This document shows, piece after piece, positions 1-64,000 of a DNA stretch of 64,000 bases. The stretch is from Candidatus Peregrinibacteria bacterium GW2011_GWF2_39_17 (lineage in GTDB: Bacteria > Patescibacteriota > Gracilibacteria > UBA1369 > UBA12473): assembly GCA_000993615.1 (NCBI GenBank), contig LBWM01000005.1, forward strand, positions 1 to 64,000, in the 5' to 3' direction. A program made the translations under genes and the position numbers. The number at the start of each line of letters is the position of its first letter. Positions within the stretch are counted from its first letter, which is position 1. The notes beneath the pieces are model-generated. The model was not told the origin of the DNA. It searched no databases and saw only the letters and a list, made by a program, of their open reading frames with translations.

Positions 1-150
1 AACTCTGGATATGAGACCTCCAATCGCTGTATATTTTAACTTGTTCTACAAATCCCGCCTCATCTCAGGGGTGCCCTCGAGACTATGGAACCGCACACAG
101 TCTAGCCATTTTTAAGGTTCTCTGCTATGGTGCTCCCACAATTTAATTAA
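1..150. other. Gene-free left edge, possible partial structured RNA
   Basis: No convincing reading frame is seen before lepB. The stretch is less AT-rich than the following gene and holds short inverted repeats, for example AGTCT/AGACT around 89-114. On the minus strand a GAGAACCTTAAAA segment loosely recalls the central part of 6S RNA, but I could not build the 6S fold, and no tmRNA, RNase P or SRP motif is visible. It is cut by the window edge. It may be part of an RNA gene or the leader of lepB. Confidence 0.2.
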
Positions 151-168
151 AAAAAGCTACTTATAGGT

Positions 169-834
169 ATGCCAACTCTTAAAAGAAAAATAATTAACGG
201 GCTTAAATTTCTATTAGAAATAATATGGGATGGAATTATCGTTATTTTATTTGTAATTGTTATTCGTTCCTACATCATTGCCCCTTTTCAAATCCATGGA
301 CCTTCCATGTGTGACACCTTTAATAATTTGAATGGCCAGTGTATCAGAGGAAATGGCGAATATATCATGGTCTACAAACTTGGATATCAAAACATTGGAG
401 GATGGCAAATAGGCATACCAAAAAGAGGAGATATTGTTGTTTTTCAACCACCTAATGGGATAGGAGATGAATTTTTTATTAAAAGAGTTATTGGCCTACC
501 AGGCGAAACAATCGAAATCAAAGAAGGCTATGTTTATATTAATACTAAACGCCTAGATGAATCCAGTTATCTCAATAAATCGAACCTAGGTCATACTGAT
601 ACTCAAAAAAATGAAACTATTTTTGTGATCCCTCAAGGGCAATATTTTGTTTTAGGTGATAATCGACGCGCCAGCAGTGATTCCAGACGCTGCTTTGATC
701 AAATTGGTTGCACCACTAATAACACACCTTTTGTCCCCCTCGCAAACCTCCAAGGAAAAGCCTTTATTGTGCTCTGGCCATTTAATCAAATAAGATTGTC
801 AAAAGAAGTTGATTATACTCTTTCGTCTAAATAA
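169..834 (+). CDS. lepB: Signal peptidase I
   Basis: Membrane-bound serine protease that removes signal peptides from exported proteins on the outer face of the cytoplasmic membrane. The 221-residue protein has one N-terminal membrane segment at about residues 18-38. The catalytic serine lies in HGPSMCDT (Ser46) and the general-base lysine in FFIKRVIGLPGE (Lys105). The family signature GDNRRASSDSR is at 163-173. Its length fits the short Gram-positive-type enzymes, though an extra NLNGQCIRGNGEY segment follows the serine. The start ATG has no clear Shine-Dalgarno sequence. Likely clients in this window are the solute-binding protein, the 3D-domain protein and other exported proteins. The family assignment is secure. 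Confidence 0.95.
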   Translation: MPTLKRKIINGLKFLLEIIWDGIIVILFVIVIRSYIIAPFQIHGPSMCDTFNNLNGQCIRGNGEYIMVYKLGYQNIGGWQIGIPKRGDIVVFQPPNGIGDEFFIKRVIGLPGETIEIKEGYVYINTKRLDESSYLNKSNLGHTDTQKNETIFVIPQGQYFVLGDNRRASSDSRRCFDQIGCTTNNTPFVPLANLQGKAFIVLWPFNQIRLSKEVDYTLSSK

Positions 835-854
835 TTCCGATTACCATTGCTTTT

Positions 855-1250
855 TTAGCGTCGTCCAGTAATAAACGACTCAACTAAAACCGCAATAATA
901 AGAAGTAGAAACCCATTCCACCATTTTAAAATACCCAACATTAAAAAACCAACACATAACAAGGTACAAAGACTTAATAAAATCCCCTGCCTTAAAGCAA
1001 CCGTCAAATGATAATAAGAAACTTCCTCTTTTCCCAACCAACAACGTAAACCAAAACCCAACAAGGTAAAAGATCCAATTAAAGCCAAAAAAAGACTTAA
1101 AAAAAACAAGACCAAAATCCACCCCGTTGACTCAAAAGGATCTAATTTAAAAATCACAATTACCCAAGCCATCCATCCTAAAAAAGAGACAATAGCCATT
1201 GGTAGAAGGTAACGCCGATATCGTTGTGGTAAAACAATTTCTGTTGGCAT
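855..1250 (-). CDS. Small four-helix membrane protein, unknown function
   Basis: A 131-residue protein made mostly of four hydrophobic segments, at about residues 14-35, 43-68, 88-108 and 109-127. Between the second and third lies a short polar loop (GLRCWLGKEEVSYYHLTVALRQ). No catalytic motif is visible. It lies 6 bases downstream of another leftward membrane-protein gene, so the two are probably co-transcribed and may act together. Similar small membrane proteins with a conserved hydrophilic loop are common in Patescibacteria, but I know of no assigned function. Confidence 0.7.
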   Translation of the reverse strand: MPTEIVLPQRYRRYLLPMAIVSFLGWMAWVIVIFKLDPFESTGWILVLFFLSLFLALIGSFTLLGFGLRCWLGKEEVSYYHLTVALRQGILLSLCTLLCVGFLMLGILKWWNGFLLLIIAVLVESFITGRR

Positions 1251-1256
1251 AATAAT

Positions 1257-2060
1257 TTAAGATATTTTTAAAGAATAGCGACGTTCCCACCATAACGAAA
1301 GACCATAGCAAAAAAAACTAAAAACTCCGGCCAATACCAACAAACCACCATATTTAAAAAGATAGGTCGTGATCGGCAACAATAAATCATAAAATTGCCC
1401 AGGGACCAAATACGTTAGCATTACAAGTGGTCCACCCCCTAGCAATAAAGCGATTCCATTCCGAATAAAACCAGCGCGAAAAGATTTCCTGTAAAGTACA
1501 ACAATTAAACCCAACGGAACTAAAAGCATAGCAATAACTACCTTAAACAAAAAACCAAAGTTGGAAATCATCAAAGATATAATCTTTTGCCCCACATAAG
1601 GGATTTCACTTAACGAAATTTCAACTTCAGTCGCCAAGTAATCAAGAGAAGTAAGATCCAAATAAAAAATTATTTTTTTGTGCGTTAAAAAATAGGAACG
1701 AATATTTTTTTTAAGCGCTTCATTAGAAATAATTAAGTTTGGGGAAAAAGGCGCGTCCCTTAACTGATTCAAAACAGAATTAGCAGTTTCTTGAAGTAAA
1801 GAAATCGGTAAAACCACTTTTATGGCTTCCACAAGCTGCTCATTTGAAAAAGCCCCAGCCAGTCGTGGCTGCTCCTCGGTCAAATTAACAGCAATTTTAT
1901 CTACCCAATCTTCGTAAAGAACACTTTCAAAAAAATCATCCTGATAAAAATTAGCATTCAAATAACTATTACTTAAAGCCAAAATAACGCCTCCCAACAT
2001 CGCTAAATTAGCAAATATTAAAACTAAAAATGAACTGAAAGTATTTCGCAAAAAAACCAT
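1257..2060 (-). CDS. Membrane protein with large extracytoplasmic domain, unknown function
   Basis: About 267 residues from the ATG at 2060; an upstream TTG at 2072 would add four residues and is less likely. One hydrophobic segment lies near the N-terminus (about 8-31), then a roughly 130-residue soluble region, then three membrane segments in the C-terminal third, including FGFLFKVVIAMLLVPLGLIVVLY. The soluble part would face outside. No enzyme motif is recognised. It is divergent from fmt, sharing a 42-base intergenic region, and is the first gene of a pair with the 131-residue membrane protein. Confidence 0.7.
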   Translation of the reverse strand: MVFLRNTFSSFLVLIFANLAMLGGVILALSNSYLNANFYQDDFFESVLYEDWVDKIAVNLTEEQPRLAGAFSNEQLVEAIKVVLPISLLQETANSVLNQLRDAPFSPNLIISNEALKKNIRSYFLTHKKIIFYLDLTSLDYLATEVEISLSEIPYVGQKIISLMISNFGFLFKVVIAMLLVPLGLIVVLYRKSFRAGFIRNGIALLLGGGPLVMLTYLVPGQFYDLLLPITTYLFKYGGLLVLAGVFSFFCYGLSLWWERRYSLKIS

Positions 2061-2102
2061 TTCTTTGTACAATGAGTTAGTAATTGCATTCTAAACAATT
2101 TT

Positions 2103-3032
2103 ATGACAACACCCAACCCCAAAATTAAAATTTGTTTTGCCGGGACTGATGAGTTTGCCGCCCTGGCCTTAAAAAGATTACTAGAAAATGACCAATTTGC
2201 CATTAATTTAATCATCACCCCTCCTGATAATCGACAAGGAAGACATCAAAATTTTATTCCCTGCCCGGTAAAAAAATTAGCCCTAGAGCATCACCTTCAA
2301 ATCAGTCACGACCTTAAAACCACCCTGGAAAACTCACTAGATTTTTTAATCGTAGCTTCATATGGGTACATTCTTCCACAGGAAATTTTAAATCACCCCC
2401 GCTATTCTAGTCTCAATATTCATCCTTCCTTATTACCGAAATATCGCGGTGCCAGCCCCATTCAAAGCGCCTTGCTACATAACGACAAAATAACTGGCGT
2501 TACTTTAATAAAAATGACCAGCAAATTAGATGCCGGACCAATTTATTCTTTTTCCGAATTTGCTATTAACTCCGATCATAATGCCCAAACTCTTCGCCAT
2601 GATCTAGCAATTTTAGGTGGAGAATTAACTAGTCAATCACTTCTTGGGATTATTGATGGGAGCATTGAATCCATTCCTCAGGAATCTCAAAGAGCGAGTT
2701 ACTGCGCCAAAATAAACCGTTTGAGTGGCCAAATTAAATGGAAAAAAGACACAGCCCAAACAATTGAACAAAAAATAAAAGCCTACTACCCATGGCCAGG
2801 CGTTTTCACTCACTTTAATAATAAAATTCTAAAAATTCATGCTGGCTCTACTAAATCAGGAAAAACTAAACACCCCGGACTTATTCAAAAAATTAACCCA
2901 AACACCATTGCCATTGAAACTAAAAACGGATTTTTTATACCCAAAATAGTCCAGATCGAAGGTAAAAAAGCCATGCCCATTGAAATTTTCATACAAGGTT
3001 ATCGTAATTTCGTTGACACCCCTCTCACCTGA
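2103..3032 (+). CDS. fmt: Methionyl-tRNA formyltransferase
   Basis: Transfers a formyl group from 10-formyl-tetrahydrofolate to Met-tRNA(fMet), making the bacterial initiator. The 309-residue length is typical. The N-terminal formyltransferase domain carries LNIHPSLLPKYRGASPIQ, with the catalytic Asn and His, and the later Asp lies in KLDAGPI. The C-terminal domain begins near residue 200 (INRLSGQIKWKK) and contains YYPWPGVFT, typical of the tRNA-binding OB-like part. Its 3' end overlaps the convergent O-antigen-ligase-like gene by 34 bases. No Shine-Dalgarno sequence precedes the ATG. The stop is TGA at the expected family length, which supports standard decoding. Confidence 0.96.
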   Translation: MTTPNPKIKICFAGTDEFAALALKRLLENDQFAINLIITPPDNRQGRHQNFIPCPVKKLALEHHLQISHDLKTTLENSLDFLIVASYGYILPQEILNHPRYSSLNIHPSLLPKYRGASPIQSALLHNDKITGVTLIKMTSKLDAGPIYSFSEFAINSDHNAQTLRHDLAILGGELTSQSLLGIIDGSIESIPQESQRASYCAKINRLSGQIKWKKDTAQTIEQKIKAYYPWPGVFTHFNNKILKIHAGSTKSGKTKHPGLIQKINPNTIAIETKNGFFIPKIVQIEGKKAMPIEIFIQGYRNFVDTPLT

Positions 3033-4270
3033 ATAATAACCTGCCCTATGAGTAATCCAGTCAACATCAAACCCTGATAAAGACTTAAAAGATAATGATC
3101 AAAGAACCCAATTACCAGAAAAGTTAAAAGCAAAACCAAAAACCAAGAATTAAGACGAAACCAATAACGCCTAATAAAATAACCAATTCCTACAACTACC
3201 AAAATCCCCCAATTAATCCCCCACTCATTAACGAGTAATAAATAAATATTATGTACGGGCTGAAATTGCCATGGCTTTAATTTAATTGGACTAAATTCCG
3301 CCATCCGATCAGTAAACTGCGCCAGCCCAACTCCCTGTGGAATATGCCATAACATATTTACACTAATTTTTGCATAAAGTACGCGATCTTGTACCTGTTG
3401 CTGCTGCCAAAAAGCGTGTCCTGAGGATAACATCAGCATTACCAAAACAAATAAAAAAAATATTCCTTGATAAATTTTTATCTTTTTAGTTAAAAATAGA
3501 GCAATTAAAAGCCCCAATAAAGCAGCCTCCGAATAAGCCATCAAAAAAGCAATCGCAATAATTACCTGACAAATTCTCCAAAAATATTGGCTAGATTTTT
3601 GAATCTCGAAAAAAGAAGAAACATAAAAAAAAGCAACTAAAGCATAGCCCGCTAATAAATTGGAATGAGGAAAAGTTCCGTAAGCCCGAATAAAAGATTG
3701 ATCCCCAATCACTATTTTTGCGGTTCCTAAAATTACTTTACCGATTAAAGGTTCCCCCAGTAAAAACACACCTAAAGATTCTTGTAAAAAAATTTGGATA
3801 ATTACTAAAATTGCCTGCAAACTCATCGACGCCACAAAAATTTTCTTCACCACTAGCACCGGCAACACCTGCTTTACCATAAACCAAATTACCATTATCG
3901 TAGCCAAAAACGGAAATAAATGCAGTAACGTAAATCCAAAATTAACAACCTTAAAAGCATCAAATAAACCCACAAAAAACACTATTATAAGTGCTTCCAA
4001 AATTAACCGCTCATTTTTAGAAAAAATAATTTTACCTCTTGCCCATTCATAAACCCACAAAATAAAAGCTAAAAAAATAAAAAGTTCACTCGCATAAACC
4101 ACAAAATTTTCATAAATATTAAAACTGCCCTGGATCGCAAAAGGTGGCTGCCAAAAAACTAAAAAAACATTAAATGGTAACAAAAAAATCGCTACTCCCC
4201 AAAAAAAAGCAATTAAATTTTCAATTCTGCCCCTTGTCACCAATTTTGCTATTAAATATTTTTTTTTCAT
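2999..4270 (-). CDS. O-antigen ligase/polymerase-like membrane protein
   Basis: A polytopic protein of about 423 residues with some 11-12 hydrophobic segments. The start is placed at the ATG at 4270, just after a GGGGA stretch; further-upstream TTG and ATG options add a cysteine-rich stretch unlike the family. The motif GTFPHSNLLAGYALV and the C-terminal HNIYLLLVNEWGINWG match the Wzy_C/O-antigen ligase pattern, in which the large outer loop holds the sugar-transfer site. In this envelope it is more likely to attach or polymerise a surface glycan than lipopolysaccharide. It is the last gene of a leftward run with the solute-binding lipoprotein and glycosyltransferase genes. The substrate is unknown. 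Confidence 0.75.
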   Translation of the reverse strand: MKKKYLIAKLVTRGRIENLIAFFWGVAIFLLPFNVFLVFWQPPFAIQGSFNIYENFVVYASELFIFLAFILWVYEWARGKIIFSKNERLILEALIIVFFVGLFDAFKVVNFGFTLLHLFPFLATIMVIWFMVKQVLPVLVVKKIFVASMSLQAILVIIQIFLQESLGVFLLGEPLIGKVILGTAKIVIGDQSFIRAYGTFPHSNLLAGYALVAFFYVSSFFEIQKSSQYFWRICQVIIAIAFLMAYSEAALLGLLIALFLTKKIKIYQGIFFLFVLVMLMLSSGHAFWQQQQVQDRVLYAKISVNMLWHIPQGVGLAQFTDRMAEFSPIKLKPWQFQPVHNIYLLLVNEWGINWGILVVVGIGYFIRRYWFRLNSWFLVLLLTFLVIGFFDHYLLSLYQGLMLTGLLIGQVIIQVRGVSTKLR

Positions 4271-4343
4271 ATCTAATCCCCATTCGCAATAAAAACAACA
4301 GGTGTAAATCTTCCTACCCATCTTAGAACTCAAGTAAAATCTG

Positions 4344-5780
4344 TCAATTAGTGTTTTCGATAGTAATCACTGCCGGAAATAATCCTCCTTCAGGAATAAA
4401 GCTTTCAATTTCATCCTGTGCCGCCTTTAAAACAGTCTTCACATCTTTTGTGCCTAAAACATCAGTAATCGCCTTAATAAACACCTCTTCATACCCTTTG
4501 GCATCAGCTACTGGCAAGCTCTCAGCAAACCCAATTTGATCAGCAAACACGCCGTATACTGAATCTTCGGACTGCTCTTGAATCATATCACGTCGGCTAG
4601 TAGGCCGATGTGTTTGCTCATGATAATATTGCAAATTTCCCTTACTAACTAAAAAACTAAGAAACTTCCAAGCTTCATCCGGATGTTTAGAAGTACGCGA
4701 GACAGTTTCCGCAAAATAACTGGCAAAAGCATCCCTTTTATCCGTACTTACCTTTGGGTCCTCAACTTGTGGAATCGGCGCAATTTTAACACTGTTAGCA
4801 TTAATAGTTTTAACCCCGGTCTTATCCAATTCCTTAATCTTATCCATAATTTGCTGATAAAGATAAGAATATCCAAAAATCATAGAAACCTTCCCCTTAG
4901 CAAAAGTCTTAATTTCCTTATCGTCGCTATTCGCATCAGCCAAAGTAAAATTCCAAGTATAATATTTATTACTCGGCAACGCGAACGAAGTAAAAAACTG
5001 TAAAACCTCTAATCCGGGATTCTTAATTCCGGTAATATCCGCTCCCTGGGAATCTGCGAATATAGCGTGACTATAGCTTGGATCATAAAAATTAGTCCCA
5101 AATTGAATCATTAACAAATAGAAGAGATCAATGGCACGCAAAATATTATCAGCCCTACCCATTGCAACTCCTGAAACCTCAAACCTTTCAAAGCTATTGT
5201 CCGGCTTGGTAAGCTTATAAACATCTTCCTGCAAATCCGCCCAAGTGCTAGCAGGTTTACCACGAGAAGGGATCGCATCCTCAAAGTGATCAACGTTATA
5301 ATAAAGAGCCAAAGTATCAATATACATTGGCAAACCATAAATACGCATTTTCCCATCGATATCTGGTAAAATTAAATCACTAGCAGCTACCTTTACAAAG
5401 GTATTCTTAAAATCATCCGCTGAAATAAGATCTTCAGGAACAGGCGCAAGCTTTTTCCGATGCTGAATAAACCAGGTATTATTCATGGAAAACATGTCTG
5501 GACCTTCACCTTCGGCTAATTCATTAATAATTAAATTAAGATACTGATCAGGATTCGTAAATTTCTTATAGTTAATGACCACATTTTTGTGTTGACTCTC
5601 ATATTCCCTAATAAGAGGAGCAAAAACATCTTCTCCATCAAATAAACGATAATAAGTGAGTTCTATCTTTTCAGGTAACAAATTGTCTTGTGCTGGCGAA
5701 TCTTTTTCACCGCAACCACTAAATAAGAAAATCAAACATCCCAATAAAATAAAAGCAATATTTCTTCGCATGATTTTCAT
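4344..5780 (-). CDS. Extracellular solute-binding lipoprotein (ABC family 1-like)
   Basis: About 478 residues from the ATG at 5780, with another ATG three codons later. A short signal sequence ends in a lipobox (LFSGCGE), so the mature protein should be lipid-anchored outside the cell. The body resembles periplasmic binding protein family 1 (sugar-type): LTYYRLFDGEDVFAPLIREYE near the N-terminus, GPDMFSMNNTW, and KVSMIFGYSYLYQQI further on. No permease or ATPase for it lies nearby, so the transporter is elsewhere or the protein only senses or scavenges. It lies between glycan genes, 17 bases downstream of the glycosyltransferase. The predicted ligand is a carbohydrate, by family only. Confidence 0.85.
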   Translation of the reverse strand: MKIMRRNIAFILLGCLIFLFSGCGEKDSPAQDNLLPEKIELTYYRLFDGEDVFAPLIREYESQHKNVVINYKKFTNPDQYLNLIINELAEGEGPDMFSMNNTWFIQHRKKLAPVPEDLISADDFKNTFVKVAASDLILPDIDGKMRIYGLPMYIDTLALYYNVDHFEDAIPSRGKPASTWADLQEDVYKLTKPDNSFERFEVSGVAMGRADNILRAIDLFYLLMIQFGTNFYDPSYSHAIFADSQGADITGIKNPGLEVLQFFTSFALPSNKYYTWNFTLADANSDDKEIKTFAKGKVSMIFGYSYLYQQIMDKIKELDKTGVKTINANSVKIAPIPQVEDPKVSTDKRDAFASYFAETVSRTSKHPDEAWKFLSFLVSKGNLQYYHEQTHRPTSRRDMIQEQSEDSVYGVFADQIGFAESLPVADAKGYEEVFIKAITDVLGTKDVKTVLKAAQDEIESFIPEGGLFPAVITIENTN

Positions 5781-5797
5781 AAGGAGGGACAATATTT

Positions 5798-6736
5798 TTA
5801 TATATTTTTATATATTATACCAGTTTTTAAACCTTTTAAGAAGTATTTTTTAGAAAGAGCATAATAATAAAGTGCTTTAAAACGATTACCAAAAACTTTA
5901 TTCAGGAACCTAATCCCAAATAACATCATCTGACTACCCAGTATAAAAAAAATGAATTTTTTCCAAAATAAAGGCACTTTTCTAAGTTCTGGATGTTTTC
6001 GGTGAATAAGATGAACAGATTGACCAATCAATTCCATTCGACGAGCTAAATCTGATTCTTCCATAGGATGATAATGATAACCAACAGCTTGCTCATTAAA
6101 AATCAATTTCATACCTTTACCCTTTTCCAACCGATAACCTAAATCAATGTCCTCCCAACCATAACGATCAAATTGTTCATCAAAAGGAGCTTCTCCCAAA
6201 AAATCACGTTTTAAAGAAAGATTAGAAGTGTAAAAAAAATTATAATCCGGATTTTCACCCCGTTTAAGTTTTTCATAAGCAAATTGATGCCCTCCAAAAC
6301 GCCCTAGAATAGACGATCCGTTCACCATCCAATTCATGTATTCATTTAGTTCCAAATCAGGATGCCAGTCTATCATACCCAAAACCGCTACTTCTAAATC
6401 AGCGTAAACTTCATGAACTCGAACATGCTCCCTGAGCAAATTAGGATGAGGGATGATATCATCACCTAAAAAAAGAATTACATCACCCCTCGCCTGCTTA
6501 AGTCCTCGATTCCTGGCTACACCTTGACCACTGTTTCTTTGATAAAACCATGATAATCGCAATAAACCTCTATCTAACGATGCTTGCAAAACTTCCTCAG
6601 TACGATCAGTACTACCATCATTCACCACCACTACCTCAAAATCATCGGCTAAATAATTTTGCTTTTCCAAAGCAAACAAACATTTTTCTAAAATATCGGC
6701 TCGATTATAGGTAGGAATCAAAACAGTTAAAAACAT
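5798..6736 (-). CDS. Family 2 glycosyltransferase
   Basis: A 312-residue inverting GT-A enzyme. The N-terminal half shows TVLIPTYNRADILEKCL, then VVVNDGSTDRTEEVL for nucleotide-sugar binding, then FLGDDIIPHPNLL as the DxD-like metal site. GWEDIDLGYRLEKG near residue 195 matches the catalytic ED region of this family. There is no strong membrane helix except a hydrophobic stretch near residue 262, so it probably works at the inner membrane surface. It sits in a leftward run between ssb and a solute-binding lipoprotein, with an O-antigen-ligase-like gene further on, which suggests surface-glycan assembly. Donor and acceptor cannot be read from sequence. Confidence 0.88.
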   Translation of the reverse strand: MFLTVLIPTYNRADILEKCLFALEKQNYLADDFEVVVVNDGSTDRTEEVLQASLDRGLLRLSWFYQRNSGQGVARNRGLKQARGDVILFLGDDIIPHPNLLREHVRVHEVYADLEVAVLGMIDWHPDLELNEYMNWMVNGSSILGRFGGHQFAYEKLKRGENPDYNFFYTSNLSLKRDFLGEAPFDEQFDRYGWEDIDLGYRLEKGKGMKLIFNEQAVGYHYHPMEESDLARRMELIGQSVHLIHRKHPELRKVPLFWKKFIFFILGSQMMLFGIRFLNKVFGNRFKALYYYALSKKYFLKGLKTGIIYKNI

Positions 6737-6760
6737 GATTCTATCCTAACACATTTTTAT

Positions 6761-7150
6761 TTACTCCTCATCTGAATCATCCTGTGTTTCCAAACTAACC
6801 ATATCACCATCCTTAGTTTTCTTTAATCGAATAAAATTGATCTGTTCCGCCGTAATTTCCGTAACATAATGCCTCTTTTTATCATTACCTTCATAACTAC
6901 GGTTGTGCAATCTTCCTTCCAAATAAATCGCACTGCCTTTTTTTAAAAATTTTTCACACTGGGTAGCCAAACCATTCCAAACCACAACTCGATGAAAATC
7001 AGTACTACGTTGATTTTCTCCTGCTGAATTACGCCACTCGTTGTTAGTAGCTAAAGAAAAAGTGGCGATGTTTTTGCCGGTCGGTGTAGACCGCATCTCG
7101 GGGGCCGCCGCCAAATTGCCCATAAGAATAACTTTATTCACACTACGCAT
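6761..7150 (-). CDS. ssb: Single-stranded DNA-binding protein
   Basis: About 129 residues from the ATG at 7150. An upstream non-ATG start would add 15 residues outside the family fold. MRSVNKVILMGNLAAAPEMR is the classic N-terminus, followed by ATFSLATNN, TDFHRVVVWN and GSAIYLEGRL of the OB fold. It coats single-stranded DNA in replication and repair. The tail is very short and ends in DDSDEE, keeping acidity but lacking the usual DDDIPF tip that binds partner proteins. It heads a leftward run into glycan genes, probably by simple packing. Confidence 0.93.
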   Translation of the reverse strand: MRSVNKVILMGNLAAAPEMRSTPTGKNIATFSLATNNEWRNSAGENQRSTDFHRVVVWNGLATQCEKFLKKGSAIYLEGRLHNRSYEGNDKKRHYVTEITAEQINFIRLKKTKDGDMVSLETQDDSDEE

Positions 7151-7239
7151 GGTAAAGTGGATTAAGGATAAAGGACTTTCACCTTGCCATAACACCCATG
7201 ACCAAAACCTTTCAAAAAAATTAAAAAAACATTAAAAAA

Positions 7240-7248
7240 TGTTATACT
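7240..7248 (+). promoter_or_regulatory. Extended -10 promoter of ribE, likely leaderless
   Basis: TGTTATACT provides a TGn extension and a TATACT hexamer (7243-7248). Only the six bases TAAAAT separate it from the ATG at 7255, so transcription would begin at or next to the start codon. No -35 box is evident. The same hexamer-TAAAAT-ATG layout occurs before the TraG/VirD4-like gene at 23459. Confidence 0.6.
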
Positions 7249-7254
7249 TAAAAT

Positions 7255-7836
7255 ATGTTCACCGGACTTATTGAAAAAATTGGCCAGATTAAAAAAATTC
7301 AATCTGACTTAAAACCAACTCGCCTTTCAATCAAAACTCCATTTTCCAAAAGCCTCAAAATCGGCGAAAGTGTTGCGGTAAACGGCGTATGTTTAACTGT
7401 AAATAAAAAGAAGGAAGACAGTTTTGACATAGATATTATGCCAGAAACCTTAAACTGCACCACCCTAGGCTCATTACAAAAAAACGACCTTGTTAATTTA
7501 GAACGCGCCCTCAAATTAAATGACCGCCTGGGAGGCCATTTTGTTCAAGGGCATGTTGATGGCGTAGGCACTACAAAAAATATCCAGCAAAATAAAAATG
7601 GCTACCGAATAACTATCATCCCACCACCATCCCTTAAAAAATACATCGCCCACAAAGGATCCATTGCCGTTGACGGAGTCAGCTTAACCGTTAGTAAGCT
7701 AAATAAAGCTAGTTTTGAAATCGCTCTTATCCCTCATACCTTAAAAAACACTACTCTTGCCAGGCTTAAAAAAAACGATAAAGTTAATCTGGAAATTGAC
7801 CTCCTAACCCGCTATTTGGAGCACTTACAAACCTAA
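7255..7836 (+). CDS. ribE: Riboflavin synthase alpha chain
   Basis: Catalyses dismutation of two 6,7-dimethyl-8-ribityllumazine molecules to riboflavin. The 193-residue protein has the expected two lumazine-binding repeats, starting MFTGLIEKIG and again near residue 97 (LGGHFVQGHVDGVGT). VAVNGVCLTV and IAVDGVSLTV mark the equivalent strands in the two halves. It is followed by ribH, the enzyme that makes its substrate. The genes for the earlier steps (ribBA, ribD) are not in the window. The proposed promoter is of the leaderless type, and no FMN riboswitch is visible in the short upstream region. Confidence 0.96.
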   Translation: MFTGLIEKIGQIKKIQSDLKPTRLSIKTPFSKSLKIGESVAVNGVCLTVNKKKEDSFDIDIMPETLNCTTLGSLQKNDLVNLERALKLNDRLGGHFVQGHVDGVGTTKNIQQNKNGYRITIIPPPSLKKYIAHKGSIAVDGVSLTVSKLNKASFEIALIPHTLKNTTLARLKKNDKVNLEIDLLTRYLEHLQT

Positions 7837-7878
7837 AATTATCCTCAAAAAAAACCATAATTCCTAAAAACAACCAAC

Positions 7879-8304
7879 CTGTCTAAAAAATTTCCCCGGA
7901 AAATTGGCATCATCGTGTCTCAATTTAATCAAAATATTACGGAAAAACTCCTACAAGGCGCCATCCAAGGTCTTGAAAAAGAAAAAATCTCCTATGCCGT
8001 GGTTAAAGTCCCTGGAGCCTTTGAAATTCCGCTTGCTGCACTCAAAATGGCCAAATCTAAAAAATACGCCGCCCTCATTACTTTAGGAGTAGTGATTAAA
8101 GGGAAAACCGATCATTACGAAATGATTTGCCGCGCCTGCGTAGATGGTATTCGCGAAGTAATGCTCAAATACGAAATCCCTATTGTGTTTGAAATCCTAA
8201 TGGTAAAAACCGAAAAACTAGCACTCCAGCGAGCAAAAAACAGCCGCTTAAATAAAGGCTATATAGCGGCAAAAGTCGCTACGGAGCTCATTTTTTCTCA
8301 ATAA
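7879..8304 (+). CDS. ribH: 6,7-dimethyl-8-ribityllumazine synthase
   Basis: Condenses 3,4-dihydroxybutanone phosphate with the ribitylamino-pyrimidine, making the substrate of RibE. The core is clear: [28 protein letters not shown] and [10 protein letters not shown]. No ATG lies at the proper position. The frame is open from 7861, and the conserved first strand ([14 protein letters not shown]) begins before the GTG at 7915, so I place the start at the CTG at 7879, giving 141 residues; another near-cognate codon is possible. It lies 42 bases after ribE, and its 3' end overlaps convergent clpB by 17 bases. Confidence 0.88.
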
Positions 8305-10855
8305 CAACTTCGTCGCCCTTAAAATCCACGACTACTTTATCCCCGGCCATGATTTTACCCTCCACAATTTGCAAAGCCAGTTCATCAAGAATTTTATTCT
8401 GAATCACCCGTTTCAAGGGACGAGCTCCAAAAGCTTGGTCAAAACCGGCTGAAGCCAGCCACATTCTGGCCATTTTGGTAATTTCCAAAGTGATTCCCTT
8501 TTTAGCCAAACGTTCAGCCACCTTGGCAATTTGAATACCAACAATTTCGGAAATTTCCTCCTCAATAAGATATTGAAAAATAATAATATCATCCACGCGA
8601 TTTAAAAATTCTGGACGAAATTGCATTTGAAGTACTTTCAAAACCGCATCGTATTGCTTTTTGGCGTCAGTTGAATACTTCTCAATCACGTCACTCCCTA
8701 AATTACTCGTCATGATGATCACCGTATTTTTAAAATCTACGGTACGCCCTTTACTATCCGTAAGCCGTCCGTCATCCAAAACTTGCAACAAAACATTAAA
8801 AACATCAGGATGGGCCTTCTCAATTTCATCAAATAAAACCACATTATAAGGATGACGCCGCACCGCCTCCGTCAATTGCCCCCCTTCTTCATAACCCACA
8901 TACCCAGGAGGCGAACCAATCAACCGCGCCACAGAATGCTTTTCCATATACTCACTCATATCAATGCGTGTCATGGATTTTTCATCATTGAACAAGAAAC
9001 GCGCCAATGCCTTAGTCAATTCAGTTTTACCCACTCCAGTCGGCCCCAAAAACATAAAAGACCCGATCGGACGCCCTTCTTCCTGAATCCCCGCCCGACT
9101 ACGCCGGATGGCATTGGAAACCGCTTTAATCGCTTTCTTTTGCCCAATAACTTGTTTTTTGATCATGGCTTCCATTTGAGCCAACTTATGTGTTTCTTCT
9201 GTAAGCATTTTAGAAATCGGAACTCCTGTCCACCTAGAAACCACAGCCGCAATATCTTCTTCTGTAATTTCATCCTTAAGCAGAGAATGCCCCCCCTCCT
9301 GAGATTTTACCAATTGAGCTCGCGCCTCTTTTTGCTTTTTTTCGAAGCCAGGAATTTCTCCATAATTGATTTCCGCCACTCTTTGCAAATTCCCAGCCCT
9401 TTCGGCTTGCGCTGCTTCCCCTTTAAGCCTATCGATTTCCTTATCTGAACCCTTAACCTGATCAATAATTTCTTTTTCCTTACGCCATTGAAGCTCAAAG
9501 CGTTTATGATTTTCGTTTAACTCAGCCAATTCTCTTTCAATTTCCTTTAAACGATTTTTAGAAACTTCATCCTTTTCTTTTTTCAAAGCCTCCCTTTCAA
9601 TTTCAAACTGCCTAATTTGCCGATTTAATCGATCAATTTCCGTAGGCAAACTATCATTTTCAATTCTTAAAACCGAACAGGCCTCGTCCATCAAATCAAT
9701 TGCCTTATCTGGCAAAAACCGATCCGTAATATAGCGAGAAGACAAATTAACTGCCGCAACCAAAGCATTATCTCTAATTTTAACCCCGTGATGAACTTCG
9801 TATTTCTCCTTTATCCCGCGCAAAATGGAAATCGCATCCTTAAGCGCCGGCTCCTCGACCATCACCGGTTGAAAACGTCTTTCCAAAGCTGCATCTTTTT
9901 CCACATATTTGCGGTATTCCTTTAAAGTTGTAGCACCAATAGTTCGCAATTTTCCTCGCGCCAAAGCCGGCTTCAACAAATTACTGGCATCCATGGCACC
10001 TTCACTCGCCCCAGCTCCAACAATAGTGTGAAGCTCATCGATAAATAAAATAATTTGCCCATCTGACGATTCAATTTCCTTAATTAAAGCTTTGAGCCGA
10101 TCTTCAAATTCCCCCCGGTATTTCGTACCGGCAATCATTGCCCCAAGATCCAAAGCCAATAACCGTTTATTTTTAATACTATCTGGGACATCCCCATCAA
10201 CAATTTTTTTAGCTAAACCCTCAACAATAGCGGTCTTCCCAGTTCCTGGCTCACCAACCAAAACTGGGTTATTTTTAGTGCGACGCGATAAAATTTGCAA
10301 AACCCGCCTAATTTCTTCATCCCGCCCAATAACAGGATCTATCTTACCGGTAGCAGCTAATTGCGTAAAATCCATCGTGTATTTTCCCAAAACCTGATAT
10401 TTACTTTCTGGCTCGGCATCTGTTACCCGCTGACTTCCTCTAAGTGTAGCCAATTCCCTTAAGACTTCTTCTTTTGACAAATTTAATATACTAGAAATAT
10501 CCGGCTGACCTAAAAGAGCCAAAAAAAGATGCTCTGTACTGATATATTCGTCTTTAAGTTGCGCGGCAAAAGACTCCGCCTGATCAAAAACTTTTTTAAG
10601 GGATGGGGCAAGATAAGTCTGTGCTGCTCCTTCAATTTTAGGATATTTCCCAAGTTCAAGTCTAATATGCTCTGCGAGCTCCTTTGGCCTTTTTTCTAAT
10701 TTCTCTAGAATAGTAGGCACTAATCCTTCACTTTGAGTCACTAAAACAAATAGTAAATGCAAAGGACCCAGTGACTGATGAAAAAGCTGTCCAGCCAATT
10801 GCATAGTCCCTTGAACCGCCTCAGCCGCCTTGGTTGTAAAATGGTTAAAGTCCAT
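8288..10855 (-). CDS. clpB: ClpB disaggregase
   Basis: A 855-residue Hsp100 ATPase that, with DnaK, pulls apart aggregated proteins in the cytoplasm. The N domain spans about 1-145. The first AAA+ module has Walker A GEPGTGKT at 201-208 and FIDELH; the second has GPTGVGKT at 604-611. A long coiled-coil middle domain at about 400-520 is the mark of ClpB rather than ClpC. No IGF/VGF-type ClpP loop follows [10 protein letters not shown], consistent with a disaggregase. A CIRCE operator and a good sigma-A-type promoter lie upstream, so HrcA heat-shock control is expected. The start codon is preceded by CCTCC rather than a Shine-Dalgarno sequence. Confidence 0.95.
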
Positions 10856-10883
10856 AAATTCGGAGGTTAAAATTTAAAACCAT

Positions 10884-10910
10884 CTAGCACTCACTATTTT
10901 AGAGTGCTAA
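10884..10910 (-). promoter_or_regulatory. CIRCE operator over the clpB promoter
   Basis: CTAGCACTC, nine bases, then GAGTGCTAA is one mismatch from the CIRCE consensus TTAGCACTC-N9-GAGTGCTAA, the binding site of the HrcA repressor. On the minus strand the promoter is TTGACA (10919-10924), a 17-base spacer, then TAAAAT (10896-10901), and this -10 box lies inside the operator. Bound HrcA would therefore block polymerase. It is about 30 bases upstream of the clpB start. Confidence 0.93.
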
Positions 10911-11031
10911 ATTACAGGTGTCAAGAAAATACAAACTTTCCTAGCCTCATCTTAAATATAAAACAACTTTACATAAAAAAAAGCTTCTGTTATTTTTCTA
11001 TTATCTTGTAACTCTGTAAAACCCTCTGCTT

Positions 11032-12111
11032 ATGACTGCCATCCCCCAAACAACAACGTTCCCAAATACTCAAACAGCTCCAACTACCCTTAAATTAAAA
11101 GAAACCGTCGAAAAATTAATGATGGTTCTATCGGAAAAAGAAAAATATATTATCAAGCATCGCTTTTCAATAGGAATTAATCAAAAAAACACCTTAGAAG
11201 CCATTGGTCAACATTTTAATGTAACTAGAGAAAGAATTAGACAAATAGAAAAAAATGCCCTTAAAAAATTAAAACGCAATGCTTTTAATACCAACCTAAA
11301 AGTTGTTAATGATTTAGCCAAAATTCTCCTTAAAAATCACGGCAGCCTAATGTCACATAAAAAATTAATTCCCTTAATTCTAAATTCCTTAAAAACTATT
11401 GCACCGCAAGAAACTAATGAATTAATTCTTTCTCTAACAATCGACCCTGAACTAACCAGAGCAGCCAACACCCTAAGCTATGAATCTCATTGGAAATTTG
11501 AAACCATTGAAAATAACCTAATTAGAAAAATAAGCACCGAGGGATTTAAAATTCTTTCCGAAAAAAAAGATGTCATCTCCCTAGAAATTATTACCTCCAA
11601 AATCGCCAAAAACCTAAACCTTACTATTTCAGAATCCCTCATTAAATCTATTCTTGAAATAGATAAACGCAACAAATTTATTCAAAAAGGCGTCGGTTTA
11701 ATCGAATGGCGCCACATTAATCCCAAAACATTACGCGACAAAATTCAATTCATTATGGAACGAGATCATAAACCCCTTCATTTCCTGGAAATAGCCGAAA
11801 AAATCAGAAAATCAAACTTCGACGCCAAGCGAATTAACAACCAAGCAGTTCACAATGAACTTATTCGCAATAATCATTTTGTCTTAATTGGACGAGGCTT
11901 ATACGCCCTGGATAAATGGGGATATGAATCTGGAACTGTTGGCGAAGTAATTAATAAAATCCTAGCAGACGGTAAAGCAAAAACACGCGAAGAAATTATT
12001 AAAGAAGTTCTTAAGCAAAGACAAGTCAAAAAAATCACCATCTATCTCAATCTCAAAAATAGCTCGAAAATCAAATCACTTAAAGGAGATCGCTACCAAT
12101 TAGCCCTCTAA
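11032..12111 (+). CDS. Sigma-70 region 4 protein with HARE-HTH-like C-terminus
   Basis: A 359-residue protein. Residues about 32-83 match sigma region 4: LSEKEKYIIKHRF, then LEAIGQHFNVTRERIRQIE, the -35-binding helix-turn-helix. There is no region 2, so it cannot open a promoter as a normal sigma factor. Residues about 245-300 (LHFLEIAEKIRKSNFDAK ... FVLIGRGLYALDKWG) resemble the HARE-HTH fold found in RNA polymerase delta subunit. The middle may hold more winged-helix units. It could be a transcription factor or polymerase accessory subunit. It is divergent from clpB, separated by 176 bases. The HARE assignment is by eye. Confidence 0.75.
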   Translation: MTAIPQTTTFPNTQTAPTTLKLKETVEKLMMVLSEKEKYIIKHRFSIGINQKNTLEAIGQHFNVTRERIRQIEKNALKKLKRNAFNTNLKVVNDLAKILLKNHGSLMSHKKLIPLILNSLKTIAPQETNELILSLTIDPELTRAANTLSYESHWKFETIENNLIRKISTEGFKILSEKKDVISLEIITSKIAKNLNLTISESLIKSILEIDKRNKFIQKGVGLIEWRHINPKTLRDKIQFIMERDHKPLHFLEIAEKIRKSNFDAKRINNQAVHNELIRNNHFVLIGRGLYALDKWGYESGTVGEVINKILADGKAKTREEIIKEVLKQRQVKKITIYLNLKNSSKIKSLKGDRYQLAL

Positions 12112-12125
12112 AAGAGCTACTCTCT

Positions 12126-12308
12126 TTATTCGCTAGCATTAACATAAGGTGCCAGCTCATTTTGTAACACTTTCTCTAAGGTGTCAGAACGGCCGATTTC
12201 CTGACCTTCCCCATCGTAAGCAATAAAACCAGTAAAAGTGTCCAATCTAGTGGTGAGACCTCTATAAAGTAAACTTGCCACTACCTTACCATCACTCGCT
12301 CTCACCAA
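12126..12308 (-). CDS. Possible 60-residue small protein
   Basis: An open frame between the sigma-4 gene and tRNA-Leu. It has no ATG; the best starts are TTG at 12308 or GTG at 12305. The peptide (GKVVASLLYRGLTTRLDTF ... TLEKVLQNELAPY) has a plausible soluble, coding-like composition, but no family is recognised. It could equally be chance. It is kept because it is not antisense to any other gene. Confidence 0.3.
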   Translation of the reverse strand: MVRASDGKVVASLLYRGLTTRLDTFTGFIAYDGEGQEIGRSDTLEKVLQNELAPYVNASE

Positions 12309-12400
12309 AACGGGACATACTTCTTTCCTTAGGGCATATCCTATTTTCTTTAAAAAAAATACCTAAATCATAATACTAATCTATGTATTTGTCAAATTCT

Positions 12401-12486
12401 TGGTGTCGGGGGAGGGACTCGAACCCTCAACCCATTAACGGGACTAGTTCCTAAGACTAGCGTGTCTACCATTTCACCACCCCGAC
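12401..12486 (-). tRNA. tRNA-Leu (anticodon UAG)
   Basis: The minus strand folds as a type II tRNA with a long variable arm. The acceptor GTCGGGG at 12480-12486 pairs with 12405-12411. The anticodon stem CTAGT/ACTAG encloses the loop CTTAGGA, giving anticodon UAG, which reads CUN leucine codons. The T arm holds GGGTTCGAGTCCC. Discriminator A and an encoded CCA end the gene at 12401-12404. Confidence 0.96.
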
Positions 12487-12565
12487 AAAGTAGACGCATT
12501 TTAACAAGACTACCTTGTATAAGCAACTCATGAAATGCTAAAGTGACCGTAACCTCATTTTCATT

Positions 12566-12838
12566 ATGGCCAGAAAAACCACCTATATCGACATAAATAT
12601 GCTTGATTCCGAAGACGTCAAAGAATATCTGAGCTATTTAAATTCCCCCTATCGAGTATTTCTAATTAATTTTTTAGCTGGCACTGCCAAAGGCCTTGGT
12701 TTTGTGGTTGGTACCGTGATTATCATTGCTCTAGCAACTTTTATTATTGGCCAAATATTATCTGAGATTCCTTGGATTGGAGAACTTTTTCGGTGGATTC
12801 AAAATTGGCTAAAAGAAAATCTTAAAAACTATCAATAA
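12566..12838 (+). CDS. DUF5665-like small membrane protein
   Basis: A 90-residue protein with one central membrane segment (LGFVVGTVIIIALATFIIGQ, about residues 46-65) and an amphipathic C-terminus rich in Trp and Lys (FRWIQNWLKENLKNYQ). The pattern SPYRVFLINFLAGTAKGLG before the helix recalls the DUF5665 family, whose function is unknown. It ends 3 bases before dnaE, so the two are probably on one transcript, but no functional link is implied. Confidence 0.65.
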   Translation: MARKTTYIDINMLDSEDVKEYLSYLNSPYRVFLINFLAGTAKGLGFVVGTVIIIALATFIIGQILSEIPWIGELFRWIQNWLKENLKNYQ

Positions 12839-12841
12839 GAC

Positions 12842-15800
12842 ATGACTTTTGTTCATCTGCACTGCCATTCGCATTACAGTCTTTTAGATGGGCTTCCCAA
12901 ACCAAAAGACTACCTCCAAAAAGCCAAAGCCTACGGAGCAACAGCTCAAGCCTTAACAGACCACGGTAATTTATACGGGGCAATTGAATTTTACAAAGAA
13001 GCAAAAAATATCGGAATCAAGCCCATTATTGGCATTGAAGCCTATACCGCCGCCAGTTCAAGATTTTCAAAACAAACTGGTATTGATAATAAAATAGGGC
13101 ACATTATTCTCCTGGCTCGCAATAAAAAAGGCTATGAAAATTTAATTGCCCTATCCTCTAAGGCACACTTGGAAGGATTTTATTATAAACCAAGGATTGA
13201 CCACGAACTTCTAAAAATACATGGCGAGGGTCTCATTATCCTAACCGCCTGCCTTAATGGCGATATTCCAAAATCTCTTCTAGCCAACAACTGGGACAAA
13301 GCAGACCAAATCCTTAAAACTTTCAAAGAAGCAGTGGGCTCGGAAAATGTCTTCCTGGAACTCCAAAATCATCCTCAAATCATGGAACAAGGCATTGCTA
13401 ATGAACGTTTAATCAAACTAGCACAGCAAACCAACACCCCCTTAGTGGCTACCAATGATTGTCACTGCCTTAACAGAGAAGATCGAGAGGCTCATGACGT
13501 TTTGCTCTGCGTTCAAACCGGATCAAATGTAGATGAACCGCAACGTTTTAAAATGGAAGGAGATTTTTCCATGACTTCTCCAGAAGAAATAAGTATCGCG
13601 TTTGCAGATATTCCCGAGGCAATTACGAACACTGAAGAAATTGCAGCAATGTGCAACTTAGAAATAGATCTAGGACAAAATCTTTTACCAGCCTATAAAA
13701 CACCTGAACAAAAACCAGCAGCCCAATATTTAAGGGAACTATGCGCCAAGGGACTCAAAAAAAGATACGGTAATCCTGTCTCAAAAGAAATTAAAGACCG
13801 CTTAGATTACGAATTGGAAACAATTCACAAAATGGGCTTTGATACTTATTTTTTAATAGTACATGATTTTGTTGATTACGCTAAAAAAAACCACATTCTA
13901 GTTGGCCCAGGAAGAGGCTCAGCCGCCGGGTCAATTGTTTCCTATTGCCTAGAAATTACGGACATTGACCCTATTAAATATAATCTGGTTTTTGAAAGGT
14001 TTTTAAATGTTGAACGAATCAGCATGCCAGATATTGATATCGATTTTGCGGATAACAGACGAGATGAAGTACTTAACTATGTGGTAAATAAATACGGGAA
14101 AGACCATGTGGCACAAATTATTACTTTTGGAACCATGGCCGCTAGAGCTGCAGTTCGAGATGTCGGCAGAGCCTTGGGACTCCCCTATTCAGAGGTAGAC
14201 GTAATCGCAAAATTAATTCCCGGAAGACCAGGAATTAAATTAAAAGAAGCGCTAGAAGAAGAAATTGAACTAAAAAATCAATACGAAAATAGCCCTAATG
14301 TAAAAAGGATGATCGATCTTGCCCTTAAATTAGAGGGTGTAGTTCGCCACGCTTCGGTTCATGCCTGCGCTGTAGTAATTTCAGAAAAACCACTTCTAAA
14401 ATACACACCTCTACAATTAGCCCCTGGTGGACAAGAAGCCGTGATTACCCAATATTCCATGCATGACATTGAAGACATCGGACTACTAAAAATGGACTTT
14501 TTGGGCCTAAAAAATCTAACCATTCTGGATTACGCCCTTAAAATCATCCAACGCACAAAAAATGAAAATATCATACTCGATGAATTACCTCTCGATGATG
14601 AAAAGACCTTTGAGCTAATGGCCAAAGGAGCAACCACCGGCATTTTTCAATTTGAATCGGCCGGGATGAGACGCTATCTTAAAGAACTTAAACCAACCCG
14701 CTTAGAAGATCTAATTGCGATGAATGCCCTATATCGACCAGGCCCAATGGAATGGATACCGGAATATATCAAAGGAAAACATAACGCCAAAAAAGTAAAA
14801 TATTTACACGACAGCTTTAAATCCATTCTTGAGGAAACTTATGGAGTTGCTGTTTACCAAGAACAAATTCTGCAAATCACCAGAATTTTTGCAGATTTTA
14901 CCCCAGGTGAAGCTGATATTTTAAGAAAAGCCGTCGGAAAGAAAAAACCAGAACTTCTCGAAGAACAACGAATAAAATTCATCAAAGGAGCTATAAATAA
15001 AAACCACAGCAAGCAATTTGCGAAAGAAGTTTTTGAAAAAGTTATCGAACCTTTCGCAGGCTATGGATTCAATAAAGCTCACGCCACCTGCTATTCCATG
15101 ATCGCCTATCGAACCGCCTATTTAAAAAGTCACTATCCGGCAGAATTTATGGCTGCTCTAATGACTTCAGATCGCGATAACACTGATCGCCTAGTTATCG
15201 AAATAGCCGAAGCCGAAGCCATTGGTATCAAAATTCTTCCCCCTTCTATTAATGAATCCATGGCCAATTTTACCGTAGTTGACGATCAAAATATTAGATT
15301 TGGCCTTGCGGCAATTAAAGGTATTGGCATTGGCACTGTTCATAAAATTATAGCCATAAGAGAAGAAAGTGGAGATTTTAAAAACATTGATGACTTAGCT
15401 AAACGTGTCCCCTATTCACTTCTTAATAAAAAAACCATCGAAGCCATGGCCTATTCAGGTGCCCTGGATAACCTTGGTGAACGCAAAGCCATTGCTTCCA
15501 ATGTAGAAGAAATTATGCGCTATGCTCGCCTAATTCAAACTCACTCAAACGAAAACCAGACCGATATTTTTTCCATGCTGAGCAGCGAAGATCAGTCCTT
15601 CCCATCCTTAAAATTACCAGAAACAACCCCAGCCAGCCTTCTTCAACGCCTAAGCTGGGAAAAATCTTTCTTAGGACTCTACGTATCAGGTCATCCACTG
15701 CAAGGACTCTCAAAATATCTTAAGAAAAAAGCAGTTCTCATTAACACCCTCAATAAAACTCAAACCGGAAAAATTGTTAAAATAGTCGGGATCCTAATTC

Positions 15801-16405
15801 AAGTAAAAAAAATTACAACTAAAACAAATAGCCAAATGGCTTACTTAACACTAGAAGATCCAACCGCACGTCTTGATGTGGCTGTCTTCCCAAATACCTT
15901 CGCAACCTACCGACATCTCTGCATTCCAGAAAGCGTCGTCATTATTTCTGGAAAATTAGAATATCGGGCCAACCAATTACAGCTAATTTGCCAAACCATT
16001 CAAGCAGTTTCCCTCGAGACCATGATCGCCAAGGCCAAGGAAGACAAACTATATAATCCCAATGAAAAAATTCAAATTGTAGCCCTTAACGATTCTCTAT
16101 CCACCTTACCAAAACCAGAACAAGAAGATCAAATTCTTGATAATATCAGTCTGCCAGAAAAAAATAACGATGACCTTACTCCCTTAACTATTGACCAAGA
16201 AGAAAAACTAATTATTTCCTTAAAACACGAAAACACCTCTCCAGAAAATCTTAACGCCATCAAAAATTTATTATTACATCACAGCGGCACCCAAACAGTT
16301 GAAATCCAAATTCCTCATCGAGGATTAATCAAACGCATCAAAGTACCATTTGGAGTCAATATTACCGAAAATTTAAAAAGAGAACTTTCTAAATTAATTC
16401 TATAA
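12842..16405 (+). CDS. dnaE: DNA polymerase III alpha subunit
   Basis: The replicative DNA polymerase, 1187 residues, close to the usual DnaE length. The N-terminal PHP domain begins FVHLHCHSHYSLLDG and keeps the metal-binding His pattern. The palm has PDIDIDF at about 396-402 and the third catalytic Asp in LKMDFLGLKNLTI near residue 550. FNKAHATCYSMIAY is the characteristic DnaE block, and an OB-fold region lies near 970-1060. There is no inserted 3'-5' exonuclease, so it is DnaE, not PolC. It starts 3 bases after the DUF5665-like gene and is followed by aspS in the same direction. Confidence 0.97.
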   Translation: MTFVHLHCHSHYSLLDGLPKPKDYLQKAKAYGATAQALTDHGNLYGAIEFYKEAKNIGIKPIIGIEAYTAASSRFSKQTGIDNKIGHIILLARNKKGYENLIALSSKAHLEGFYYKPRIDHELLKIHGEGLIILTACLNGDIPKSLLANNWDKADQILKTFKEAVGSENVFLELQNHPQIMEQGIANERLIKLAQQTNTPLVATNDCHCLNREDREAHDVLLCVQTGSNVDEPQRFKMEGDFSMTSPEEISIAFADIPEAITNTEEIAAMCNLEIDLGQNLLPAYKTPEQKPAAQYLRELCAKGLKKRYGNPVSKEIKDRLDYELETIHKMGFDTYFLIVHDFVDYAKKNHILVGPGRGSAAGSIVSYCLEITDIDPIKYNLVFERFLNVERISMPDIDIDFADNRRDEVLNYVVNKYGKDHVAQIITFGTMAARAAVRDVGRALGLPYSEVDVIAKLIPGRPGIKLKEALEEEIELKNQYENSPNVKRMIDLALKLEGVVRHASVHACAVVISEKPLLKYTPLQLAPGGQEAVITQYSMHDIEDIGLLKMDFLGLKNLTILDYALKIIQRTKNENIILDELPLDDEKTFELMAKGATTGIFQFESAGMRRYLKELKPTRLEDLIAMNALYRPGPMEWIPEYIKGKHNAKKVKYLHDSFKSILEETYGVAVYQEQILQITRIFADFTPGEADILRKAVGKKKPELLEEQRIKFIKGAINKNHSKQFAKEVFEKVIEPFAGYGFNKAHATCYSMIAYRTAYLKSHYPAEFMAALMTSDRDNTDRLVIEIAEAEAIGIKILPPSINESMANFTVVDDQNIRFGLAAIKGIGIGTVHKIIAIREESGDFKNIDDLAKRVPYSLLNKKTIEAMAYSGALDNLGERKAIASNVEEIMRYARLIQTHSNENQTDIFSMLSSEDQSFPSLKLPETTPASLLQRLSWEKSFLGLYVSGHPLQGLSKYLKKKAVLINTLNKTQTGKIVKIVGILIQVKKITTKTNSQMAYLTLEDPTARLDVAVFPNTFATYRHLCIPESVVIISGKLEYRANQLQLICQTIQAVSLETMIAKAKEDKLYNPNEKIQIVALNDSLSTLPKPEQEDQILDNISLPEKNNDDLTPLTIDQEEKLIISLKHENTSPENLNAIKNLLLHHSGTQTVEIQIPHRGLIKRIKVPFGVNITENLKRELSKLIL

Positions 16406-16440
16406 AAACCTTCTATTTCTAATTTTTTACCAAAACCAGC

Positions 16441-18198
16441 ATGTATCGCTCTCACACCTGCAACCAACTCCAAAAAACAGACATTGAAAAAACCGTTACC
16501 TTATCAGGCTGGGTTCATCGCCGCAGAGATCATGGCGGACTAATTTTTATTGATTTAAGAGATAGATATGGACTCACTCAAATTGTTTCAGATCCAGAAC
16601 ATAACCAGACTGTTCATGAACAAATGAACCATTTACGCTCAGAATATGTAATTAAGATAACGGGAAAAGTAAGAAACCGTCCTAACGGCATGACTAACTC
16701 ACAATTATCTACCGGTGAAATCGAAATTTTAGTTGACACACTAGAAATTCTTAATGAAGCCATTACTCCTCCTTTTGAAATTGACAATGAAAAAAATGTT
16801 AACGAAGAAATTAGACTCCAATATCGTTATTTGGATATTCGCCGAGAACGAATGAAAAACAATCTTCTCCGCAGGCATCGCTTTATAAAAATTGTCCGAG
16901 ACCTTTGCGATGAACAAAATTTTGTAGAAATCGAAACCCCAATTTTAATCAAAGGAACCCCAGAAGGTTCTAGGGAATATATTGTCCCCTCACGTCTTTA
17001 TCCAGGTAAATTTTTTGTTCTACCTCAATCCCCTCAACAACTTAAACAACTTTTAATGGTTGCAGGCATGGATCGCTATTTTCAAATTGCCAGATGTTTT
17101 CGGGATGAAGATCAAAGAGGTGATCGCCAACCGGAATTTACTCAACTAGACATGGAAATGTCATTTGTAGATGAAAATGACGTCATGGATACCAATGAAA
17201 AAATCATGCTGGAGGTTTTTAAAAAAATGGCTACTAATAAAACTATTCTCAAAATTCCATTCCCTAAACTCACCTGGCAAGAAGCCATGGGGCGTTATGG
17301 CTCAGATAAGCCTGATTTACGTTTTTCCATGGAAATTAAAGACATCACCGCAGGGGTCAAAGAAGAAAATTTCGAAATTTTTCAAAATGTAATTAAGGCA
17401 GGCGGTGTCATTAAAGCCTTAAAAATTAAAAACGGAGCCAAATTTAGTCGTAAAGAAATCGATACCTTTATCGAACTTGCCAAAACATACGGGGCAAAAG
17501 GACTTTCCTATTTAATAATGACGCAAGAAGGCCCAAAATCATCACTGCTAAAATTCTTAACTGACCAAGGGAAAAGCATTATCGAATTAACTGAAGCACA
17601 AACCGGCGATATTATTTTTATTGCCGCTGATCAATTTGAAGTAGCCTGCACCGCACTAGGCCAAATTCGCCTAGCCTGTGGAGATTATTTTAAACTAAGG
17701 GATCCCAATATTTTATCTTTTTGCTGGGTTACCCATTTCCCTCTTTTAGAATTTAGCAAAGAAGAACAACGTTATGTAGCCGCCCATCATCCCTTTACCT
17801 CTCCACAAGAAGAAGATCTTCCTCTTCTCGAAACCGCTCCAGGAAAAGTAAAAGCTAAAGCCTACGATCTTGCCCTAAACGGCAGCGAGATTGCCGGCGG
17901 CAGTATCCGCATTCATAAACCTGAACTACAGCGACAAATATTTAAGATTCTAGGTATTTCTCCTGAAGATGCAGAAAGAAGATTCGGACACCTTCTTAAA
18001 GCCTTCCAATATGGTGCTCCCCCGCATGGTGGCATTGCCTGGGGCTTAGATCGAATTATTATGCTTCTTCAAGATGAACCCAATATTCGCGAAGTTATCG
18101 CTTTTCCTAAAGATCAAAAAGCCAAAGATTTAATGACCGGTGCTCCGACCGAATTACCAGATGAACAGATTAAAGAGATGAATATTAAAATCGCCTAA
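16441..18198 (+). CDS. aspS: Aspartyl-tRNA synthetase
   Basis: Class II synthetase of 585 residues, the bacterial length. The N-terminal anticodon-binding OB fold shows VTLSGWVHRRRDHGGLIFIDLRD. Motif 2 is in FRDEDQRGDRQPEFTQLD, and motif 3 is in GGIAWGLDRIIMLL near the C-terminus. An inserted GAD-type domain lies at about 290-420. Whether it charges only tRNA-Asp or also tRNA-Asn cannot be told from the sequence alone. It converges on the MacA-like gene, with 42 bases between. Confidence 0.96.
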   Translation: MYRSHTCNQLQKTDIEKTVTLSGWVHRRRDHGGLIFIDLRDRYGLTQIVSDPEHNQTVHEQMNHLRSEYVIKITGKVRNRPNGMTNSQLSTGEIEILVDTLEILNEAITPPFEIDNEKNVNEEIRLQYRYLDIRRERMKNNLLRRHRFIKIVRDLCDEQNFVEIETPILIKGTPEGSREYIVPSRLYPGKFFVLPQSPQQLKQLLMVAGMDRYFQIARCFRDEDQRGDRQPEFTQLDMEMSFVDENDVMDTNEKIMLEVFKKMATNKTILKIPFPKLTWQEAMGRYGSDKPDLRFSMEIKDITAGVKEENFEIFQNVIKAGGVIKALKIKNGAKFSRKEIDTFIELAKTYGAKGLSYLIMTQEGPKSSLLKFLTDQGKSIIELTEAQTGDIIFIAADQFEVACTALGQIRLACGDYFKLRDPNILSFCWVTHFPLLEFSKEEQRYVAAHHPFTSPQEEDLPLLETAPGKVKAKAYDLALNGSEIAGGSIRIHKPELQRQIFKILGISPEDAERRFGHLLKAFQYGAPPHGGIAWGLDRIIMLLQDEPNIREVIAFPKDQKAKDLMTGAPTELPDEQIKEMNIKIA

Positions 18199-18240
18199 GC
18201 CTGACTCGTTTGCAGCCTAAATATCTTTTTAGGGTTACGT

Positions 18241-20055
18241 TTACTTCAAATAAGTAATAACTTTATCATTTTCTTTTAATCCAGACAAAATTTCAACATA
18301 TTGATCTCCCCTGATTCCCAAGGTCACATCTACCTCAATCGGTTCACCTCCAGCTACCGAATTTTGAATTAAAACGTATGTCCGCGCTTCATCATATTTA
18401 ACAGCTCTAATTGGAATTGCCAAAACATGATCTTTCTGAGCTGTAATAATTGCCATATTAGCCGTCATCCCGGGTTTGATTAAAGTATTATCCTGCTTAT
18501 CAAACATTGCAGTCACTTGATAATAAATTACTCCTTGAATAACCGTTTCCGCAGGATCGATCTTAATAATTTCAGCCTCAAAAAGCTGATCAAAAGAAAA
18601 AGCATCCAAAGTCAATGCAACCTTATTACCCAACTTTACCTTCCCGATATCAGTTTCTGAAACATTAGCCACAATTTGCAATTGATCCGAAATCATTACC
18701 AAAAAATCCTCACTTTGAGAAACATTTTCCCCAACCTCACCATTTATCTGCGTAACGACCCCAGAGGTAGGAGCAGTTAGAGAAGCTAACGATAAATTAT
18801 AATTAGCCAACTCAAGAGCAGCCTCAGCATTAGTAATAGAAGCCTGCAACCCGGCCAAATCAACAGGCCGAGGAGACGCCGAAGTTTGCGCCAAAGAAGC
18901 CTGCGCCTGAGCTAATAAAGCCTCATAAACTTGAACATTAATTTCAGCTTGAGAAAGATCTATATCCGCTTGCAATTGGGCTTGCTGCAAAATTTGTGCC
19001 GTCTCATTTAAGGCTTCCTGTGAAGCACTCAAACGCGTATCTTCACTGATAAAAGCAGTTTCAACCACCTGCATCGCATTTGTTAAATCCACCAAAGAAC
19101 CAGAAATATCACTTACTTCCTGCACAATTAAAGCACGATCTGCATCTTTTACGTCATCGGTAAAATCCCCAATTGCAGGAGCTTCCACCAACAAAGCATC
19201 GGTTTCATCTAACAAATCACTCACTGAATTCAATAAAGATTTCATCTCTGTAGCCATGGCATCCATAGCCGAATAATCACTTGATTGAATTAATAAAAAT
19301 TGTGCGCGTAAATCTGTATATTCTGCCTTTACAGTACTATATAAATTCTGCGTGTGTCGATAATCAACCGCACTATAAGCGGAAATTGCCACCTCAAAAT
19401 CATTATTCAATTGCGGATTATCTACACCCAAAATAGTATCCAATTTACGCAAAGTATCATCAATCTCATTAAAAGAATCATCAATAATATTATATTCATC
19501 CTCATAAGCATGAATAATATCCTGTCCATAAATAGCCACATTATTATCATAATCAGTTTGAGCCGATTCATAAGAAAGTTGAGCCTTTTTAACCGTTTCT
19601 TCGCCCAACAATTCCGTATTTTCTAGGCTGGTTTTAGCCTTATATAAATCAGCCTCAGCCTTAACTACAGTGGCTTGCGCCACCAAAATTGCCTCTGGAG
19701 TGCTTCCAGCCACCATTTTATTATAATTAGCCTGCGCTAACGCCAAATCAGCCTCCGCAGACTGAGCTGCAATCTCAAGAGAAGTTGTGTCAAGTTGAGC
19801 CAATATCTGCCCTTTTTTTGCATAATCCCCAACCTTAACCGGTACACTAATCAATTGCCCGCTTTGCTGAAACTGTAGACCAATTCGCGGATCCGCCTCC
19901 ACCGTACCTGTAACCGAAACTTCCTGCACAATATTTTGAAAACTGACCGGCGAGGTTTCATCCAAAACAGTCGTCCCTTTATTACCCCAAAAAATTAAAT
20001 AAATAATTACCAAAGCCACTAAAATCCCAATGCCTATTCCTATTTTCATCTTCAT
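18241..20055 (-). CDS. MacA/HlyD-type membrane fusion protein
   Basis: A 604-residue adaptor with an N-terminal membrane segment (about 5-23). Next comes a barrel-sandwich half (VSVTGTVEADPRIGLQFQQ ... GDYAKKGQILAQLDTTSLE). A very long alpha-helical region at about 85-425, rich in Ala, Gln, Asp and Leu, precedes the second sandwich half (LTAPTSGVVTQINGEVGE) and the beta-barrel and membrane-proximal domains. It is much longer than a typical MacA of about 370-400 residues, because of the helical insertion. It is divergent from the ATPase and two permeases, with which it should form an export or envelope-stress pump. No TolC-type channel is present in the window. Confidence 0.88.
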   Translation of the reverse strand: MKMKIGIGIGILVALVIIYLIFWGNKGTTVLDETSPVSFQNIVQEVSVTGTVEADPRIGLQFQQSGQLISVPVKVGDYAKKGQILAQLDTTSLEIAAQSAEADLALAQANYNKMVAGSTPEAILVAQATVVKAEADLYKAKTSLENTELLGEETVKKAQLSYESAQTDYDNNVAIYGQDIIHAYEDEYNIIDDSFNEIDDTLRKLDTILGVDNPQLNNDFEVAISAYSAVDYRHTQNLYSTVKAEYTDLRAQFLLIQSSDYSAMDAMATEMKSLLNSVSDLLDETDALLVEAPAIGDFTDDVKDADRALIVQEVSDISGSLVDLTNAMQVVETAFISEDTRLSASQEALNETAQILQQAQLQADIDLSQAEINVQVYEALLAQAQASLAQTSASPRPVDLAGLQASITNAEAALELANYNLSLASLTAPTSGVVTQINGEVGENVSQSEDFLVMISDQLQIVANVSETDIGKVKLGNKVALTLDAFSFDQLFEAEIIKIDPAETVIQGVIYYQVTAMFDKQDNTLIKPGMTANMAIITAQKDHVLAIPIRAVKYDEARTYVLIQNSVAGGEPIEVDVTLGIRGDQYVEILSGLKENDKVITYLK

Positions 20056-20166
20056 AGTGTAATTTTTATTTAGATGCTTAATTTAGGTTTTCAAAACTTA
20101 AATTGGACAATATGCTAATCTTAAAAATAAATAAAAGCAACGTAAATTTATAAAGAGACCACTTAT

Positions 20167-20871
20167 ATGAAAACCCATCAAAACATTCCACTGATTGAGT
20201 TAAAAAATGTCAAAAAAATTTACGGCCTCGAGGGAGCAGAAACCACGGCCTTAAAAGATATCAGCTTTTCAATCAATTCAGGCGAATTTATTGCCATCAT
20301 CGGACACAGCGGCAGTGGAAAATCAACCTTAATGAATATTATCGGTTTTCTAGACACTGTTTCCCACGGCAATTATTATTTTAAAGGAGAAAATATCACT
20401 AATTTCAACGAAAATCAATTAGCTGAAATCCGCAATAAGGAAATTGGGTTTGTTTTTCAATCATTTAACCTTTTAGCGCGCACCACTGCCCTGGATAATG
20501 TAAAAATGCCCCTAATTTATGCCAATGTCCCCGAATCTCAGCAAAACGAACGCGCCCAAAAAATGCTAATTATGATGGGTTTGGAGCATCGCCTCCACCA
20601 CATGCCGAATCAACTATCCGGAGGCCAACAGCAACGAGTTGCCATTTCCAGAGCCTTAATCAATCAGCCAAGTCTTATTCTGGCTGATGAACCAACCGGT
20701 AATTTGGATAGTCACTCCGGAGATGAAGTAATGAAAATTTTTAACCGCCTTAACAAAGAAGAAGGCCACACTATCATTCTAGTTACGCACGAAAAAAATA
20801 TTGCAGCTCATGCCGAGCGCATTATCACTATTTTAGATGGCAAAATTATCAGCGACGAACGAAAATCCTAA
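20167..20871 (+). CDS. ABC transporter ATP-binding protein, MacB/LolD type
   Basis: A 234-residue ATPase. Walker A is GHSGSGKST, the Q-loop is in FVFQSFNLLARTTALDNV, the signature is LSGGQQQRVAISRAL, and Walker B is LILADEPTGNLDS. These belong to the LolD/MacB/FtsE class that powers MacB-type permeases. It is followed after 3 bases by the first permease gene. Unlike MacB of E. coli, ATPase and permease are separate polypeptides here. Confidence 0.94.
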   Translation: MKTHQNIPLIELKNVKKIYGLEGAETTALKDISFSINSGEFIAIIGHSGSGKSTLMNIIGFLDTVSHGNYYFKGENITNFNENQLAEIRNKEIGFVFQSFNLLARTTALDNVKMPLIYANVPESQQNERAQKMLIMMGLEHRLHHMPNQLSGGQQQRVAISRALINQPSLILADEPTGNLDSHSGDEVMKIFNRLNKEEGHTIILVTHEKNIAAHAERIITILDGKIISDERKS

Positions 20872-20874
20872 ATC

Positions 20875-22119
20875 ATGGTTATCAAGACTATTCCCTTAAA
20901 ATTAGCCCTTAAATCCTTATTTATCAACAAAGGCAGAACCTTTTTAACCAGCCTGGGCATTATGATTGGCATTGCCTCGGTAATTATGGTGATTTCCATT
21001 GGTTCAGGTGCCCAAAGTCTAATTCTTAATCAAATTAAAAGCATTGGAAGTGACCTCATTGGCATTCTCCCAGGAGGACAAATCGAGAATGGCCCCCCGG
21101 TTGCTGTTTTAGGTATAACCATCACCACTCTGACCCTTAAAGATGCCGAAGCACTTTCCAACCTTAATAATGTTCCTCATTCCATAGCAGTAACTCCGTA
21201 CGTAAAAGGAAACGGCATAGCCAGCTATGGAGGAGAAGCAATTGATGCTTTTTATAACGGAGTTTCTTATCAATATCTCGAGGTAGAAGAAGTTGACCTT
21301 GGAAATGGACGCTTTTTTACCCAAAACGAACAACAAAGCATGGAACGCGTGGCAATCTTGGGATCAAGTGTAGCCAATGATCTCTTTTCCGGAAGCGATC
21401 CTCTGGGGAAAAATATCCGCCTAAACCGCGAGACATTCCGCGTTATTGGAATTTTAAAAGAAAGAGGAACTGTTGGATTTCAAAATAGAGATAATCAAAT
21501 TTTTATTCCGGTCACTGTGGCTCAAAAAATTCTCCTGGGAATTAATTATGTTAGCCTAATAAGAGTTAAAATAAATAATACCCAAAATATGGAACAAGCG
21601 GAACAAGATATTCTCATGACTCTAAGAGAAAGACATAATATCCGCGATTCCAAAGACGATGATTTTACCGTAGCCCGCATTGATACAGCCATTACCACCC
21701 TAGGGGCCATCACCAATGTTCTTAAATTCTTTCTAGCTTCCATTGCCGCCATTTCGTTGATTATTGGAGGAATAGGCATTATGAACATCATGCTTATTTC
21801 CGTTACGGAAAGAATTAGAGAAATCGGACTAAGAAAAGCCTTGGGAGCTAAACCAAAAAGCATCCGAAATCAATTCTTACTTGAAGCCATGATTGTTACT
21901 ATTATTGGCGGCATAATTGGCATTACTTTTGGCTCACTAGTAGCAACCCTAGTCGCTTTTTTAGCTCAAAAAATGGGCTATCAGTGGGATCTAATTATTT
22001 CCCCTAACTCCATTATTTTATCCTTAATGATGTCCTGCCTAATTGGAATTGGATTTGGTTATTATCCAGCAAAAAAAGCCGCGAACCTAAATCCAATCAA
22101 TGCCCTGAGGCACGAATAG
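20875..22119 (+). CDS. MacB/FtsX-type ABC permease, first copy
   Basis: A 414-residue permease with four membrane helices in the MacB layout. One follows the N-terminus (LTSLGIMIGIASVIMVISIG). A large outer domain at about 50-275 follows, then three helices at the C-terminus. The motif ERIREIGLRKALGAKPKSI is typical of the coupling region that contacts the ATPase, and the protein ends PAKKAANLNPINALRHE. It is a paralogue of the next gene, and the two may form a heterodimer. The substrate is unknown. Confidence 0.92.
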   Translation: MVIKTIPLKLALKSLFINKGRTFLTSLGIMIGIASVIMVISIGSGAQSLILNQIKSIGSDLIGILPGGQIENGPPVAVLGITITTLTLKDAEALSNLNNVPHSIAVTPYVKGNGIASYGGEAIDAFYNGVSYQYLEVEEVDLGNGRFFTQNEQQSMERVAILGSSVANDLFSGSDPLGKNIRLNRETFRVIGILKERGTVGFQNRDNQIFIPVTVAQKILLGINYVSLIRVKINNTQNMEQAEQDILMTLRERHNIRDSKDDDFTVARIDTAITTLGAITNVLKFFLASIAAISLIIGGIGIMNIMLISVTERIREIGLRKALGAKPKSIRNQFLLEAMIVTIIGGIIGITFGSLVATLVAFLAQKMGYQWDLIISPNSIILSLMMSCLIGIGFGYYPAKKAANLNPINALRHE

Positions 22120-22130
22120 AATATAAATCT

Positions 22131-23381
22131 ATGAATTCCCTACTTCTTTATTTCAAAGCCGCCTTCCGAGCTTTAAAGGCCAATCTCGGCCGAAGCCTTT
22201 TAACCACCCTAGGAATTATCATCGGTATTGTTACCGTCATAATGGTTTTTTCCCTAGGTAAAGCCACCCAAAACGTAATTACCTCCGAGCTCGAAGGCTA
22301 TGGATCCAATCTTATAGTTGTGGAAACTAAAATCCCGGGATTTTCGGATACCAATCCGGGAATGGCCACTGCCATGGTTGAAGGAATTACAGTAACCACC
22401 CTTAAAGAATCGGACATGGAAGAAGTGTTAAAAATCCCCAATATTATCAATGGTTATGCCGGAATTGTTGGCCTAGAACGGGTAATTTCTCTTTATGAAG
22501 ATCAAAAATACATGATTCAAGCCAGTAACGCAGCCTTTATTGATATTGACCAAAGTGAAGTAATTGTAGGACGTTTTTACTCAGAAGCAGAAAATAAAAG
22601 TTTAGCTCGGGTAGCGGTCATTGGCGATACCGTGGCCAAAGAATTATTCCCCAATGTCGATCCGCTTAATCAATCCATCAGGATTAAAGGAATTAATTTT
22701 AAAATTATCGGAGTTATGAAACCCCTGGGTATTGTTTTTTTCCAAAACATGGATGATCAGGTTTATTTACCGCTGAAAACCATGCAAAAACTCATCATGG
22801 GAATTAATCATATCCCCTATTTTATGGTGCAAATTGAAGATGAAACCCAAGCTCTTTTTCTCAAAGATGAAATTATTCAACTCTTAGATCAACGCCATAG
22901 CATCAAAAACCCTGATCGTCGCGATTTTCGAGTCACCACCATGGGAGAAGCAATGGATCTTTTAAACATAGTAACCGGCGCCCTTCAAATTTTACTTCTG
23001 GTTTTAGCTGCCATTGCCCTCTTGGTTGGTGGCATTGGTGTAATGAATGTTATGTTTGTTGTAGTCACGGAAAGAACACGCGAAATCGGGTTACGCAAAG
23101 CAATAGGCGCCCCACCACGAGCTATCTTGCTGCAATTCTTAACTGAAGCAATTACCATCACGGTGGTCGGGGGAATAATTGGCATTATAGCTGGCTTATT
23201 AGCGGTTTACGGATCCATTTCCCTAGCGCAATATTTTGGAGTTAAAATTGACTTCTTTATCCCCTATAAAGGCATTGTGATTGCCATTAGTGCCGCTCTC
23301 CTTGAAGGATTATTATTTGGGGTATATCCAGCAAAAAAAGCCGCTTCCCTTAACCCCATTGAATCCTTGCGGTATGAATAA
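22131..23381 (+). CDS. MacB/FtsX-type ABC permease, second copy
   Basis: A 416-residue paralogue of the preceding permease. It has the same design: first helix TTLGIIIGIVTVIMVFSLG, an outer domain, then three helices with ERTREIGLRKAIGAPPRAI and the ending PAKKAASLNPIESLRYE. The outer domains of the two copies differ more than the helices, which suggests specialisation after a tandem duplication. It lies 11 bases after the first copy and is presumably the last gene of the pump operon. Confidence 0.92.
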   Translation: MNSLLLYFKAAFRALKANLGRSLLTTLGIIIGIVTVIMVFSLGKATQNVITSELEGYGSNLIVVETKIPGFSDTNPGMATAMVEGITVTTLKESDMEEVLKIPNIINGYAGIVGLERVISLYEDQKYMIQASNAAFIDIDQSEVIVGRFYSEAENKSLARVAVIGDTVAKELFPNVDPLNQSIRIKGINFKIIGVMKPLGIVFFQNMDDQVYLPLKTMQKLIMGINHIPYFMVQIEDETQALFLKDEIIQLLDQRHSIKNPDRRDFRVTTMGEAMDLLNIVTGALQILLLVLAAIALLVGGIGVMNVMFVVVTERTREIGLRKAIGAPPRAILLQFLTEAITITVVGGIIGIIAGLLAVYGSISLAQYFGVKIDFFIPYKGIVIAISAALLEGLLFGVYPAKKAASLNPIESLRYE

Positions 23382-23443
23382 CGATATTTTTGTGATAAAA
23401 TAAAAAAATTAACAATAAATAATTCTTAAATTTTAAGAAAATT

Positions 23444-23452
23444 TGCTACAAT
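23444..23452 (+). promoter_or_regulatory. Extended -10 promoter of the TraG/VirD4-like gene, likely leaderless
   Basis: TGCTACAAT holds a TGn extension and a TACAAT hexamer (23447-23452). Then come TAAAAT and the ATG at 23459, exactly the six-base spacing seen at ribE. Transcription would start at the initiation codon. No -35 hexamer is evident. Confidence 0.55.
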
Positions 23453-23458
23453 TAAAAT

Positions 23459-25960
23459 ATGCGTGAAATAATTATCATTTTAAGTTCCCTGATATTCATA
23501 ATCCTAGCACTGCTAATTCTTTGGTGGATTATCCGCGTAAGGATGAATTACCGCCAATGTATGAGCATGGTCTTTCTAAAACTCCAAATTCCACGCAAAG
23601 AATCCAAAGAAGAAAAAGAAAAAGAATTTGAAAAATATTCCTCCTCAAAAGATTTCAAAGAAGTCATTGGCGTTATGAAGCACTTTTTTGAATCGGTGTA
23701 TAGCGCCCATAGTCCCGGCATCATCGCTTATATAAAAGGACAACCAATTATGAGCCTCGAAATAGTTGCTCAAAATAATTTGATTGATTTTTACATTGTG
23801 GTTCCCAGAGAATTAGCCAAAGTTACCGAAAAACAAATCACTTCCTATTACCCTGATATCTATGTCGAATATATTTCTAATTACAATATTTTTACTGAAA
23901 ATAGCGCTGTGGAGGGATGTTATTTCAGACATCTCAAACATTACAAATTCCCCTTCAAAACCTATCAACATCTTAATAGTGACCCCCTTAATGCCCTAAC
24001 AAATGTTTTCTCCAAATTGGAAAAAGATGAAGCCGCGGCTCTGCAAATTATAATTCGTCCCCGCCAAGACGGCTGGCAAAAAAAGGGCAGAGCAGTTGCC
24101 AAGGAAATTTTACTAAGTAAGCAAAAGTCCATTCTGGCCCTTATAAATCCTCTAACCTGGCTAGGAGCCCTAATTAATATCTTTTTCCGCGGTCCAACCG
24201 AAGAATACATTGGTTACGACAAGGATAAACAAAATTACAGTGAACGCACCACTCCCCTTACTGATGAACAAGTTAAAGCCATTGAAGAAAAAAATACCCA
24301 AATAGGATTTACCAGTGTAATTCGTCTTTTGGTAAGTTCTCCCAACGCTTACCAGGCTAAACAGCAACTCATCAGCATTCGTTCGGCTTTTGCCCAATAC
24401 GCCTCAACAGATAATAATGCCCTTCTTTACACCCGCTATCATTCCAGTAAAGCAATTGCGATAAATTATATTTATCGTTCCCTTAAACGCAATTGGACAC
24501 AAAGGCTACTTCATTTAATCAACGGCCCTCTAATTTTGTCTTCCGAAGAATTGGCCTCACTCTATCACATACCAGATATTCGCTATAATCTGGCTCCTAA
24601 TATTCGCTGGCAAAATTTCAAAGTTGCACCTCCTCCAGATAATTTACCAAAGGAAGGATTATTATTGGGCGAAAACTTTTACAGAGGAGAAAAAAGAGAA
24701 ATCAGACTAAAAAACGAAGATCGCTTCCGTCATTTCTATGTTATTGGACAAACTGGTACCGGTAAATCTTCCATTTTACAGGTCATGATTCGCCAAGATT
24801 TATGCGAAGGAAAAGGCCTCTGTATTATTGACCCACACGGATCCTTGATCGAAGATATTTTGCCATTTATTCCAAGAGAAAGAGCAGATGATGTTATTTA
24901 TTTTAACCCCGGCGACTTGGAAAGGCCTCTTGGCCTTAACTTACTAGAAGCGGATTCTGATGAAGAAAAAGATTGGGTAGCTTCCGAGGCCATGAATATT
25001 ATGATCAAACTTTTTGATGAAGAAGTATTCGGCCCCCGCATTCAAGATTATTTTCGTAACGGCTGCCTAACCCTGATGGCTAGTCCTGAAGGCGGCGCCC
25101 TAACTGATATGGTACGTTTGTTTACCGATGATGATTACCAAAAAGAACGCGTCAAACATGTCACTAACCCCATTGTAAAATCATTTTGGGATCACCAAAT
25201 GGCTAAGACTGGCGCCCGGGAAAAACAAGAGATGATCCCTTATTTCGCAGCTAAATTCGGTCAATTTGTCACTAATGGCATGATGCGCAACATTATTGGC
25301 CAAACTCATTCTGCGTTTGATTTCACAGATGTCATGAATAATCAAAAAATTCTCCTTATGAATCTATCCAAAGGAGAAACCGGTGAAATTAATTCCAAAT
25401 TATTAGGTTTAATTACCGTGGCTCGCTTGCAAATGTCGGCCATGCGACGCCAAAAAATGGGTAAAGAGGAACGCAAAGATTTCTTCCTCTATATCGATGA
25501 ATTTCAAAATTACGTTACCGAAAGTATTGAATCCATCCTTTCCGAAGCAAGAAAATATCGCCTTGGATTAACCATCGCTCATCAGTACCTCGCCCAACTT
25601 GAAAACTCAGCCCAAAAAAAAGGCGCTAAACAAGTTTCCCTTAAAGATGCAGTTTTTGGTAACGTAGGCACAATTATGAGCTACAAAATTGGGGCTCAAG
25701 ACGCGGAATTTATGGCCAAAGAAATGGCGCCGGTCTTTTCCGAACAAGACTTGGTCAACATGGATAAATACAAAGGCGTAATTAAACTTTCCATCGATAC
25801 CCAACCCAGTCGCCCATTTAGTATTATCCCCACCAACCCTTATCTTGAAAAGGGTGACAAGGAAGCAGCCGAAGCCTTTAGACAACTCTCACGATTGCGT
25901 TACGGCCGAGATCGCGAATTTATTGAACGGGAAATTTTCAGAAGATTAGGAGCGATCTAA
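23459..25960 (+). CDS. TraG/VirD4-like membrane ATPase
   Basis: An 833-residue protein with one N-terminal membrane helix (about 3-26). A soluble region of about 400 residues of no clear family follows, then a RecA-like ATPase. Walker A is GQTGTGKSS near residue 429, Walker B is FLYIDEFQN near 678, and the end of the domain shows RKYRLGLTIAHQYLAQLE. This matches type IV secretion coupling proteins, which pump DNA or protein. No other secretion or relaxase genes are nearby, so it may serve DNA translocation, pilus-linked uptake or a role of its own. It begins 77 bases after the second permease, with its own promoter. Confidence 0.85.
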   Translation: MREIIIILSSLIFIILALLILWWIIRVRMNYRQCMSMVFLKLQIPRKESKEEKEKEFEKYSSSKDFKEVIGVMKHFFESVYSAHSPGIIAYIKGQPIMSLEIVAQNNLIDFYIVVPRELAKVTEKQITSYYPDIYVEYISNYNIFTENSAVEGCYFRHLKHYKFPFKTYQHLNSDPLNALTNVFSKLEKDEAAALQIIIRPRQDGWQKKGRAVAKEILLSKQKSILALINPLTWLGALINIFFRGPTEEYIGYDKDKQNYSERTTPLTDEQVKAIEEKNTQIGFTSVIRLLVSSPNAYQAKQQLISIRSAFAQYASTDNNALLYTRYHSSKAIAINYIYRSLKRNWTQRLLHLINGPLILSSEELASLYHIPDIRYNLAPNIRWQNFKVAPPPDNLPKEGLLLGENFYRGEKREIRLKNEDRFRHFYVIGQTGTGKSSILQVMIRQDLCEGKGLCIIDPHGSLIEDILPFIPRERADDVIYFNPGDLERPLGLNLLEADSDEEKDWVASEAMNIMIKLFDEEVFGPRIQDYFRNGCLTLMASPEGGALTDMVRLFTDDDYQKERVKHVTNPIVKSFWDHQMAKTGAREKQEMIPYFAAKFGQFVTNGMMRNIIGQTHSAFDFTDVMNNQKILLMNLSKGETGEINSKLLGLITVARLQMSAMRRQKMGKEERKDFFLYIDEFQNYVTESIESILSEARKYRLGLTIAHQYLAQLENSAQKKGAKQVSLKDAVFGNVGTIMSYKIGAQDAEFMAKEMAPVFSEQDLVNMDKYKGVIKLSIDTQPSRPFSIIPTNPYLEKGDKEAAEAFRQLSRLRYGRDREFIEREIFRRLGAI

Positions 25961-25967
25961 AAAACTA

Positions 25968-25996
25968 TTGACTAAACTCATTTTTATTATTATGAT
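25968..25996 (+). promoter_or_regulatory. Sigma-A-type promoter for the 200-residue protein
   Basis: TTGACT (25968-25973), a 17-base spacer, then TATGAT (25991-25996). The start would be about 20-25 bases before the ATG at 26028. It follows directly after the stop of the TraG/VirD4-like gene, giving the downstream gene its own transcript. Confidence 0.6.
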
Positions 25997-26027
25997 AAAA
26001 TTCTTCTGATTATTTTTTGACTTTAAA

Positions 26028-26630
26028 ATGAGCTCATTATCAAAAAATCCCTCTCACCTTCAATTGTTGTCCTCGCCTGAGGATCTACAACCATCAACGC
26101 TTTCGAGATTGACTACATTTTTATCTCGTTTAGCGTTAGCATCCTTAGCCATATTGGAGTTAGGCGTAATAATAGAAGGCCTTAGAGATGACATTCAAAG
26201 AACAGGCCAGCCCATCGCACTAAAAGACTCAAACATTCCCGCAGATAAAAAACGAAAAATAGAGGCCGTAGGGAAAGAATTTAATCTACAATGCGGACCA
26301 GGTGCAACCACAGGAAAATTATTAGCAATAAAAGACGACGCAAATTCAATAGCAGGGCAATATGGCTATGTTATAAATAATCAATGGTTATGCGGTTCAG
26401 ATAAATACAGTCGACAATATAACGCCACCACAGGTATAACAACTGACGGTGAACCAGCAAATTACATAACCTATCTAACCTCTGGGACTGGGACAGATGA
26501 AATAATTTTAATTCCCCGCCCCAGATCACCTGAAGAACATCTCGCAGAAATACAAAAAAATCTGGCAACTCTGTTAACGATTATTTTCGGAGAAGAGAAG
26601 CAACCCCCCGAAGCCACGGCTCAACAATAG
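26028..26630 (+). CDS. Hypothetical membrane-anchored protein
   Basis: A 200-residue protein of no known family. One hydrophobic segment at about 29-48 (FLSRLALASLAILELGVII) would anchor it. The following region holds two cysteines (QCGPGATTG and WLCGSDKYS) that could form a disulfide if outside. The tail is acidic and proline-rich (EEKQPPEATAQQ). It lies alone between the TraG/VirD4-like gene and the 3D-domain wall protein, with its own promoter. The composition is coding-like and the frame is not antisense to anything. Confidence 0.6.
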   Translation: MSSLSKNPSHLQLLSSPEDLQPSTLSRLTTFLSRLALASLAILELGVIIEGLRDDIQRTGQPIALKDSNIPADKKRKIEAVGKEFNLQCGPGATTGKLLAIKDDANSIAGQYGYVINNQWLCGSDKYSRQYNATTGITTDGEPANYITYLTSGTGTDEIILIPRPRSPEEHLAEIQKNLATLLTIIFGEEKQPPEATAQQ

Positions 26631-26715
26631 TTACACCTTACAGAATTGAAGTATTTTTTATAAAATAGTTTTACTTTTAATCTACTCCTAACTCATAGCC
26701 ATAAAAGGAATTTTT

Positions 26716-26724
26716 TGCTATACT
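26716..26724 (+). promoter_or_regulatory. Extended -10 promoter of the 3D-domain wall protein
   Basis: TGCTATACT supplies a TGn extension and TATACT (26719-26724). The start would lie near 26731, leaving a leader of about 44 bases before the ATG at 26775. No clear -35 box is seen. Confidence 0.5.
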
Positions 26725-26774
26725 ATTTAGATTTTTCAAAACAAAAATCACCCTAAAAATAAAAACTAAAAAAA

Positions 26775-28229
26775 ATGACCTGTTCTTCTCTTAAATTAAC
26801 GCCTTTTAATTTTCTCTTTTTTATCAGCCTGATTCTAGTCCTAATGCCTCCATTGGCACAAGAAGCTAAAGCCCAAGACACCCTTTTCCCATATAGTACC
26901 AGTTTCGTCATTTCCGCCTATTATTCTCCTTGTGAAGGTCAAAGCCATTATGTTACCGGCTCATACGAAAGTGATATTCGCCTTAACGGAAGTGGAGTGC
27001 ACGGTGCCGACGGCACCTCGGTTTATCCGGGCATGATCGCGGCTCCCAAAATTTATCCCTTTGGCACCAAACTAAGCATTCCCGGAATCGGCATTGTCGC
27101 GGTTCACGATCGCGGCGGAGCCATTGTACAAGCCGGTGTGCGAGGCCATCTTTATGATCGCCTGGATGTCTGGATGGGCTATTGCGACCCTGGCCTAAGC
27201 CGCGCTTTAAATTGGGGCGTACGCACCGTCAATAATGTTCTGGTTTACGGAGTAGATGACAGTATTACCGAATCAGTTTACTTGGAAGGATTTTCCTTTT
27301 CCGAAGCCGTAGTTAAAAACATTATCTTTGCTCCTCAATTATTTCCCCAAGATATTTGGTATTTAAGTACCAGCGACGATGTAAAACGCCTTCAACAAAC
27401 CTTAACTGATCTCAATTATTATCACGGAACAATTTCTGGATTCTATGGAGACGAAACTAAAGATGCAGTCTACCAATTTCAAAAAGATCAAAATATAATT
27501 GATTCCCCAGATGATTGGGGCGCCGGACATACCGGCACAAACACTAGAAAAGCACTTGATTTAGCCGTAGCCAAATTAAAAGAAACCCAAGAACAAAATA
27601 ACCAAAAAGAAGAACAAATTACCCCAAATCATCTAGATAAATATCCAGATTTACCACAAGCAAAAGCCATTTTTTCTGAATCTTTACAACGTGGTTCCAG
27701 AGGTGAGATTGTTAAGAAATTACAGGAAGAATTAGCTTCTTTAGGATTTTTACGAATTGATCCACAATCCTATGGTTATTTCGGCGAAATTACCGAACAC
27801 GCAATTTTTAAATTCCAACAAAAAATGGGTATTATCACAAACAAAGAAAGCGCCGGAGCCGGCCAAATGGGGCCACAAACCTTAGCAAGGCTAAATGAAG
27901 TGATAAATGCTCGCACCACTCAAATGAATCTAATTGCCCTACACCGTGACGAACAACAATCATCACCTTCCTCCGCAATCGCTCAAAATGTTTTTTTTAC
28001 TAGAGAATTAGCACCTGGAGACCGTGGTGAAGACGTCAAAGCTCTCCAAGAATTATTAAAGAAACTGGGGTTTTTCAAGGGCGCTTTTTTAACTCCCTTT
28101 TACGGCGAGCAAACTAAAAATGCTGTAGCCGCCTTCCAAAAAGCTAACCAGTTAATTTCTAAATCAACGAATGCCGGTATTGGCTATGTCAAGGATGAAA
28201 CCAAAAATCTCCTCAATAGCCTAATTTAA
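26775..28229 (+). CDS. Secreted 3D-domain protein with three peptidoglycan-binding repeats
   Basis: A 484-residue protein with a signal peptide of about 33 residues ending near AQEAKAQD. A 3D (double-psi barrel, RlpA/MltA-like) domain covers about 45-155, with VHDRGGAIV and GHLYDRLDVWMG supplying the family's aspartates. Three PG_binding_1 repeats follow at about 200-270, 305-375 and 410-480, each with a VKxLQxxLxxLGF-type helix and a YGxxTxxAVxxFQ motif. It probably cleaves or binds peptidoglycan at the cell surface. The M23/SLH protein 1.2 kb downstream suggests a wall-remodelling region. Confidence 0.88.
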   Translation: MTCSSLKLTPFNFLFFISLILVLMPPLAQEAKAQDTLFPYSTSFVISAYYSPCEGQSHYVTGSYESDIRLNGSGVHGADGTSVYPGMIAAPKIYPFGTKLSIPGIGIVAVHDRGGAIVQAGVRGHLYDRLDVWMGYCDPGLSRALNWGVRTVNNVLVYGVDDSITESVYLEGFSFSEAVVKNIIFAPQLFPQDIWYLSTSDDVKRLQQTLTDLNYYHGTISGFYGDETKDAVYQFQKDQNIIDSPDDWGAGHTGTNTRKALDLAVAKLKETQEQNNQKEEQITPNHLDKYPDLPQAKAIFSESLQRGSRGEIVKKLQEELASLGFLRIDPQSYGYFGEITEHAIFKFQQKMGIITNKESAGAGQMGPQTLARLNEVINARTTQMNLIALHRDEQQSSPSSAIAQNVFFTRELAPGDRGEDVKALQELLKKLGFFKGAFLTPFYGEQTKNAVAAFQKANQLISKSTNAGIGYVKDETKNLLNSLI

Positions 28230-28250
28230 AAAAGCACTAAACTATCCTTA

Positions 28251-28871
28251 CTAGTTATCGCCACTCTTAAATACAATTTTCCCCTTAAGCTGCTCGGGCT
28301 CAAAGTCCAAAAACTTGAAAATTTCCTTCTCCAAATTAAAAATTTTTACATGCAATCTACGATCCTCATCTGTAAAATCTTGATTTGGTAAATGTCTCTT
28401 CCTCCCTTCGACTAGCCGATTATACAAAGAAACAATCTGACTATGTGCCACTCGTTTATCGGCATAATAAAGCAATTTTTCCTCCCAACTCCAATTTTTT
28501 ACCCCCCTCTTAATCGCTAAATATTGATGTTTTTGTACAATACCAGCTAAAACCGGTTCCTTAAGCTTACGCAAAATCTCCGCTGCCACATCCGCATGAT
28601 GTCTCCCCCCGTATTTTAGCCGCAACTCTTTCCAAATCAAATAATCCTCAGTTGTTCCCAAATTTTCAGGTATTTCTTTAAAATCAACTACCCGCACCAC
28701 ATCATGAATTAAACCAGCAATCCAAACAAAATTAGGCAAAACCTTCACTCCTTTTTTCTTCAATTTTAAAGCTAAAAAACGAGCTACCATCGCTACTAAA
28801 AAAGAATGCTCCCTGACATGAACCGGAGTATGATATTTCTTTAATAAAGTAAAAGCTCGCTGCTCATTCAT
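28251..28871 (-). CDS. HD-domain phosphohydrolase
   Basis: A 206-residue protein with an HD-type metal site: HVREHSFLVAMVARF supplies the first His, LIHDVVRVVD the HD pair, and GRHHADVAAEILRK a later His pair. The second half has YYADKRV, as in small HD hydrolases acting on nucleotides or related phosphates. The substrate is unknown. Its ATG overlaps the TGA of tsaE by 4 bases, indicating translational coupling. Possible roles include nucleotide clean-up. Confidence 0.82.
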   Translation of the reverse strand: MNEQRAFTLLKKYHTPVHVREHSFLVAMVARFLALKLKKKGVKVLPNFVWIAGLIHDVVRVVDFKEIPENLGTTEDYLIWKELRLKYGGRHHADVAAEILRKLKEPVLAGIVQKHQYLAIKRGVKNWSWEEKLLYYADKRVAHSQIVSLYNRLVEGRKRHLPNQDFTDEDRRLHVKIFNLEKEIFKFLDFEPEQLKGKIVFKSGDN

Positions 28872-29293
28872 GGTAAAAATTTAAATTCCAATTTTCTCTC
28901 TTGGTTTTTTCCGCTAATAAAACGGACGTCTAATCTATTTTCAGGAAGATAAGAAAAAATACGATCCGCCCACTCCACTACCAAAAGATCGTTATCACGA
29001 CCTAACAATTCATTCCACCAATCCCAATCAAAAGAACCAAGCTCTTCCTGCCGATAAAAATCAAAATGATATAAAATCCGAACCTTAGTTTGATACTCAA
29101 ATAAATGCGTAAAAGTTGGACTTTTAATAAGGCCAGCTTCAATCCCCAAAGCTTCCCCAATCCCTTTTACAAAACAAGTTTTCCCACTCCCCAATGATCC
29201 ATATAGACAAATCACCTTTAATTCAGGAAAATCTCTTAATAATTGCGTGCCTAAAAATCTAGTTTCATCTGGAGAATTAGAAGTCCATTCCAT
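28868..29293 (-). CDS. tsaE: tRNA threonylcarbamoyladenosine ATPase TsaE
   Basis: A 141-residue P-loop protein that, with TsaB and TsaD, installs t6A37 on tRNAs reading ANN codons. Walker A is LYGSLGSGKTCFVKGIGEAL. SPTFTHLFEYQ follows the P-loop as in the family, and YHFDFYRQEELG and VVEWADRI match the later conserved blocks. The length is typical. It is followed by the HD hydrolase with an ATGA overlap. TsaB and TsaD are not in the window. The ATG at 29293 begins MEWTSNSPDET, a normal TsaE N-terminus. Confidence 0.93.
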   Translation of the reverse strand: MEWTSNSPDETRFLGTQLLRDFPELKVICLYGSLGSGKTCFVKGIGEALGIEAGLIKSPTFTHLFEYQTKVRILYHFDFYRQEELGSFDWDWWNELLGRDNDLLVVEWADRIFSYLPENRLDVRFISGKNQERKLEFKFLP

Positions 29294-29316
29294 AGAAGTA
29301 TTTTACGCCTTCATCC

Positions 29317-29345
29317 TTGATTTTTAAAGGAGTAATTGCTATAAT
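29317..29345 (+). promoter_or_regulatory. Promoter of the M23/SLH wall protein
   Basis: TTGATT (29317-29322), a 17-base spacer, and TATAAT (29340-29345) with a TGC extension just before it. This is one of the strongest promoters in the window by eye. The ATG is at 29392, so the leader is about 40 bases and is A-rich with an AAAAGGGAAAA stretch. Confidence 0.75.
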
Positions 29346-29391
29346 ATGGGGATTTTAAAAAAAAGGGAAAAAAAACATAAACAAAAAAAAT

Positions 29392-31344
29392 ATGGCCAAA
29401 AATCGCCATTCTCAATCCGAACTTTTGTGGAAGAACCACCGCAAAGGCTGGATTTTAACGTTGACACTTCTACTAGCCGCCACTTTTTTGGTAGGAGAAA
29501 ATGCTAATTATCTTAAACTCAGCCTTCTCACTATTCCAGAGCATGCCCCATTTGACGGAACTGTTTACCCTATCCAAGAAGTCCCCAATTGGCTAACTCT
29601 TAACAAAGACAACGATGAGGTCACTTACCCTGAATTAACACCAGACCAACTTGTTTCGGCACCAACCTACGATCCAGCCATTTTAGCCATTCCAAATGAA
29701 AATTTAACATGGGGAAACCCCAAAGACGATGCAACCAGACAAATGAAACTCACCTACGCAGTACCCTATGCCGGCAGTTATCGGTCTAATGGGATTGAAG
29801 GAGATGGCAGCCATCCCGCTGTTGATATTCGGGTCCCAGGAGGGACTCCAGTGTATGCAATTGCCAATGGGGTGGTAGATAGAGTAACGCATTCCAGCAG
29901 CGGATTTGGAAATTTAATTGTCATTAAACACACTAATGTTCCTTCCCTGGAAAATTCCAGTATAAAAGAAACTATTTATTCAGGCTACGCCCATCTAGAA
30001 ACTATTTTAGTCACCGAAGGAGAAGTAATAACCAAAAATCAAATAATTGGTTCTGTCGGAGAAACTGGGACCGCAACCACTCACCATCTTCATTTCCAAA
30101 TTGATAATGACCAAGCACCATGGCATCTTTATTGGCCATTTACCTCTACGGAAAGCAATAACGTTGGTGGATTTTTCGAAGCCATTAATCAAGGCGTGGG
30201 AAGAGAAAATGTTACTGCCTACACCTTAAGTCCCCTAAAATATGTTCAAACCTATCTTAATTATCAGGGATCTTTATTGCCAGAAACTACTCCTGCTACA
30301 AATGTAAATCCAAATTTCGTTCCTACTTCAGAAACAGATCAGACAACAACCAATAATCAAGAAATCTCAACTTCAGATTTAGAAACAACAGAACCAAAAG
30401 TATATATAGCGCCGTTTAGCAACATCGAAGTAGAATATCAAACCCTAATGACGCAAAAATCTGAACAAATATTAAAAATTAGCCTACTGGATGAAAACAA
30501 CAAAATCGTCACCAACCCATCCTATAATGCCCCAATTAAAATAACTGTAAGTAATCCTGAAATTATCCAAATTACCCAAAAAGAACTCCCCAGCTATCGT
30601 TTTGTATCAGGGCCTACTGAAATCGACGCCGAATCCAACCTAAAGGAAGGTTCCAGCGAAATTACCATAACTTTTTTAGGCAAAGAATTTGCCCGTTTCT
30701 CAATTCAAGTTAGTACTAACACAGAAGGCAGCAATAAATTAGTTGCCGGAGGAAAAAATGAAAATGAGGTTTTACCCGTTTTTACTGATCTAAAAAAAGA
30801 CAACCCCTATTATCAAGCCATTACCACTCTTCAAAAACAAAAAGTAGTCCAAGGCTATCCAGACGGAACATTCCAAGCAAATAAAGCGGTTTCACGGGTA
30901 GAAGCATTAAAAGTTATTTTAGCAATCTCTGGTGATACCATCATTTCAGGCACAGAAATCAATTTCAAAGATACCAAAAACGATCAATGGTATTCCGACT
31001 ATTTAGCCACAGCACAAATGCTTGGCATTGTCCAAGGTTATCCGGACGGGACTTTTAAACCAGACCAAGAAGTTAACCGCGTAGAATTCATTAAAATGCT
31101 TACCAAGGCTCTCAAAATCGACGTAGATCCAGTAGTTATCGACAATCCTTACCTAGACATTAACCGCCTAGAATGGTATGCGCCTTATGCTCAATTTGTT
31201 AAAGAAACCAATATTTCACCCTGGAATACAAACCTCGCACCAAGTACAGCCATGTCTCGCGGAGAAGTAGCCGAAATGCTTTATCGAATTTTGGTACTAG
31301 AAGAAAAAAATGCCACTGTTTATACTTCTGACTTAACAATATAG
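29392..31344 (+). CDS. M23 metallopeptidase with SLH repeats
   Basis: A 650-residue exported protein with an N-terminal hydrophobic segment (about 15-33). The M23 lysostaphin-type domain lies at about 115-260, with the zinc motif GDGSHPAVDI and HHLHFQ near 230. A Thr/Glu-rich linker and a region like an Ig-type beta domain follow (about 300-450). Three SLH repeats end the protein (FTDLKKDNPYYQ ... VVQGYPDGTFQ; GIVQGYPDGTFKPDQEVNR; the third from YLDINRLEWYA). SLH repeats tether proteins to secondary wall polymer, often pyruvylated. The CsaB-like gene at 47.7 kb could supply that pyruvylation. Confidence 0.9.
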   Translation: MAKNRHSQSELLWKNHRKGWILTLTLLLAATFLVGENANYLKLSLLTIPEHAPFDGTVYPIQEVPNWLTLNKDNDEVTYPELTPDQLVSAPTYDPAILAIPNENLTWGNPKDDATRQMKLTYAVPYAGSYRSNGIEGDGSHPAVDIRVPGGTPVYAIANGVVDRVTHSSSGFGNLIVIKHTNVPSLENSSIKETIYSGYAHLETILVTEGEVITKNQIIGSVGETGTATTHHLHFQIDNDQAPWHLYWPFTSTESNNVGGFFEAINQGVGRENVTAYTLSPLKYVQTYLNYQGSLLPETTPATNVNPNFVPTSETDQTTTNNQEISTSDLETTEPKVYIAPFSNIEVEYQTLMTQKSEQILKISLLDENNKIVTNPSYNAPIKITVSNPEIIQITQKELPSYRFVSGPTEIDAESNLKEGSSEITITFLGKEFARFSIQVSTNTEGSNKLVAGGKNENEVLPVFTDLKKDNPYYQAITTLQKQKVVQGYPDGTFQANKAVSRVEALKVILAISGDTIISGTEINFKDTKNDQWYSDYLATAQMLGIVQGYPDGTFKPDQEVNRVEFIKMLTKALKIDVDPVVIDNPYLDINRLEWYAPYAQFVKETNISPWNTNLAPSTAMSRGEVAEMLYRILVLEEKNATVYTSDLTI

Positions 31345-31366
31345 AACTACAAAACAAGATGATAGA

Positions 31367-31443
31367 TGGTACCCCCGACAGGATTCGAACCTGTGACCTA
31401 CGGCTTAGAAGGCCGTCGCTCTATCCATCTGAGCTACGAGGGC
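31367..31443 (-). tRNA. tRNA-Arg (anticodon UCU)
   Basis: The minus strand folds as a standard tRNA. The acceptor GCCCTCG at the 5' end pairs, with G-U pairs, with CGGGGGT at the 3' end. The D arm contains TAGCTCAGATGGATAGAGC. The anticodon stem ACGGC/GCCGT encloses CTTCTAA, giving UCU, which reads AGA and AGG. The T arm has AGGTTCGAATCCTGT. Discriminator A and an encoded CCA follow at 31367-31370. Confidence 0.96.
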
Positions 31444-31518
31444 ATAATTGCAATTAGCACCTTAAATGACGCAGAGAGTATAGCAAAACTAAACAAACTA
31501 TAAAAAACAATTTACCCA

Positions 31519-32259
31519 TTATCCCTGAATCCAATGGTAGTAAAGCGCGATCTCGACCATAAAAGCCATGGCATTATTAAGCATATGAAAAGCGATAGAA
31601 GTCCATAAAGAACCAGATTTTTCAAATAACCAATTTAAAACTAAACCCAAAATAAAAATCGGAATCAAAACCTGAAATTCAAAATGAAATAAAGAAAAAA
31701 GCAAAGAGGCAAAAATACTCCCCCAAAAAACATTAAAATATTTTTTAAAAAACTGATAAACATATCCCCTAAAAAATACCTCCTCAACCAAAGGAGCTAA
31801 AATCACAATAATCAACCCTCCAATCAAAAAACCAAAAATTGAATCACCAAATAAAGGAATATGAGAGGCTTGCTGCCCATATCCTGGTATTTGCAAATCA
31901 TAACTCAGTATAATTTGGACAAAAATCGAACTAACAAGATAATAAAATAAAAACCCTTGAGCTACCCGCAACAAAATTGTCCTTACCTTAATTTTAACCA
32001 ACCCAAAATCACCCAGATTATTTTTGTACTTAAAAAAAGTAAACACCGCTAACGAACCACCTAGAACCAATGTTTGCAAAAAATATAAAATAACAGTCAA
32101 AGCAGCCTCACTAAGCTTAGAAAAAATCCCATTTTCTCTAACTAAAAAATTGGCAATTATCATTAAAAAAATTATCCCGACCAAATCTAGCGAAAAAACG
32201 CCCAAAAAATCACGCCAAGTCCACCTCGGAACATTAATCCTAACAGATTTATTGACCAT
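31519..32259 (-). CDS. CPBP-family intramembrane metalloprotease
   Basis: A 246-residue membrane protein with about six to seven hydrophobic segments. The family motifs are all visible: LAPLVEEVFFRGYVYQFF (EExxxR) near residue 155, then SLFHFEF and the late HMLNNAM with metal-binding His. CPBP proteins (Rce1/Abi-like) cut or modify membrane-linked peptides; in bacteria they often act in peptide maturation or immunity. No bacteriocin-like small gene is seen beside it, so the role is open. It is transcribed leftward away from ruvB. Confidence 0.88.
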   Translation of the reverse strand: MVNKSVRINVPRWTWRDFLGVFSLDLVGIIFLMIIANFLVRENGIFSKLSEAALTVILYFLQTLVLGGSLAVFTFFKYKNNLGDFGLVKIKVRTILLRVAQGFLFYYLVSSIFVQIILSYDLQIPGYGQQASHIPLFGDSIFGFLIGGLIIVILAPLVEEVFFRGYVYQFFKKYFNVFWGSIFASLLFSLFHFEFQVLIPIFILGLVLNWLFEKSGSLWTSIAFHMLNNAMAFMVEIALYYHWIQG

Positions 32260-32406
32260 TTCAAGTGGTGATTTTTAAAAAAATAGATTATGTTTTAAAT
32301 AAATTCAAAATGCTTCAACCTAAACAATTCAAATTTTACGGTGAAAATCAAAAAACTCCAAATATCTTCTCCTAAAACCATAACTATCTATTAATCCTGA
32401 GATCGC

Positions 32407-33468
32407 ATGGCTATTCACTCTACGAAAAAATTAGCTAAACCTCCATCCAGAACCATTTCCAGTGAATCTCTTGACCAGACCTTAGAAAATAATGACACTA
32501 CCCTACGACCTAAATCCTTAGAAGATTACATTGGGCAGCAAGAAATCAAAAAAAACTTGGCCGTTTTTATGCAAGCTTCGAAAAACAGATCTGAACCCCT
32601 TGAGCATGTCCTGCTGCATGGCTCCCCGGGTCTAGGAAAAACCACCCTAGCGAACATCATTGCCAATGAAATGAAAACCAATATCAGAATCACTTCTGGA
32701 CCCATTATGGAACGACAAGGCGATATTGCCGCCCTAATCACCAATTTGGAACCTGGCGACATTCTTTTTATCGATGAAATCCATCGCCTTAAACCAATTA
32801 TTGAAGAAACTCTTTATAGCGTTATGGAAGATTTTGCCCTTGATATTATCCTGGGAAAAGGTCCTTCGGCTAAATCCATAAGACTCAACTTACCCAAATT
32901 TACACTTATCGGCGCCACCACCAAATTAAGCCTTATCTCTTCGCCTTTAAGAGATCGATTTGGCCATACCTTTAGACTCGATTTTTATCAACAAAACGAA
33001 ATGGAAAAAATCATTGAACGCTCCGCTAAATTATTAGAAATATCCATTGAAAAAGAAGCGGTCAAAAAATTAGCCTATTCTTCAAGACAAACTCCTCGCA
33101 TTGCCAATCGCCTCCTAAGAAGGATGCGTGATTTTGCTAGTGTCGAAGGGCTAAATCACCTTAATCTAAGTTTAATCGAAAAAGGACTTACTCACCTGGG
33201 AATCGATGAACAAGGACTAGACGGCACAGACCGTACTATCCTCCGTCTCATTATTGAAAATTTCCGGGGTGGGCCAGTCGGATTAAGTACTTTATCCGCC
33301 GCAACCCACGAAGAAGGCCAAACTCTAGAAGATATTTATGAACCTTTTCTCCTTCAAAAAGGATTTCTAGAACGTACTCCCCGCGGCCGAATGGTAACCC
33401 AAAAAGGCTATCACCACCTCGGCCTAATTCCCCCACCGCAAGATAAAACCCAATCCTTACTTTTTTAA
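32407..33468 (+). CDS. ruvB: Holliday junction helicase RuvB
   Basis: The AAA+ motor that, with RuvA, drives branch migration of Holliday junctions. It has 353 residues, near the family norm, with a short N-terminal tail. Walker A is GSPGLGKTT near residue 72, and Walker B is FIDEIHRL. GATTKLSLISSPLRDRF holds sensor 1 and the arginine finger, and QTPRIANRLLRRMRDFA is sensor 2. The C-terminal winged helix ends with FLERTPRGRMVT. RuvA and RuvC are not in the window. The 147-base gap upstream is AT-rich and divergent with the CPBP gene. Confidence 0.97.
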   Translation: MAIHSTKKLAKPPSRTISSESLDQTLENNDTTLRPKSLEDYIGQQEIKKNLAVFMQASKNRSEPLEHVLLHGSPGLGKTTLANIIANEMKTNIRITSGPIMERQGDIAALITNLEPGDILFIDEIHRLKPIIEETLYSVMEDFALDIILGKGPSAKSIRLNLPKFTLIGATTKLSLISSPLRDRFGHTFRLDFYQQNEMEKIIERSAKLLEISIEKEAVKKLAYSSRQTPRIANRLLRRMRDFASVEGLNHLNLSLIEKGLTHLGIDEQGLDGTDRTILRLIIENFRGGPVGLSTLSAATHEEGQTLEDIYEPFLLQKGFLERTPRGRMVTQKGYHHLGLIPPPQDKTQSLLF

Positions 33469-33496
33469 AAATTGCTTTTAAATTTAACCCTATCCC

Positions 33497-35038
33497 ATGA
33501 ACTCAAAAAAAAATTCCTACCTTTTATTCCTAGGCTTAAGCCTAATTTTTCTTACCTTTTCAGGTGGCTGCTTTAATTCTAATTCAGACCAAACTTCAGA
33601 CACAACCCAAACTCTGGAATATAAAGATTACAAAGGAACTATTCAATCATTAGGAACTGTAAAATTTGACGAAAAAGCAACTCACCTTCTTCGACTTGAA
33701 AATCAAGACATAATTTATATTTACAGCACCAATTATAACCTTTCCGACCCCCTTTACCTTAACCAATTTGTAGAAGCAAAAGGCTTCATTTATCAAAGCA
33801 CCACTGCCAACAAAAAAGACCTAATGAGAATCGATTATCTTACTGTTTTATCTCCTAAAACCGAATCCGCAGAATCAATAATTGAGCATCTATACACCAA
33901 TAACTCAATGGGATTTGCTTTAATGACTAATTCAAATTGGACAGTAGAAGAGACCGTTAATCTAGTTACTTTCAAGTCTCCTACGGAAACCCTTGATTCC
34001 GGCATACCTTCGAACCCTGACACTATTCAAATAACCACCATGGATAATATCCAAAGCTTACCACTAGAAGATTGGTACACACAATATATAAAACCAACCG
34101 AAAATACTCCTTCCCCCTCCTTAAGCGCCATTGGTTCAGAAAAAATACCAGCCCTCAAAGTAATGACTTCTTCCTCAACTATTTTTTATATTGAAGATGA
34201 AACAAAGGTTTTTATTGTTACCTATGCCAATAATCTTCCTAACAAACAACTTGAATATAGCAATTTATTTGCAGAAATAATCTACTCCTTTGATCTTCTT
34301 AGCAACGGCCTAAACGAATTTTCCAAAAGCCTCGAAAATTCTTCAATTGCAACTGGTTCTCCAACAAGCTCTCCGGATACAAAACAATCAACTGAAACCA
34401 CAACAAAAAACTTAAATGGAACTGAATACCAGACCATTATTACCGAAATTTCCAAATCACTCCCTACCCTAATTCCTAACTCCGAACAAATCACAGTTGA
34501 AACCTATGAATTTGTGGAACCGAATTATATTTATCTTATTTATCAGCAAATTGATTCCGGAGAAAAAGAAAAAATCCTCCTTAATCGCCTCTCAGCCGAC
34601 AACTACCAACTTTTAGCTCAATTCAAAGAAGGGACTACAACGGATTTCGAACTAATCCAAGGAACTGACGAAGCCAAGGGAAAAGAAAAAACAGTCATCA
34701 CTGCGGCCAGCGGTTCAATTATGACTGTGCAGGAAGGATATCGCTGGATGGAAAGTACCACCTATCAATTTCAAGTCCAATATCCTGCAAACTGGTACTA
34801 TACCCGTGCAGGAAACATATTTTATTTCAGCACACAACCAGCCACCAGCACCAATTCCCTAGTTTCTTTAAGCATTATTGATCAATCCCTTAACACAAGC
34901 TCAGAAGAGACCAAGGATACTCTTTTTATTTACAACCACCCAAAAGATAATCAAACTTCCTTCCGTGTTGAAGGTGATATTCAATATCAAGAAATCATCC
35001 AAACAATCGGAAAAAGTCTCACCCCACTTTCGAATTAA
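33497..35038 (+). CDS. Hypothetical lipoprotein
   Basis: A 513-residue protein with a signal sequence and a lipobox (LTFSGGCFN), so it is likely lipid-anchored outside the membrane. An N-terminal unit of about 35-110 (KDYKGTIQSLGTVKF ... EAKGFIYQ) may be a small beta domain. Later parts (SNWTVEETVNLVTFKSP and YQFQVQYPANWYYTRAG) resemble repeated PsbP-like folds, but this is only by eye. No enzyme motif is seen. It lies 28 bases after ruvB and ends before the clpC promoter. Confidence 0.7.
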   Translation: MNSKKNSYLLFLGLSLIFLTFSGGCFNSNSDQTSDTTQTLEYKDYKGTIQSLGTVKFDEKATHLLRLENQDIIYIYSTNYNLSDPLYLNQFVEAKGFIYQSTTANKKDLMRIDYLTVLSPKTESAESIIEHLYTNNSMGFALMTNSNWTVEETVNLVTFKSPTETLDSGIPSNPDTIQITTMDNIQSLPLEDWYTQYIKPTENTPSPSLSAIGSEKIPALKVMTSSSTIFYIEDETKVFIVTYANNLPNKQLEYSNLFAEIIYSFDLLSNGLNEFSKSLENSSIATGSPTSSPDTKQSTETTTKNLNGTEYQTIITEISKSLPTLIPNSEQITVETYEFVEPNYIYLIYQQIDSGEKEKILLNRLSADNYQLLAQFKEGTTTDFELIQGTDEAKGKEKTVITAASGSIMTVQEGYRWMESTTYQFQVQYPANWYYTRAGNIFYFSTQPATSTNSLVSLSIIDQSLNTSSEETKDTLFIYNHPKDNQTSFRVEGDIQYQEIIQTIGKSLTPLSN

Positions 35039-35050
35039 CTCTAATTTTTA

Positions 35051-35090
35051 TTGACTTTCCCTATTGGCACTCTATAATAATGAGTGCTAA
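35051..35090 (+). promoter_or_regulatory. CIRCE operator and promoter of clpC
   Basis: The operator is TTGGCACTC (35064-35072), nine bases, then GAGTGCTAA (35082-35090), one mismatch from the CIRCE consensus. The promoter is TTGACT (35051-35056), a 16-base spacer, then TATAAT (35073-35078), with the -10 box inside the operator spacer. HrcA binding would block it. It is about 145 bases upstream of clpC. Confidence 0.92.
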
Positions 35091-35172
35091 TAATCTTGCG
35101 CCCAAAATTATTAATTAAACCCTTAAGTTTAACTTTCGCAACTCCTAAATCATACTAAAACCATTAATGTTA

Positions 35173-35181
35173 TGTTATACT
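35173..35181 (+). promoter_or_regulatory. Possible second clpC promoter, extended -10
   Basis: TGTTATACT carries a TGn extension and TATACT (35176-35181), lying between the CIRCE promoter and the clpC ATG at 35236. No -35 box is evident. If used, it would give clpC a basal transcript free of HrcA control. Confidence 0.4.
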
Positions 35182-35235
35182 GATTTGATCCCGGATTTAA
35201 GATTATAATTTACTACTTTATAACCCTTCCTTTCA

Positions 35236-37821
35236 ATGCCCACACCCGAAGATAAAAGCAACAATAACCAATTCGAAAAATTTACCAAAGAAGCAAAACA
35301 AGCTCTGATTGTAGCTCAAGAAGTAGCAAAAAAAAACAATACAAATTATGTTGGCACCGAACACATTCTGATTGGTATTTTAAGTCAACCAAATTCACTA
35401 GGTGCAGCTATTTTGGTTAATTTTGGAGTAGCCCTAGATAACGTCAATTTAGTCCTAAAAACAGTTGGTCGCACAAGCGCAGGACCTAAATCAGTAGATT
35501 CCCCGGCTGGCAACCTAAGTGGGTTTGCCAAAAAAGTAATCGAAGATGCAGCCAAATGCGCCCAATCCAATAATCACATGTTTGTAGGAACAGAACATCT
35601 ACTCCATGCCTTAGTTAGCCAAGAAAATACAGCAGCTACCGTCATTTTAGAAAACATGAAAGTTCGCCCCAGAGAAATCCAAAAAGAAATAGAAAATGCC
35701 TTTGAAACTCTTAATCGAGGACAAAAGCCTTACCAATCGCCAGCTACGCCAGAAGGCCTACCATCTACCCATCCCCTTGAGTTTTTCTTAAGTGGATTGC
35801 AAGGAGTCATTGCCGGATCCGAAAAAGAATCTTACACCAAACCTAAAACAGGCCAAAAACAATCAAAAACACCAGCCCTCGACTATTTCACAGAAGATTT
35901 AGTAACTAAATATCGTAAAGAAAAAAATGATCCGATTATCGGACGCGAAAAAGAAATTGAACGCACCATCAGCATTTTACAACGAAAAACCAAAAATAAT
36001 CCGGTTTTAATTGGCGAGCCAGGGGTTGGAAAAACTGCAGTGGTAGAAGGATTAGCCCAAGCAATCGTCCAAGAAAACGTTCCCCAAGGAATGCTAGATA
36101 AACGCATTTTATCTCTTTCCATGGCATCGGTAGTAGCCGGAACAAAATATCGAGGTGAATTTGAAGAACGATTAAAACAAATTATTGATGAAGCAAAAAC
36201 CCAAGATAACGTCATCCTTTTTATTGATGAACTCCACACTGTAGTTGGAGCAGGCTCAGCAGAAGGAAGTCTGGATGCAGCCAATATTCTTAAGCCAGCC
36301 CTTTCAAAAGGGGCTATCCGTGTTATTGGAGCCACAACCACTAGCGAATATCGAAAACACGTCGAAACCGACAGTGCCTTGGAACGCCGATTCCAACCAG
36401 TCATGGTCGATGAACCAAGCGAAGAACAAACCCTCCAAATTTTAAAAGGGATCAAAAGTTCATTTGAAGATCACCATAACCTCACCATTTTAGAAGACGC
36501 CCTACATGCCGCCATTAGATATTCCAAACGCTATGTCCACGATCGATATTTGCCAGACAAGGCGATTGATCTTATTGACGAAGCCGCTTCCTTAAAAGGA
36601 ATGAAAGTCAAACAAGATCGAGAAGATGTCATTGCACTCCAAAAAGAACTCAATAAAATCGTCCAACAAAAAGAAGAAGCCGTAGGAAAACAAGACTATG
36701 AAAATGCCGCTACCATGCGCACCCAAGAATTAGAACTTATCAAAAAAATCGACGAAGCCCGCCGCGTTAAAATACCCAAAGAACTAAGAGAAAAAATCAA
36801 TGAAGAAGATATTGCGAATGTTCTAGCTAAAAGCACTGGCATACCAATCAATAAACTCATGAAAGATGACATTGAAAGACTAAAAAACCTTGAATCCCTT
36901 CTTAAAAAACGTATCGTGGGTCAGACCGAAGCCATTGAGGCTGTTTCCAAAGCTATCCGCCGCTCCAGAGTAGGTGTAGGGCACCATAATCGCCCCATTG
37001 CTTCTTTTATTTTTATGGGCCCCACCGGCGTTGGAAAAACCGAGTTAGTCAAAGCCTTAACCGAAGAAATTTATAATGACCCAAACGCTCTTATCAAGAT
37101 AGATATGAGCGAATTTATGGAAAGACACAATACTTCTCGCCTGGTAGGAACAACCGCAGGCTATGTGGGGTATGAAGAAGGTGGACAACTCACAGAAGTA
37201 GTTCGTCGTAAGCCATATTCGGTAATTCTCTTTGACGAAATTGAGAAGGCTCATTCCGACGTTTTTAATCTTCTACTGCAAATACTCGACGAAGGTTCCT
37301 TAACTGATGGGAAGGGACGAAAAGTGGATTTTAAAAACACCATTATTGTTATGACTTCAAACATCGGCTCGGCCCAATTAACTGAATCAGCTGGGCCTGT
37401 CGGTTTTAACCTCAACACCAATGAACTCAAACGAGCCGAAGAATCATTTAACGCCAAACGAGATGATATTTTAAAAGAATTAAAAGATCATTTTCGCCCA
37501 GAATTTCTAAATCGAATTGATAAAGTCATTGTTTTCAATCCACTCACTCATGAAAACATCAAACAAATTGTACAACTGTTAATTAATGAACTCGAAGAGA
37601 GACTAACGGAAAAATCAATTCGCTTAAAATTATCCCCAAGTGCCTTAGATCTTTTAGCTAAAAAATCCTTTGATCCAGATTACGGAGCCAGACCGGCCAG
37701 AAGAATTATTCAAGACCAAATTGAAGATATTTTAGCCCAAAAAATTCTTGAAGGGGAATTTCAAGAAGGAGATGAAGTCAAGATTATTAAGCAAGGACAA
37801 AGTATTATTCTCAAGAAATAG
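35236..37821 (+). CDS. clpC: ClpC-type AAA+ unfoldase
   Basis: An 861-residue Clp ATPase that unfolds proteins for ClpP. Two Clp_N repeats lie in the first 150 residues. Walker A motifs are GEPGVGKT (260-267) and GPTGVGKT (595-602). The middle domain is short and holds a UVR-like segment (KEEAVGKQDYENAATMRTQE, about 479-498), as in ClpC. After SNIGSAQLTESAG comes VGF (722-724), a good match to the ClpP-docking loop. These two traits separate it from the ClpB at 8.3-10.9 kb. A CIRCE operator controls it. No clpP is in the window. Confidence 0.94.
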   Translation: MPTPEDKSNNNQFEKFTKEAKQALIVAQEVAKKNNTNYVGTEHILIGILSQPNSLGAAILVNFGVALDNVNLVLKTVGRTSAGPKSVDSPAGNLSGFAKKVIEDAAKCAQSNNHMFVGTEHLLHALVSQENTAATVILENMKVRPREIQKEIENAFETLNRGQKPYQSPATPEGLPSTHPLEFFLSGLQGVIAGSEKESYTKPKTGQKQSKTPALDYFTEDLVTKYRKEKNDPIIGREKEIERTISILQRKTKNNPVLIGEPGVGKTAVVEGLAQAIVQENVPQGMLDKRILSLSMASVVAGTKYRGEFEERLKQIIDEAKTQDNVILFIDELHTVVGAGSAEGSLDAANILKPALSKGAIRVIGATTTSEYRKHVETDSALERRFQPVMVDEPSEEQTLQILKGIKSSFEDHHNLTILEDALHAAIRYSKRYVHDRYLPDKAIDLIDEAASLKGMKVKQDREDVIALQKELNKIVQQKEEAVGKQDYENAATMRTQELELIKKIDEARRVKIPKELREKINEEDIANVLAKSTGIPINKLMKDDIERLKNLESLLKKRIVGQTEAIEAVSKAIRRSRVGVGHHNRPIASFIFMGPTGVGKTELVKALTEEIYNDPNALIKIDMSEFMERHNTSRLVGTTAGYVGYEEGGQLTEVVRRKPYSVILFDEIEKAHSDVFNLLLQILDEGSLTDGKGRKVDFKNTIIVMTSNIGSAQLTESAGPVGFNLNTNELKRAEESFNAKRDDILKELKDHFRPEFLNRIDKVIVFNPLTHENIKQIVQLLINELEERLTEKSIRLKLSPSALDLLAKKSFDPDYGARPARRIIQDQIEDILAQKILEGEFQEGDEVKIIKQGQSIILKK

Positions 37822-37830
37822 GCCATTGAT

Positions 37831-37860
37831 TTGACAATCATAAGCTTTTTTCCCTATAAT
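37831..37860 (+). promoter_or_regulatory. Strong sigma-A-type promoter for the S1 protein
   Basis: TTGACA (37831-37836), an 18-base spacer, and TATAAT (37855-37860) match both consensus hexamers perfectly. It starts 10 bases after the clpC stop. The transcript would begin near 37867 and run through the S1 gene, ylxR and perhaps the helicase-nuclease. Confidence 0.85.
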
Positions 37861-37945
37861 CGGCGCGATCTTAATCATGTTCTATAGAGTAAAATCCATG
37901 ATCAAGATCGTTATTATTCTTTTTGATTTTACTCACCTTAAGCTT

Positions 37946-39175
37946 ATGGCTGATCAAACTGTCTCTATGGAGACCCTGCTCAAGAATTCTCCTCCGATGA
38001 TTATTCCAACCCCAGGAGAAATCATTGAAGGAAGCATCATCGATCTTTCGAAAAATCGCATTTTAGTAGATATTGAAGGCGTAAATATCGGCGTGATCTC
38101 TGGTAGAGAAGCTCGCGACAGCACGGAAACTTCAAAAACGCTCCAAATTGGAGATAAAGTCCATGTATGTGTTTTAGAATCTGAAAATGAAGAGGGCTTT
38201 GTCGTGCTTTCTCTAAGAAAAGCAAGCCAAGAACGCGCCTGGAAAAAATTCATGGAAGCCTATGAAAAAGGCGAAACTATTTCCGTTAAACCAAATGAAG
38301 CCAATAAGGGGGGGTTATTACTTGAAGTAGATGGGATTAAAGGATTTATACCAGTTTCCCAACTTGCACCCATGCACTACCCGAGAGTTAACGGCGCAGA
38401 TGCGAATTTAATTCTGGAAAAACTCCGCAAACTAATTAGCCTAAATCTTTCTGTAAAAATTATCAATATTGATAAAGATAATGGAAAATTGATTTTATCA
38501 GAGCGAGCCGCCTTTGAAAAAGAACGCCGTAGCGCCCTCAAAACCTTAAAAGTCAATGATGTAGTTGATGGAAAAATTAGCGGCGTAGTTAAATTCGGTA
38601 TTTTTGTGGCTTTTGAAGGATTAGAAGGCTTAGTCCATATTTCAGAAATTGCTTGGGGACATGTTAAAAACCCGCTCAGCTTCGGCCGAGTAGGCGATCC
38701 GGTTAAAGTACAAATTATTGGGATAGATGGCGAAAAAATCTCACTTAGTATGAAACGACTAACCCCTGACCCTTGGGCTGAAATTGCCAAAAACTTCAAA
38801 ATTGGCAGCATAGTTAAAGGAGAAATAAACCGCCTAGCTCCTTTCGGGGCATTTATGAAACTAAGCGATGATATCAATGGTTTAATTCACCTTTCCGAGC
38901 TAATTCCTGGCGATAACGGACCGATCAAAGATCCAGCCGAAGTCTTAACAGTTGGGCAAATTGTCGAGGCAAAGGTCATTGACTTAAATCTCGAAGAACA
39001 CCGCATTGGCTTAAGCATCAAAGCGCTCACTAACAAAGAAGAAAAGGAAGAAGCGAAACTAAGCAAAAAAACCAAAGAAAAAGCAGAATCAGAACCTGAG
39101 ATAGAATCAGAACCTAAATCAGCGCCGAAAAAGAAACCCAGTAAAAAAGGCCCTAAAAAAGATGATGAATCCTAA
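37946..39175 (+). CDS. rpsA: S1-domain protein, ribosomal protein S1-like
   Basis: About 409 residues with four S1 RNA-binding repeats, beginning near PGEIIEGSIIDLS, KGETISVKPNEANKG, VNDVVDGKISGVVKFGIF and IGSIVKGEINRLAPFGAF, then a Lys/Glu-rich tail. The ATG at 37946 (MADQTVSMETLLK) is preferred. An upstream ATG at 37877 would add a hydrophobic 23-residue stretch unlike S1 and starts only about 10 bases after the expected transcript start. S1 brings mRNA to the 30S subunit, which could matter here because few genes show a Shine-Dalgarno site. Four repeats is the short form seen outside Proteobacteria. Confidence 0.88.
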   Translation: MADQTVSMETLLKNSPPMIIPTPGEIIEGSIIDLSKNRILVDIEGVNIGVISGREARDSTETSKTLQIGDKVHVCVLESENEEGFVVLSLRKASQERAWKKFMEAYEKGETISVKPNEANKGGLLLEVDGIKGFIPVSQLAPMHYPRVNGADANLILEKLRKLISLNLSVKIINIDKDNGKLILSERAAFEKERRSALKTLKVNDVVDGKISGVVKFGIFVAFEGLEGLVHISEIAWGHVKNPLSFGRVGDPVKVQIIGIDGEKISLSMKRLTPDPWAEIAKNFKIGSIVKGEINRLAPFGAFMKLSDDINGLIHLSELIPGDNGPIKDPAEVLTVGQIVEAKVIDLNLEEHRIGLSIKALTNKEEKEEAKLSKKTKEKAESEPEIESEPKSAPKKKPSKKGPKKDDES

Positions 39176-39466
39176 ATGAGCCCCAAAACCTCAAAGCCTT
39201 TACGAACCTGCATAGGATGTTCTTCTAAACACCCCCAAAACGAGCTGATTCGTATCTTTTTCAACAAGGACCAAACGCTGGAAATCCAAAAACCCAGTGA
39301 CAAAATAATTAATCATCAAAGGCAAGGGCGCAGTATTTATCTTTGCCCTAAAAAAATTTGTCTCCAAAAAGCCATTAATCGTAAACCCAAAAACGGCTTT
39401 AGTTATGCTCTCAAAAAACCTATCGACCCTTTGTCCCTAGAAAAAATAACCTCATTTGCGTTATAG
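39176..39466 (+). CDS. ylxR: YlxR-family RNA-binding protein (RnpM)
   Basis: A 96-residue protein of the YlxR/DUF448 family, which binds RNA and in Bacillus affects RNase P. PLRTCIGCSSKHPQNELIRIF is the family N-terminus, with the paired cysteines, and GRSIYLCPKKICLQKAINRK the C-terminal block. In many bacteria it lies in the nusA-infB operon; here infB lies 3.5 kb downstream, with the helicase-nuclease and the RNA gap between. Its ATG directly follows the stop of the S1 gene. Confidence 0.9.
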   Translation: MSPKTSKPLRTCIGCSSKHPQNELIRIFFNKDQTLEIQKPSDKIINHQRQGRSIYLCPKKICLQKAINRKPKNGFSYALKKPIDPLSLEKITSFAL

Positions 39467-39499
39467 TAAACCCAGTGTAGTACCCTCTTACCATCCTCA

Positions 39500-42412
39500 A
39501 TGCAAACGATTTTTGATGAACTAAACCCCGAACAATATAAAGCCGTTACCCATCTAAATGGACCTCTTTTGATTATTGCTGGAGCTGGCACTGGAAAAAC
39601 CAAAGTACTTACCCATCGTTTTATCCATCTTATAAATCAAGCCGCTCCAAGTAAAAAAAATTCCGTTGCTGAGAAAATCCTAGCTCTAACCTTTACCGAA
39701 AAAGCCGCCCTGGAAATGCAAGAAAGAATCGATGTTTTGCTCCCCTATGGTTATCCGGAACTATGGATTAAAACTTTTCACGGGTTCTCTGATCATATTT
39801 TAAGAGAAAGTGGCCTGGCAATTGGCTTAGACACTGCTTACAAAATTTTAACGCCCATTGAATTAAATATCTTCCTAAGAGAACATCTCTTTGCCTTTGA
39901 ACTTAACCGCTATCGACCACTGGGAAATCCATCACGCTTCATTTCAGCCTTAGTAACTCATTTTGGCCACCTCCGTGACGAATTAATCTCGCCTAATCAA
40001 TACTACCAATATGCTCAAAAATCTCTAAAGAATGCAATCACCGAAGAAGAAAAAGAAATTGCTGACTCATTAATGGAACTAGCCAAAGCTTATCTCCGTT
40101 ACGACCAACTTTTATATCAAAAAGGAGTCATGGATTTTGCCAGTCTAAATTTCCTAACCATAAAACTTTTCCAAGAAAATTCCGCGATTTTGCATTCTTA
40201 CCAAAATCGCTTTACCTACCTTATGGTCGATGAATTTCAAGATACCAATACGGCTCAACGAGTCCTAATTGAAAAAATCGCTGAACCACATCACAACATC
40301 ATGGTCGTTGGCGATGACGATCAATGTATTTACAAGTGGAGAGGAGCTTCTTTAAGCAATATTCTCCACTTTGAGCAGCGCTTTATAAATTGCAAAAGAG
40401 TCGTGCTTACTCAAAATTATCGCTCAACTCAGCCAATCCTAGACCTAAGCTACGCTGTTATTCAAAATAATAATCCTAACCGCCTGGAAATAAAGGATCA
40501 AATTGATAAAAGACTACATTCCACAACTATAAACCAAAATGAACTACTGCCTTTAATAATTCATTTTGACCACTACCTTAAAGAAGCGCAATTTGTCATC
40601 GATACTATTAAAAATGAACTTACCAAGGGTACCTTAAACCCTAAAGACTTTGCGATTCTAGTCCGAGCTAGCGCCCATGCTATCCCCTTTATTGATGCCC
40701 TAAAAACTAATGACATTGCTTACGATTTTTCTGGTAATGAAGGTTTATTCAAAAGAGAAGAAATAAAAGATTTAATGGCCTTACTTAGAAGTATTGTTAA
40801 TCCTAATGATGATATTGCCCTCTTTCGATTACTTTCACTAGATGTCTTTAATGAGGAAATAAGCAATCTCCTCGAATCACGTCATCAAGGAAAAAATAGA
40901 TCAAGCTCTTTATTTTCCATCATTAAACAGCTTAACACTGTTCCTGATCTCTTTACTCCTCCTTCTAGTAAAATCAATCTCCAAAAAGCACTATCTTCCT
41001 TAAAAGAATTCCAAAAAATGGCTCAAAAATCGCCAACTAGTCAAATTTTAGGCAAATTCCTTAATGAATCAGGCTACCTTAATCAACTCACCTCTAATCC
41101 CTCGATAAAAAATACCGAAAAAATCCAAAATATTGCTCTATTTTCCCAAATTATTAAAACCTTTGAAGAAACGCACCTTGATCAACAAATCTCCGAATGT
41201 TTAGATTATCTCAATGCCAGATTCGAAATAGGAGATAATGCCCCCAGCCTGGAAGCCCCACTTGATAACGATACGGTGAAAGTTTTAACCATTCATGCGG
41301 CAAAAGGTCTTGAATTTAATACCGTATTTATCGTTAATCTTGTCCAAAACAGATTCCCGGCTATTAATCGCAAAGAAATATTTGAAATACCAACTGAACT
41401 CCTAACTCCAAATCTAAATGAAGATCAAACCCATTTCACAGAAGAAAGACGCCTATTTTACGTGGCTGCCACTCGCGCCAAAAAACAACTTTTTCTTACC
41501 TACAGTGATCAATACGAGGGGCCTAAGCGCTGGAAACCATCCTGCTTTATTCAGGAAGCTTTAAAATCCGACCAAGTAAAAAAAGAAGAATTCAATCCTT
41601 CAACTCAACCCCCTATCCCCCAAATCACCTTAACCACTTCCCTTAATCATTCCTTAAAAGAACCCAAAAACCCCACTAACTATCCCCTTTTAAACCTTAG
41701 CTATAGCCAAATTGATACTTTTCAAATCTGCCCTCTGAAATATAAATTTGCTTATCATTATCACCTCCCTGGTCCCTCTTTCCACGCCGCTAGTTTTGGA
41801 TCTAGTATCCATAACACCCTCAACGAATTTTACAAACAACTAATCAAAGGAATTCAACCTTCCCTCAAACTTTTACAACACCTTTATCATAAGAATTGGA
41901 TTCCGTTTGGTTATGAAAATCCAGCACACCAAAATGAACAAAAAATCCAAGGATTAAAAATGATTGAGCAATTTTTTCAAACTAACGATCCCGGTTGGAT
42001 TATTCCTAGGTACCTAGAAAAATCATTTTGCTGGAAATCAACCTCAGGCCTAACCATCAAGGGAAGAATCGATCGAATTGATCCACTTACCGACGGCAAT
42101 TTTGAAGTCATAGACTACAAAACAGGAAAATCCCAAGATGAAAAAACCCTCAAAAACAACCTGCAATTATCCATTTACGCTTTAGCCTGCCGAGATGTTC
42201 TTAAAATACCAGTAACCAAATTAACACTCTATTATCTAGCTGAAAACAAAAAAATCAGCACCTCCCGCACTCCCGAGCAACTAATTGATGCTGAACAAAA
42301 TGTAGAAACGATCACAAACACAATCAAAAATTCATCCTTTGAAGCAACACCCTCCCCTTTTATCTGCCAATTCTGCGAATATCGTCTAATCTGCGACAAA
42401 TCCGCAGTTTAA
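39500..42412 (+). CDS. UvrD/PcrA-type helicase fused to a RecB-family nuclease
   Basis: A 970-residue SF1A helicase plus nuclease. Helicase motifs: GAGTGKTKVLTHRF (Walker A, about 28), ALTFTEKAALEMQER, YLMVDEFQDTN, VVGDDDQCIYKWRGAS, TQNYRSTQPIL, VKVLTIHAAKGLEF and FYVAATRAKKQLFL. The C-terminal region from about 730 is a PD-(D/E)XK domain, with SYSQIDTFQICPLKYKF, FEVIDYKTGKS and a final CQFCEYRLIC, giving four cysteines that could hold an iron-sulfur cluster as in AddB and Cas4. It probably processes DNA ends as a single-chain AddA/RecB-like enzyme. Partners are not nearby. Confidence 0.92.
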   Translation: MQTIFDELNPEQYKAVTHLNGPLLIIAGAGTGKTKVLTHRFIHLINQAAPSKKNSVAEKILALTFTEKAALEMQERIDVLLPYGYPELWIKTFHGFSDHILRESGLAIGLDTAYKILTPIELNIFLREHLFAFELNRYRPLGNPSRFISALVTHFGHLRDELISPNQYYQYAQKSLKNAITEEEKEIADSLMELAKAYLRYDQLLYQKGVMDFASLNFLTIKLFQENSAILHSYQNRFTYLMVDEFQDTNTAQRVLIEKIAEPHHNIMVVGDDDQCIYKWRGASLSNILHFEQRFINCKRVVLTQNYRSTQPILDLSYAVIQNNNPNRLEIKDQIDKRLHSTTINQNELLPLIIHFDHYLKEAQFVIDTIKNELTKGTLNPKDFAILVRASAHAIPFIDALKTNDIAYDFSGNEGLFKREEIKDLMALLRSIVNPNDDIALFRLLSLDVFNEEISNLLESRHQGKNRSSSLFSIIKQLNTVPDLFTPPSSKINLQKALSSLKEFQKMAQKSPTSQILGKFLNESGYLNQLTSNPSIKNTEKIQNIALFSQIIKTFEETHLDQQISECLDYLNARFEIGDNAPSLEAPLDNDTVKVLTIHAAKGLEFNTVFIVNLVQNRFPAINRKEIFEIPTELLTPNLNEDQTHFTEERRLFYVAATRAKKQLFLTYSDQYEGPKRWKPSCFIQEALKSDQVKKEEFNPSTQPPIPQITLTTSLNHSLKEPKNPTNYPLLNLSYSQIDTFQICPLKYKFAYHYHLPGPSFHAASFGSSIHNTLNEFYKQLIKGIQPSLKLLQHLYHKNWIPFGYENPAHQNEQKIQGLKMIEQFFQTNDPGWIIPRYLEKSFCWKSTSGLTIKGRIDRIDPLTDGNFEVIDYKTGKSQDEKTLKNNLQLSIYALACRDVLKIPVTKLTLYYLAENKKISTSRTPEQLIDAEQNVETITNTIKNSSFEATPSPFICQFCEYRLICDKSAV

Positions 42413-42433
42413 AATTATTCAGGCAAAGTAGTT

Positions 42434-42463
42434 TAAAAAAACCTCCCAAGAATAAGCCGAGGT
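42434..42463 (-). terminator. Possible intrinsic terminator of the structured RNA
   Basis: On the minus strand ACCTC pairs with GAGGT (42459-42463 with 42441-42445) around a 13-base loop, and a run of T follows (A run at 42435-42441 on the plus strand). The stem is only five pairs, so it is weak. Its place at the end of a row of hairpins supports it. Confidence 0.4.
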
Positions 42464-42823
42464 AATTGCAAAACAATCATTCCAAATAAATGGAATGAAG
42501 GAAAAGAACTTCTAATTTCGCTAAGCGAAACTAAAAATCCAGGTCCCCCATAGCTTTTGCACCTAAAAGGAAAAACCTTTACAAATGCAAACACTACATC
42601 TTTTCCTTAAGCATCTTTCGACTTGCTAGCCCTCATCGAAAAACACATCTAAGGTCGGGAAAAACCACACAGGGCGCAGCCTTTCTCGAGCAAAAATCCC
42701 AAACTTACTCCTAGGGAGGGATTTACCACGGATACACCGGATTATTCCGGAGCAAATCTCTCCCTAAGTAAAACTAATTTTAAAAGGTCAAAAAGAATTT
42801 AAACATCTCAAACAAAATGAGAT
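42434..42823 (-). ncRNA. Candidate structured RNA of about 390 bases
   Basis: The 595-base gap between the helicase-nuclease and infB has no credible reading frame, but it has a minus-strand promoter at one end and a possible terminator at the other. Helices between them: an 18-bp stem with a two-base bulge (42705-42724 with 42754-42771), capped by CCGGA/TCCGG at 42737-42750; TTTCGA/TCGAAA (42616-42641); TTTGCA/TGCAAA (42556-42591) enclosing AAAGG/CCTTT; TTTCGC/GCGAAA (42516-42530); and CATTCCA/TGGAATG (42478-42497). I do not see tmRNA, RNase P, SRP or 6S signatures. Strand choice rests on the promoter and terminator. The function is unknown. Confidence 0.55.
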
Positions 42824-42829
42824 TATCTA

Positions 42830-42858
42830 ATAATAACACTTTAAATTAGTGTAGTCAA
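42830..42858 (-). promoter_or_regulatory. Promoter of the structured RNA
   Basis: Read on the minus strand: TTGACT (42853-42858), a 17-base spacer, then TATTAT (42830-42835). This points leftward, away from infB, into the region rich in hairpins. Expected transcript start is near 42823. Confidence 0.6.
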
Positions 42859-43007
42859 CAAAAAATCCTCAAAATTTCTATTTAGAAAATTCTCACCCCA
42901 AAACCCTAAAGTTAGAGCCCTTTCCTTTTCTTCTATCATTCGCTACACTTAAACCAAATTTTTACAATTCAAATTAGAATCACTATTTTAAAAAACAGCC
43001 AATAATT

Positions 43008-45089
43008 ATGCCTCTTTCCATTATTCAATTTGCCAAAAAAGTCGGCATGACCAAAGAAGAATTGCGTGTTCGCAGTTCCTCCTTAGGTTTTAATATTGAA
43101 GCAGACGCTAAAGTTATCGAAGACGACCTGGCCGACTTGCTATACGAAGAATTTACAAACGAATTAAAAGACACAGCCGACGCTTATGACGAAATCATTG
43201 GAAAAGAACTTGAAAAAGAAATTATTAAAACTCAGCGCAAAAAAACAGCTGGTAAACCTCCATTAAAAGAAAAAAAGGCAAATGAAGCCCCTGCCCCAAC
43301 TACATCACGAGACAAAAAAACCATAATTGAAATCCCAGATACTATTTCAGTCAAAGAATTTGCTGAAAAAACCGGACTTACTCCTGTTCAAGTCATTGGA
43401 CAACTAATGCACAACGGAATTTTAGCTAATATCAATCAGCAAATCGACTACGAAACCGCCCACATTATTGCTCAAGAAATGAGCATTCAGATTAAAAGAA
43501 AACACACTGCAGCTGAAAGCGAGGATATTCTCAAGGGAGATATTGAAAAATTACTTAAGGAGGATGATCCTTCCCTCCTCGTTACTAGACCACCAGTAGT
43601 CAGTATTATGGGACACGTGGATCATGGAAAAACTCAACTACTAGACAGTATCCGAAATACCAATGTTATCGCCACCGAAGCAGGAGGAATTACTCAACAC
43701 ATTGGAGCCTATCAAATCAATAAAAAGGGTAAAATAATCACCTTTCTTGATACGCCTGGACATGAAGCCTTTACAGCCATGAGAGCCAGAGGTGCTAGGG
43801 CCACCGATATTGCTATCCTAGTTGTAGCCGCGGATGAAGGGGTTAAACCACAAACCATAGAAGCAATTAATCACGCTAAAGAAGCCAAAATCCCCATCAT
43901 CGTGGCCCTTAATAAAATGGATAAACCAAATGCGAACCCTCAAAGAGTCATGGGTGAATTAAGTGAATACGGCCTTAATCCTGAAGAATGGGGAGGAGAT
44001 ACAATCATGGTTCCGGTCTCCGCTTTAAAAAATCAAGGCCTCGATAAATTATTAGAAATGATTTTAGTTGTTGCAGAGCTTAGCGACCTTAAAGCTAACC
44101 CCACTCGCCCAGCGGTCGGAACCGTAATCGAAGCCCATTTAGACACTAATTTAGGCCCTGTAGCCACTATTTTAATTAATGCTGGAACCCTAAAAATAAT
44201 GGACTCAGTCATTGTCGGAGGGACCCACGGTAGAATTAAATTAATGAAAGACGCCAACAACAATCGACTCAATCAACTTAAACCTTCGGATGTGGCCCAA
44301 ATAGCCGGCTTAAATAAAACACCACAAGCCGGTGATCTTCTTCAAGTGGTCAATAACGAACGTATTGCTCGTCAAAAAGCAGAAGAAATTTCCGGGCTTA
44401 TTAAGGAAGGAGCTATCCAAAATATGGGCATGGGATTAAGTGAAATTGTAAACCAAATCCAAGAAGGAAAGCTTAAAACCGTTAAAGTCGTACTCAAAGC
44501 TGATACCAAAGGCTCTTTAGAGGCGATTAAAGAAAGTATCGCCAATGAATTAAAATCCGCCGAAGTAGCCGTAAAAATTATCCATTCCGGAGTTGGCAAC
44601 ATTACCGAATCAGATGTTATGATGGCCGCTGCTAGCCAAGGATTAGTTATTGGCTTTCATACCAATGTAACCCCACAAGTAGACCGCCTTTCCGAAAGAT
44701 TAAGAACAGAAGTAGTAGTTTATAAAATAATTTATGAACTCCTGGATGATCTCAAAAAATTATTAATGGGCTTACTAGAACCAGAAATCGCCATTGTGGA
44801 ATTAGGCAAAGCCAAAGTACTCAAAATATTCTACACTCAAAAAACAGAAATGGTCTTGGGCTGTAAAATCCTAGAAGGAAAAGCCAAAGCCAAAGCCAAA
44901 ATACGAGTTGAACACCAAAAAGAAATCATTGGAGAAGGAATCCTAGAAAGCTTAAAAATCGTCAATGAAGAAGTAAAAGAAGTAGAAAAAGGAGGAGAAT
45001 GCGGAATCCGTTTTAAGGGTAAACCTAAAATTGAAGAAGGAGATATCCTTCAATTTTATACCGAAGAGACTCGCCATAAAACTTTATGA
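43008..45089 (+). CDS. infB: Translation initiation factor IF-2
   Basis: A GTPase that places fMet-tRNA on the 30S subunit and joins the subunits. It has 693 residues with a short N-terminal region: two IF2_N-like pieces, [20 protein letters not shown] and [18 protein letters not shown], separated by a charged linker. The G domain starts near 195 with GHVDHGKT, then DTPGHEAF and NKMD. Domain II ([19 protein letters not shown]), domain III and the C-terminal fMet-binding domain follow. The 3' end overlaps rmlB by 4 bases. The upstream gap has AT-rich promoter-like sequence, but no single clear promoter is chosen. Confidence 0.96.
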
Positions 45090-46057
45090 CCAAAATTCTT
45101 GTTACAGGAGGAGCTGGTTTTATCGGTTCCAACTTCATTCATTATTGGCTCAAACATCATCCTGAAGACGAAATTCTTAACCTAGACGCCCTAACGTATG
45201 CTGGTAATTTAGAAAATCTTCGCTCCATCCAAAACAATAAACGTTACAAGTTTATTCAAGGCGATATTAATGATCCAAAAATTGTCGAAAAAACAATGCA
45301 AAAAGGCATTGAAGTGGTAATCAATTTCGCCGCTGAATCTCATAATGATCGGGCTATTGTCAATCCTCGCCTCTTTTTTGAAACCAATGTCCTAGGCACA
45401 CAAACTTTATTAGCTGCATCTCTTAAAAAAAAGGTTAAACGCTTTCACCATATTTCAACTTGTGAAGTTTTTGGAGATTTAACCCTAGATTCTGCTTATG
45501 CTTTTAAAGAAAATGACCCCTTCTCTCCACGTACTCCCTATAATGCTTCAAAAGCAAGTGCTAATCACGCTGTAATGGCCTATTATCATACTTATGGACT
45601 ACCTGTAACCCTAAGCCATTGTTCAAATAATTACGGCCCCTATCAATTTCCAGAAAAAATAATTCCTCTTTTTACCACCAATTTACTCCGGGATAAAACC
45701 CTGCCTCTCTTCAAAAGCAGCCAAAATAAAAGGGAATGGATCCACGTTGATGACCATTGCCAGGCACTTGAGGCTATTCTTCTTAAGGGTAAGCTTGGGC
45801 AAGCTTACAATATTGGCACTGGCGTAGAAAAAAGCATTGAAGAAATTGCCAATTTTTTATTAGCCTATTTTCATAAACCAGTTTCCTACAAAAACTATAT
45901 CCCAGATCGCCTCGGCCATGATCGTCGCTATTTATTAGATAGCACCAAAATTAAGGAAACCCTAAACTGGCAACCAAAGATTGGATTTGAAACAGGACTT
46001 AAACAAACAATAGCTTGGTATCAGGAAAATTCCGCTTGGTGGGCTCCCCTACTTTAA
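45086..46057 (+). CDS. rmlB: dTDP-glucose 4,6-dehydratase-like SDR enzyme
   Basis: An extended short-chain dehydrogenase of 323 residues. GGAGFIGSNF binds NAD, NFAAESHNDRAI is typical of RmlB, and the catalytic YxxxK is in TPYNASKAS. The usual RmlB signature STDEVYG reads STCEVFG here: the acid Glu is kept but the neighbouring Asp is Cys. The overall best match remains RmlB, which makes dTDP-4-keto-6-deoxyglucose; a different sugar nucleotide is possible. It is followed 17 bases later by an RmlA-like gene, which supports a dTDP-sugar route. RmlC and RmlD are not in the window. Confidence 0.83.
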   Translation: MTKILVTGGAGFIGSNFIHYWLKHHPEDEILNLDALTYAGNLENLRSIQNNKRYKFIQGDINDPKIVEKTMQKGIEVVINFAAESHNDRAIVNPRLFFETNVLGTQTLLAASLKKKVKRFHHISTCEVFGDLTLDSAYAFKENDPFSPRTPYNASKASANHAVMAYYHTYGLPVTLSHCSNNYGPYQFPEKIIPLFTTNLLRDKTLPLFKSSQNKREWIHVDDHCQALEAILLKGKLGQAYNIGTGVEKSIEEIANFLLAYFHKPVSYKNYIPDRLGHDRRYLLDSTKIKETLNWQPKIGFETGLKQTIAWYQENSAWWAPLL

Positions 46058-46074
46058 ACAATTAACTTCTCATT

Positions 46075-46797
46075 ATGAAAGGAATAATTCTAGCTGGAGG
46101 CTTTGGAAATAGACTAAAACCTCTAACCGACGTCATGAACAAACACCTGCTGCCGATTTACAACAAACCAATGATTTATTATCCCCTGCAAACATTATTA
46201 GAAGCAGGGATACGCGACATTTTAATTGTTACCGGCCCAGAATATGCCGGTGGATTCATAAAACTTCTCGGTTCAGGAGAAAAATTCAATTGCAACATCT
46301 ATTTTGCGGTCCAAGAAAAAGCCGGAGGAATTGCCCAAGCCCTTAATAGAGGTAAAAACTTTGCCAACTCAGGACCAATAGCAGTTATTCTCGGAGACAA
46401 TTTATTTGAAGATAATTTCAAACAAGCCGTACTTGATTTTAAAAACGGAGCAATGATTTTTATTAAAGAAGTCACTGATCCGGAAAGATTTGGCGTAGTT
46501 GAATTTGATCAACATCAAAACATTACAGCCATCACAGAAAAACCCCAAATCCCATCCTCACCCTATGCCGTAACCGGATTCTATCTTTATGACCAACAAG
46601 TTTTTGACATCATCCAAAATCTCACACCCTCAAAACGGCAAGAACTTGAAATTACAGATGTAAACAACGCTTATCTCCAAAAAAACCACCTTCAATCCTC
46701 GCTAGTCAAAGGAAACTGGACTGATGCCGGAACATTTGAAAGCCTTCACGAAGCAAGTCTTTTAGCCCGAAATTTATCTGTACCCAAAAATGCCTAA
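46075..46797 (+). CDS. rmlA: Sugar-1-phosphate thymidylyltransferase, RmlA-like
   Basis: A 240-residue nucleotidyltransferase. The N-terminus MKGIILAGGFGNRLKPLT with KHLLPIYNKPMIYYPL is the nucleotide-binding and substrate-lysine region of RmlA. VILGDNLFED holds the metal-binding Asp, and ITEKPQIPSSPYAVTGFYLYD and GNWTDAGTFESL are conserved later. It lacks the roughly 50-residue C-terminal extension of the longer RmlA proteins. It should make dTDP-glucose from glucose-1-phosphate, feeding the RmlB-like neighbour. The 3' end overlaps the PfkB-family gene by 8 bases, indicating co-translation. Confidence 0.88.
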   Translation: MKGIILAGGFGNRLKPLTDVMNKHLLPIYNKPMIYYPLQTLLEAGIRDILIVTGPEYAGGFIKLLGSGEKFNCNIYFAVQEKAGGIAQALNRGKNFANSGPIAVILGDNLFEDNFKQAVLDFKNGAMIFIKEVTDPERFGVVEFDQHQNITAITEKPQIPSSPYAVTGFYLYDQQVFDIIQNLTPSKRQELEITDVNNAYLQKNHLQSSLVKGNWTDAGTFESLHEASLLARNLSVPKNA

Positions 46798-47734
46798 AAT
46801 TATTGTCACTGGCTCAATTGCCTACGATTATCTTCTAAAATATTCAACTCCATTTGAAGACGTCCTTTTACCCAATAAATTAAACAGTCTCAGTGTTTGT
46901 TTCGTTGTTGATCATAAAGAACGACATTTTGGCGGGACAGCAGGCAATATTGCTTATAATTTTTATCTGCTTAAGGAAAAACCCATTTTAATAGCAGATG
47001 TTGGTGCTGATTTCCAAGAATACGAAAATCGAATTAGAACCTGGCAAATACCCACAAATTTTATCCGTGTGCACCAAAATATTGAAACTCCCCTTGCTAT
47101 TATCACCACGGACATTAACGGGCATCAAATTACTCAATTCTATCCAGGAGCCCTACTAAAAAAACCGCAAACAAACCTAGCTCAAATTTTCAAAAAAACA
47201 AACCTAATTCTAATTGCACCAGAGCCAAAAAAACGTATGCTTTATTATATTAAAACAGCCAAAAAGGCCAAAACTAATTATTTTTTTGATCCTGGTCAAA
47301 ATATACCAACCTTCACCAAGGCCGAATTATTAGAAGCCATTCACGATTCAACCGGAATTTTTGTAAATGATTACGAATACGAGATTCTAAAACTAAAAAC
47401 AAAACTTAGCGCAATAGAAATTTTAAAATACACTCAAAACCTGATCATTACCCTAGGCTCAAAAGGATCATTAATCTACAGCAAAAATTACAAAAATGGC
47501 CTAAAGATACCAGCCCTAAGCAGCTCTAAACCCCAAGATCCAACAGGTTGTGGAGATGCCTATCGCGCTGGTTTCCTTAAAGGATATTTAGATAATAAAC
47601 CGCTGGAAATCTGCGGGAAAATGGGCGCCCTCCTTGGCACCTACGTGCTTGAAAAAAATGGTACTCAAACCCATCATTTCACCCCAGATAATTTCAAGAA
47701 AAAATATCATCGTGCTTTTAAAGCTGATTTATAA
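46790..47734 (+). CDS. PfkB-family carbohydrate or nucleoside kinase
   Basis: A 314-residue ribokinase-fold enzyme. The start IIVTGSIAYDYLLKY and HFGGTAGNIAYNFYLL give the substrate-binding face. DPTGCGDAYRAGFLKGYL near residue 248 is the PfkB signature 2, with the catalytic Asp. The adenosine-kinase-like subgroup is suggested by the GGTAGN block, but the substrate could be a sugar. It sits at the end of the infB-rmlB-rmlA run, overlapping rmlA by 8 bases, and converges on the CsaB-like gene with a 28-base overlap. Confidence 0.85.
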   Translation: MPKIIVTGSIAYDYLLKYSTPFEDVLLPNKLNSLSVCFVVDHKERHFGGTAGNIAYNFYLLKEKPILIADVGADFQEYENRIRTWQIPTNFIRVHQNIETPLAIITTDINGHQITQFYPGALLKKPQTNLAQIFKKTNLILIAPEPKKRMLYYIKTAKKAKTNYFFDPGQNIPTFTKAELLEAIHDSTGIFVNDYEYEILKLKTKLSAIEILKYTQNLIITLGSKGSLIYSKNYKNGLKIPALSSSKPQDPTGCGDAYRAGFLKGYLDNKPLEICGKMGALLGTYVLEKNGTQTHHFTPDNFKKKYHRAFKADL

Positions 47735-48726
47735 ACAGCCAAGAGAATTTCAGCATTTACCTCATCCAAATCACAAATAACCTCAGATCGCCCCAAATCC
47801 GCGGCAAAGGATTTAATTTTTTGCAGATAGGCAATTCCCATAAAAGGAATACCAAAACGCTTAGCTAAAATTAAACTATGCAGTCTCATTCCCACTACCA
47901 AATCAGCATTTGCTATAATTTTTAAAACCTTTTGCTCATCAGCCTCGTACTTCACAATCTCAATATCACCATGACATTGTTCAAATATTTTATTCAAAAA
48001 ATCTATTTCTTTTTTGGAATTTTCAAAAGAAATAAAAATTACTTTTTTCCCAATTTCTAAGGTTAAAAAGTTAATAAACTTAACAAATTCATTTTTAATC
48101 TTGTTCGTATTTTTTGAACAATACCTCGGCACAAAAACAACATAATCCTTCATCTTTTCATAAGCTTTTAAATTATTCAAAAAAGCCATTTCTAAAACCG
48201 GATCTTGCCCCAGCTCAAGATCACTACGTCCTAGCGATTTCACCTCTTCCCAAGATTGCCTATCACGGACTGACACTAAATCAACTCGATGCAAAATCGA
48301 AGCAGCCCATCTTCGCGCCCATCTATGCTTAAAAGGCCCAATCCCATTAGCCAAAATTTGAACTTTCGGGCTATAGCGAAGAGCAAACTCAGTATGACAT
48401 CCCCAGAGCCACATTGCCTGCCACGGATCATCAGTTAATAAAGTCCCTCCTCCCAAAATAAACAAATCAGCTTCCCTTATAGCCTCTTTAGTTAAAAGAA
48501 AATTAGCTCGCTCTTTTTTGCAAAAAAATACTCTAAAAAAAGATCTTACTCCGCAAGGAAGCATCGGAACAGCCCTTATCCCATATCGGCGCGCAGTCTC
48601 TACTGAATCAGCGCTTATAACTGTAATCGAAAAAGAAGAAAACCGCTGAATAAAGGCATGCAAAATCAAATCATCACCTAAATTATTAGCTCCGTAATTA
48701 CCACAAATAACAATTTTTTTACGCAT
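47707..48726 (-). CDS. Polysaccharide pyruvyltransferase, CsaB-like
   Basis: A 339-residue protein of the PF04230 type. ICGNYGANNLGDDLILHAF at the N-terminus is the family signature, FILGGGTLLTDD the next block, and NADLVVGMRLHSLILAKRF the conserved C-terminal His motif. CsaB adds pyruvate ketals to the wall polymer that SLH domains bind. The SLH protein at 29.4-31.3 kb is a possible beneficiary, which makes this role attractive though inferred. It lies 8 bases downstream of rplS on the same strand and overlaps the convergent PfkB-family gene by 28 bases. Confidence 0.85.
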   Translation of the reverse strand: MRKKIVICGNYGANNLGDDLILHAFIQRFSSFSITVISADSVETARRYGIRAVPMLPCGVRSFFRVFFCKKERANFLLTKEAIREADLFILGGGTLLTDDPWQAMWLWGCHTEFALRYSPKVQILANGIGPFKHRWARRWAASILHRVDLVSVRDRQSWEEVKSLGRSDLELGQDPVLEMAFLNNLKAYEKMKDYVVFVPRYCSKNTNKIKNEFVKFINFLTLEIGKKVIFISFENSKKEIDFLNKIFEQCHGDIEIVKYEADEQKVLKIIANADLVVGMRLHSLILAKRFGIPFMGIAYLQKIKSFAADLGRSEVICDLDEVNAEILLAVYKSALKAR

Positions 48727-48733
48727 AGCGTCG

Positions 48734-49267
48734 CTATTCCTTATCGCGATCTTCCTCAGTTTTTACTTCTTCTTTCACTTCCTGCTCTAAAGCTGCCTTT
48801 TCCTCATGCAAATCCTCAGCCTTCTTTGCGGCCTCAACTGCCTCTTCAATTAATTCATCCGTCACCTCTTGCGCTTGACCATTCATCACCTCCAATTTCA
48901 AAGTTGCTTCCTTAAGACGAGCACTTTTGCCTGTACGTTCTCGCATAAAATATAATTTAGCTCTACCTACTTTACTGTGACCCAAAATTTCCACCTTAGC
49001 AATATTCTTACTATGCAATGGAAAAATTTTCTCAACTCCAACACCATAAGAAATTTTCCGAACAGTGAAAGTCTTATCAGTGCCTGATCCGCTATTAAGC
49101 GCAATAACCAAACCTTCAAAAGTTTGAATTCGTTCCTTCATACCATCCTTCGTCGTTTCCATAATCTTCTGGTGAACACGAACCCTATTCCCAGTAGCAA
49201 TCGGGGGAATTATGGATTTAAGAGAATTTGACTGTTTCTGGACGTGCTGAATTGTAGCCTGACTCAT
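48734..49267 (-). CDS. rplS: Ribosomal protein L19
   Basis: A large-subunit protein at the 30S-50S interface. Family blocks are VRVHQKIMETTKDGMKERIQ, FEGLVIALNSGSGTDKTFTVRK, GVEKIFPLHSKNIAKVEIL and GRAKLYFMRERTGKSARLKE. At 177 residues it exceeds the usual 115 or so; the excess is a C-terminal Glu/Lys/Ala-rich tail (about 118-177), likely helical and exposed. A TATAAT sequence lies about 10 bases before the ATG on the minus strand, so the message may have almost no leader. Confidence 0.95.
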   Translation of the reverse strand: MSQATIQHVQKQSNSLKSIIPPIATGNRVRVHQKIMETTKDGMKERIQTFEGLVIALNSGSGTDKTFTVRKISYGVGVEKIFPLHSKNIAKVEILGHSKVGRAKLYFMRERTGKSARLKEATLKLEVMNGQAQEVTDELIEEAVEAAKKAEDLHEEKAALEQEVKEEVKTEEDRDKE

Positions 49268-49352
49268 AAAATTACAAATTATAAAGACAAAAGCCCACCG
49301 ATTATAGGGAACCTCCTTTAAAATGTAAAGCTAAAAAACCGAATCAAAAACC

Positions 49353-49919
49353 TTAACCTAAAGCATTACTTAGTTGATTATGGGCAATTAAATTCTCCCC
49401 ATCAGTTAAAAGCTCTTTAATAAAACGATCATTACAATTAATACGATAAATAAAATCCTCTCTGGTCATAACCGTAAAACGAATAGGTTCGTCAGACGAA
49501 ACCTCCTTTTCTAAAAATTCCTCCAAAGATTTTTTATTAATATCACCAACGAGCAACAAATCAACCGTCGAAGCTTTTTGCATAAAATGTCCAGATAATA
49601 AAAGAAAATCAACTTCCCCCATTTTAAGAATTTTATCCACAACTTGCTGATTTTGATCGATACTCTTTAAAATAATACTATGCAATTCACTAAAAAAAGG
49701 AAATTGCTTATTCACAATATAAAATTTCCTTCTATTCTTTGCCCTACTCCTCAAAAGACCTAATTTTTTTAAATTATCTAATTCGCGTCGCACCGAATTA
49801 ATTTGCTCATCCAAACGCCTTGTCAATTCCCGAATAAAAAATTCCTCATCTGGTTTCTGCAAAAATAAGGTTAACAATTTAACTCTAGCGCCAGAAGTAA
49901 ATAATCGCTTGAGATTCAT
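49353..49919 (-). CDS. Winged-helix protein with possible nucleotidyltransferase-like domain
   Basis: About 188 residues from the ATG at 49919. The N-terminal half is a winged helix (LFTSGARVKLLTLFLQKP ... FIRELTRRLDEQINSVRREL, then KKLGLLRSRAKNRRKFYIV), resembling ArsR-type DNA-binding proteins. The C-terminal half (DFLLLSGHF ... STVDLLLVGDINKKSLEEFL) resembles the MNT/nucleotidyltransferase fold, with Asp in VDLLLVGD, but lacks a clear GSxxxG motif, so catalysis is doubtful. It is probably a regulator. The repeat block just upstream could be its operator. Confidence 0.72.
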   Translation of the reverse strand: MNLKRLFTSGARVKLLTLFLQKPDEEFFIRELTRRLDEQINSVRRELDNLKKLGLLRSRAKNRRKFYIVNKQFPFFSELHSIILKSIDQNQQVVDKILKMGEVDFLLLSGHFMQKASTVDLLLVGDINKKSLEEFLEKEVSSDEPIRFTVMTREDFIYRINCNDRFIKELLTDGENLIAHNQLSNALG

Positions 49920-49970
49920 TATAAACAATTAAAACTGTATACATATTTTGAACAACTTGCTAAAAATGTA

Positions 49971-50181
49971 TAACTTTTTTACACAAAAAGCAAGTTTTTA
50001 AAAATCATTTCCCACCATTTCTAGCTACTAAACTGAATAAAGTAGACCTAAATTTATCTCAAAATAGGTTCTAGTTTTTTATACAAAAACCTAAAATCTC
50101 CGACTAATTGAATAACTTTTTTATACAAAAAAATGCCTATTTTAAGTCAAAAAATAACCATAAAGCTTTTTTATATATCTA
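49971..50181 (+). repeat. Four near-copies of an AT-rich 20-base motif
   Basis: The intergenic region between the winged-helix gene and the LapA-like gene holds four related units: 49971-49990, 50071-50090, 50113-50133 and 50162-50181. The shared core is CTTTTTTATACAAAAA, with small changes, and is a loose palindrome. The first unit contains TTTTACACA, which fits the DnaA-box pattern TTWTNCACA; the second and third miss it by one base. The units could be operators for the adjacent regulator or part of a replication region. Spacing is uneven (about 100, 42 and 49 bases), so this is not a CRISPR array. Confidence 0.6.
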
Positions 50182-50204
50182 GAAAACCTTTATCAAAACC
50201 TCTC

Positions 50205-50459
50205 CTAGGCATTAAAATTTTCGTCCTCATCATCTTCATCATCCTGACCAACCAAAGACATAACTGAAAGGGTTAAAAAGCTTCCAACCACCATTCCCAA
50301 AAGCGATGTCCCAAACAAAATGATTGTTGGCGAAACATTAGAAGGTAATTCCCAAAAGAAAAAATTAAGATAATTACAGGTGGCCTGAATATTTTCAAAA
50401 GATAGAACCAAAATAACCACAAAAGTCACAAATGCTCCAATAAAATAGAAAATTTTCAT
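50205..50459 (-). CDS. LapA-like (DUF1049) small membrane protein
   Basis: An 84-residue protein with two membrane helices (FYFIGAFVTFVVILVLSFEN and TIILFGTSLLGMVVGSFLTL) joined by a short loop with FFFWELPSNVSP, then a very acidic tail (GQDDEDDEDENFN). This is the LapA/DUF1049 plan; LapA acts in envelope assembly in E. coli, but for distant members the role is unproven. It lies 11 bases downstream of tig on the same strand, so the two may share a transcript. Confidence 0.75.
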   Translation of the reverse strand: MKIFYFIGAFVTFVVILVLSFENIQATCNYLNFFFWELPSNVSPTIILFGTSLLGMVVGSFLTLSVMSLVGQDDEDDEDENFNA

Positions 50460-50470
50460 ATTTAAGAAAG

Positions 50471-51748
50471 TTAAGAAAGCAAATCATTAATAAGCCGCTC
50501 AATGCGAAGCTGATTCTGTAATTGAATATATCCCTGAGCTCCTTCCTTAAAATACGCCTCCACCTTTTTTTGCTCCGAAATAGGATAGCCAGCAACAGCA
50601 ACCTCTCTTTCCTTTACAAATTTCTCGTCCTCGATTTCGATTTTCCGCTCGTTACAAAGATGCTGAAGAATTAACCGAAGTTTAACTTGCTTTTCAGCTT
50701 GCTCTCTTTTTTCCTGCCTTAAATCACGCTTTAAGCTCTCAAGATATTTAAGATACTGATCCCATGGCAAGCCTTTATCAATTATCTCCATCTTATGTCG
50801 ATCCAAGACAAAATCAATTTCTTCCTCTATAAGCACCTCTGGAATATCGACCTTAGCCAACGCAAGTAATTCCTCAAATAATTTATTTTCTCGTCTTAAG
50901 CGTTCCTGCTCCTTTTGCCTCTTTTCCAAATTAATTCGAATATCAGCCCTCAAATCTTCAAGTGTCTTCCCTTCGCCAATAGTGGCTTTAACCCATTCAT
51001 CAGTTAAATCTGGTAATTTTACTTCATTCACTTTATTTACTTTAACCTTAAACTTAACCAATTGTCCCGCAAATTTCTTAGAGTGATAATCCTTTGGGAA
51101 TTTCAATTCAAATGTTTTTTCCTCACCTGATTTCATACCAACAATTTTTTCCTCAAATCCAGGAATTAAAGTTTTTTCTCCCAAAATAACCGGATGATTT
51201 TTACTAGCAGTTCCTTCCAATGGAATATCACCATCAGGGTCAAAACCTTCAAAATTAATTTCTACCTGATCACCCATTTTGGCTATGCGCTCCACTTCCG
51301 TATATTCCGCTTGCTGCTTACGCAAATAAGCTACCAAATCCTCAACATCTTTTTCCTCAATTCCCCCTACCTTAAGCGGAATTTTAATTTTTTCATAACC
51401 AGAAATAGTTACCACAGGAAGCACAGCCACTATGGCCTCAAAAACAAAGGGGTCTGCACCAATAATTGTGACCTCGGGCTTAGCAACAACCGGAACTTTC
51501 TTTTCAACAACGGCCTTAGCATAAAGCCTGGGAATCGCAGTTTCTAAAACATGTGCCCTAACAGCCTCCTTCCCCAAATGCTGTTCTAAAATAGAGTGAG
51601 GCACCTTACCAGGACGAAAACCAGGGATTTTAACAGTTAAAGCTAATTCCTTACAAGCCGAATCAATAAAAGGCAATAAATCTGCTTCTTCGCTTTCAAT
51701 TTTAATCGTAACCATTGATTTTTTAGGTTCAGAAACGACAATTTTCAT
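50471..51748 (-). CDS. tig: Trigger factor chaperone
   Basis: A ribosome-bound folding helper and peptidyl-prolyl isomerase of about 425 residues. The ATG at 51748 (MKIVVSEPKKSMVTIKIESE) is chosen, since the 19 residues upstream of it are not family-like. The ribosome-docking region has FRPGKVPHSILEQHLG, close to the GFRxGKxP signature. The isomerase domain is about 150-240 (GDQVEINFEGFDPDGD), and the long helical C-terminal domain follows. No Shine-Dalgarno sequence is seen. It is divergent from ybaB. Confidence 0.94.
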   Translation of the reverse strand: MKIVVSEPKKSMVTIKIESEEADLLPFIDSACKELALTVKIPGFRPGKVPHSILEQHLGKEAVRAHVLETAIPRLYAKAVVEKKVPVVAKPEVTIIGADPFVFEAIVAVLPVVTISGYEKIKIPLKVGGIEEKDVEDLVAYLRKQQAEYTEVERIAKMGDQVEINFEGFDPDGDIPLEGTASKNHPVILGEKTLIPGFEEKIVGMKSGEEKTFELKFPKDYHSKKFAGQLVKFKVKVNKVNEVKLPDLTDEWVKATIGEGKTLEDLRADIRINLEKRQKEQERLRRENKLFEELLALAKVDIPEVLIEEEIDFVLDRHKMEIIDKGLPWDQYLKYLESLKRDLRQEKREQAEKQVKLRLILQHLCNERKIEIEDEKFVKEREVAVAGYPISEQKKVEAYFKEGAQGYIQLQNQLRIERLINDLLS

Positions 51749-51798
51749 AAAAATAAATTTAGTTAATTTCTTCCGCATGCTACGTGTATTTTTATGAT

Positions 51799-51828
51799 TT
51801 GGCAAGATTTGAAAATTTTTGTTATTAT
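51799..51828 (+). promoter_or_regulatory. Promoter of ybaB and mltG
   Basis: TTGGCA (51799-51804), an 18-base spacer, and TATTAT (51823-51828), with a TGT extension just before the -10. The start would be near 51835, about 29 bases before the ybaB ATG. A second TATAAT at 51845-51850 may be an alternative -10. Confidence 0.5.
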
Positions 51829-51863
51829 AAAAATACTTAATTCTTATAATTAACTAAAAACTA

Positions 51864-52166
51864 ATGACTTTAATGGATAAGGCCAAACAAGCCAAAGATC
51901 TCTATAAATTTCAAAAACAAGCTAAAGAAATAAAGCAAAAACTAAAAAATATTCATATTGAAGCTGAGGAAAACGGCTTTACGATTACTATCGACGCAGA
52001 ACAAATACCAATTTCCGTTAAAATCACGGACCAAGCCATGCAAGATAGAAACAAGCTAGAAGAATCAATTTTGAAAGCCTTGACAAAAGGACTTAAAAAA
52101 TCACAAGAAGTAGCGGCAGCCAATATGAAGGATATTTTTGGAGCCATGGGCATGCCAGGAATGTAA
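51864..52166 (+). CDS. ybaB: YbaB/EbfC nucleoid-associated protein
   Basis: A 100-residue protein with a long N-terminal helix (MDKAKQAKDLYKFQKQAKEIKQ), a short beta sheet (VSVKIT-like strand at IPISVKITDQAM) and a C-terminal helix with AAANMKDIFGAMGMPGM, all typical of YbaB. It forms dimers that bind DNA and affect nucleoid structure. It is 8 bases before mltG. Often ybaB is paired with dnaX or recR; neither is present here. A second ATG three codons in is equally possible. Confidence 0.9.
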   Translation: MTLMDKAKQAKDLYKFQKQAKEIKQKLKNIHIEAEENGFTITIDAEQIPISVKITDQAMQDRNKLEESILKALTKGLKKSQEVAAANMKDIFGAMGMPGM

Positions 52167-52174
52167 TTTTTTCT

Positions 52175-53191
52175 ATGCTTCCGAATAAAAAAATCAAAGC
52201 AACATATCTCAAAATTATTTTCCTAACCATCATAGTTTTATTAAGCATAAAAGGAATTGCAAAATGGTACAATCACTGGCTGCAAACTCCACTAACAAAA
52301 GACAAAAATTCACCAACAATTATTGTAGACATTAAGCCAGGAACGTCAGGTAAAGAAGTGGCTCGAAAATTACAAGAAGAAGAATTAATTTCAAATTTTT
52401 TTGCTTTTTACTGGTATCTCCGTCAAGAAAAAATTCAGATCCAAAACGGTAGATTTGTACTTTCGCCAAACATGTCTCCCCTAATAATTATTGATAATAT
52501 AACTAGCGGGAAAGGACTAATGGCTATTACCATCCCCGAAGGATGGACCATGGAAAAAATTGACGAAAAATTAACAGAAATGGCACTTATTCAGCCTAAA
52601 GAATTTATTAACTGCGCCAAAACCTGCGATTTTAAATCTTACCCTTTTTTAAAAAATGCATCCTCTCTGGAAGGATATCTTTTTCCTGATACCTTCTTTA
52701 TTGATCCTACTACTTTTCAGGTAAAAGAATTCATCGAACGTTTACTCGATAATTTCGAAAAAAAAGTACTAACTCCAGATTTAAATACGGTGCTCCAAAA
52801 CAACAACCGATCTTTAAAAGACCTTATTATCATGGCCTCAATCGTAGAACGCGAAGCCTCGTGGGATGAGGATCGCCCCATTGTGGCCGGTATTCTATGG
52901 AAAAGACTTGATAATGACTGGGCACTAGAAGCCGATGCCACCTTGCTTTACGTTACAGGAGGCAACATCCTTACGGCCAAAGATCTACAACTCGATTCTC
53001 CTTATAACACCAGAAAATACCACGGGCTTCCACCCACAGCCATCAGCAACCCTGGCCTAGCGGCCATTAAAGCCGCGCTTAAACCACAAACTACTGACTA
53101 TTGGTTTTATCTTAATGATGCGGAAACCGGCAAAGCCCATTATGGCAGCACCAATGCGGAACATGAAGCTAATAAAAAAACCTGGCTTTAA
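52175..53191 (+). CDS. mltG: Endolytic murein transglycosylase MltG
   Basis: A 338-residue YceG/MltG family enzyme that cuts nascent glycan strands and ends their extension. One N-terminal membrane helix (about 13-32) is followed by a LysM-like domain (VDIKPGTSGKEVARKLQEEE) and the catalytic domain. Key blocks are ITIPEGWTMEKIDEKL, LEGYLFPDTFFI, IMASIVEREASWDEDRP (catalytic Glu in VERE), and SPYNTRKYHGLPPTAISNPG near the C-terminus. It shows the organism makes peptidoglycan. It converges on the FecR-domain gene. Confidence 0.94.
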   Translation: MLPNKKIKATYLKIIFLTIIVLLSIKGIAKWYNHWLQTPLTKDKNSPTIIVDIKPGTSGKEVARKLQEEELISNFFAFYWYLRQEKIQIQNGRFVLSPNMSPLIIIDNITSGKGLMAITIPEGWTMEKIDEKLTEMALIQPKEFINCAKTCDFKSYPFLKNASSLEGYLFPDTFFIDPTTFQVKEFIERLLDNFEKKVLTPDLNTVLQNNNRSLKDLIIMASIVEREASWDEDRPIVAGILWKRLDNDWALEADATLLYVTGGNILTAKDLQLDSPYNTRKYHGLPPTAISNPGLAAIKAALKPQTTDYWFYLNDAETGKAHYGSTNAEHEANKKTWL

Positions 53192-53211
53192 TCCACATTT
53201 AAAAAACCCAC

Positions 53212-54744
53212 TCACGGTGTCTCGCGATAAACTTCAAACTTTAAAATTTCACTTTTATTACCCTTCGCATCCTCAGCATATACCTGGTAAACATTTGTTC
53301 CTGGTTCGTAATTTAAAAATTCCGACTTCAAATAATAAGTCCAAACGCCACTACCTGCTGTAAATTTTGTAAGCTGATAATCATTTACAAAAACCTTCGA
53401 GGCAACAGAGCTAACTGATCCCATAATAGTCACTCCTTCCGCTGCAGTTTCATAAACTCCATTCTCAGGCAAAAGTTCATTATTCAAACTCAGCACCATC
53501 GGTTTTGTTAAAACAGCCGCAGTTTCAGTATTATTCCCCTCAGTTGTTGACTGAATCTCCTCGATTTTAGTCTCTACTTCCACAATCATTGAAACCGGCT
53601 TACTTTTAATTCCTGACTCATTCTCAGCTACAATCGAAAACAAATTACGTCCCTCATGCAAATTTCCGTAAGAAATTGCCGCATGATAAGTCCAAGATTC
53701 TTCTCCTGCCTGATATTGCTGTAAGACATAATTAAAAATCTGACCTGCAGTATCGTAACTTGTCACAGTCACTTTAACTGTATTTGGAGTTGTAGAACCC
53801 CTAATCGAAATTGCTTGCTCACCAGAGCTCAAGAAATAAGGATTTTCTTCAGGGGAAATTATAGTTACAACCGGAACTAAATCAGGAGCTAAATCAGGGA
53901 CTGAATTAATAACATCAACTTCAGCAGGAGTTTCTTCTGAAACACTGACTTGAGCAGGCTTAGTATTTGTATTAGTCGAAACATAAATAGTTGGCTCCAA
54001 ATCTTCTTGAATATTCCATCCATACCAATCCGTAAGTTTCCAGCTGTCACTTACGGCAGCCAAAATATTAACTGGCTGCCTGGCAATCATGGTTTCTAAA
54101 GTGTCAGGAGTTAAATCAATTTCCTGTCCTACCCCTATCTTAATTTGTTCTAAAACCACCTCCCGCTCACCACTTCGATCAAGAACCTCAACGGAAACTT
54201 GATCCTTAATAACCCTAACTGATTCATTATTAATCGAACTAATCTCAAAAATCCCACCACTAGAAGTTATTCTCAAATGATCAGTTTCAATTAAAAAATT
54301 AGTACTGACATAATCCGACGGAACAACATTAGCCCACAAACGACCAGAGTTTAAATGAAGACGAATATTATCTTCACTACTATCAGCATCAATCGTATCA
54401 ATCGACATGTCAGTCAAAGAATCTAAACGAACCGTAGTTTCATCATAAAAACGAAGGACTCCCCGACTTGATTGAGCAATTTTGAGACGATCCCCCTCAA
54501 GCACTAATTCGCCATGATGAGCTGGCGCCCACAGCGTTTCCCGCCAAGGCAAAATTTCGGCTTGCCCCTGAGGTAAATAAAGATAAACCTTGTTTTTTAA
54601 CTCAACATTGCGCTGATCAATAAAATGCAAAATAAATTGAACCAAAAGCACAATAATCATGCCAATCAAAATAATTAGCAGAAATGGCCAAAGAAATTCC
54701 ATATGCCCCCTAGATCGCCGATGATAAGACCGGGAAAGAACCAT
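53212..54744 (-). CDS. Membrane-anchored FecR-domain protein
   Basis: About 510 residues from the ATG at 54744; a later ATG at 54702 (MEFLWPFLL) would start directly at the membrane helix. The helix is about 17-41. A FecR-like beta domain follows (about 60-215), with SSRGVLRFYDETTVRLDS and NIRLHLNSGRLWANVVP. The C-terminal half has two Ig-like or other all-beta units (SIRGSTTPNTVKVTV; ITIMGSVSSVASKVFVN), so it is an outward-facing stalked protein. No sigma/anti-sigma pair is nearby. It probably acts as a surface or structural protein. Confidence 0.78.
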   Translation of the reverse strand: MVLSRSYHRRSRGHMEFLWPFLLIILIGMIIVLLVQFILHFIDQRNVELKNKVYLYLPQGQAEILPWRETLWAPAHHGELVLEGDRLKIAQSSRGVLRFYDETTVRLDSLTDMSIDTIDADSSEDNIRLHLNSGRLWANVVPSDYVSTNFLIETDHLRITSSGGIFEISSINNESVRVIKDQVSVEVLDRSGEREVVLEQIKIGVGQEIDLTPDTLETMIARQPVNILAAVSDSWKLTDWYGWNIQEDLEPTIYVSTNTNTKPAQVSVSEETPAEVDVINSVPDLAPDLVPVVTIISPEENPYFLSSGEQAISIRGSTTPNTVKVTVTSYDTAGQIFNYVLQQYQAGEESWTYHAAISYGNLHEGRNLFSIVAENESGIKSKPVSMIVEVETKIEEIQSTTEGNNTETAAVLTKPMVLSLNNELLPENGVYETAAEGVTIMGSVSSVASKVFVNDYQLTKFTAGSGVWTYYLKSEFLNYEPGTNVYQVYAEDAKGNKSEILKFEVYRETP

Positions 54745-54815
54745 GCGCAATAATCGCTAAAATATCTGAAAAACACCATACCATTACTTTAAATAACCAG
54801 CAATATCACTTAATC

Positions 54816-56237
54816 TTAAAGCCCCATTTCCTGCTTTAGAGCGTTAATATCACGAATTAACTTACCATCTTTGCGCATTAACCTAATAATTTTTTCAAAA
54901 GCATGCATCACGGTAGTGTGATTCCGCCCAAATTCTTCACCAATTTGCTCATAAGAAGCATCTAATTCCTTGCGAATCAAATACATGCAAATTTGTCGAG
55001 GTAAAAGTACCTCTTTTTTCCTAAGAGGCCCAGTTAAATCACTACGAGTCAACTTATAATAATCCGATACAATTTCAATAATATCCTCTGCTGTTTTAGC
55101 CAAAGATCGATGTTCCCTACCCTCTTCCAAAACCGCAAATTCACCACCTCGATTAAGTTTTTTCATAATAGTAGCCACACTGCGTACCGTTGGCGCACTT
55201 TGCTCCAATTCGTATTGAGCAATGGCTCTAAGTAAAATACCTTCAAGTTCTCTAATACTATGGTGAACATTAAAAGCAATAAACTCCAAAACCTCGTTAG
55301 GCAAAAGAACCTGATGTTCTCGGCATTTACAGTGCAAAATCGCCAATCTGGTTTCATAATCAGGGAATTGAACATCCACAATCATGCCCATTTCAAATCG
55401 ACTAATCAAACGATCCTGAATATCAGAAAGCTCCTTAGGTGGACGATCAGCGCTAATAATAACCTGCCGATTATTATCGTAGAGTGAGTTAAAAGTATGA
55501 AAAAATTCTTCCTGGGTGCGTTCTTTATGAGCTAAAAACTGAATATCATCAATAATCAAACAATCAACATTGCGATAACGATCTTTAAAAGAATTAGCGC
55601 CATGCCGACGAATCGCTTCCACAATCTCACTGGTGAATTGCTCCGAAGTCATGTAAGCCACAACAGCATTAGAATTATTACGCAAAATCATATTCCCTGT
55701 CCCTTGCAATAGATGAGTTTTCCCAAGTCCCACGTCGCCATAAACGAACAAGGGATTATAAGCTGTACCAGGTCTCTTCCCCACAGCCATACAAGCCGCA
55801 TGAGCCAATCTGTTTTCCTGACCAATTACATAGGTATCCAAAGTATATTTGGGATTTAAAGCCTTGCTTCTAACCCCATCCACATTAACGGTTAATTCGT
55901 CTTTATTACGAATTTTACGCACTTTTTTAAAAGTCGGGGAAAGAATCTTAATATCAATTGATAAATTATGCTCAGGATTACTCAAAGTCCCATCAACCTC
56001 ATAAATTACGGTTTCAATATTTGCATCACAAACCTTAAGCGCTTCCAAAATCTTAGCATGATACTTGTTAACCACCCAATCACGCGTTAAAACTGTTGGA
56101 AATCCAATAATAACCTTACTTGCTTGACGCTCCAAAAGGGCAGAATGTTGAAACCAGGTCAAAAAATCAGACCGCTTAAGCTGCGGTTCCAAAGCTCCCA
56201 ATACCTGCACCCAAAAATCACGAGCAACATCAACCAT
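54816..56237 (-). CDS. dnaA: Chromosomal replication initiator DnaA
   Basis: About 473 residues from the ATG at 56237; the reading from an upstream TTG is unlikely. Domain I is about 1-90 (FWVQVLGALEPQLKRSDF). The AAA+ domain III has FVYGDVGLGKTHLLQGTGN, CLIIDDIQFLAHKERTQE and DRLISRFEMGMIVDVQ. Domain IV ends with EEFGRNHTTVMHAFEKI, the DnaA-box-binding signature. It triggers replication by melting oriC. No cluster of DnaA boxes is seen in the short flanks, so the origin is not obviously here. It lies between tatD and the FecR-domain gene, not next to dnaN. Confidence 0.96.
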   Translation of the reverse strand: MVDVARDFWVQVLGALEPQLKRSDFLTWFQHSALLERQASKVIIGFPTVLTRDWVVNKYHAKILEALKVCDANIETVIYEVDGTLSNPEHNLSIDIKILSPTFKKVRKIRNKDELTVNVDGVRSKALNPKYTLDTYVIGQENRLAHAACMAVGKRPGTAYNPLFVYGDVGLGKTHLLQGTGNMILRNNSNAVVAYMTSEQFTSEIVEAIRRHGANSFKDRYRNVDCLIIDDIQFLAHKERTQEEFFHTFNSLYDNNRQVIISADRPPKELSDIQDRLISRFEMGMIVDVQFPDYETRLAILHCKCREHQVLLPNEVLEFIAFNVHHSIRELEGILLRAIAQYELEQSAPTVRSVATIMKKLNRGGEFAVLEEGREHRSLAKTAEDIIEIVSDYYKLTRSDLTGPLRKKEVLLPRQICMYLIRKELDASYEQIGEEFGRNHTTVMHAFEKIIRLMRKDGKLIRDINALKQEMGL

Positions 56238-56284
56238 AAAAACCAAAGAGAAAATAAAAATAAGGGATTTTTATCATAATAAGA

Positions 56285-57106
56285 TCATGTCTCATTAACA
56301 AGAGGAAATCCAAAAAATCTCCTTGCATTACGGGTAGAAGAGTAAGCCACCTGATCCAAGGTTTGCCCGCGAAAATCAGCTACGGCCTGAGCTGTTTCAA
56401 TCATAAACGCCGATTCGTTTAATTTTCCACGAAGACTTTGCGGTGGCAAAAAAGGCGCATCTGTTTCTAGAAAATATTGTGTTTCCGGACAAGCCTTAAC
56501 CACTTCCTGTAAAATACTGTTTTTCGGATAAGTAATAACAGCGGTAAAAGAAGTTATCCACCCTTTTCTCCAAACTTGCTTCGCCTGCTCTAACCCCTCG
56601 GAAAAACAATGAAAGACCACTGACTCCATTCCCTCTTCCTCTAAAATTTCCACCACATCAGAAAAGGCTTCGCGGCAATGAATAATCACTGGTAATTGGA
56701 CCTTTTTGGCTAAATTAAGTTGCCCCCGAAAAACTTTCTTTTGCAAAGATTTAGGAATTTTATTCCTAAAATAATCCAAACCGATTTCGCCAATGGCCAC
56801 AATTCGCTTGCTTTTAACTTTCCAATCAGCCTCAATTGCCTGAAAAAATTGTTTTTCAACCCCCGCCTCCCAAGCTATAGATTCATTAGGATGCACCCCC
56901 AAAGCACAAAATATCGATTTATCATTTTGAGCTAAATTTAGCCCTTTTAGAGAACTTTTTACATCAAAACCAACATTAATTAAAAACCCAACTCCGGCCT
57001 GATGCGCACGCTCAACCAAAGCCTCGTATGTATGGGAATTTGCATTTATTCCTGACAAATGAAAAGCTTTGTAATCCAAGTGACAATGGGTATCGATCAG
57101 CATCAA
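56285..57106 (-). CDS. tatD: TatD-family metal-dependent hydrolase
   Basis: A 273-residue TIM-barrel enzyme. IDTHCHLDYKAF starts the metal site, then CALGVHPNESI, GEIGLDYFR, VIIHCREAFSDV, FHCFSEGLEQA and FLETDAPFLPPQSLRGK complete it. TatD proteins act as DNases or 3'-exonucleases and may also process RNA or D-amino-acyl bonds; the exact substrate is uncertain. The stop is TGA. It precedes dnaA on the minus strand with 47 bases between, so they may share a transcript. It is divergent from the unknown gene block. Confidence 0.93.
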   Translation of the reverse strand: MMLIDTHCHLDYKAFHLSGINANSHTYEALVERAHQAGVGFLINVGFDVKSSLKGLNLAQNDKSIFCALGVHPNESIAWEAGVEKQFFQAIEADWKVKSKRIVAIGEIGLDYFRNKIPKSLQKKVFRGQLNLAKKVQLPVIIHCREAFSDVVEILEEEGMESVVFHCFSEGLEQAKQVWRKGWITSFTAVITYPKNSILQEVVKACPETQYFLETDAPFLPPQSLRGKLNESAFMIETAQAVADFRGQTLDQVAYSSTRNARRFFGFPLVNET

Positions 57107-57107
57107 A

Positions 57108-57136
57108 TTGTATTTTTATCTAAAATGTTCTATAAT
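57108..57136 (+). promoter_or_regulatory. Promoter of the 803-residue unknown gene
   Basis: TTGTAT (57108-57113), a 17-base spacer, and TATAAT (57131-57136). The ATG at 57169 is preceded by AAAAGGAAAT, one of the few credible Shine-Dalgarno-like stretches in the window. Confidence 0.6.
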
Positions 57137-57168
57137 TGATAGATTAATTTTAAATTTTAAAAGGAAAT

Positions 57169-59580
57169 ATGGCAACCTCTCTGGACAAAATAACCGCAAT
57201 CGCGACTCAAAGATTTGAGGAAATGTTAGGAAACATGACAATTGAACCCCTTCTTCACCAAACAGCAATAGATATTGGGTTAAGAATCCAAGAAGCATTG
57301 ACTCAAGATAACGGTCAGGGAACAGCGAATGCGCTTCCTCCAGAACAAATGGCACTGCTCAATCGAACGCATGCACGAATTTTAGAGGCAGTCGCTCGAG
57401 CGCCAGGGCTTAGTCCAGAAGCGACACAAGGGTTAAATGCTTTAGACGCCGCGCTCTGCGATGCCCTCATTCGAGATGAAGAAAGCCACCTGAAACAAGA
57501 AGGGATTACTCCTGAAAACGTTTCCTGGTGGAATATTCTTAAAACACACGGCTGGCGAGAAGTATGGAGCGCCGCTGCTACGAAAGGGAATAGCCTGTAC
57601 GAAGGGCTTCGTGATAATCGGGTGAATCCTCGCCTGAAAGACATCGCGAGTCGGATTGTCAATCTAAGTGATATTGATTTACTGCCACCAAATGATGGTC
57701 GAATCGTATTGCGTGCATTAGCCAAAACGGCTCCCAATCTAATTCTCTTTGACATTGAAGATCGAAATGGAGTGGAAGGCCTACGCAGTTGGCTAAACGA
57801 TCCAAATCCAACAACAACGGAAGTTCGCAATCGTTTAACAACCCTACTCGGAGCTGAGGCTCTCACTAAACTCACTTCGGACATGCAAGCTTTATTAGCT
57901 TATCTGCAATCACAAACCGACCCTGTGGCCTGCCTTGATCCCTTATTCACCGCTGTGCAACAAACCACTCAACAAACCAACCCCGACACGCTTTTAGCAA
58001 CCATCGAACCCTTATATGAAGGGATCAGCAATCGTTTTAAAGTCCGTATCGAGCGAGCCAGAGAGGCCGTAGAATTACTCACTCAAATTTCTACCGTAGA
58101 AAACGATAGAATTAAACTTTTCAAGAATAGACAACAACAAGAACAAGAACAAACAAAATTAAACACAGAACTAGGAACAATATCAGTCAATCAAAAAGCA
58201 CAAAGAGCTCAATGCCAAAGGCAAATAGAGGCCATAACCCAGCAAATTACTACAACGGATCAACACCTTGAAGAAAAAACTAGAGAAGCAAAGAAACTAC
58301 GCAAAAGGTATCTAACGCTTCGAACCAAGACACAAGGTCAATCAGCCCCCGACGCAGCACTGTTCATTGATTTACCCAAAGAGCCTCCACGATTCACCCA
58401 ACGAACCAATACAAATCGTATTATTAACCTACTTGACACTGCCATTTTAGATTTGGAAACTCAAGCGAATGAATGGGAAACAAAAAGAAACGGCCGCCTA
58501 GATGATGACAGCGATCCCGGCCAAGCGGCTCGAAATCATGGACTTCATTTCAAAACTTTTCGCGAACTCGAAAGCACTTACACCACTTTAGAGCAAGCGT
58601 CCAACGAGCAACGACTAAGGGAAAGAAAAATACCGGGTGCCCCCCTCGCAGCTCCGACAACTCATCCGCTCCCCACCCGAACACCCCTCCTGTGTCTTCG
58701 TGAACTCATCCGAAATGATCAAACCATCAATCGCGGCGTTCCTGCTGATAATCAAGATCTCCATGTAGATCTTATCACTCTTTTGATGGTGGATTTAACC
58801 AAAAATAGTGAAGTCACTTATCCAGAACAAACCAAACGTTTAGCTCGTGCTCGGTTAAAAAAACTAGGCTTAATCACAGAAAAACAGGAAAAAAGCATAG
58901 ACTACGTTTCATTTCCAAAATTCATGCAACAACTCAGTCAACAAGATGAAAATTTTAGAGCACTGGCCACACTTCCCCCTGATGCATCGATCCAACAAAT
59001 CAATGCGAAAATTGGGGAAACAGACAGTGATAGAACCATTAGTCTGGCCACATTGGGCAACCTAATTCAGACACTGGATCACTATTTAAGCGGGACATCA
59101 CCAACAACCCAGGGAGGAAAAACCGTAATGCTTAATTTAGATATCGATATTTTGGAATTACGTAATCGGCTTAGGGCCGTACAATGTGCTCGACTGATTC
59201 GTCAAACAAAAAAAGCACCAAACGGAACTCCACCCCCTGATATCAACACCGTTTTATCCACAGTTTTAGAAGAATTGAGTAGCGACGCTGCGGAAATTCC
59301 TGAACTAGAAGGTGATCAAACAGCCAATCAAAGACAAATCGCGGAAAAAAAAGCTGAAGCGGCTCGCGAGAAAGAAGCTGCCAGAGAAGCCGCCAGAGCA
59401 TCTGCCGAAGCCGCTCGTCAAGCCACAAATAATTCCACTTCAAACGGATCAAACCTCGCTCGTACCGGCTTAGCAGAAGGAGCCGCACAAGGTTTCTTCT
59501 CAGAATTAATGAGACGCTTTTTAGATTACCTAGAAAAAAGTAGACGCCGTAATTTACCGCCTGGCCCCCCCACCTCATAA
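57169..59580 (+). CDS. Large protein of unknown function, first gene of the block
   Basis: An 803-residue soluble protein with no signal or membrane segment. The first 300 residues look helical and globular. About 310-400 is strongly coiled-coil (KNRQQQEQEQTKLNTELG, then QRQIEAITQQITTTDQHLEE), and 730-760 is an Ala/Glu/Arg-rich helix (EKKAEAAREKEAAREAA). The tail is Gly/Pro-rich after a basic RRFLDYLEKSRRRN. No family is recognised. It begins four co-directional unknown genes. Its early part looks somewhat less AT-rich than its neighbours, which might point to transfer but was not measured. Confidence 0.75.
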   Translation: MATSLDKITAIATQRFEEMLGNMTIEPLLHQTAIDIGLRIQEALTQDNGQGTANALPPEQMALLNRTHARILEAVARAPGLSPEATQGLNALDAALCDALIRDEESHLKQEGITPENVSWWNILKTHGWREVWSAAATKGNSLYEGLRDNRVNPRLKDIASRIVNLSDIDLLPPNDGRIVLRALAKTAPNLILFDIEDRNGVEGLRSWLNDPNPTTTEVRNRLTTLLGAEALTKLTSDMQALLAYLQSQTDPVACLDPLFTAVQQTTQQTNPDTLLATIEPLYEGISNRFKVRIERAREAVELLTQISTVENDRIKLFKNRQQQEQEQTKLNTELGTISVNQKAQRAQCQRQIEAITQQITTTDQHLEEKTREAKKLRKRYLTLRTKTQGQSAPDAALFIDLPKEPPRFTQRTNTNRIINLLDTAILDLETQANEWETKRNGRLDDDSDPGQAARNHGLHFKTFRELESTYTTLEQASNEQRLRERKIPGAPLAAPTTHPLPTRTPLLCLRELIRNDQTINRGVPADNQDLHVDLITLLMVDLTKNSEVTYPEQTKRLARARLKKLGLITEKQEKSIDYVSFPKFMQQLSQQDENFRALATLPPDASIQQINAKIGETDSDRTISLATLGNLIQTLDHYLSGTSPTTQGGKTVMLNLDIDILELRNRLRAVQCARLIRQTKKAPNGTPPPDINTVLSTVLEELSSDAAEIPELEGDQTANQRQIAEKKAEAAREKEAAREAARASAEAARQATNNSTSNGSNLARTGLAEGAAQGFFSELMRRFLDYLEKSRRRNLPPGPPTS

Positions 59581-59743
59581 ATTTCTTCATTCAAACCATT
59601 CTCCAGGATCTTCAACTCAAAAATTCAACCTTAAATTCCCAAAAAGACCCTTTACTCCCAAATTAAAAAATTTTTAGAGTTTCAACCATTGTCAATCTGC
59701 TAATTTTATGATAAAATTTAAAGATTAAAATAAAAATAAAACC

Positions 59744-61054
59744 ATGGCACAAGGACCAGACAGTCACGCCTCCAGTAAAGATGATGTACTTACCCCTGAT
59801 CAATTGGAAAGTGCTCTTGCGGCAAAAGGAATCCAAAGAGCAGAAGTAACACCAGAATCTGTTACAGGACAACTACACCAACAGGAAAAAAATATTTTTG
59901 ACCAAGTTTTTGGTTGGCAAGATGGGTTAGGACAGCGTGCAAAATTAGTTTTGCAAAAAATCACGCCATTTATGACTGGCGCTGCTCCAACCAAAAAAGG
60001 TGTTTACATGGACGCCATCCGAAAAACAGGAGATGCCCTCGCGAAAGATCCAACGAGTGAATTCCACCAAACCTTACAGAGATTTGGAATAGACGCCCGC
60101 AAAAGATTACATCTCTTATCACGAAAAACAGCCGAAAGACTAGCCCGTACCACAGCTCGATTAAGAGTAGCGGAAATGTTGCAAAATGGCATGCAAAGAA
60201 TGGAAACGAAATGGGCAGAGCAATTTCAACGAAATGAAGAAATGGCTCAATCCCTAAAAGCTTTGCGACATCAAAATTCATCACTTCTAAAAGGCATAAT
60301 TCCCGATTGGCTCTCCTTAGATAGGAATTTCAGAAAATCAACTCGCCATACCGAAAAATCTTCGTTAGATGCTTTAAGAGAAGCCACTCAAATTGTTTCG
60401 GAACAAGAAAATGCTGAGTTACAGTCCTATGCGGCAGCAACCAATAAACGGCTAGAAGCTCAAAACAACACAGAAAATAACCTCAGAGCTATTGTTAAAG
60501 AATACTACCCAGACGGACTCGAGCAGATCAATCAAGCCTTATTACAAGCCGCACAACGCAAGCCTATTCATTTACAAAATCTTATTCATACCCTCATTTA
60601 CGGAGGTCACCTCAATCATCTCCCCCCTAACATCAGAGATGAAACGATTGCTCAAATAAGACAAGCCCTAAAAGAATTAACCGCCCCAAAAACACGACAA
60701 ACAAGAGCTTTCCAGACTGCTTTAGATATTTCCACCCAAAATCTTACCGGCCTCCCCCTTCCACAATTGGCTGAAAAGCTACGGGGACTTAAATTAGGCA
60801 CTCTCCTTAAGATAGATATCCCAGAGGCAAATATCCTAGGACAAGAATACCTCGTTTTTGAAAATAATCCCCAAAAAGGTTATTTAACCCTTAAAATTTT
60901 AGGATCAAATCAAATTCTAACAGTAGATATCAATCAAAAACGAATTATCGCCGAAAACGGAGTTAAAAAACAAAAATTAGGAGCTAAAGAAATAGAAATT
61001 CCCAAATGGCGTGAATATCTATTTAGTCCAAGTATCCAATTCGCCTTATCCTAA
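59744..61054 (+). CDS. Protein of unknown function, second gene of the block
   Basis: A 436-residue soluble protein, Gln/Lys/Arg-rich and mostly helical, with long charged helices at about 105-250 (KTAERLARTTARLRVAEML; ATQIVSEQENAELQSYAAA). The C-terminal 90 residues (LGTLLKIDIPEANILGQEY ... YLTLKILGSNQILTVDI) look like a small beta domain. No signal, membrane helix or enzyme motif is seen. A -10-like TATGAT lies at 59707-59712, 31 bases before the ATG, so it may have its own promoter. It is 163 bases after the first gene; that gap holds nothing else I can identify. Confidence 0.72.
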   Translation: MAQGPDSHASSKDDVLTPDQLESALAAKGIQRAEVTPESVTGQLHQQEKNIFDQVFGWQDGLGQRAKLVLQKITPFMTGAAPTKKGVYMDAIRKTGDALAKDPTSEFHQTLQRFGIDARKRLHLLSRKTAERLARTTARLRVAEMLQNGMQRMETKWAEQFQRNEEMAQSLKALRHQNSSLLKGIIPDWLSLDRNFRKSTRHTEKSSLDALREATQIVSEQENAELQSYAAATNKRLEAQNNTENNLRAIVKEYYPDGLEQINQALLQAAQRKPIHLQNLIHTLIYGGHLNHLPPNIRDETIAQIRQALKELTAPKTRQTRAFQTALDISTQNLTGLPLPQLAEKLRGLKLGTLLKIDIPEANILGQEYLVFENNPQKGYLTLKILGSNQILTVDINQKRIIAENGVKKQKLGAKEIEIPKWREYLFSPSIQFALS

Positions 61055-61078
61055 ATTGATTCATTTCCCTCCCTCTCC

Positions 61079-61516
61079 ATGTCTCTCACCCCCACCGATA
61101 TCGCCATACAAGTTCATCTCATGCGTTCCATCGATGAAGTCACTCGTGAAAATCTCTTAAATAGACTTTTCGCAGAATGCGAACAAGGCCTAAGCCCAGA
61201 ACTCATCAATGACCTAATCCAAATTTTTGAAAAAGAAGCCAATTATCTTAAAAACGACTTCATCCCCGCTGAAGAAGAAATGCTCTACGAATCCGAAAAT
61301 GACTATAAAAAAGAACTCGACCGCATCCAGCCAAATCTGCAAGAACTCGTGTACGAATATAAAACCGAAACCGAAAATCTTATGCACGAATGCAAAATTG
61401 AATACCTTAAACTAGACAAAGAACTCGACGAAATAGCCCAAAATCATCTAAAATCAAAAGAGGAAGCAGAAATTGAAGCCATTCATCAACAATTAGCCAT
61501 CAAAAAACAATCATAA
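61079..61516 (+). CDS. Acidic helical protein of unknown function, third gene of the block
   Basis: A 145-residue protein, Glu/Lys/Leu-rich, predicted to be a long coiled coil from about 45 to the end (KKELDRIQPNLQELVYEYK and HLKSKEEAEIEAIHQQLA). The first 45 residues (DIAIQVHLMRSIDEVTREN ... LSPELINDLIQIFEKEANY) may form a small helical domain. No family is recognised. It starts 24 bases after the second gene and lies 9 bases before the fourth, so it is almost certainly in one operon with the latter. The region before its ATG is pyrimidine-rich. Confidence 0.7.
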   Translation: MSLTPTDIAIQVHLMRSIDEVTRENLLNRLFAECEQGLSPELINDLIQIFEKEANYLKNDFIPAEEEMLYESENDYKKELDRIQPNLQELVYEYKTETENLMHECKIEYLKLDKELDEIAQNHLKSKEEAEIEAIHQQLAIKKQS

Positions 61517-61525
61517 TTCCCTTCC

Positions 61526-64000
61526 ATGAGCTCTCCAAATAAATCAATTGAAAAACAAAAACCACCCACTTCTCCGAAAGAAAAGGGTGAAACAGCCAAA
61601 AATCTTGAATCCATCAAGGAAAACGCTTTAAAAAACCTGGAAGATAAACCTCTAGTGCTTAATCTCTATTGTCAAAATAATGACATCGATTTTTCAGCCT
61701 GGGCAGGACATTTAACCCAAGAAATTATTAAAACAGAAGTAGCTCCAGCTCTTCAGGCAGTGGGATCAGCTGATTTAGCCGAAATTCTACTTACCAAAGC
61801 GCCAGGCACTACTGAATATGAAGCCGCCAAACAAACCTTAAACCGCATCGTTGAAATCATGGAAGAACGCGCCAATGCCTTGGGTGAAAAAACCAAAGAA
61901 CAACAAACATTAGCCAAAACAGTCGAAAATCAAGGTGATATTCTCCTAGAAACCCTAGGAAAACTCAAAAATGGTTTTTTAAATTCAATACGCGAAAATC
62001 CGCTCCTCACTATTGGCGCATCTGTTGGTGCGATTTACGCCATTTATAGAGCTTGGGATTGCGGAAAGAAATGGCTGGAAATACCAGTACAAATTGGCGT
62101 TATTGGAACTGGTAGCGCTCTTTTAGCTGATATCTTAACCAAAGTCATTACCGGTAAAACCGCCATGGAATTAATCCAAAATGCCACCACCGAAGAAGGC
62201 AAACTTAACGGCTTTCTAGCTGATATTCCAGCCAGAGTCGGAGAGGCAGACAACGTAGCGCTTGACCCGCTACGCTCCATGGTTGCCCTAGGCACCAAAA
62301 TACCATTTAGCATTTATCTAGATGCCTATGAATATGCGGTTAGAAAAGGCAACGACAAAATAGACATGCCCCGTTTACGTCGCAGTTTACGCCAAAAATT
62401 AGGACGAAGATTTACAAAAAAACACGAAGAATTTCTGAATAACAAATATGGCAAAGGAATGTTCGAAAACATGGAAAACTTAGTAGGGGAAGCCAATATT
62501 AGTACTTTCAGGAAAAAATACGTTACCGACCCCCAAGAAAAAACCGGCCTGGAATACAACTTAACTCAAGTGTTTTATAGTGAAGCTTTAGCCGACCCTT
62601 CAATTCATATTGCGGGAACAAGTTCCACAATCAAGGAGGATTTACCACTAGCTAGCCCTAAAAAAAATCAAAGCCAAGAAAAATCTAAAAAAGAGGAAGC
62701 AGAAAACGAAAAAGAATATAAAACCGATGAAGAAAATAACGACGACGACGAACAATCAAAACCCTCCTCAAAAAACCTTAACAAATCAGCCCCAGAAAAT
62801 AATCTAAATCAAAAAATAATTAAAGCCATACCCGGCTTTAACCCGCTTAGCCCGGAATTCCAAAAAAACAACACCGTCAAATTAAAAGGACTAAATTTTA
62901 GTTATACCAAGCAAGAAATACCAGAAGCCGGCACTTTAATTTCCATCACCTATCCCCATGCTGACCCCAATGATCCCCCATTCAGTTTTTGGCTTAATAA
63001 CGAAATAATTGACGCAAAAACCCAAGAAAAATCCTTAATAGAACTTATTGATTATCTGCAAGCCATCATGACGACTTCAGCCGCAGTTTTGGGGCTAGTA
63101 GGAAATATCACCCCATCCTGGAACCAAGACGCCAAACAATGGGAAGTTAATTCCTATCCAGTACAATATAGCTCCGCCGCTTTTGGAACAGGAGGACCCA
63201 TTAACCGAAATTTAGACCTGAAAATTGAGGTTTACGGAGACAATTCCGTGGCTTTATGTTACGGAAACAAACAATACAAAAGCCTAGATGCTCTTCAAAC
63301 TGACCTTACCTCAAAAATTTTATTGGAAAATTTTGGACGCCTACCTTTATTTAAAGGAATGCCAATTGAAATAGAAAATATTTCTGATCCAAACCACCTT
63401 AAAATCGAAGTTTCCAAGACCAAATTTGAACTCACCCCCAATGCCACAACAAAGGACTACGATATAACGATCATCGGGAAAATAAGCCCAGAATTTCTAC
63501 AAGCCAAACGTGAAGCCGTAACTCAAACCCCGGAATTTATAAAATTATTCGAAGATTTTGAAAAAGCCGGCGAAAAACTCAGCATGACCAGAGGCTTTTT
63601 AGATCTCCTACATGTAGAAAACCCGGATAGTACCAACCATTATTGGCAAAATCTTTGCGCTTATAAAAAATATCAAATCCTCCAAGCCTACGAAGATGAA
63701 TTAAAAAATCAAACCAGCGGTTCAGCAACCATATCTCCATCTGATTTTGAAAAAATTTACCAAAAAACAGTGGGCACAGCCATCACTGATTTGCAAAAAT
63801 TACCCGGCAATCTCCTCAAAAGCCAAGCTGACGAAACCGCATATTCCAAATATGTCCAAGAATTTGCCGCTTATGGCTACAAAAAAGCCTACAAGGATCG
63901 CTACACTAAATTTCAAACAAGCATCCTTGATCCGGATAAATTTGATTATGTGGGACCAATCGAAAAATCCAATCGTGCCTTCCAAGCCATACGTTTTCAC
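61526..64000 (+). CDS. Large membrane protein of unknown function, fourth gene of the block, partial
   Basis: An open frame from the ATG at 61526 to the right edge, at least 825 residues without a stop. The first 150 residues are helical and charged. Two hydrophobic segments lie at about 157-175 (NPLLTIGASVGAIYAIYRA) and 189-208 (WLEIPVQIGVIGTGSALL), forming a possible hairpin. A low-complexity acidic linker with Asp/Glu/Lys repeats at about 375-430 separates the rest (GFNPLSPEFQKNNTVKLKG onward), which looks globular and mixed alpha/beta. No family is recognised. It may anchor products of the three upstream genes to the membrane. Confidence 0.75.
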   Translation, partial: MSSPNKSIEKQKPPTSPKEKGETAKNLESIKENALKNLEDKPLVLNLYCQNNDIDFSAWAGHLTQEIIKTEVAPALQAVGSADLAEILLTKAPGTTEYEAAKQTLNRIVEIMEERANALGEKTKEQQTLAKTVENQGDILLETLGKLKNGFLNSIRENPLLTIGASVGAIYAIYRAWDCGKKWLEIPVQIGVIGTGSALLADILTKVITGKTAMELIQNATTEEGKLNGFLADIPARVGEADNVALDPLRSMVALGTKIPFSIYLDAYEYAVRKGNDKIDMPRLRRSLRQKLGRRFTKKHEEFLNNKYGKGMFENMENLVGEANISTFRKKYVTDPQEKTGLEYNLTQVFYSEALADPSIHIAGTSSTIKEDLPLASPKKNQSQEKSKKEEAENEKEYKTDEENNDDDEQSKPSSKNLNKSAPENNLNQKIIKAIPGFNPLSPEFQKNNTVKLKGLNFSYTKQEIPEAGTLISITYPHADPNDPPFSFWLNNEIIDAKTQEKSLIELIDYLQAIMTTSAAVLGLVGNITPSWNQDAKQWEVNSYPVQYSSAAFGTGGPINRNLDLKIEVYGDNSVALCYGNKQYKSLDALQTDLTSKILLENFGRLPLFKGMPIEIENISDPNHLKIEVSKTKFELTPNATTKDYDITIIGKISPEFLQAKREAVTQTPEFIKLFEDFEKAGEKLSMTRGFLDLLHVENPDSTNHYWQNLCAYKKYQILQAYEDELKNQTSGSATISPSDFEKIYQKTVGTAITDLQKLPGNLLKSQADETAYSKYVQEFAAYGYKKAYKDRYTKFQTSILDPDKFDYVGPIEKSNRAFQAIRFH

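Follow-up and report, generated by a model that had tools for sequence, protein, structure and literature searches.

A 595-base gap (42413-43007) separates the gene of a UvrD-like helicase-nuclease (39500-42412, plus strand) from infB (43008-45089, plus strand) in the window, a 64,000-nucleotide stretch of DNA from contig C5 of a 1.31-Mb genome (G000). The InfB encoded here shares 70% identity with its counterpart from Ca. Peregrinibacteria, and that name or a related one (Gracilibacteria/Patescibacteria) is borne by most of the roughly 60 nearest loci, which places the host, by inference, in Ca. Peregrinibacteria (Patescibacteria). An earlier note on this DNA had described the gap as free of genes and rich in stable inverted repeats, and both descriptions were borne out. 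No open reading frame longer than 53 aa was found within 42413-43007, and the minus-strand RNA, taken from its predicted first base as far as the T-run, has a folding energy of -142.3 kcal/mol (z = -8.1), with none of 100 dinucleotide shuffles equally stable; the plus strand of the gap reaches z = -5.6 by the same type of shuffling. We conclude from the sequence that the gap encodes a predicted, previously uncatalogued minus-strand RNA gene of about 390 bases, with the following parts:

42830..42858, minus strand: sigma-70-type promoter TTGACT-17-TATTAT with extended -10 (TG), 10/12 consensus positions
42778..42789, minus strand: boxA-like element GACCTTTTAAAA, 9 nt ahead of strand A (p=0.022)
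42710..42768, minus strand: leader hairpin P0 (20 bp), from covariation in 16 units
42768-42760, minus strand: P0 strand A, CTTAGGGAG, pairs with A'
42718-42710, minus strand: P0 strand A', CTCCCTAGG, pairs with A
42704..42719, minus strand: 5' strand of the closing helix PT, CCTCCCTAGGAGTAAG, overlaps A' of P0
42457..42703, minus strand: branched RNA body, from RNAalifold with the homolog in genome G001 (z=-8.1 for the whole transcript)
42506..42540, minus strand: body hairpin GGATTTTTAGTTTCGC-TTA-GCGAAATTAGAAGTTC, from a scan, with compensatory changes in G001
42477..42498, minus strand: body hairpin TCATTCCA-loop-TGGAATGA; G001 has the stem too, and its loop differs
42442..42456, minus strand: 3' strand of PT, A'', CTTATTCTTGGGAGG, resembles strand A
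42435..42441, minus strand: T7 run, read from the sequence

The bulged stem with a capped hairpin that had been singled out earlier is real and corresponds to P0 (42768-42710). At the far end of the transcript, the T run reported before is present, but the weak hairpin reported with it is not the terminator stem with the most support. The strand preceding T7 (42456-42442) has its pairing partner at 42719-42704, some 250 bases upstream, with one bulged base in the helix; in this single-unit copy, the likely terminator is PT followed by T7. The earlier reader had overlooked the boxA in the leader, the long-range helix that closes the body, and the competition among three strands.

The promoter claimed to face the repeats on the minus strand is there as described. 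Its score is not unusual in isolation (1.7 such sites are expected from shuffling), and relatives have an equivalent promoter at the equivalent position. All 12 first units of relatives are headed by a promoter scoring 9-11/12, and the upstream score of four inner tandem units never exceeds 7/12.

Every unit has the same order of parts: boxA-like element, spacer, strand A, upper stem, A', body, and A''. P0 is well supported by covariation, as 18 of its 21 pairs have changed on both sides across 16 units. Inner loops of P0 were trimmed for two of the alignments (A2 and A5). Over the 16 units, 92.7% of cells are paired; none of 500 shuffles was as high on any measure, and slid controls were far lower than the real alignment. 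PT covaries as well (8/12 pairs changed on both sides in 11 units, 0/500 shuffles). The two helices are mutually exclusive, with the 5' TTAGGGAG and the 3' TTAGGGAG-T7 competing for one CTCCCTAA strand. Strands A (typically CTTAGGGAG) and A'' (CTTAGGGAG) are near copies of each other, and either can pair with A' (CTCCCTAAG). In members G050 and G059b, where A' has changed, both partner strands have changed to match. Because both helices covary and their common strand keeps its fit to both partners, selection appears to act on P0 and on PT, two helices that cannot coexist. In the RNAalifold consensus of the whole RNA with G001, PT included, 23 pairs are compensatory, 19 have changed on one side, 44 are unchanged, and 5 are broken, and 17 of 72 pairs are changed on both sides among four units of another family.

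A DNA similarity search of 99 relatives returned mostly chance AT-rich matches. Only its weak match in G001 (74% identity, query 472-532) was recognised as a true homolog, via synteny; G001 is the one genome in the searched set that shares the family of G000. The homolog sits between the helicase gene and rmuC, and its transcript has a promoter, leader, stems, and T-run as in the window RNA. Matches in G002 and G056 from this search were judged to lie inside coding sequence and were rejected. Further members occupy the corresponding neighbourhood in G010, G022, and G040; relatives are often found at the helicase/rmuC/infB locus and often form tandem units. We built two covariance models of the leader hairpin, model 1 from five members and model 2 (R2) from sixteen units; E-values from such home-made models are rough. 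At E <= 0.01, model 2 matched 33 genomes out of 89 from the order, a tally that also counts sister classes and the echoes that the palindromic hairpin leaves on the opposite strand, and that misses weak members. P0 being palindromic, opposite-strand matches at true loci were discarded by the position of boxA, and L133 (G044), L186, and L252 were rejected as members, having no closing strand that could be found or no leader.

Judged by eye, the class is accepted in at least six families of one order (Ca. Peregrinibacteria), in a list that leaves out L232 (G071). Its members are G000 and G001 in the first family; G010, G022, and G039 in the second; G040 and G051 in the third; G027 in the fourth; G043, G059, G068, G002, G049, G035, and G017 in the fifth; and G050 in the sixth. 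Tandem units are present in eight genomes (G022, G039, G059, G068, G017, G002, G049, and G035). Model 1, run over 353 genomes of the class with strict filters, matched in the Peregrinibacteria order only, and the clear matches of model 2 in 40 genomes of the class came from this order plus one RNA resembling sister class III.

Inverted repeats are common in AT-rich gaps and the promoter by itself is at chance level, which is what a fortuitously stable intergenic region holding no gene would offer. Covariation in P0, PT, and the body amounts, for practical purposes, to a refutation of that reading; synteny and the promoter are conserved in relatives, and R2 never exceeds 15.9 bits over 177 kb of contigs from other lineages, whereas the units analysed here score about 45-67 bits. 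We therefore give an accidental fold next to no credence.

The RNA has no counterpart among catalogued families. Rfam 15 (4227 families) yielded no family at the gathering cut-off on either strand of the gap. The best sub-threshold match was to GcvB (RF00022; 23.1 bits, E=0.012, partial pairing, cut-off 42 bits), and it was rejected together with weak matches to microRNA-type families, all of which score under the cut-off. In the window and the relatives' loci, tRNAs were the only Rfam matches at cut-off, and ARAGORN with Rfam gathering cut-offs found two tRNAs and nothing else in the whole window. Rfam gave no rRNA match in the window; the 16S gene sits at G000:C3:166994. The covariance models for tmRNA (RF00023) and RNase P RNA (RF00010) had no match above cut-off in the window either, and the two RNAs of this genome are encoded at C11:21651-22121 (104.6 bits) and C6:62164-62531 (157.2 bits), respectively. 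Of the two options left by that note, a new class is upheld, and a divergent housekeeping RNA fails as far as RNase P and tmRNA are concerned. A highly divergent version of any known housekeeping RNA (6S, SRP, RNase P, or tmRNA) would fit the size and the possession of its own promoter, but it is very improbable: RNase P RNA and tmRNA are located elsewhere in the genome, no Rfam model reaches cut-off for the window copy or its relatives, and tandem units with fast-changing bodies are unlike all four. The two outcomes that would have spoken against the earlier proposal did not occur, as zero significant Rfam matches were obtained on both strands and the stems are kept in relatives with strong compensatory change.

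These results support the gap RNA as a new RNA class that is absent from Rfam, since it has no Rfam match and its plan of a boxA and three competing strands is unfamiliar from described classes; we know of none with this plan. On a looser view, it falls into the known kind of large structured bacterial RNAs of unknown function. Like OLE, GOLLD, and ROOL, it is independent, several hundred bases long, branched, and restricted to a lineage, but unlike them it has no Rfam match, and a boxA leader and competition between helices such as P0 and PT are, to our knowledge, not features of those three. Among the papers of the library searched, none joins Peregrinibacteria with noncoding RNA. Few large structured RNA classes exist, and several of the known ones do something central. 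The RNA described here comes from uncultivated bacteria with small genomes, has an antitermination signal in common with rRNA, and is kept in many genomes despite large sequence divergence, with a three-strand switch of which both states seem to be selected.

The boxA assignment rests on a weight matrix built solely from ten rRNA-leader sites of related genomes. In 16/16 units, the best site of this matrix in the 60 bases ahead of strand A is the expected boxA, 6-29 nt before A. The combined Fisher p is ~5e-15 over the 16 units, a significance that is overstated since the units are related, and the window copy has one of the weaker boxA elements (p=0.022). The element lies between the promoter and the structured part, as in Nus-antiterminated transcripts. 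The 16S rRNA leaders with boxA carry GACCTTTGATAT in this genome and GATCTTTGACAG in G001, and GCTCTTTAATAA is found just upstream of the tmRNA of G000. By sequence, this suggests that long noncoding RNAs in the lineage may generally be led by boxA. Within this genome, boxA precedes tmRNA (L020) as well as 16S (L208-L217).

In inner tandem units, boxA, P0, and PT are retained but there is neither promoter nor T-run; a T-run after A'' is found in single units and most last units. PT is thus not merely a terminator, since the inner units retain it without a T-run. The tandem array of G059 ends (L104:960-1100) in a third boxA-like/P0-like hairpin with T7 directly after it, as if a leader hairpin had turned into a terminator. 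The two states are energetically close: with A'' or A blocked, the energies of the P0 and PT states differ by -5 to +5 kcal/mol across seven members, and the two values for the window RNA are -137.4 and -139.0 kcal/mol. P0 is the predicted fold in 7/7 members before A'' is transcribed, and the minimum-energy fold of the full RNA favours P0 over PT in five of the seven (G000, G010, G050, G040, and G043).

A pair of exclusive helices of nearly equal energy, one of them followed by a T-run, is the classic layout of an attenuator or riboswitch acting in cis. On that reading, P0 would serve as antiterminator and PT-T7 as terminator, with read-through into the next gene decided by a ligand that the body senses; as in such elements, one strand has two alternative partners. 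The helicase gene also lies downstream on the same strand in two of the six members checked (G010 and G022). However, the next gene is convergent in the other four (G000, G001, G040, and G050), where read-through would give antisense RNA only, so that a consistent downstream gene is missing, and the competing helices persist in inner tandem units that have no T-run. On these two grounds a regulator of the neighbouring gene is unlikely, and related class II RNAs carry a separate terminator hairpin past the closing helix. The varying orientation of the neighbouring genes would instead favour action in trans.

In E. coli pre-rRNA, tethering of boxA by NusB has been proposed to bring the leader to the emerging trailer (PMC10250234). 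The gap RNA resembles the pre-rRNA leader and trailer (boxA, boxC, leader-trailer helix; PMC10250234) in having a boxA just before one strand of a long-range helix that closes a large RNA, and in having leader helices; NusB tethering is likewise what has been proposed there. It differs in that it flanks no rRNA, and in that the strand near boxA lies inside the leader hairpin and faces there a strand that resembles the trailer, so that the helices are exclusive. Since this anatomy closely fits the tethering idea, we favour strand exchange during transcription and lean, by a modest preference, towards a trans-acting structured noncoding RNA that is made like pre-rRNA, by boxA tethering and strand exchange. 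After the polymerase starts, boxA would recruit NusB/S10 and remain tethered to the polymerase, which would allow a long untranslated RNA to be made without Rho termination. P0 would form first and hold A' beside the tether while the body folds and loops out. On leaving the polymerase, A'' would displace A by branch migration, so that PT closes the body and the 5' leader is freed. In single and last units, transcription probably also stops at PT followed by T7; where units stand in tandem, the following one opens with its own boxA. If true, boxA-tethered strand exchange would be an undescribed general route to large noncoding RNAs. Whether long noncoding RNAs are in general closed with the help of boxA tethering becomes a testable question.

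The RNA might also act in trans with the exchange between P0 and PT switching the mature RNA on and off under regulation, or serving as a device for RNase III processing, rather than closing the RNA as it is transcribed. The near balance of both states in seven members suits a reversible switch, and P0 is long enough for RNase III cutting. We find this the less persuasive account, with perhaps a one-in-several chance of being right: all units have a boxA, even the inner ones, which points to a part played while the RNA is being made, and no conserved ligand or protein site was recognised across families. The body varies greatly among families, and no conserved active site that points to a function was seen across their bodies.

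The plan of promoter, boxA, A-rich spacer, P0, body, and closing strand appears to recur in at least three sister classes in Peregrinibacteria. It is conceivable, though we would not put it at an even chance, that these bacteria hold a whole system of boxA-led RNAs, with several genes per genome and some of them in tandem, made by rRNA-like tethered strand exchange. Class II (about 590 bases; L111:1480-2090, plus strand; L109 780-1410, minus strand; L119-L127) has a boxA (GATCTTTGAAA), an A-rich spacer, a hairpin (TTTTAGGAAGAG...CTCTTCCTAAAAC), a closing strand (GTTTTAGG), and its separate terminator hairpin. L109 and L111 had no match in Rfam, and class II body DNA is 66-97% identical in other genomes. 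Class III (L235, L246, L230, L254, L255, and L251) combines a boxA with a hairpin that ends in CTCCCTACTTTTCGATGGCAGCC..., A-rich linkers in its interior, GAACGGTAGGGAG ... CCGCTCT, and a 3' domain that is conserved; L251, apparently a member, lies outside the order. Class IV (L240, L248, L247, and L253) comprises a boxA, AAAGAGAGATGAGG...CTCTCTCCTTCTTTAGC, a GGCGGCCGGTGG-like core, A-rich linkers, and a terminator.
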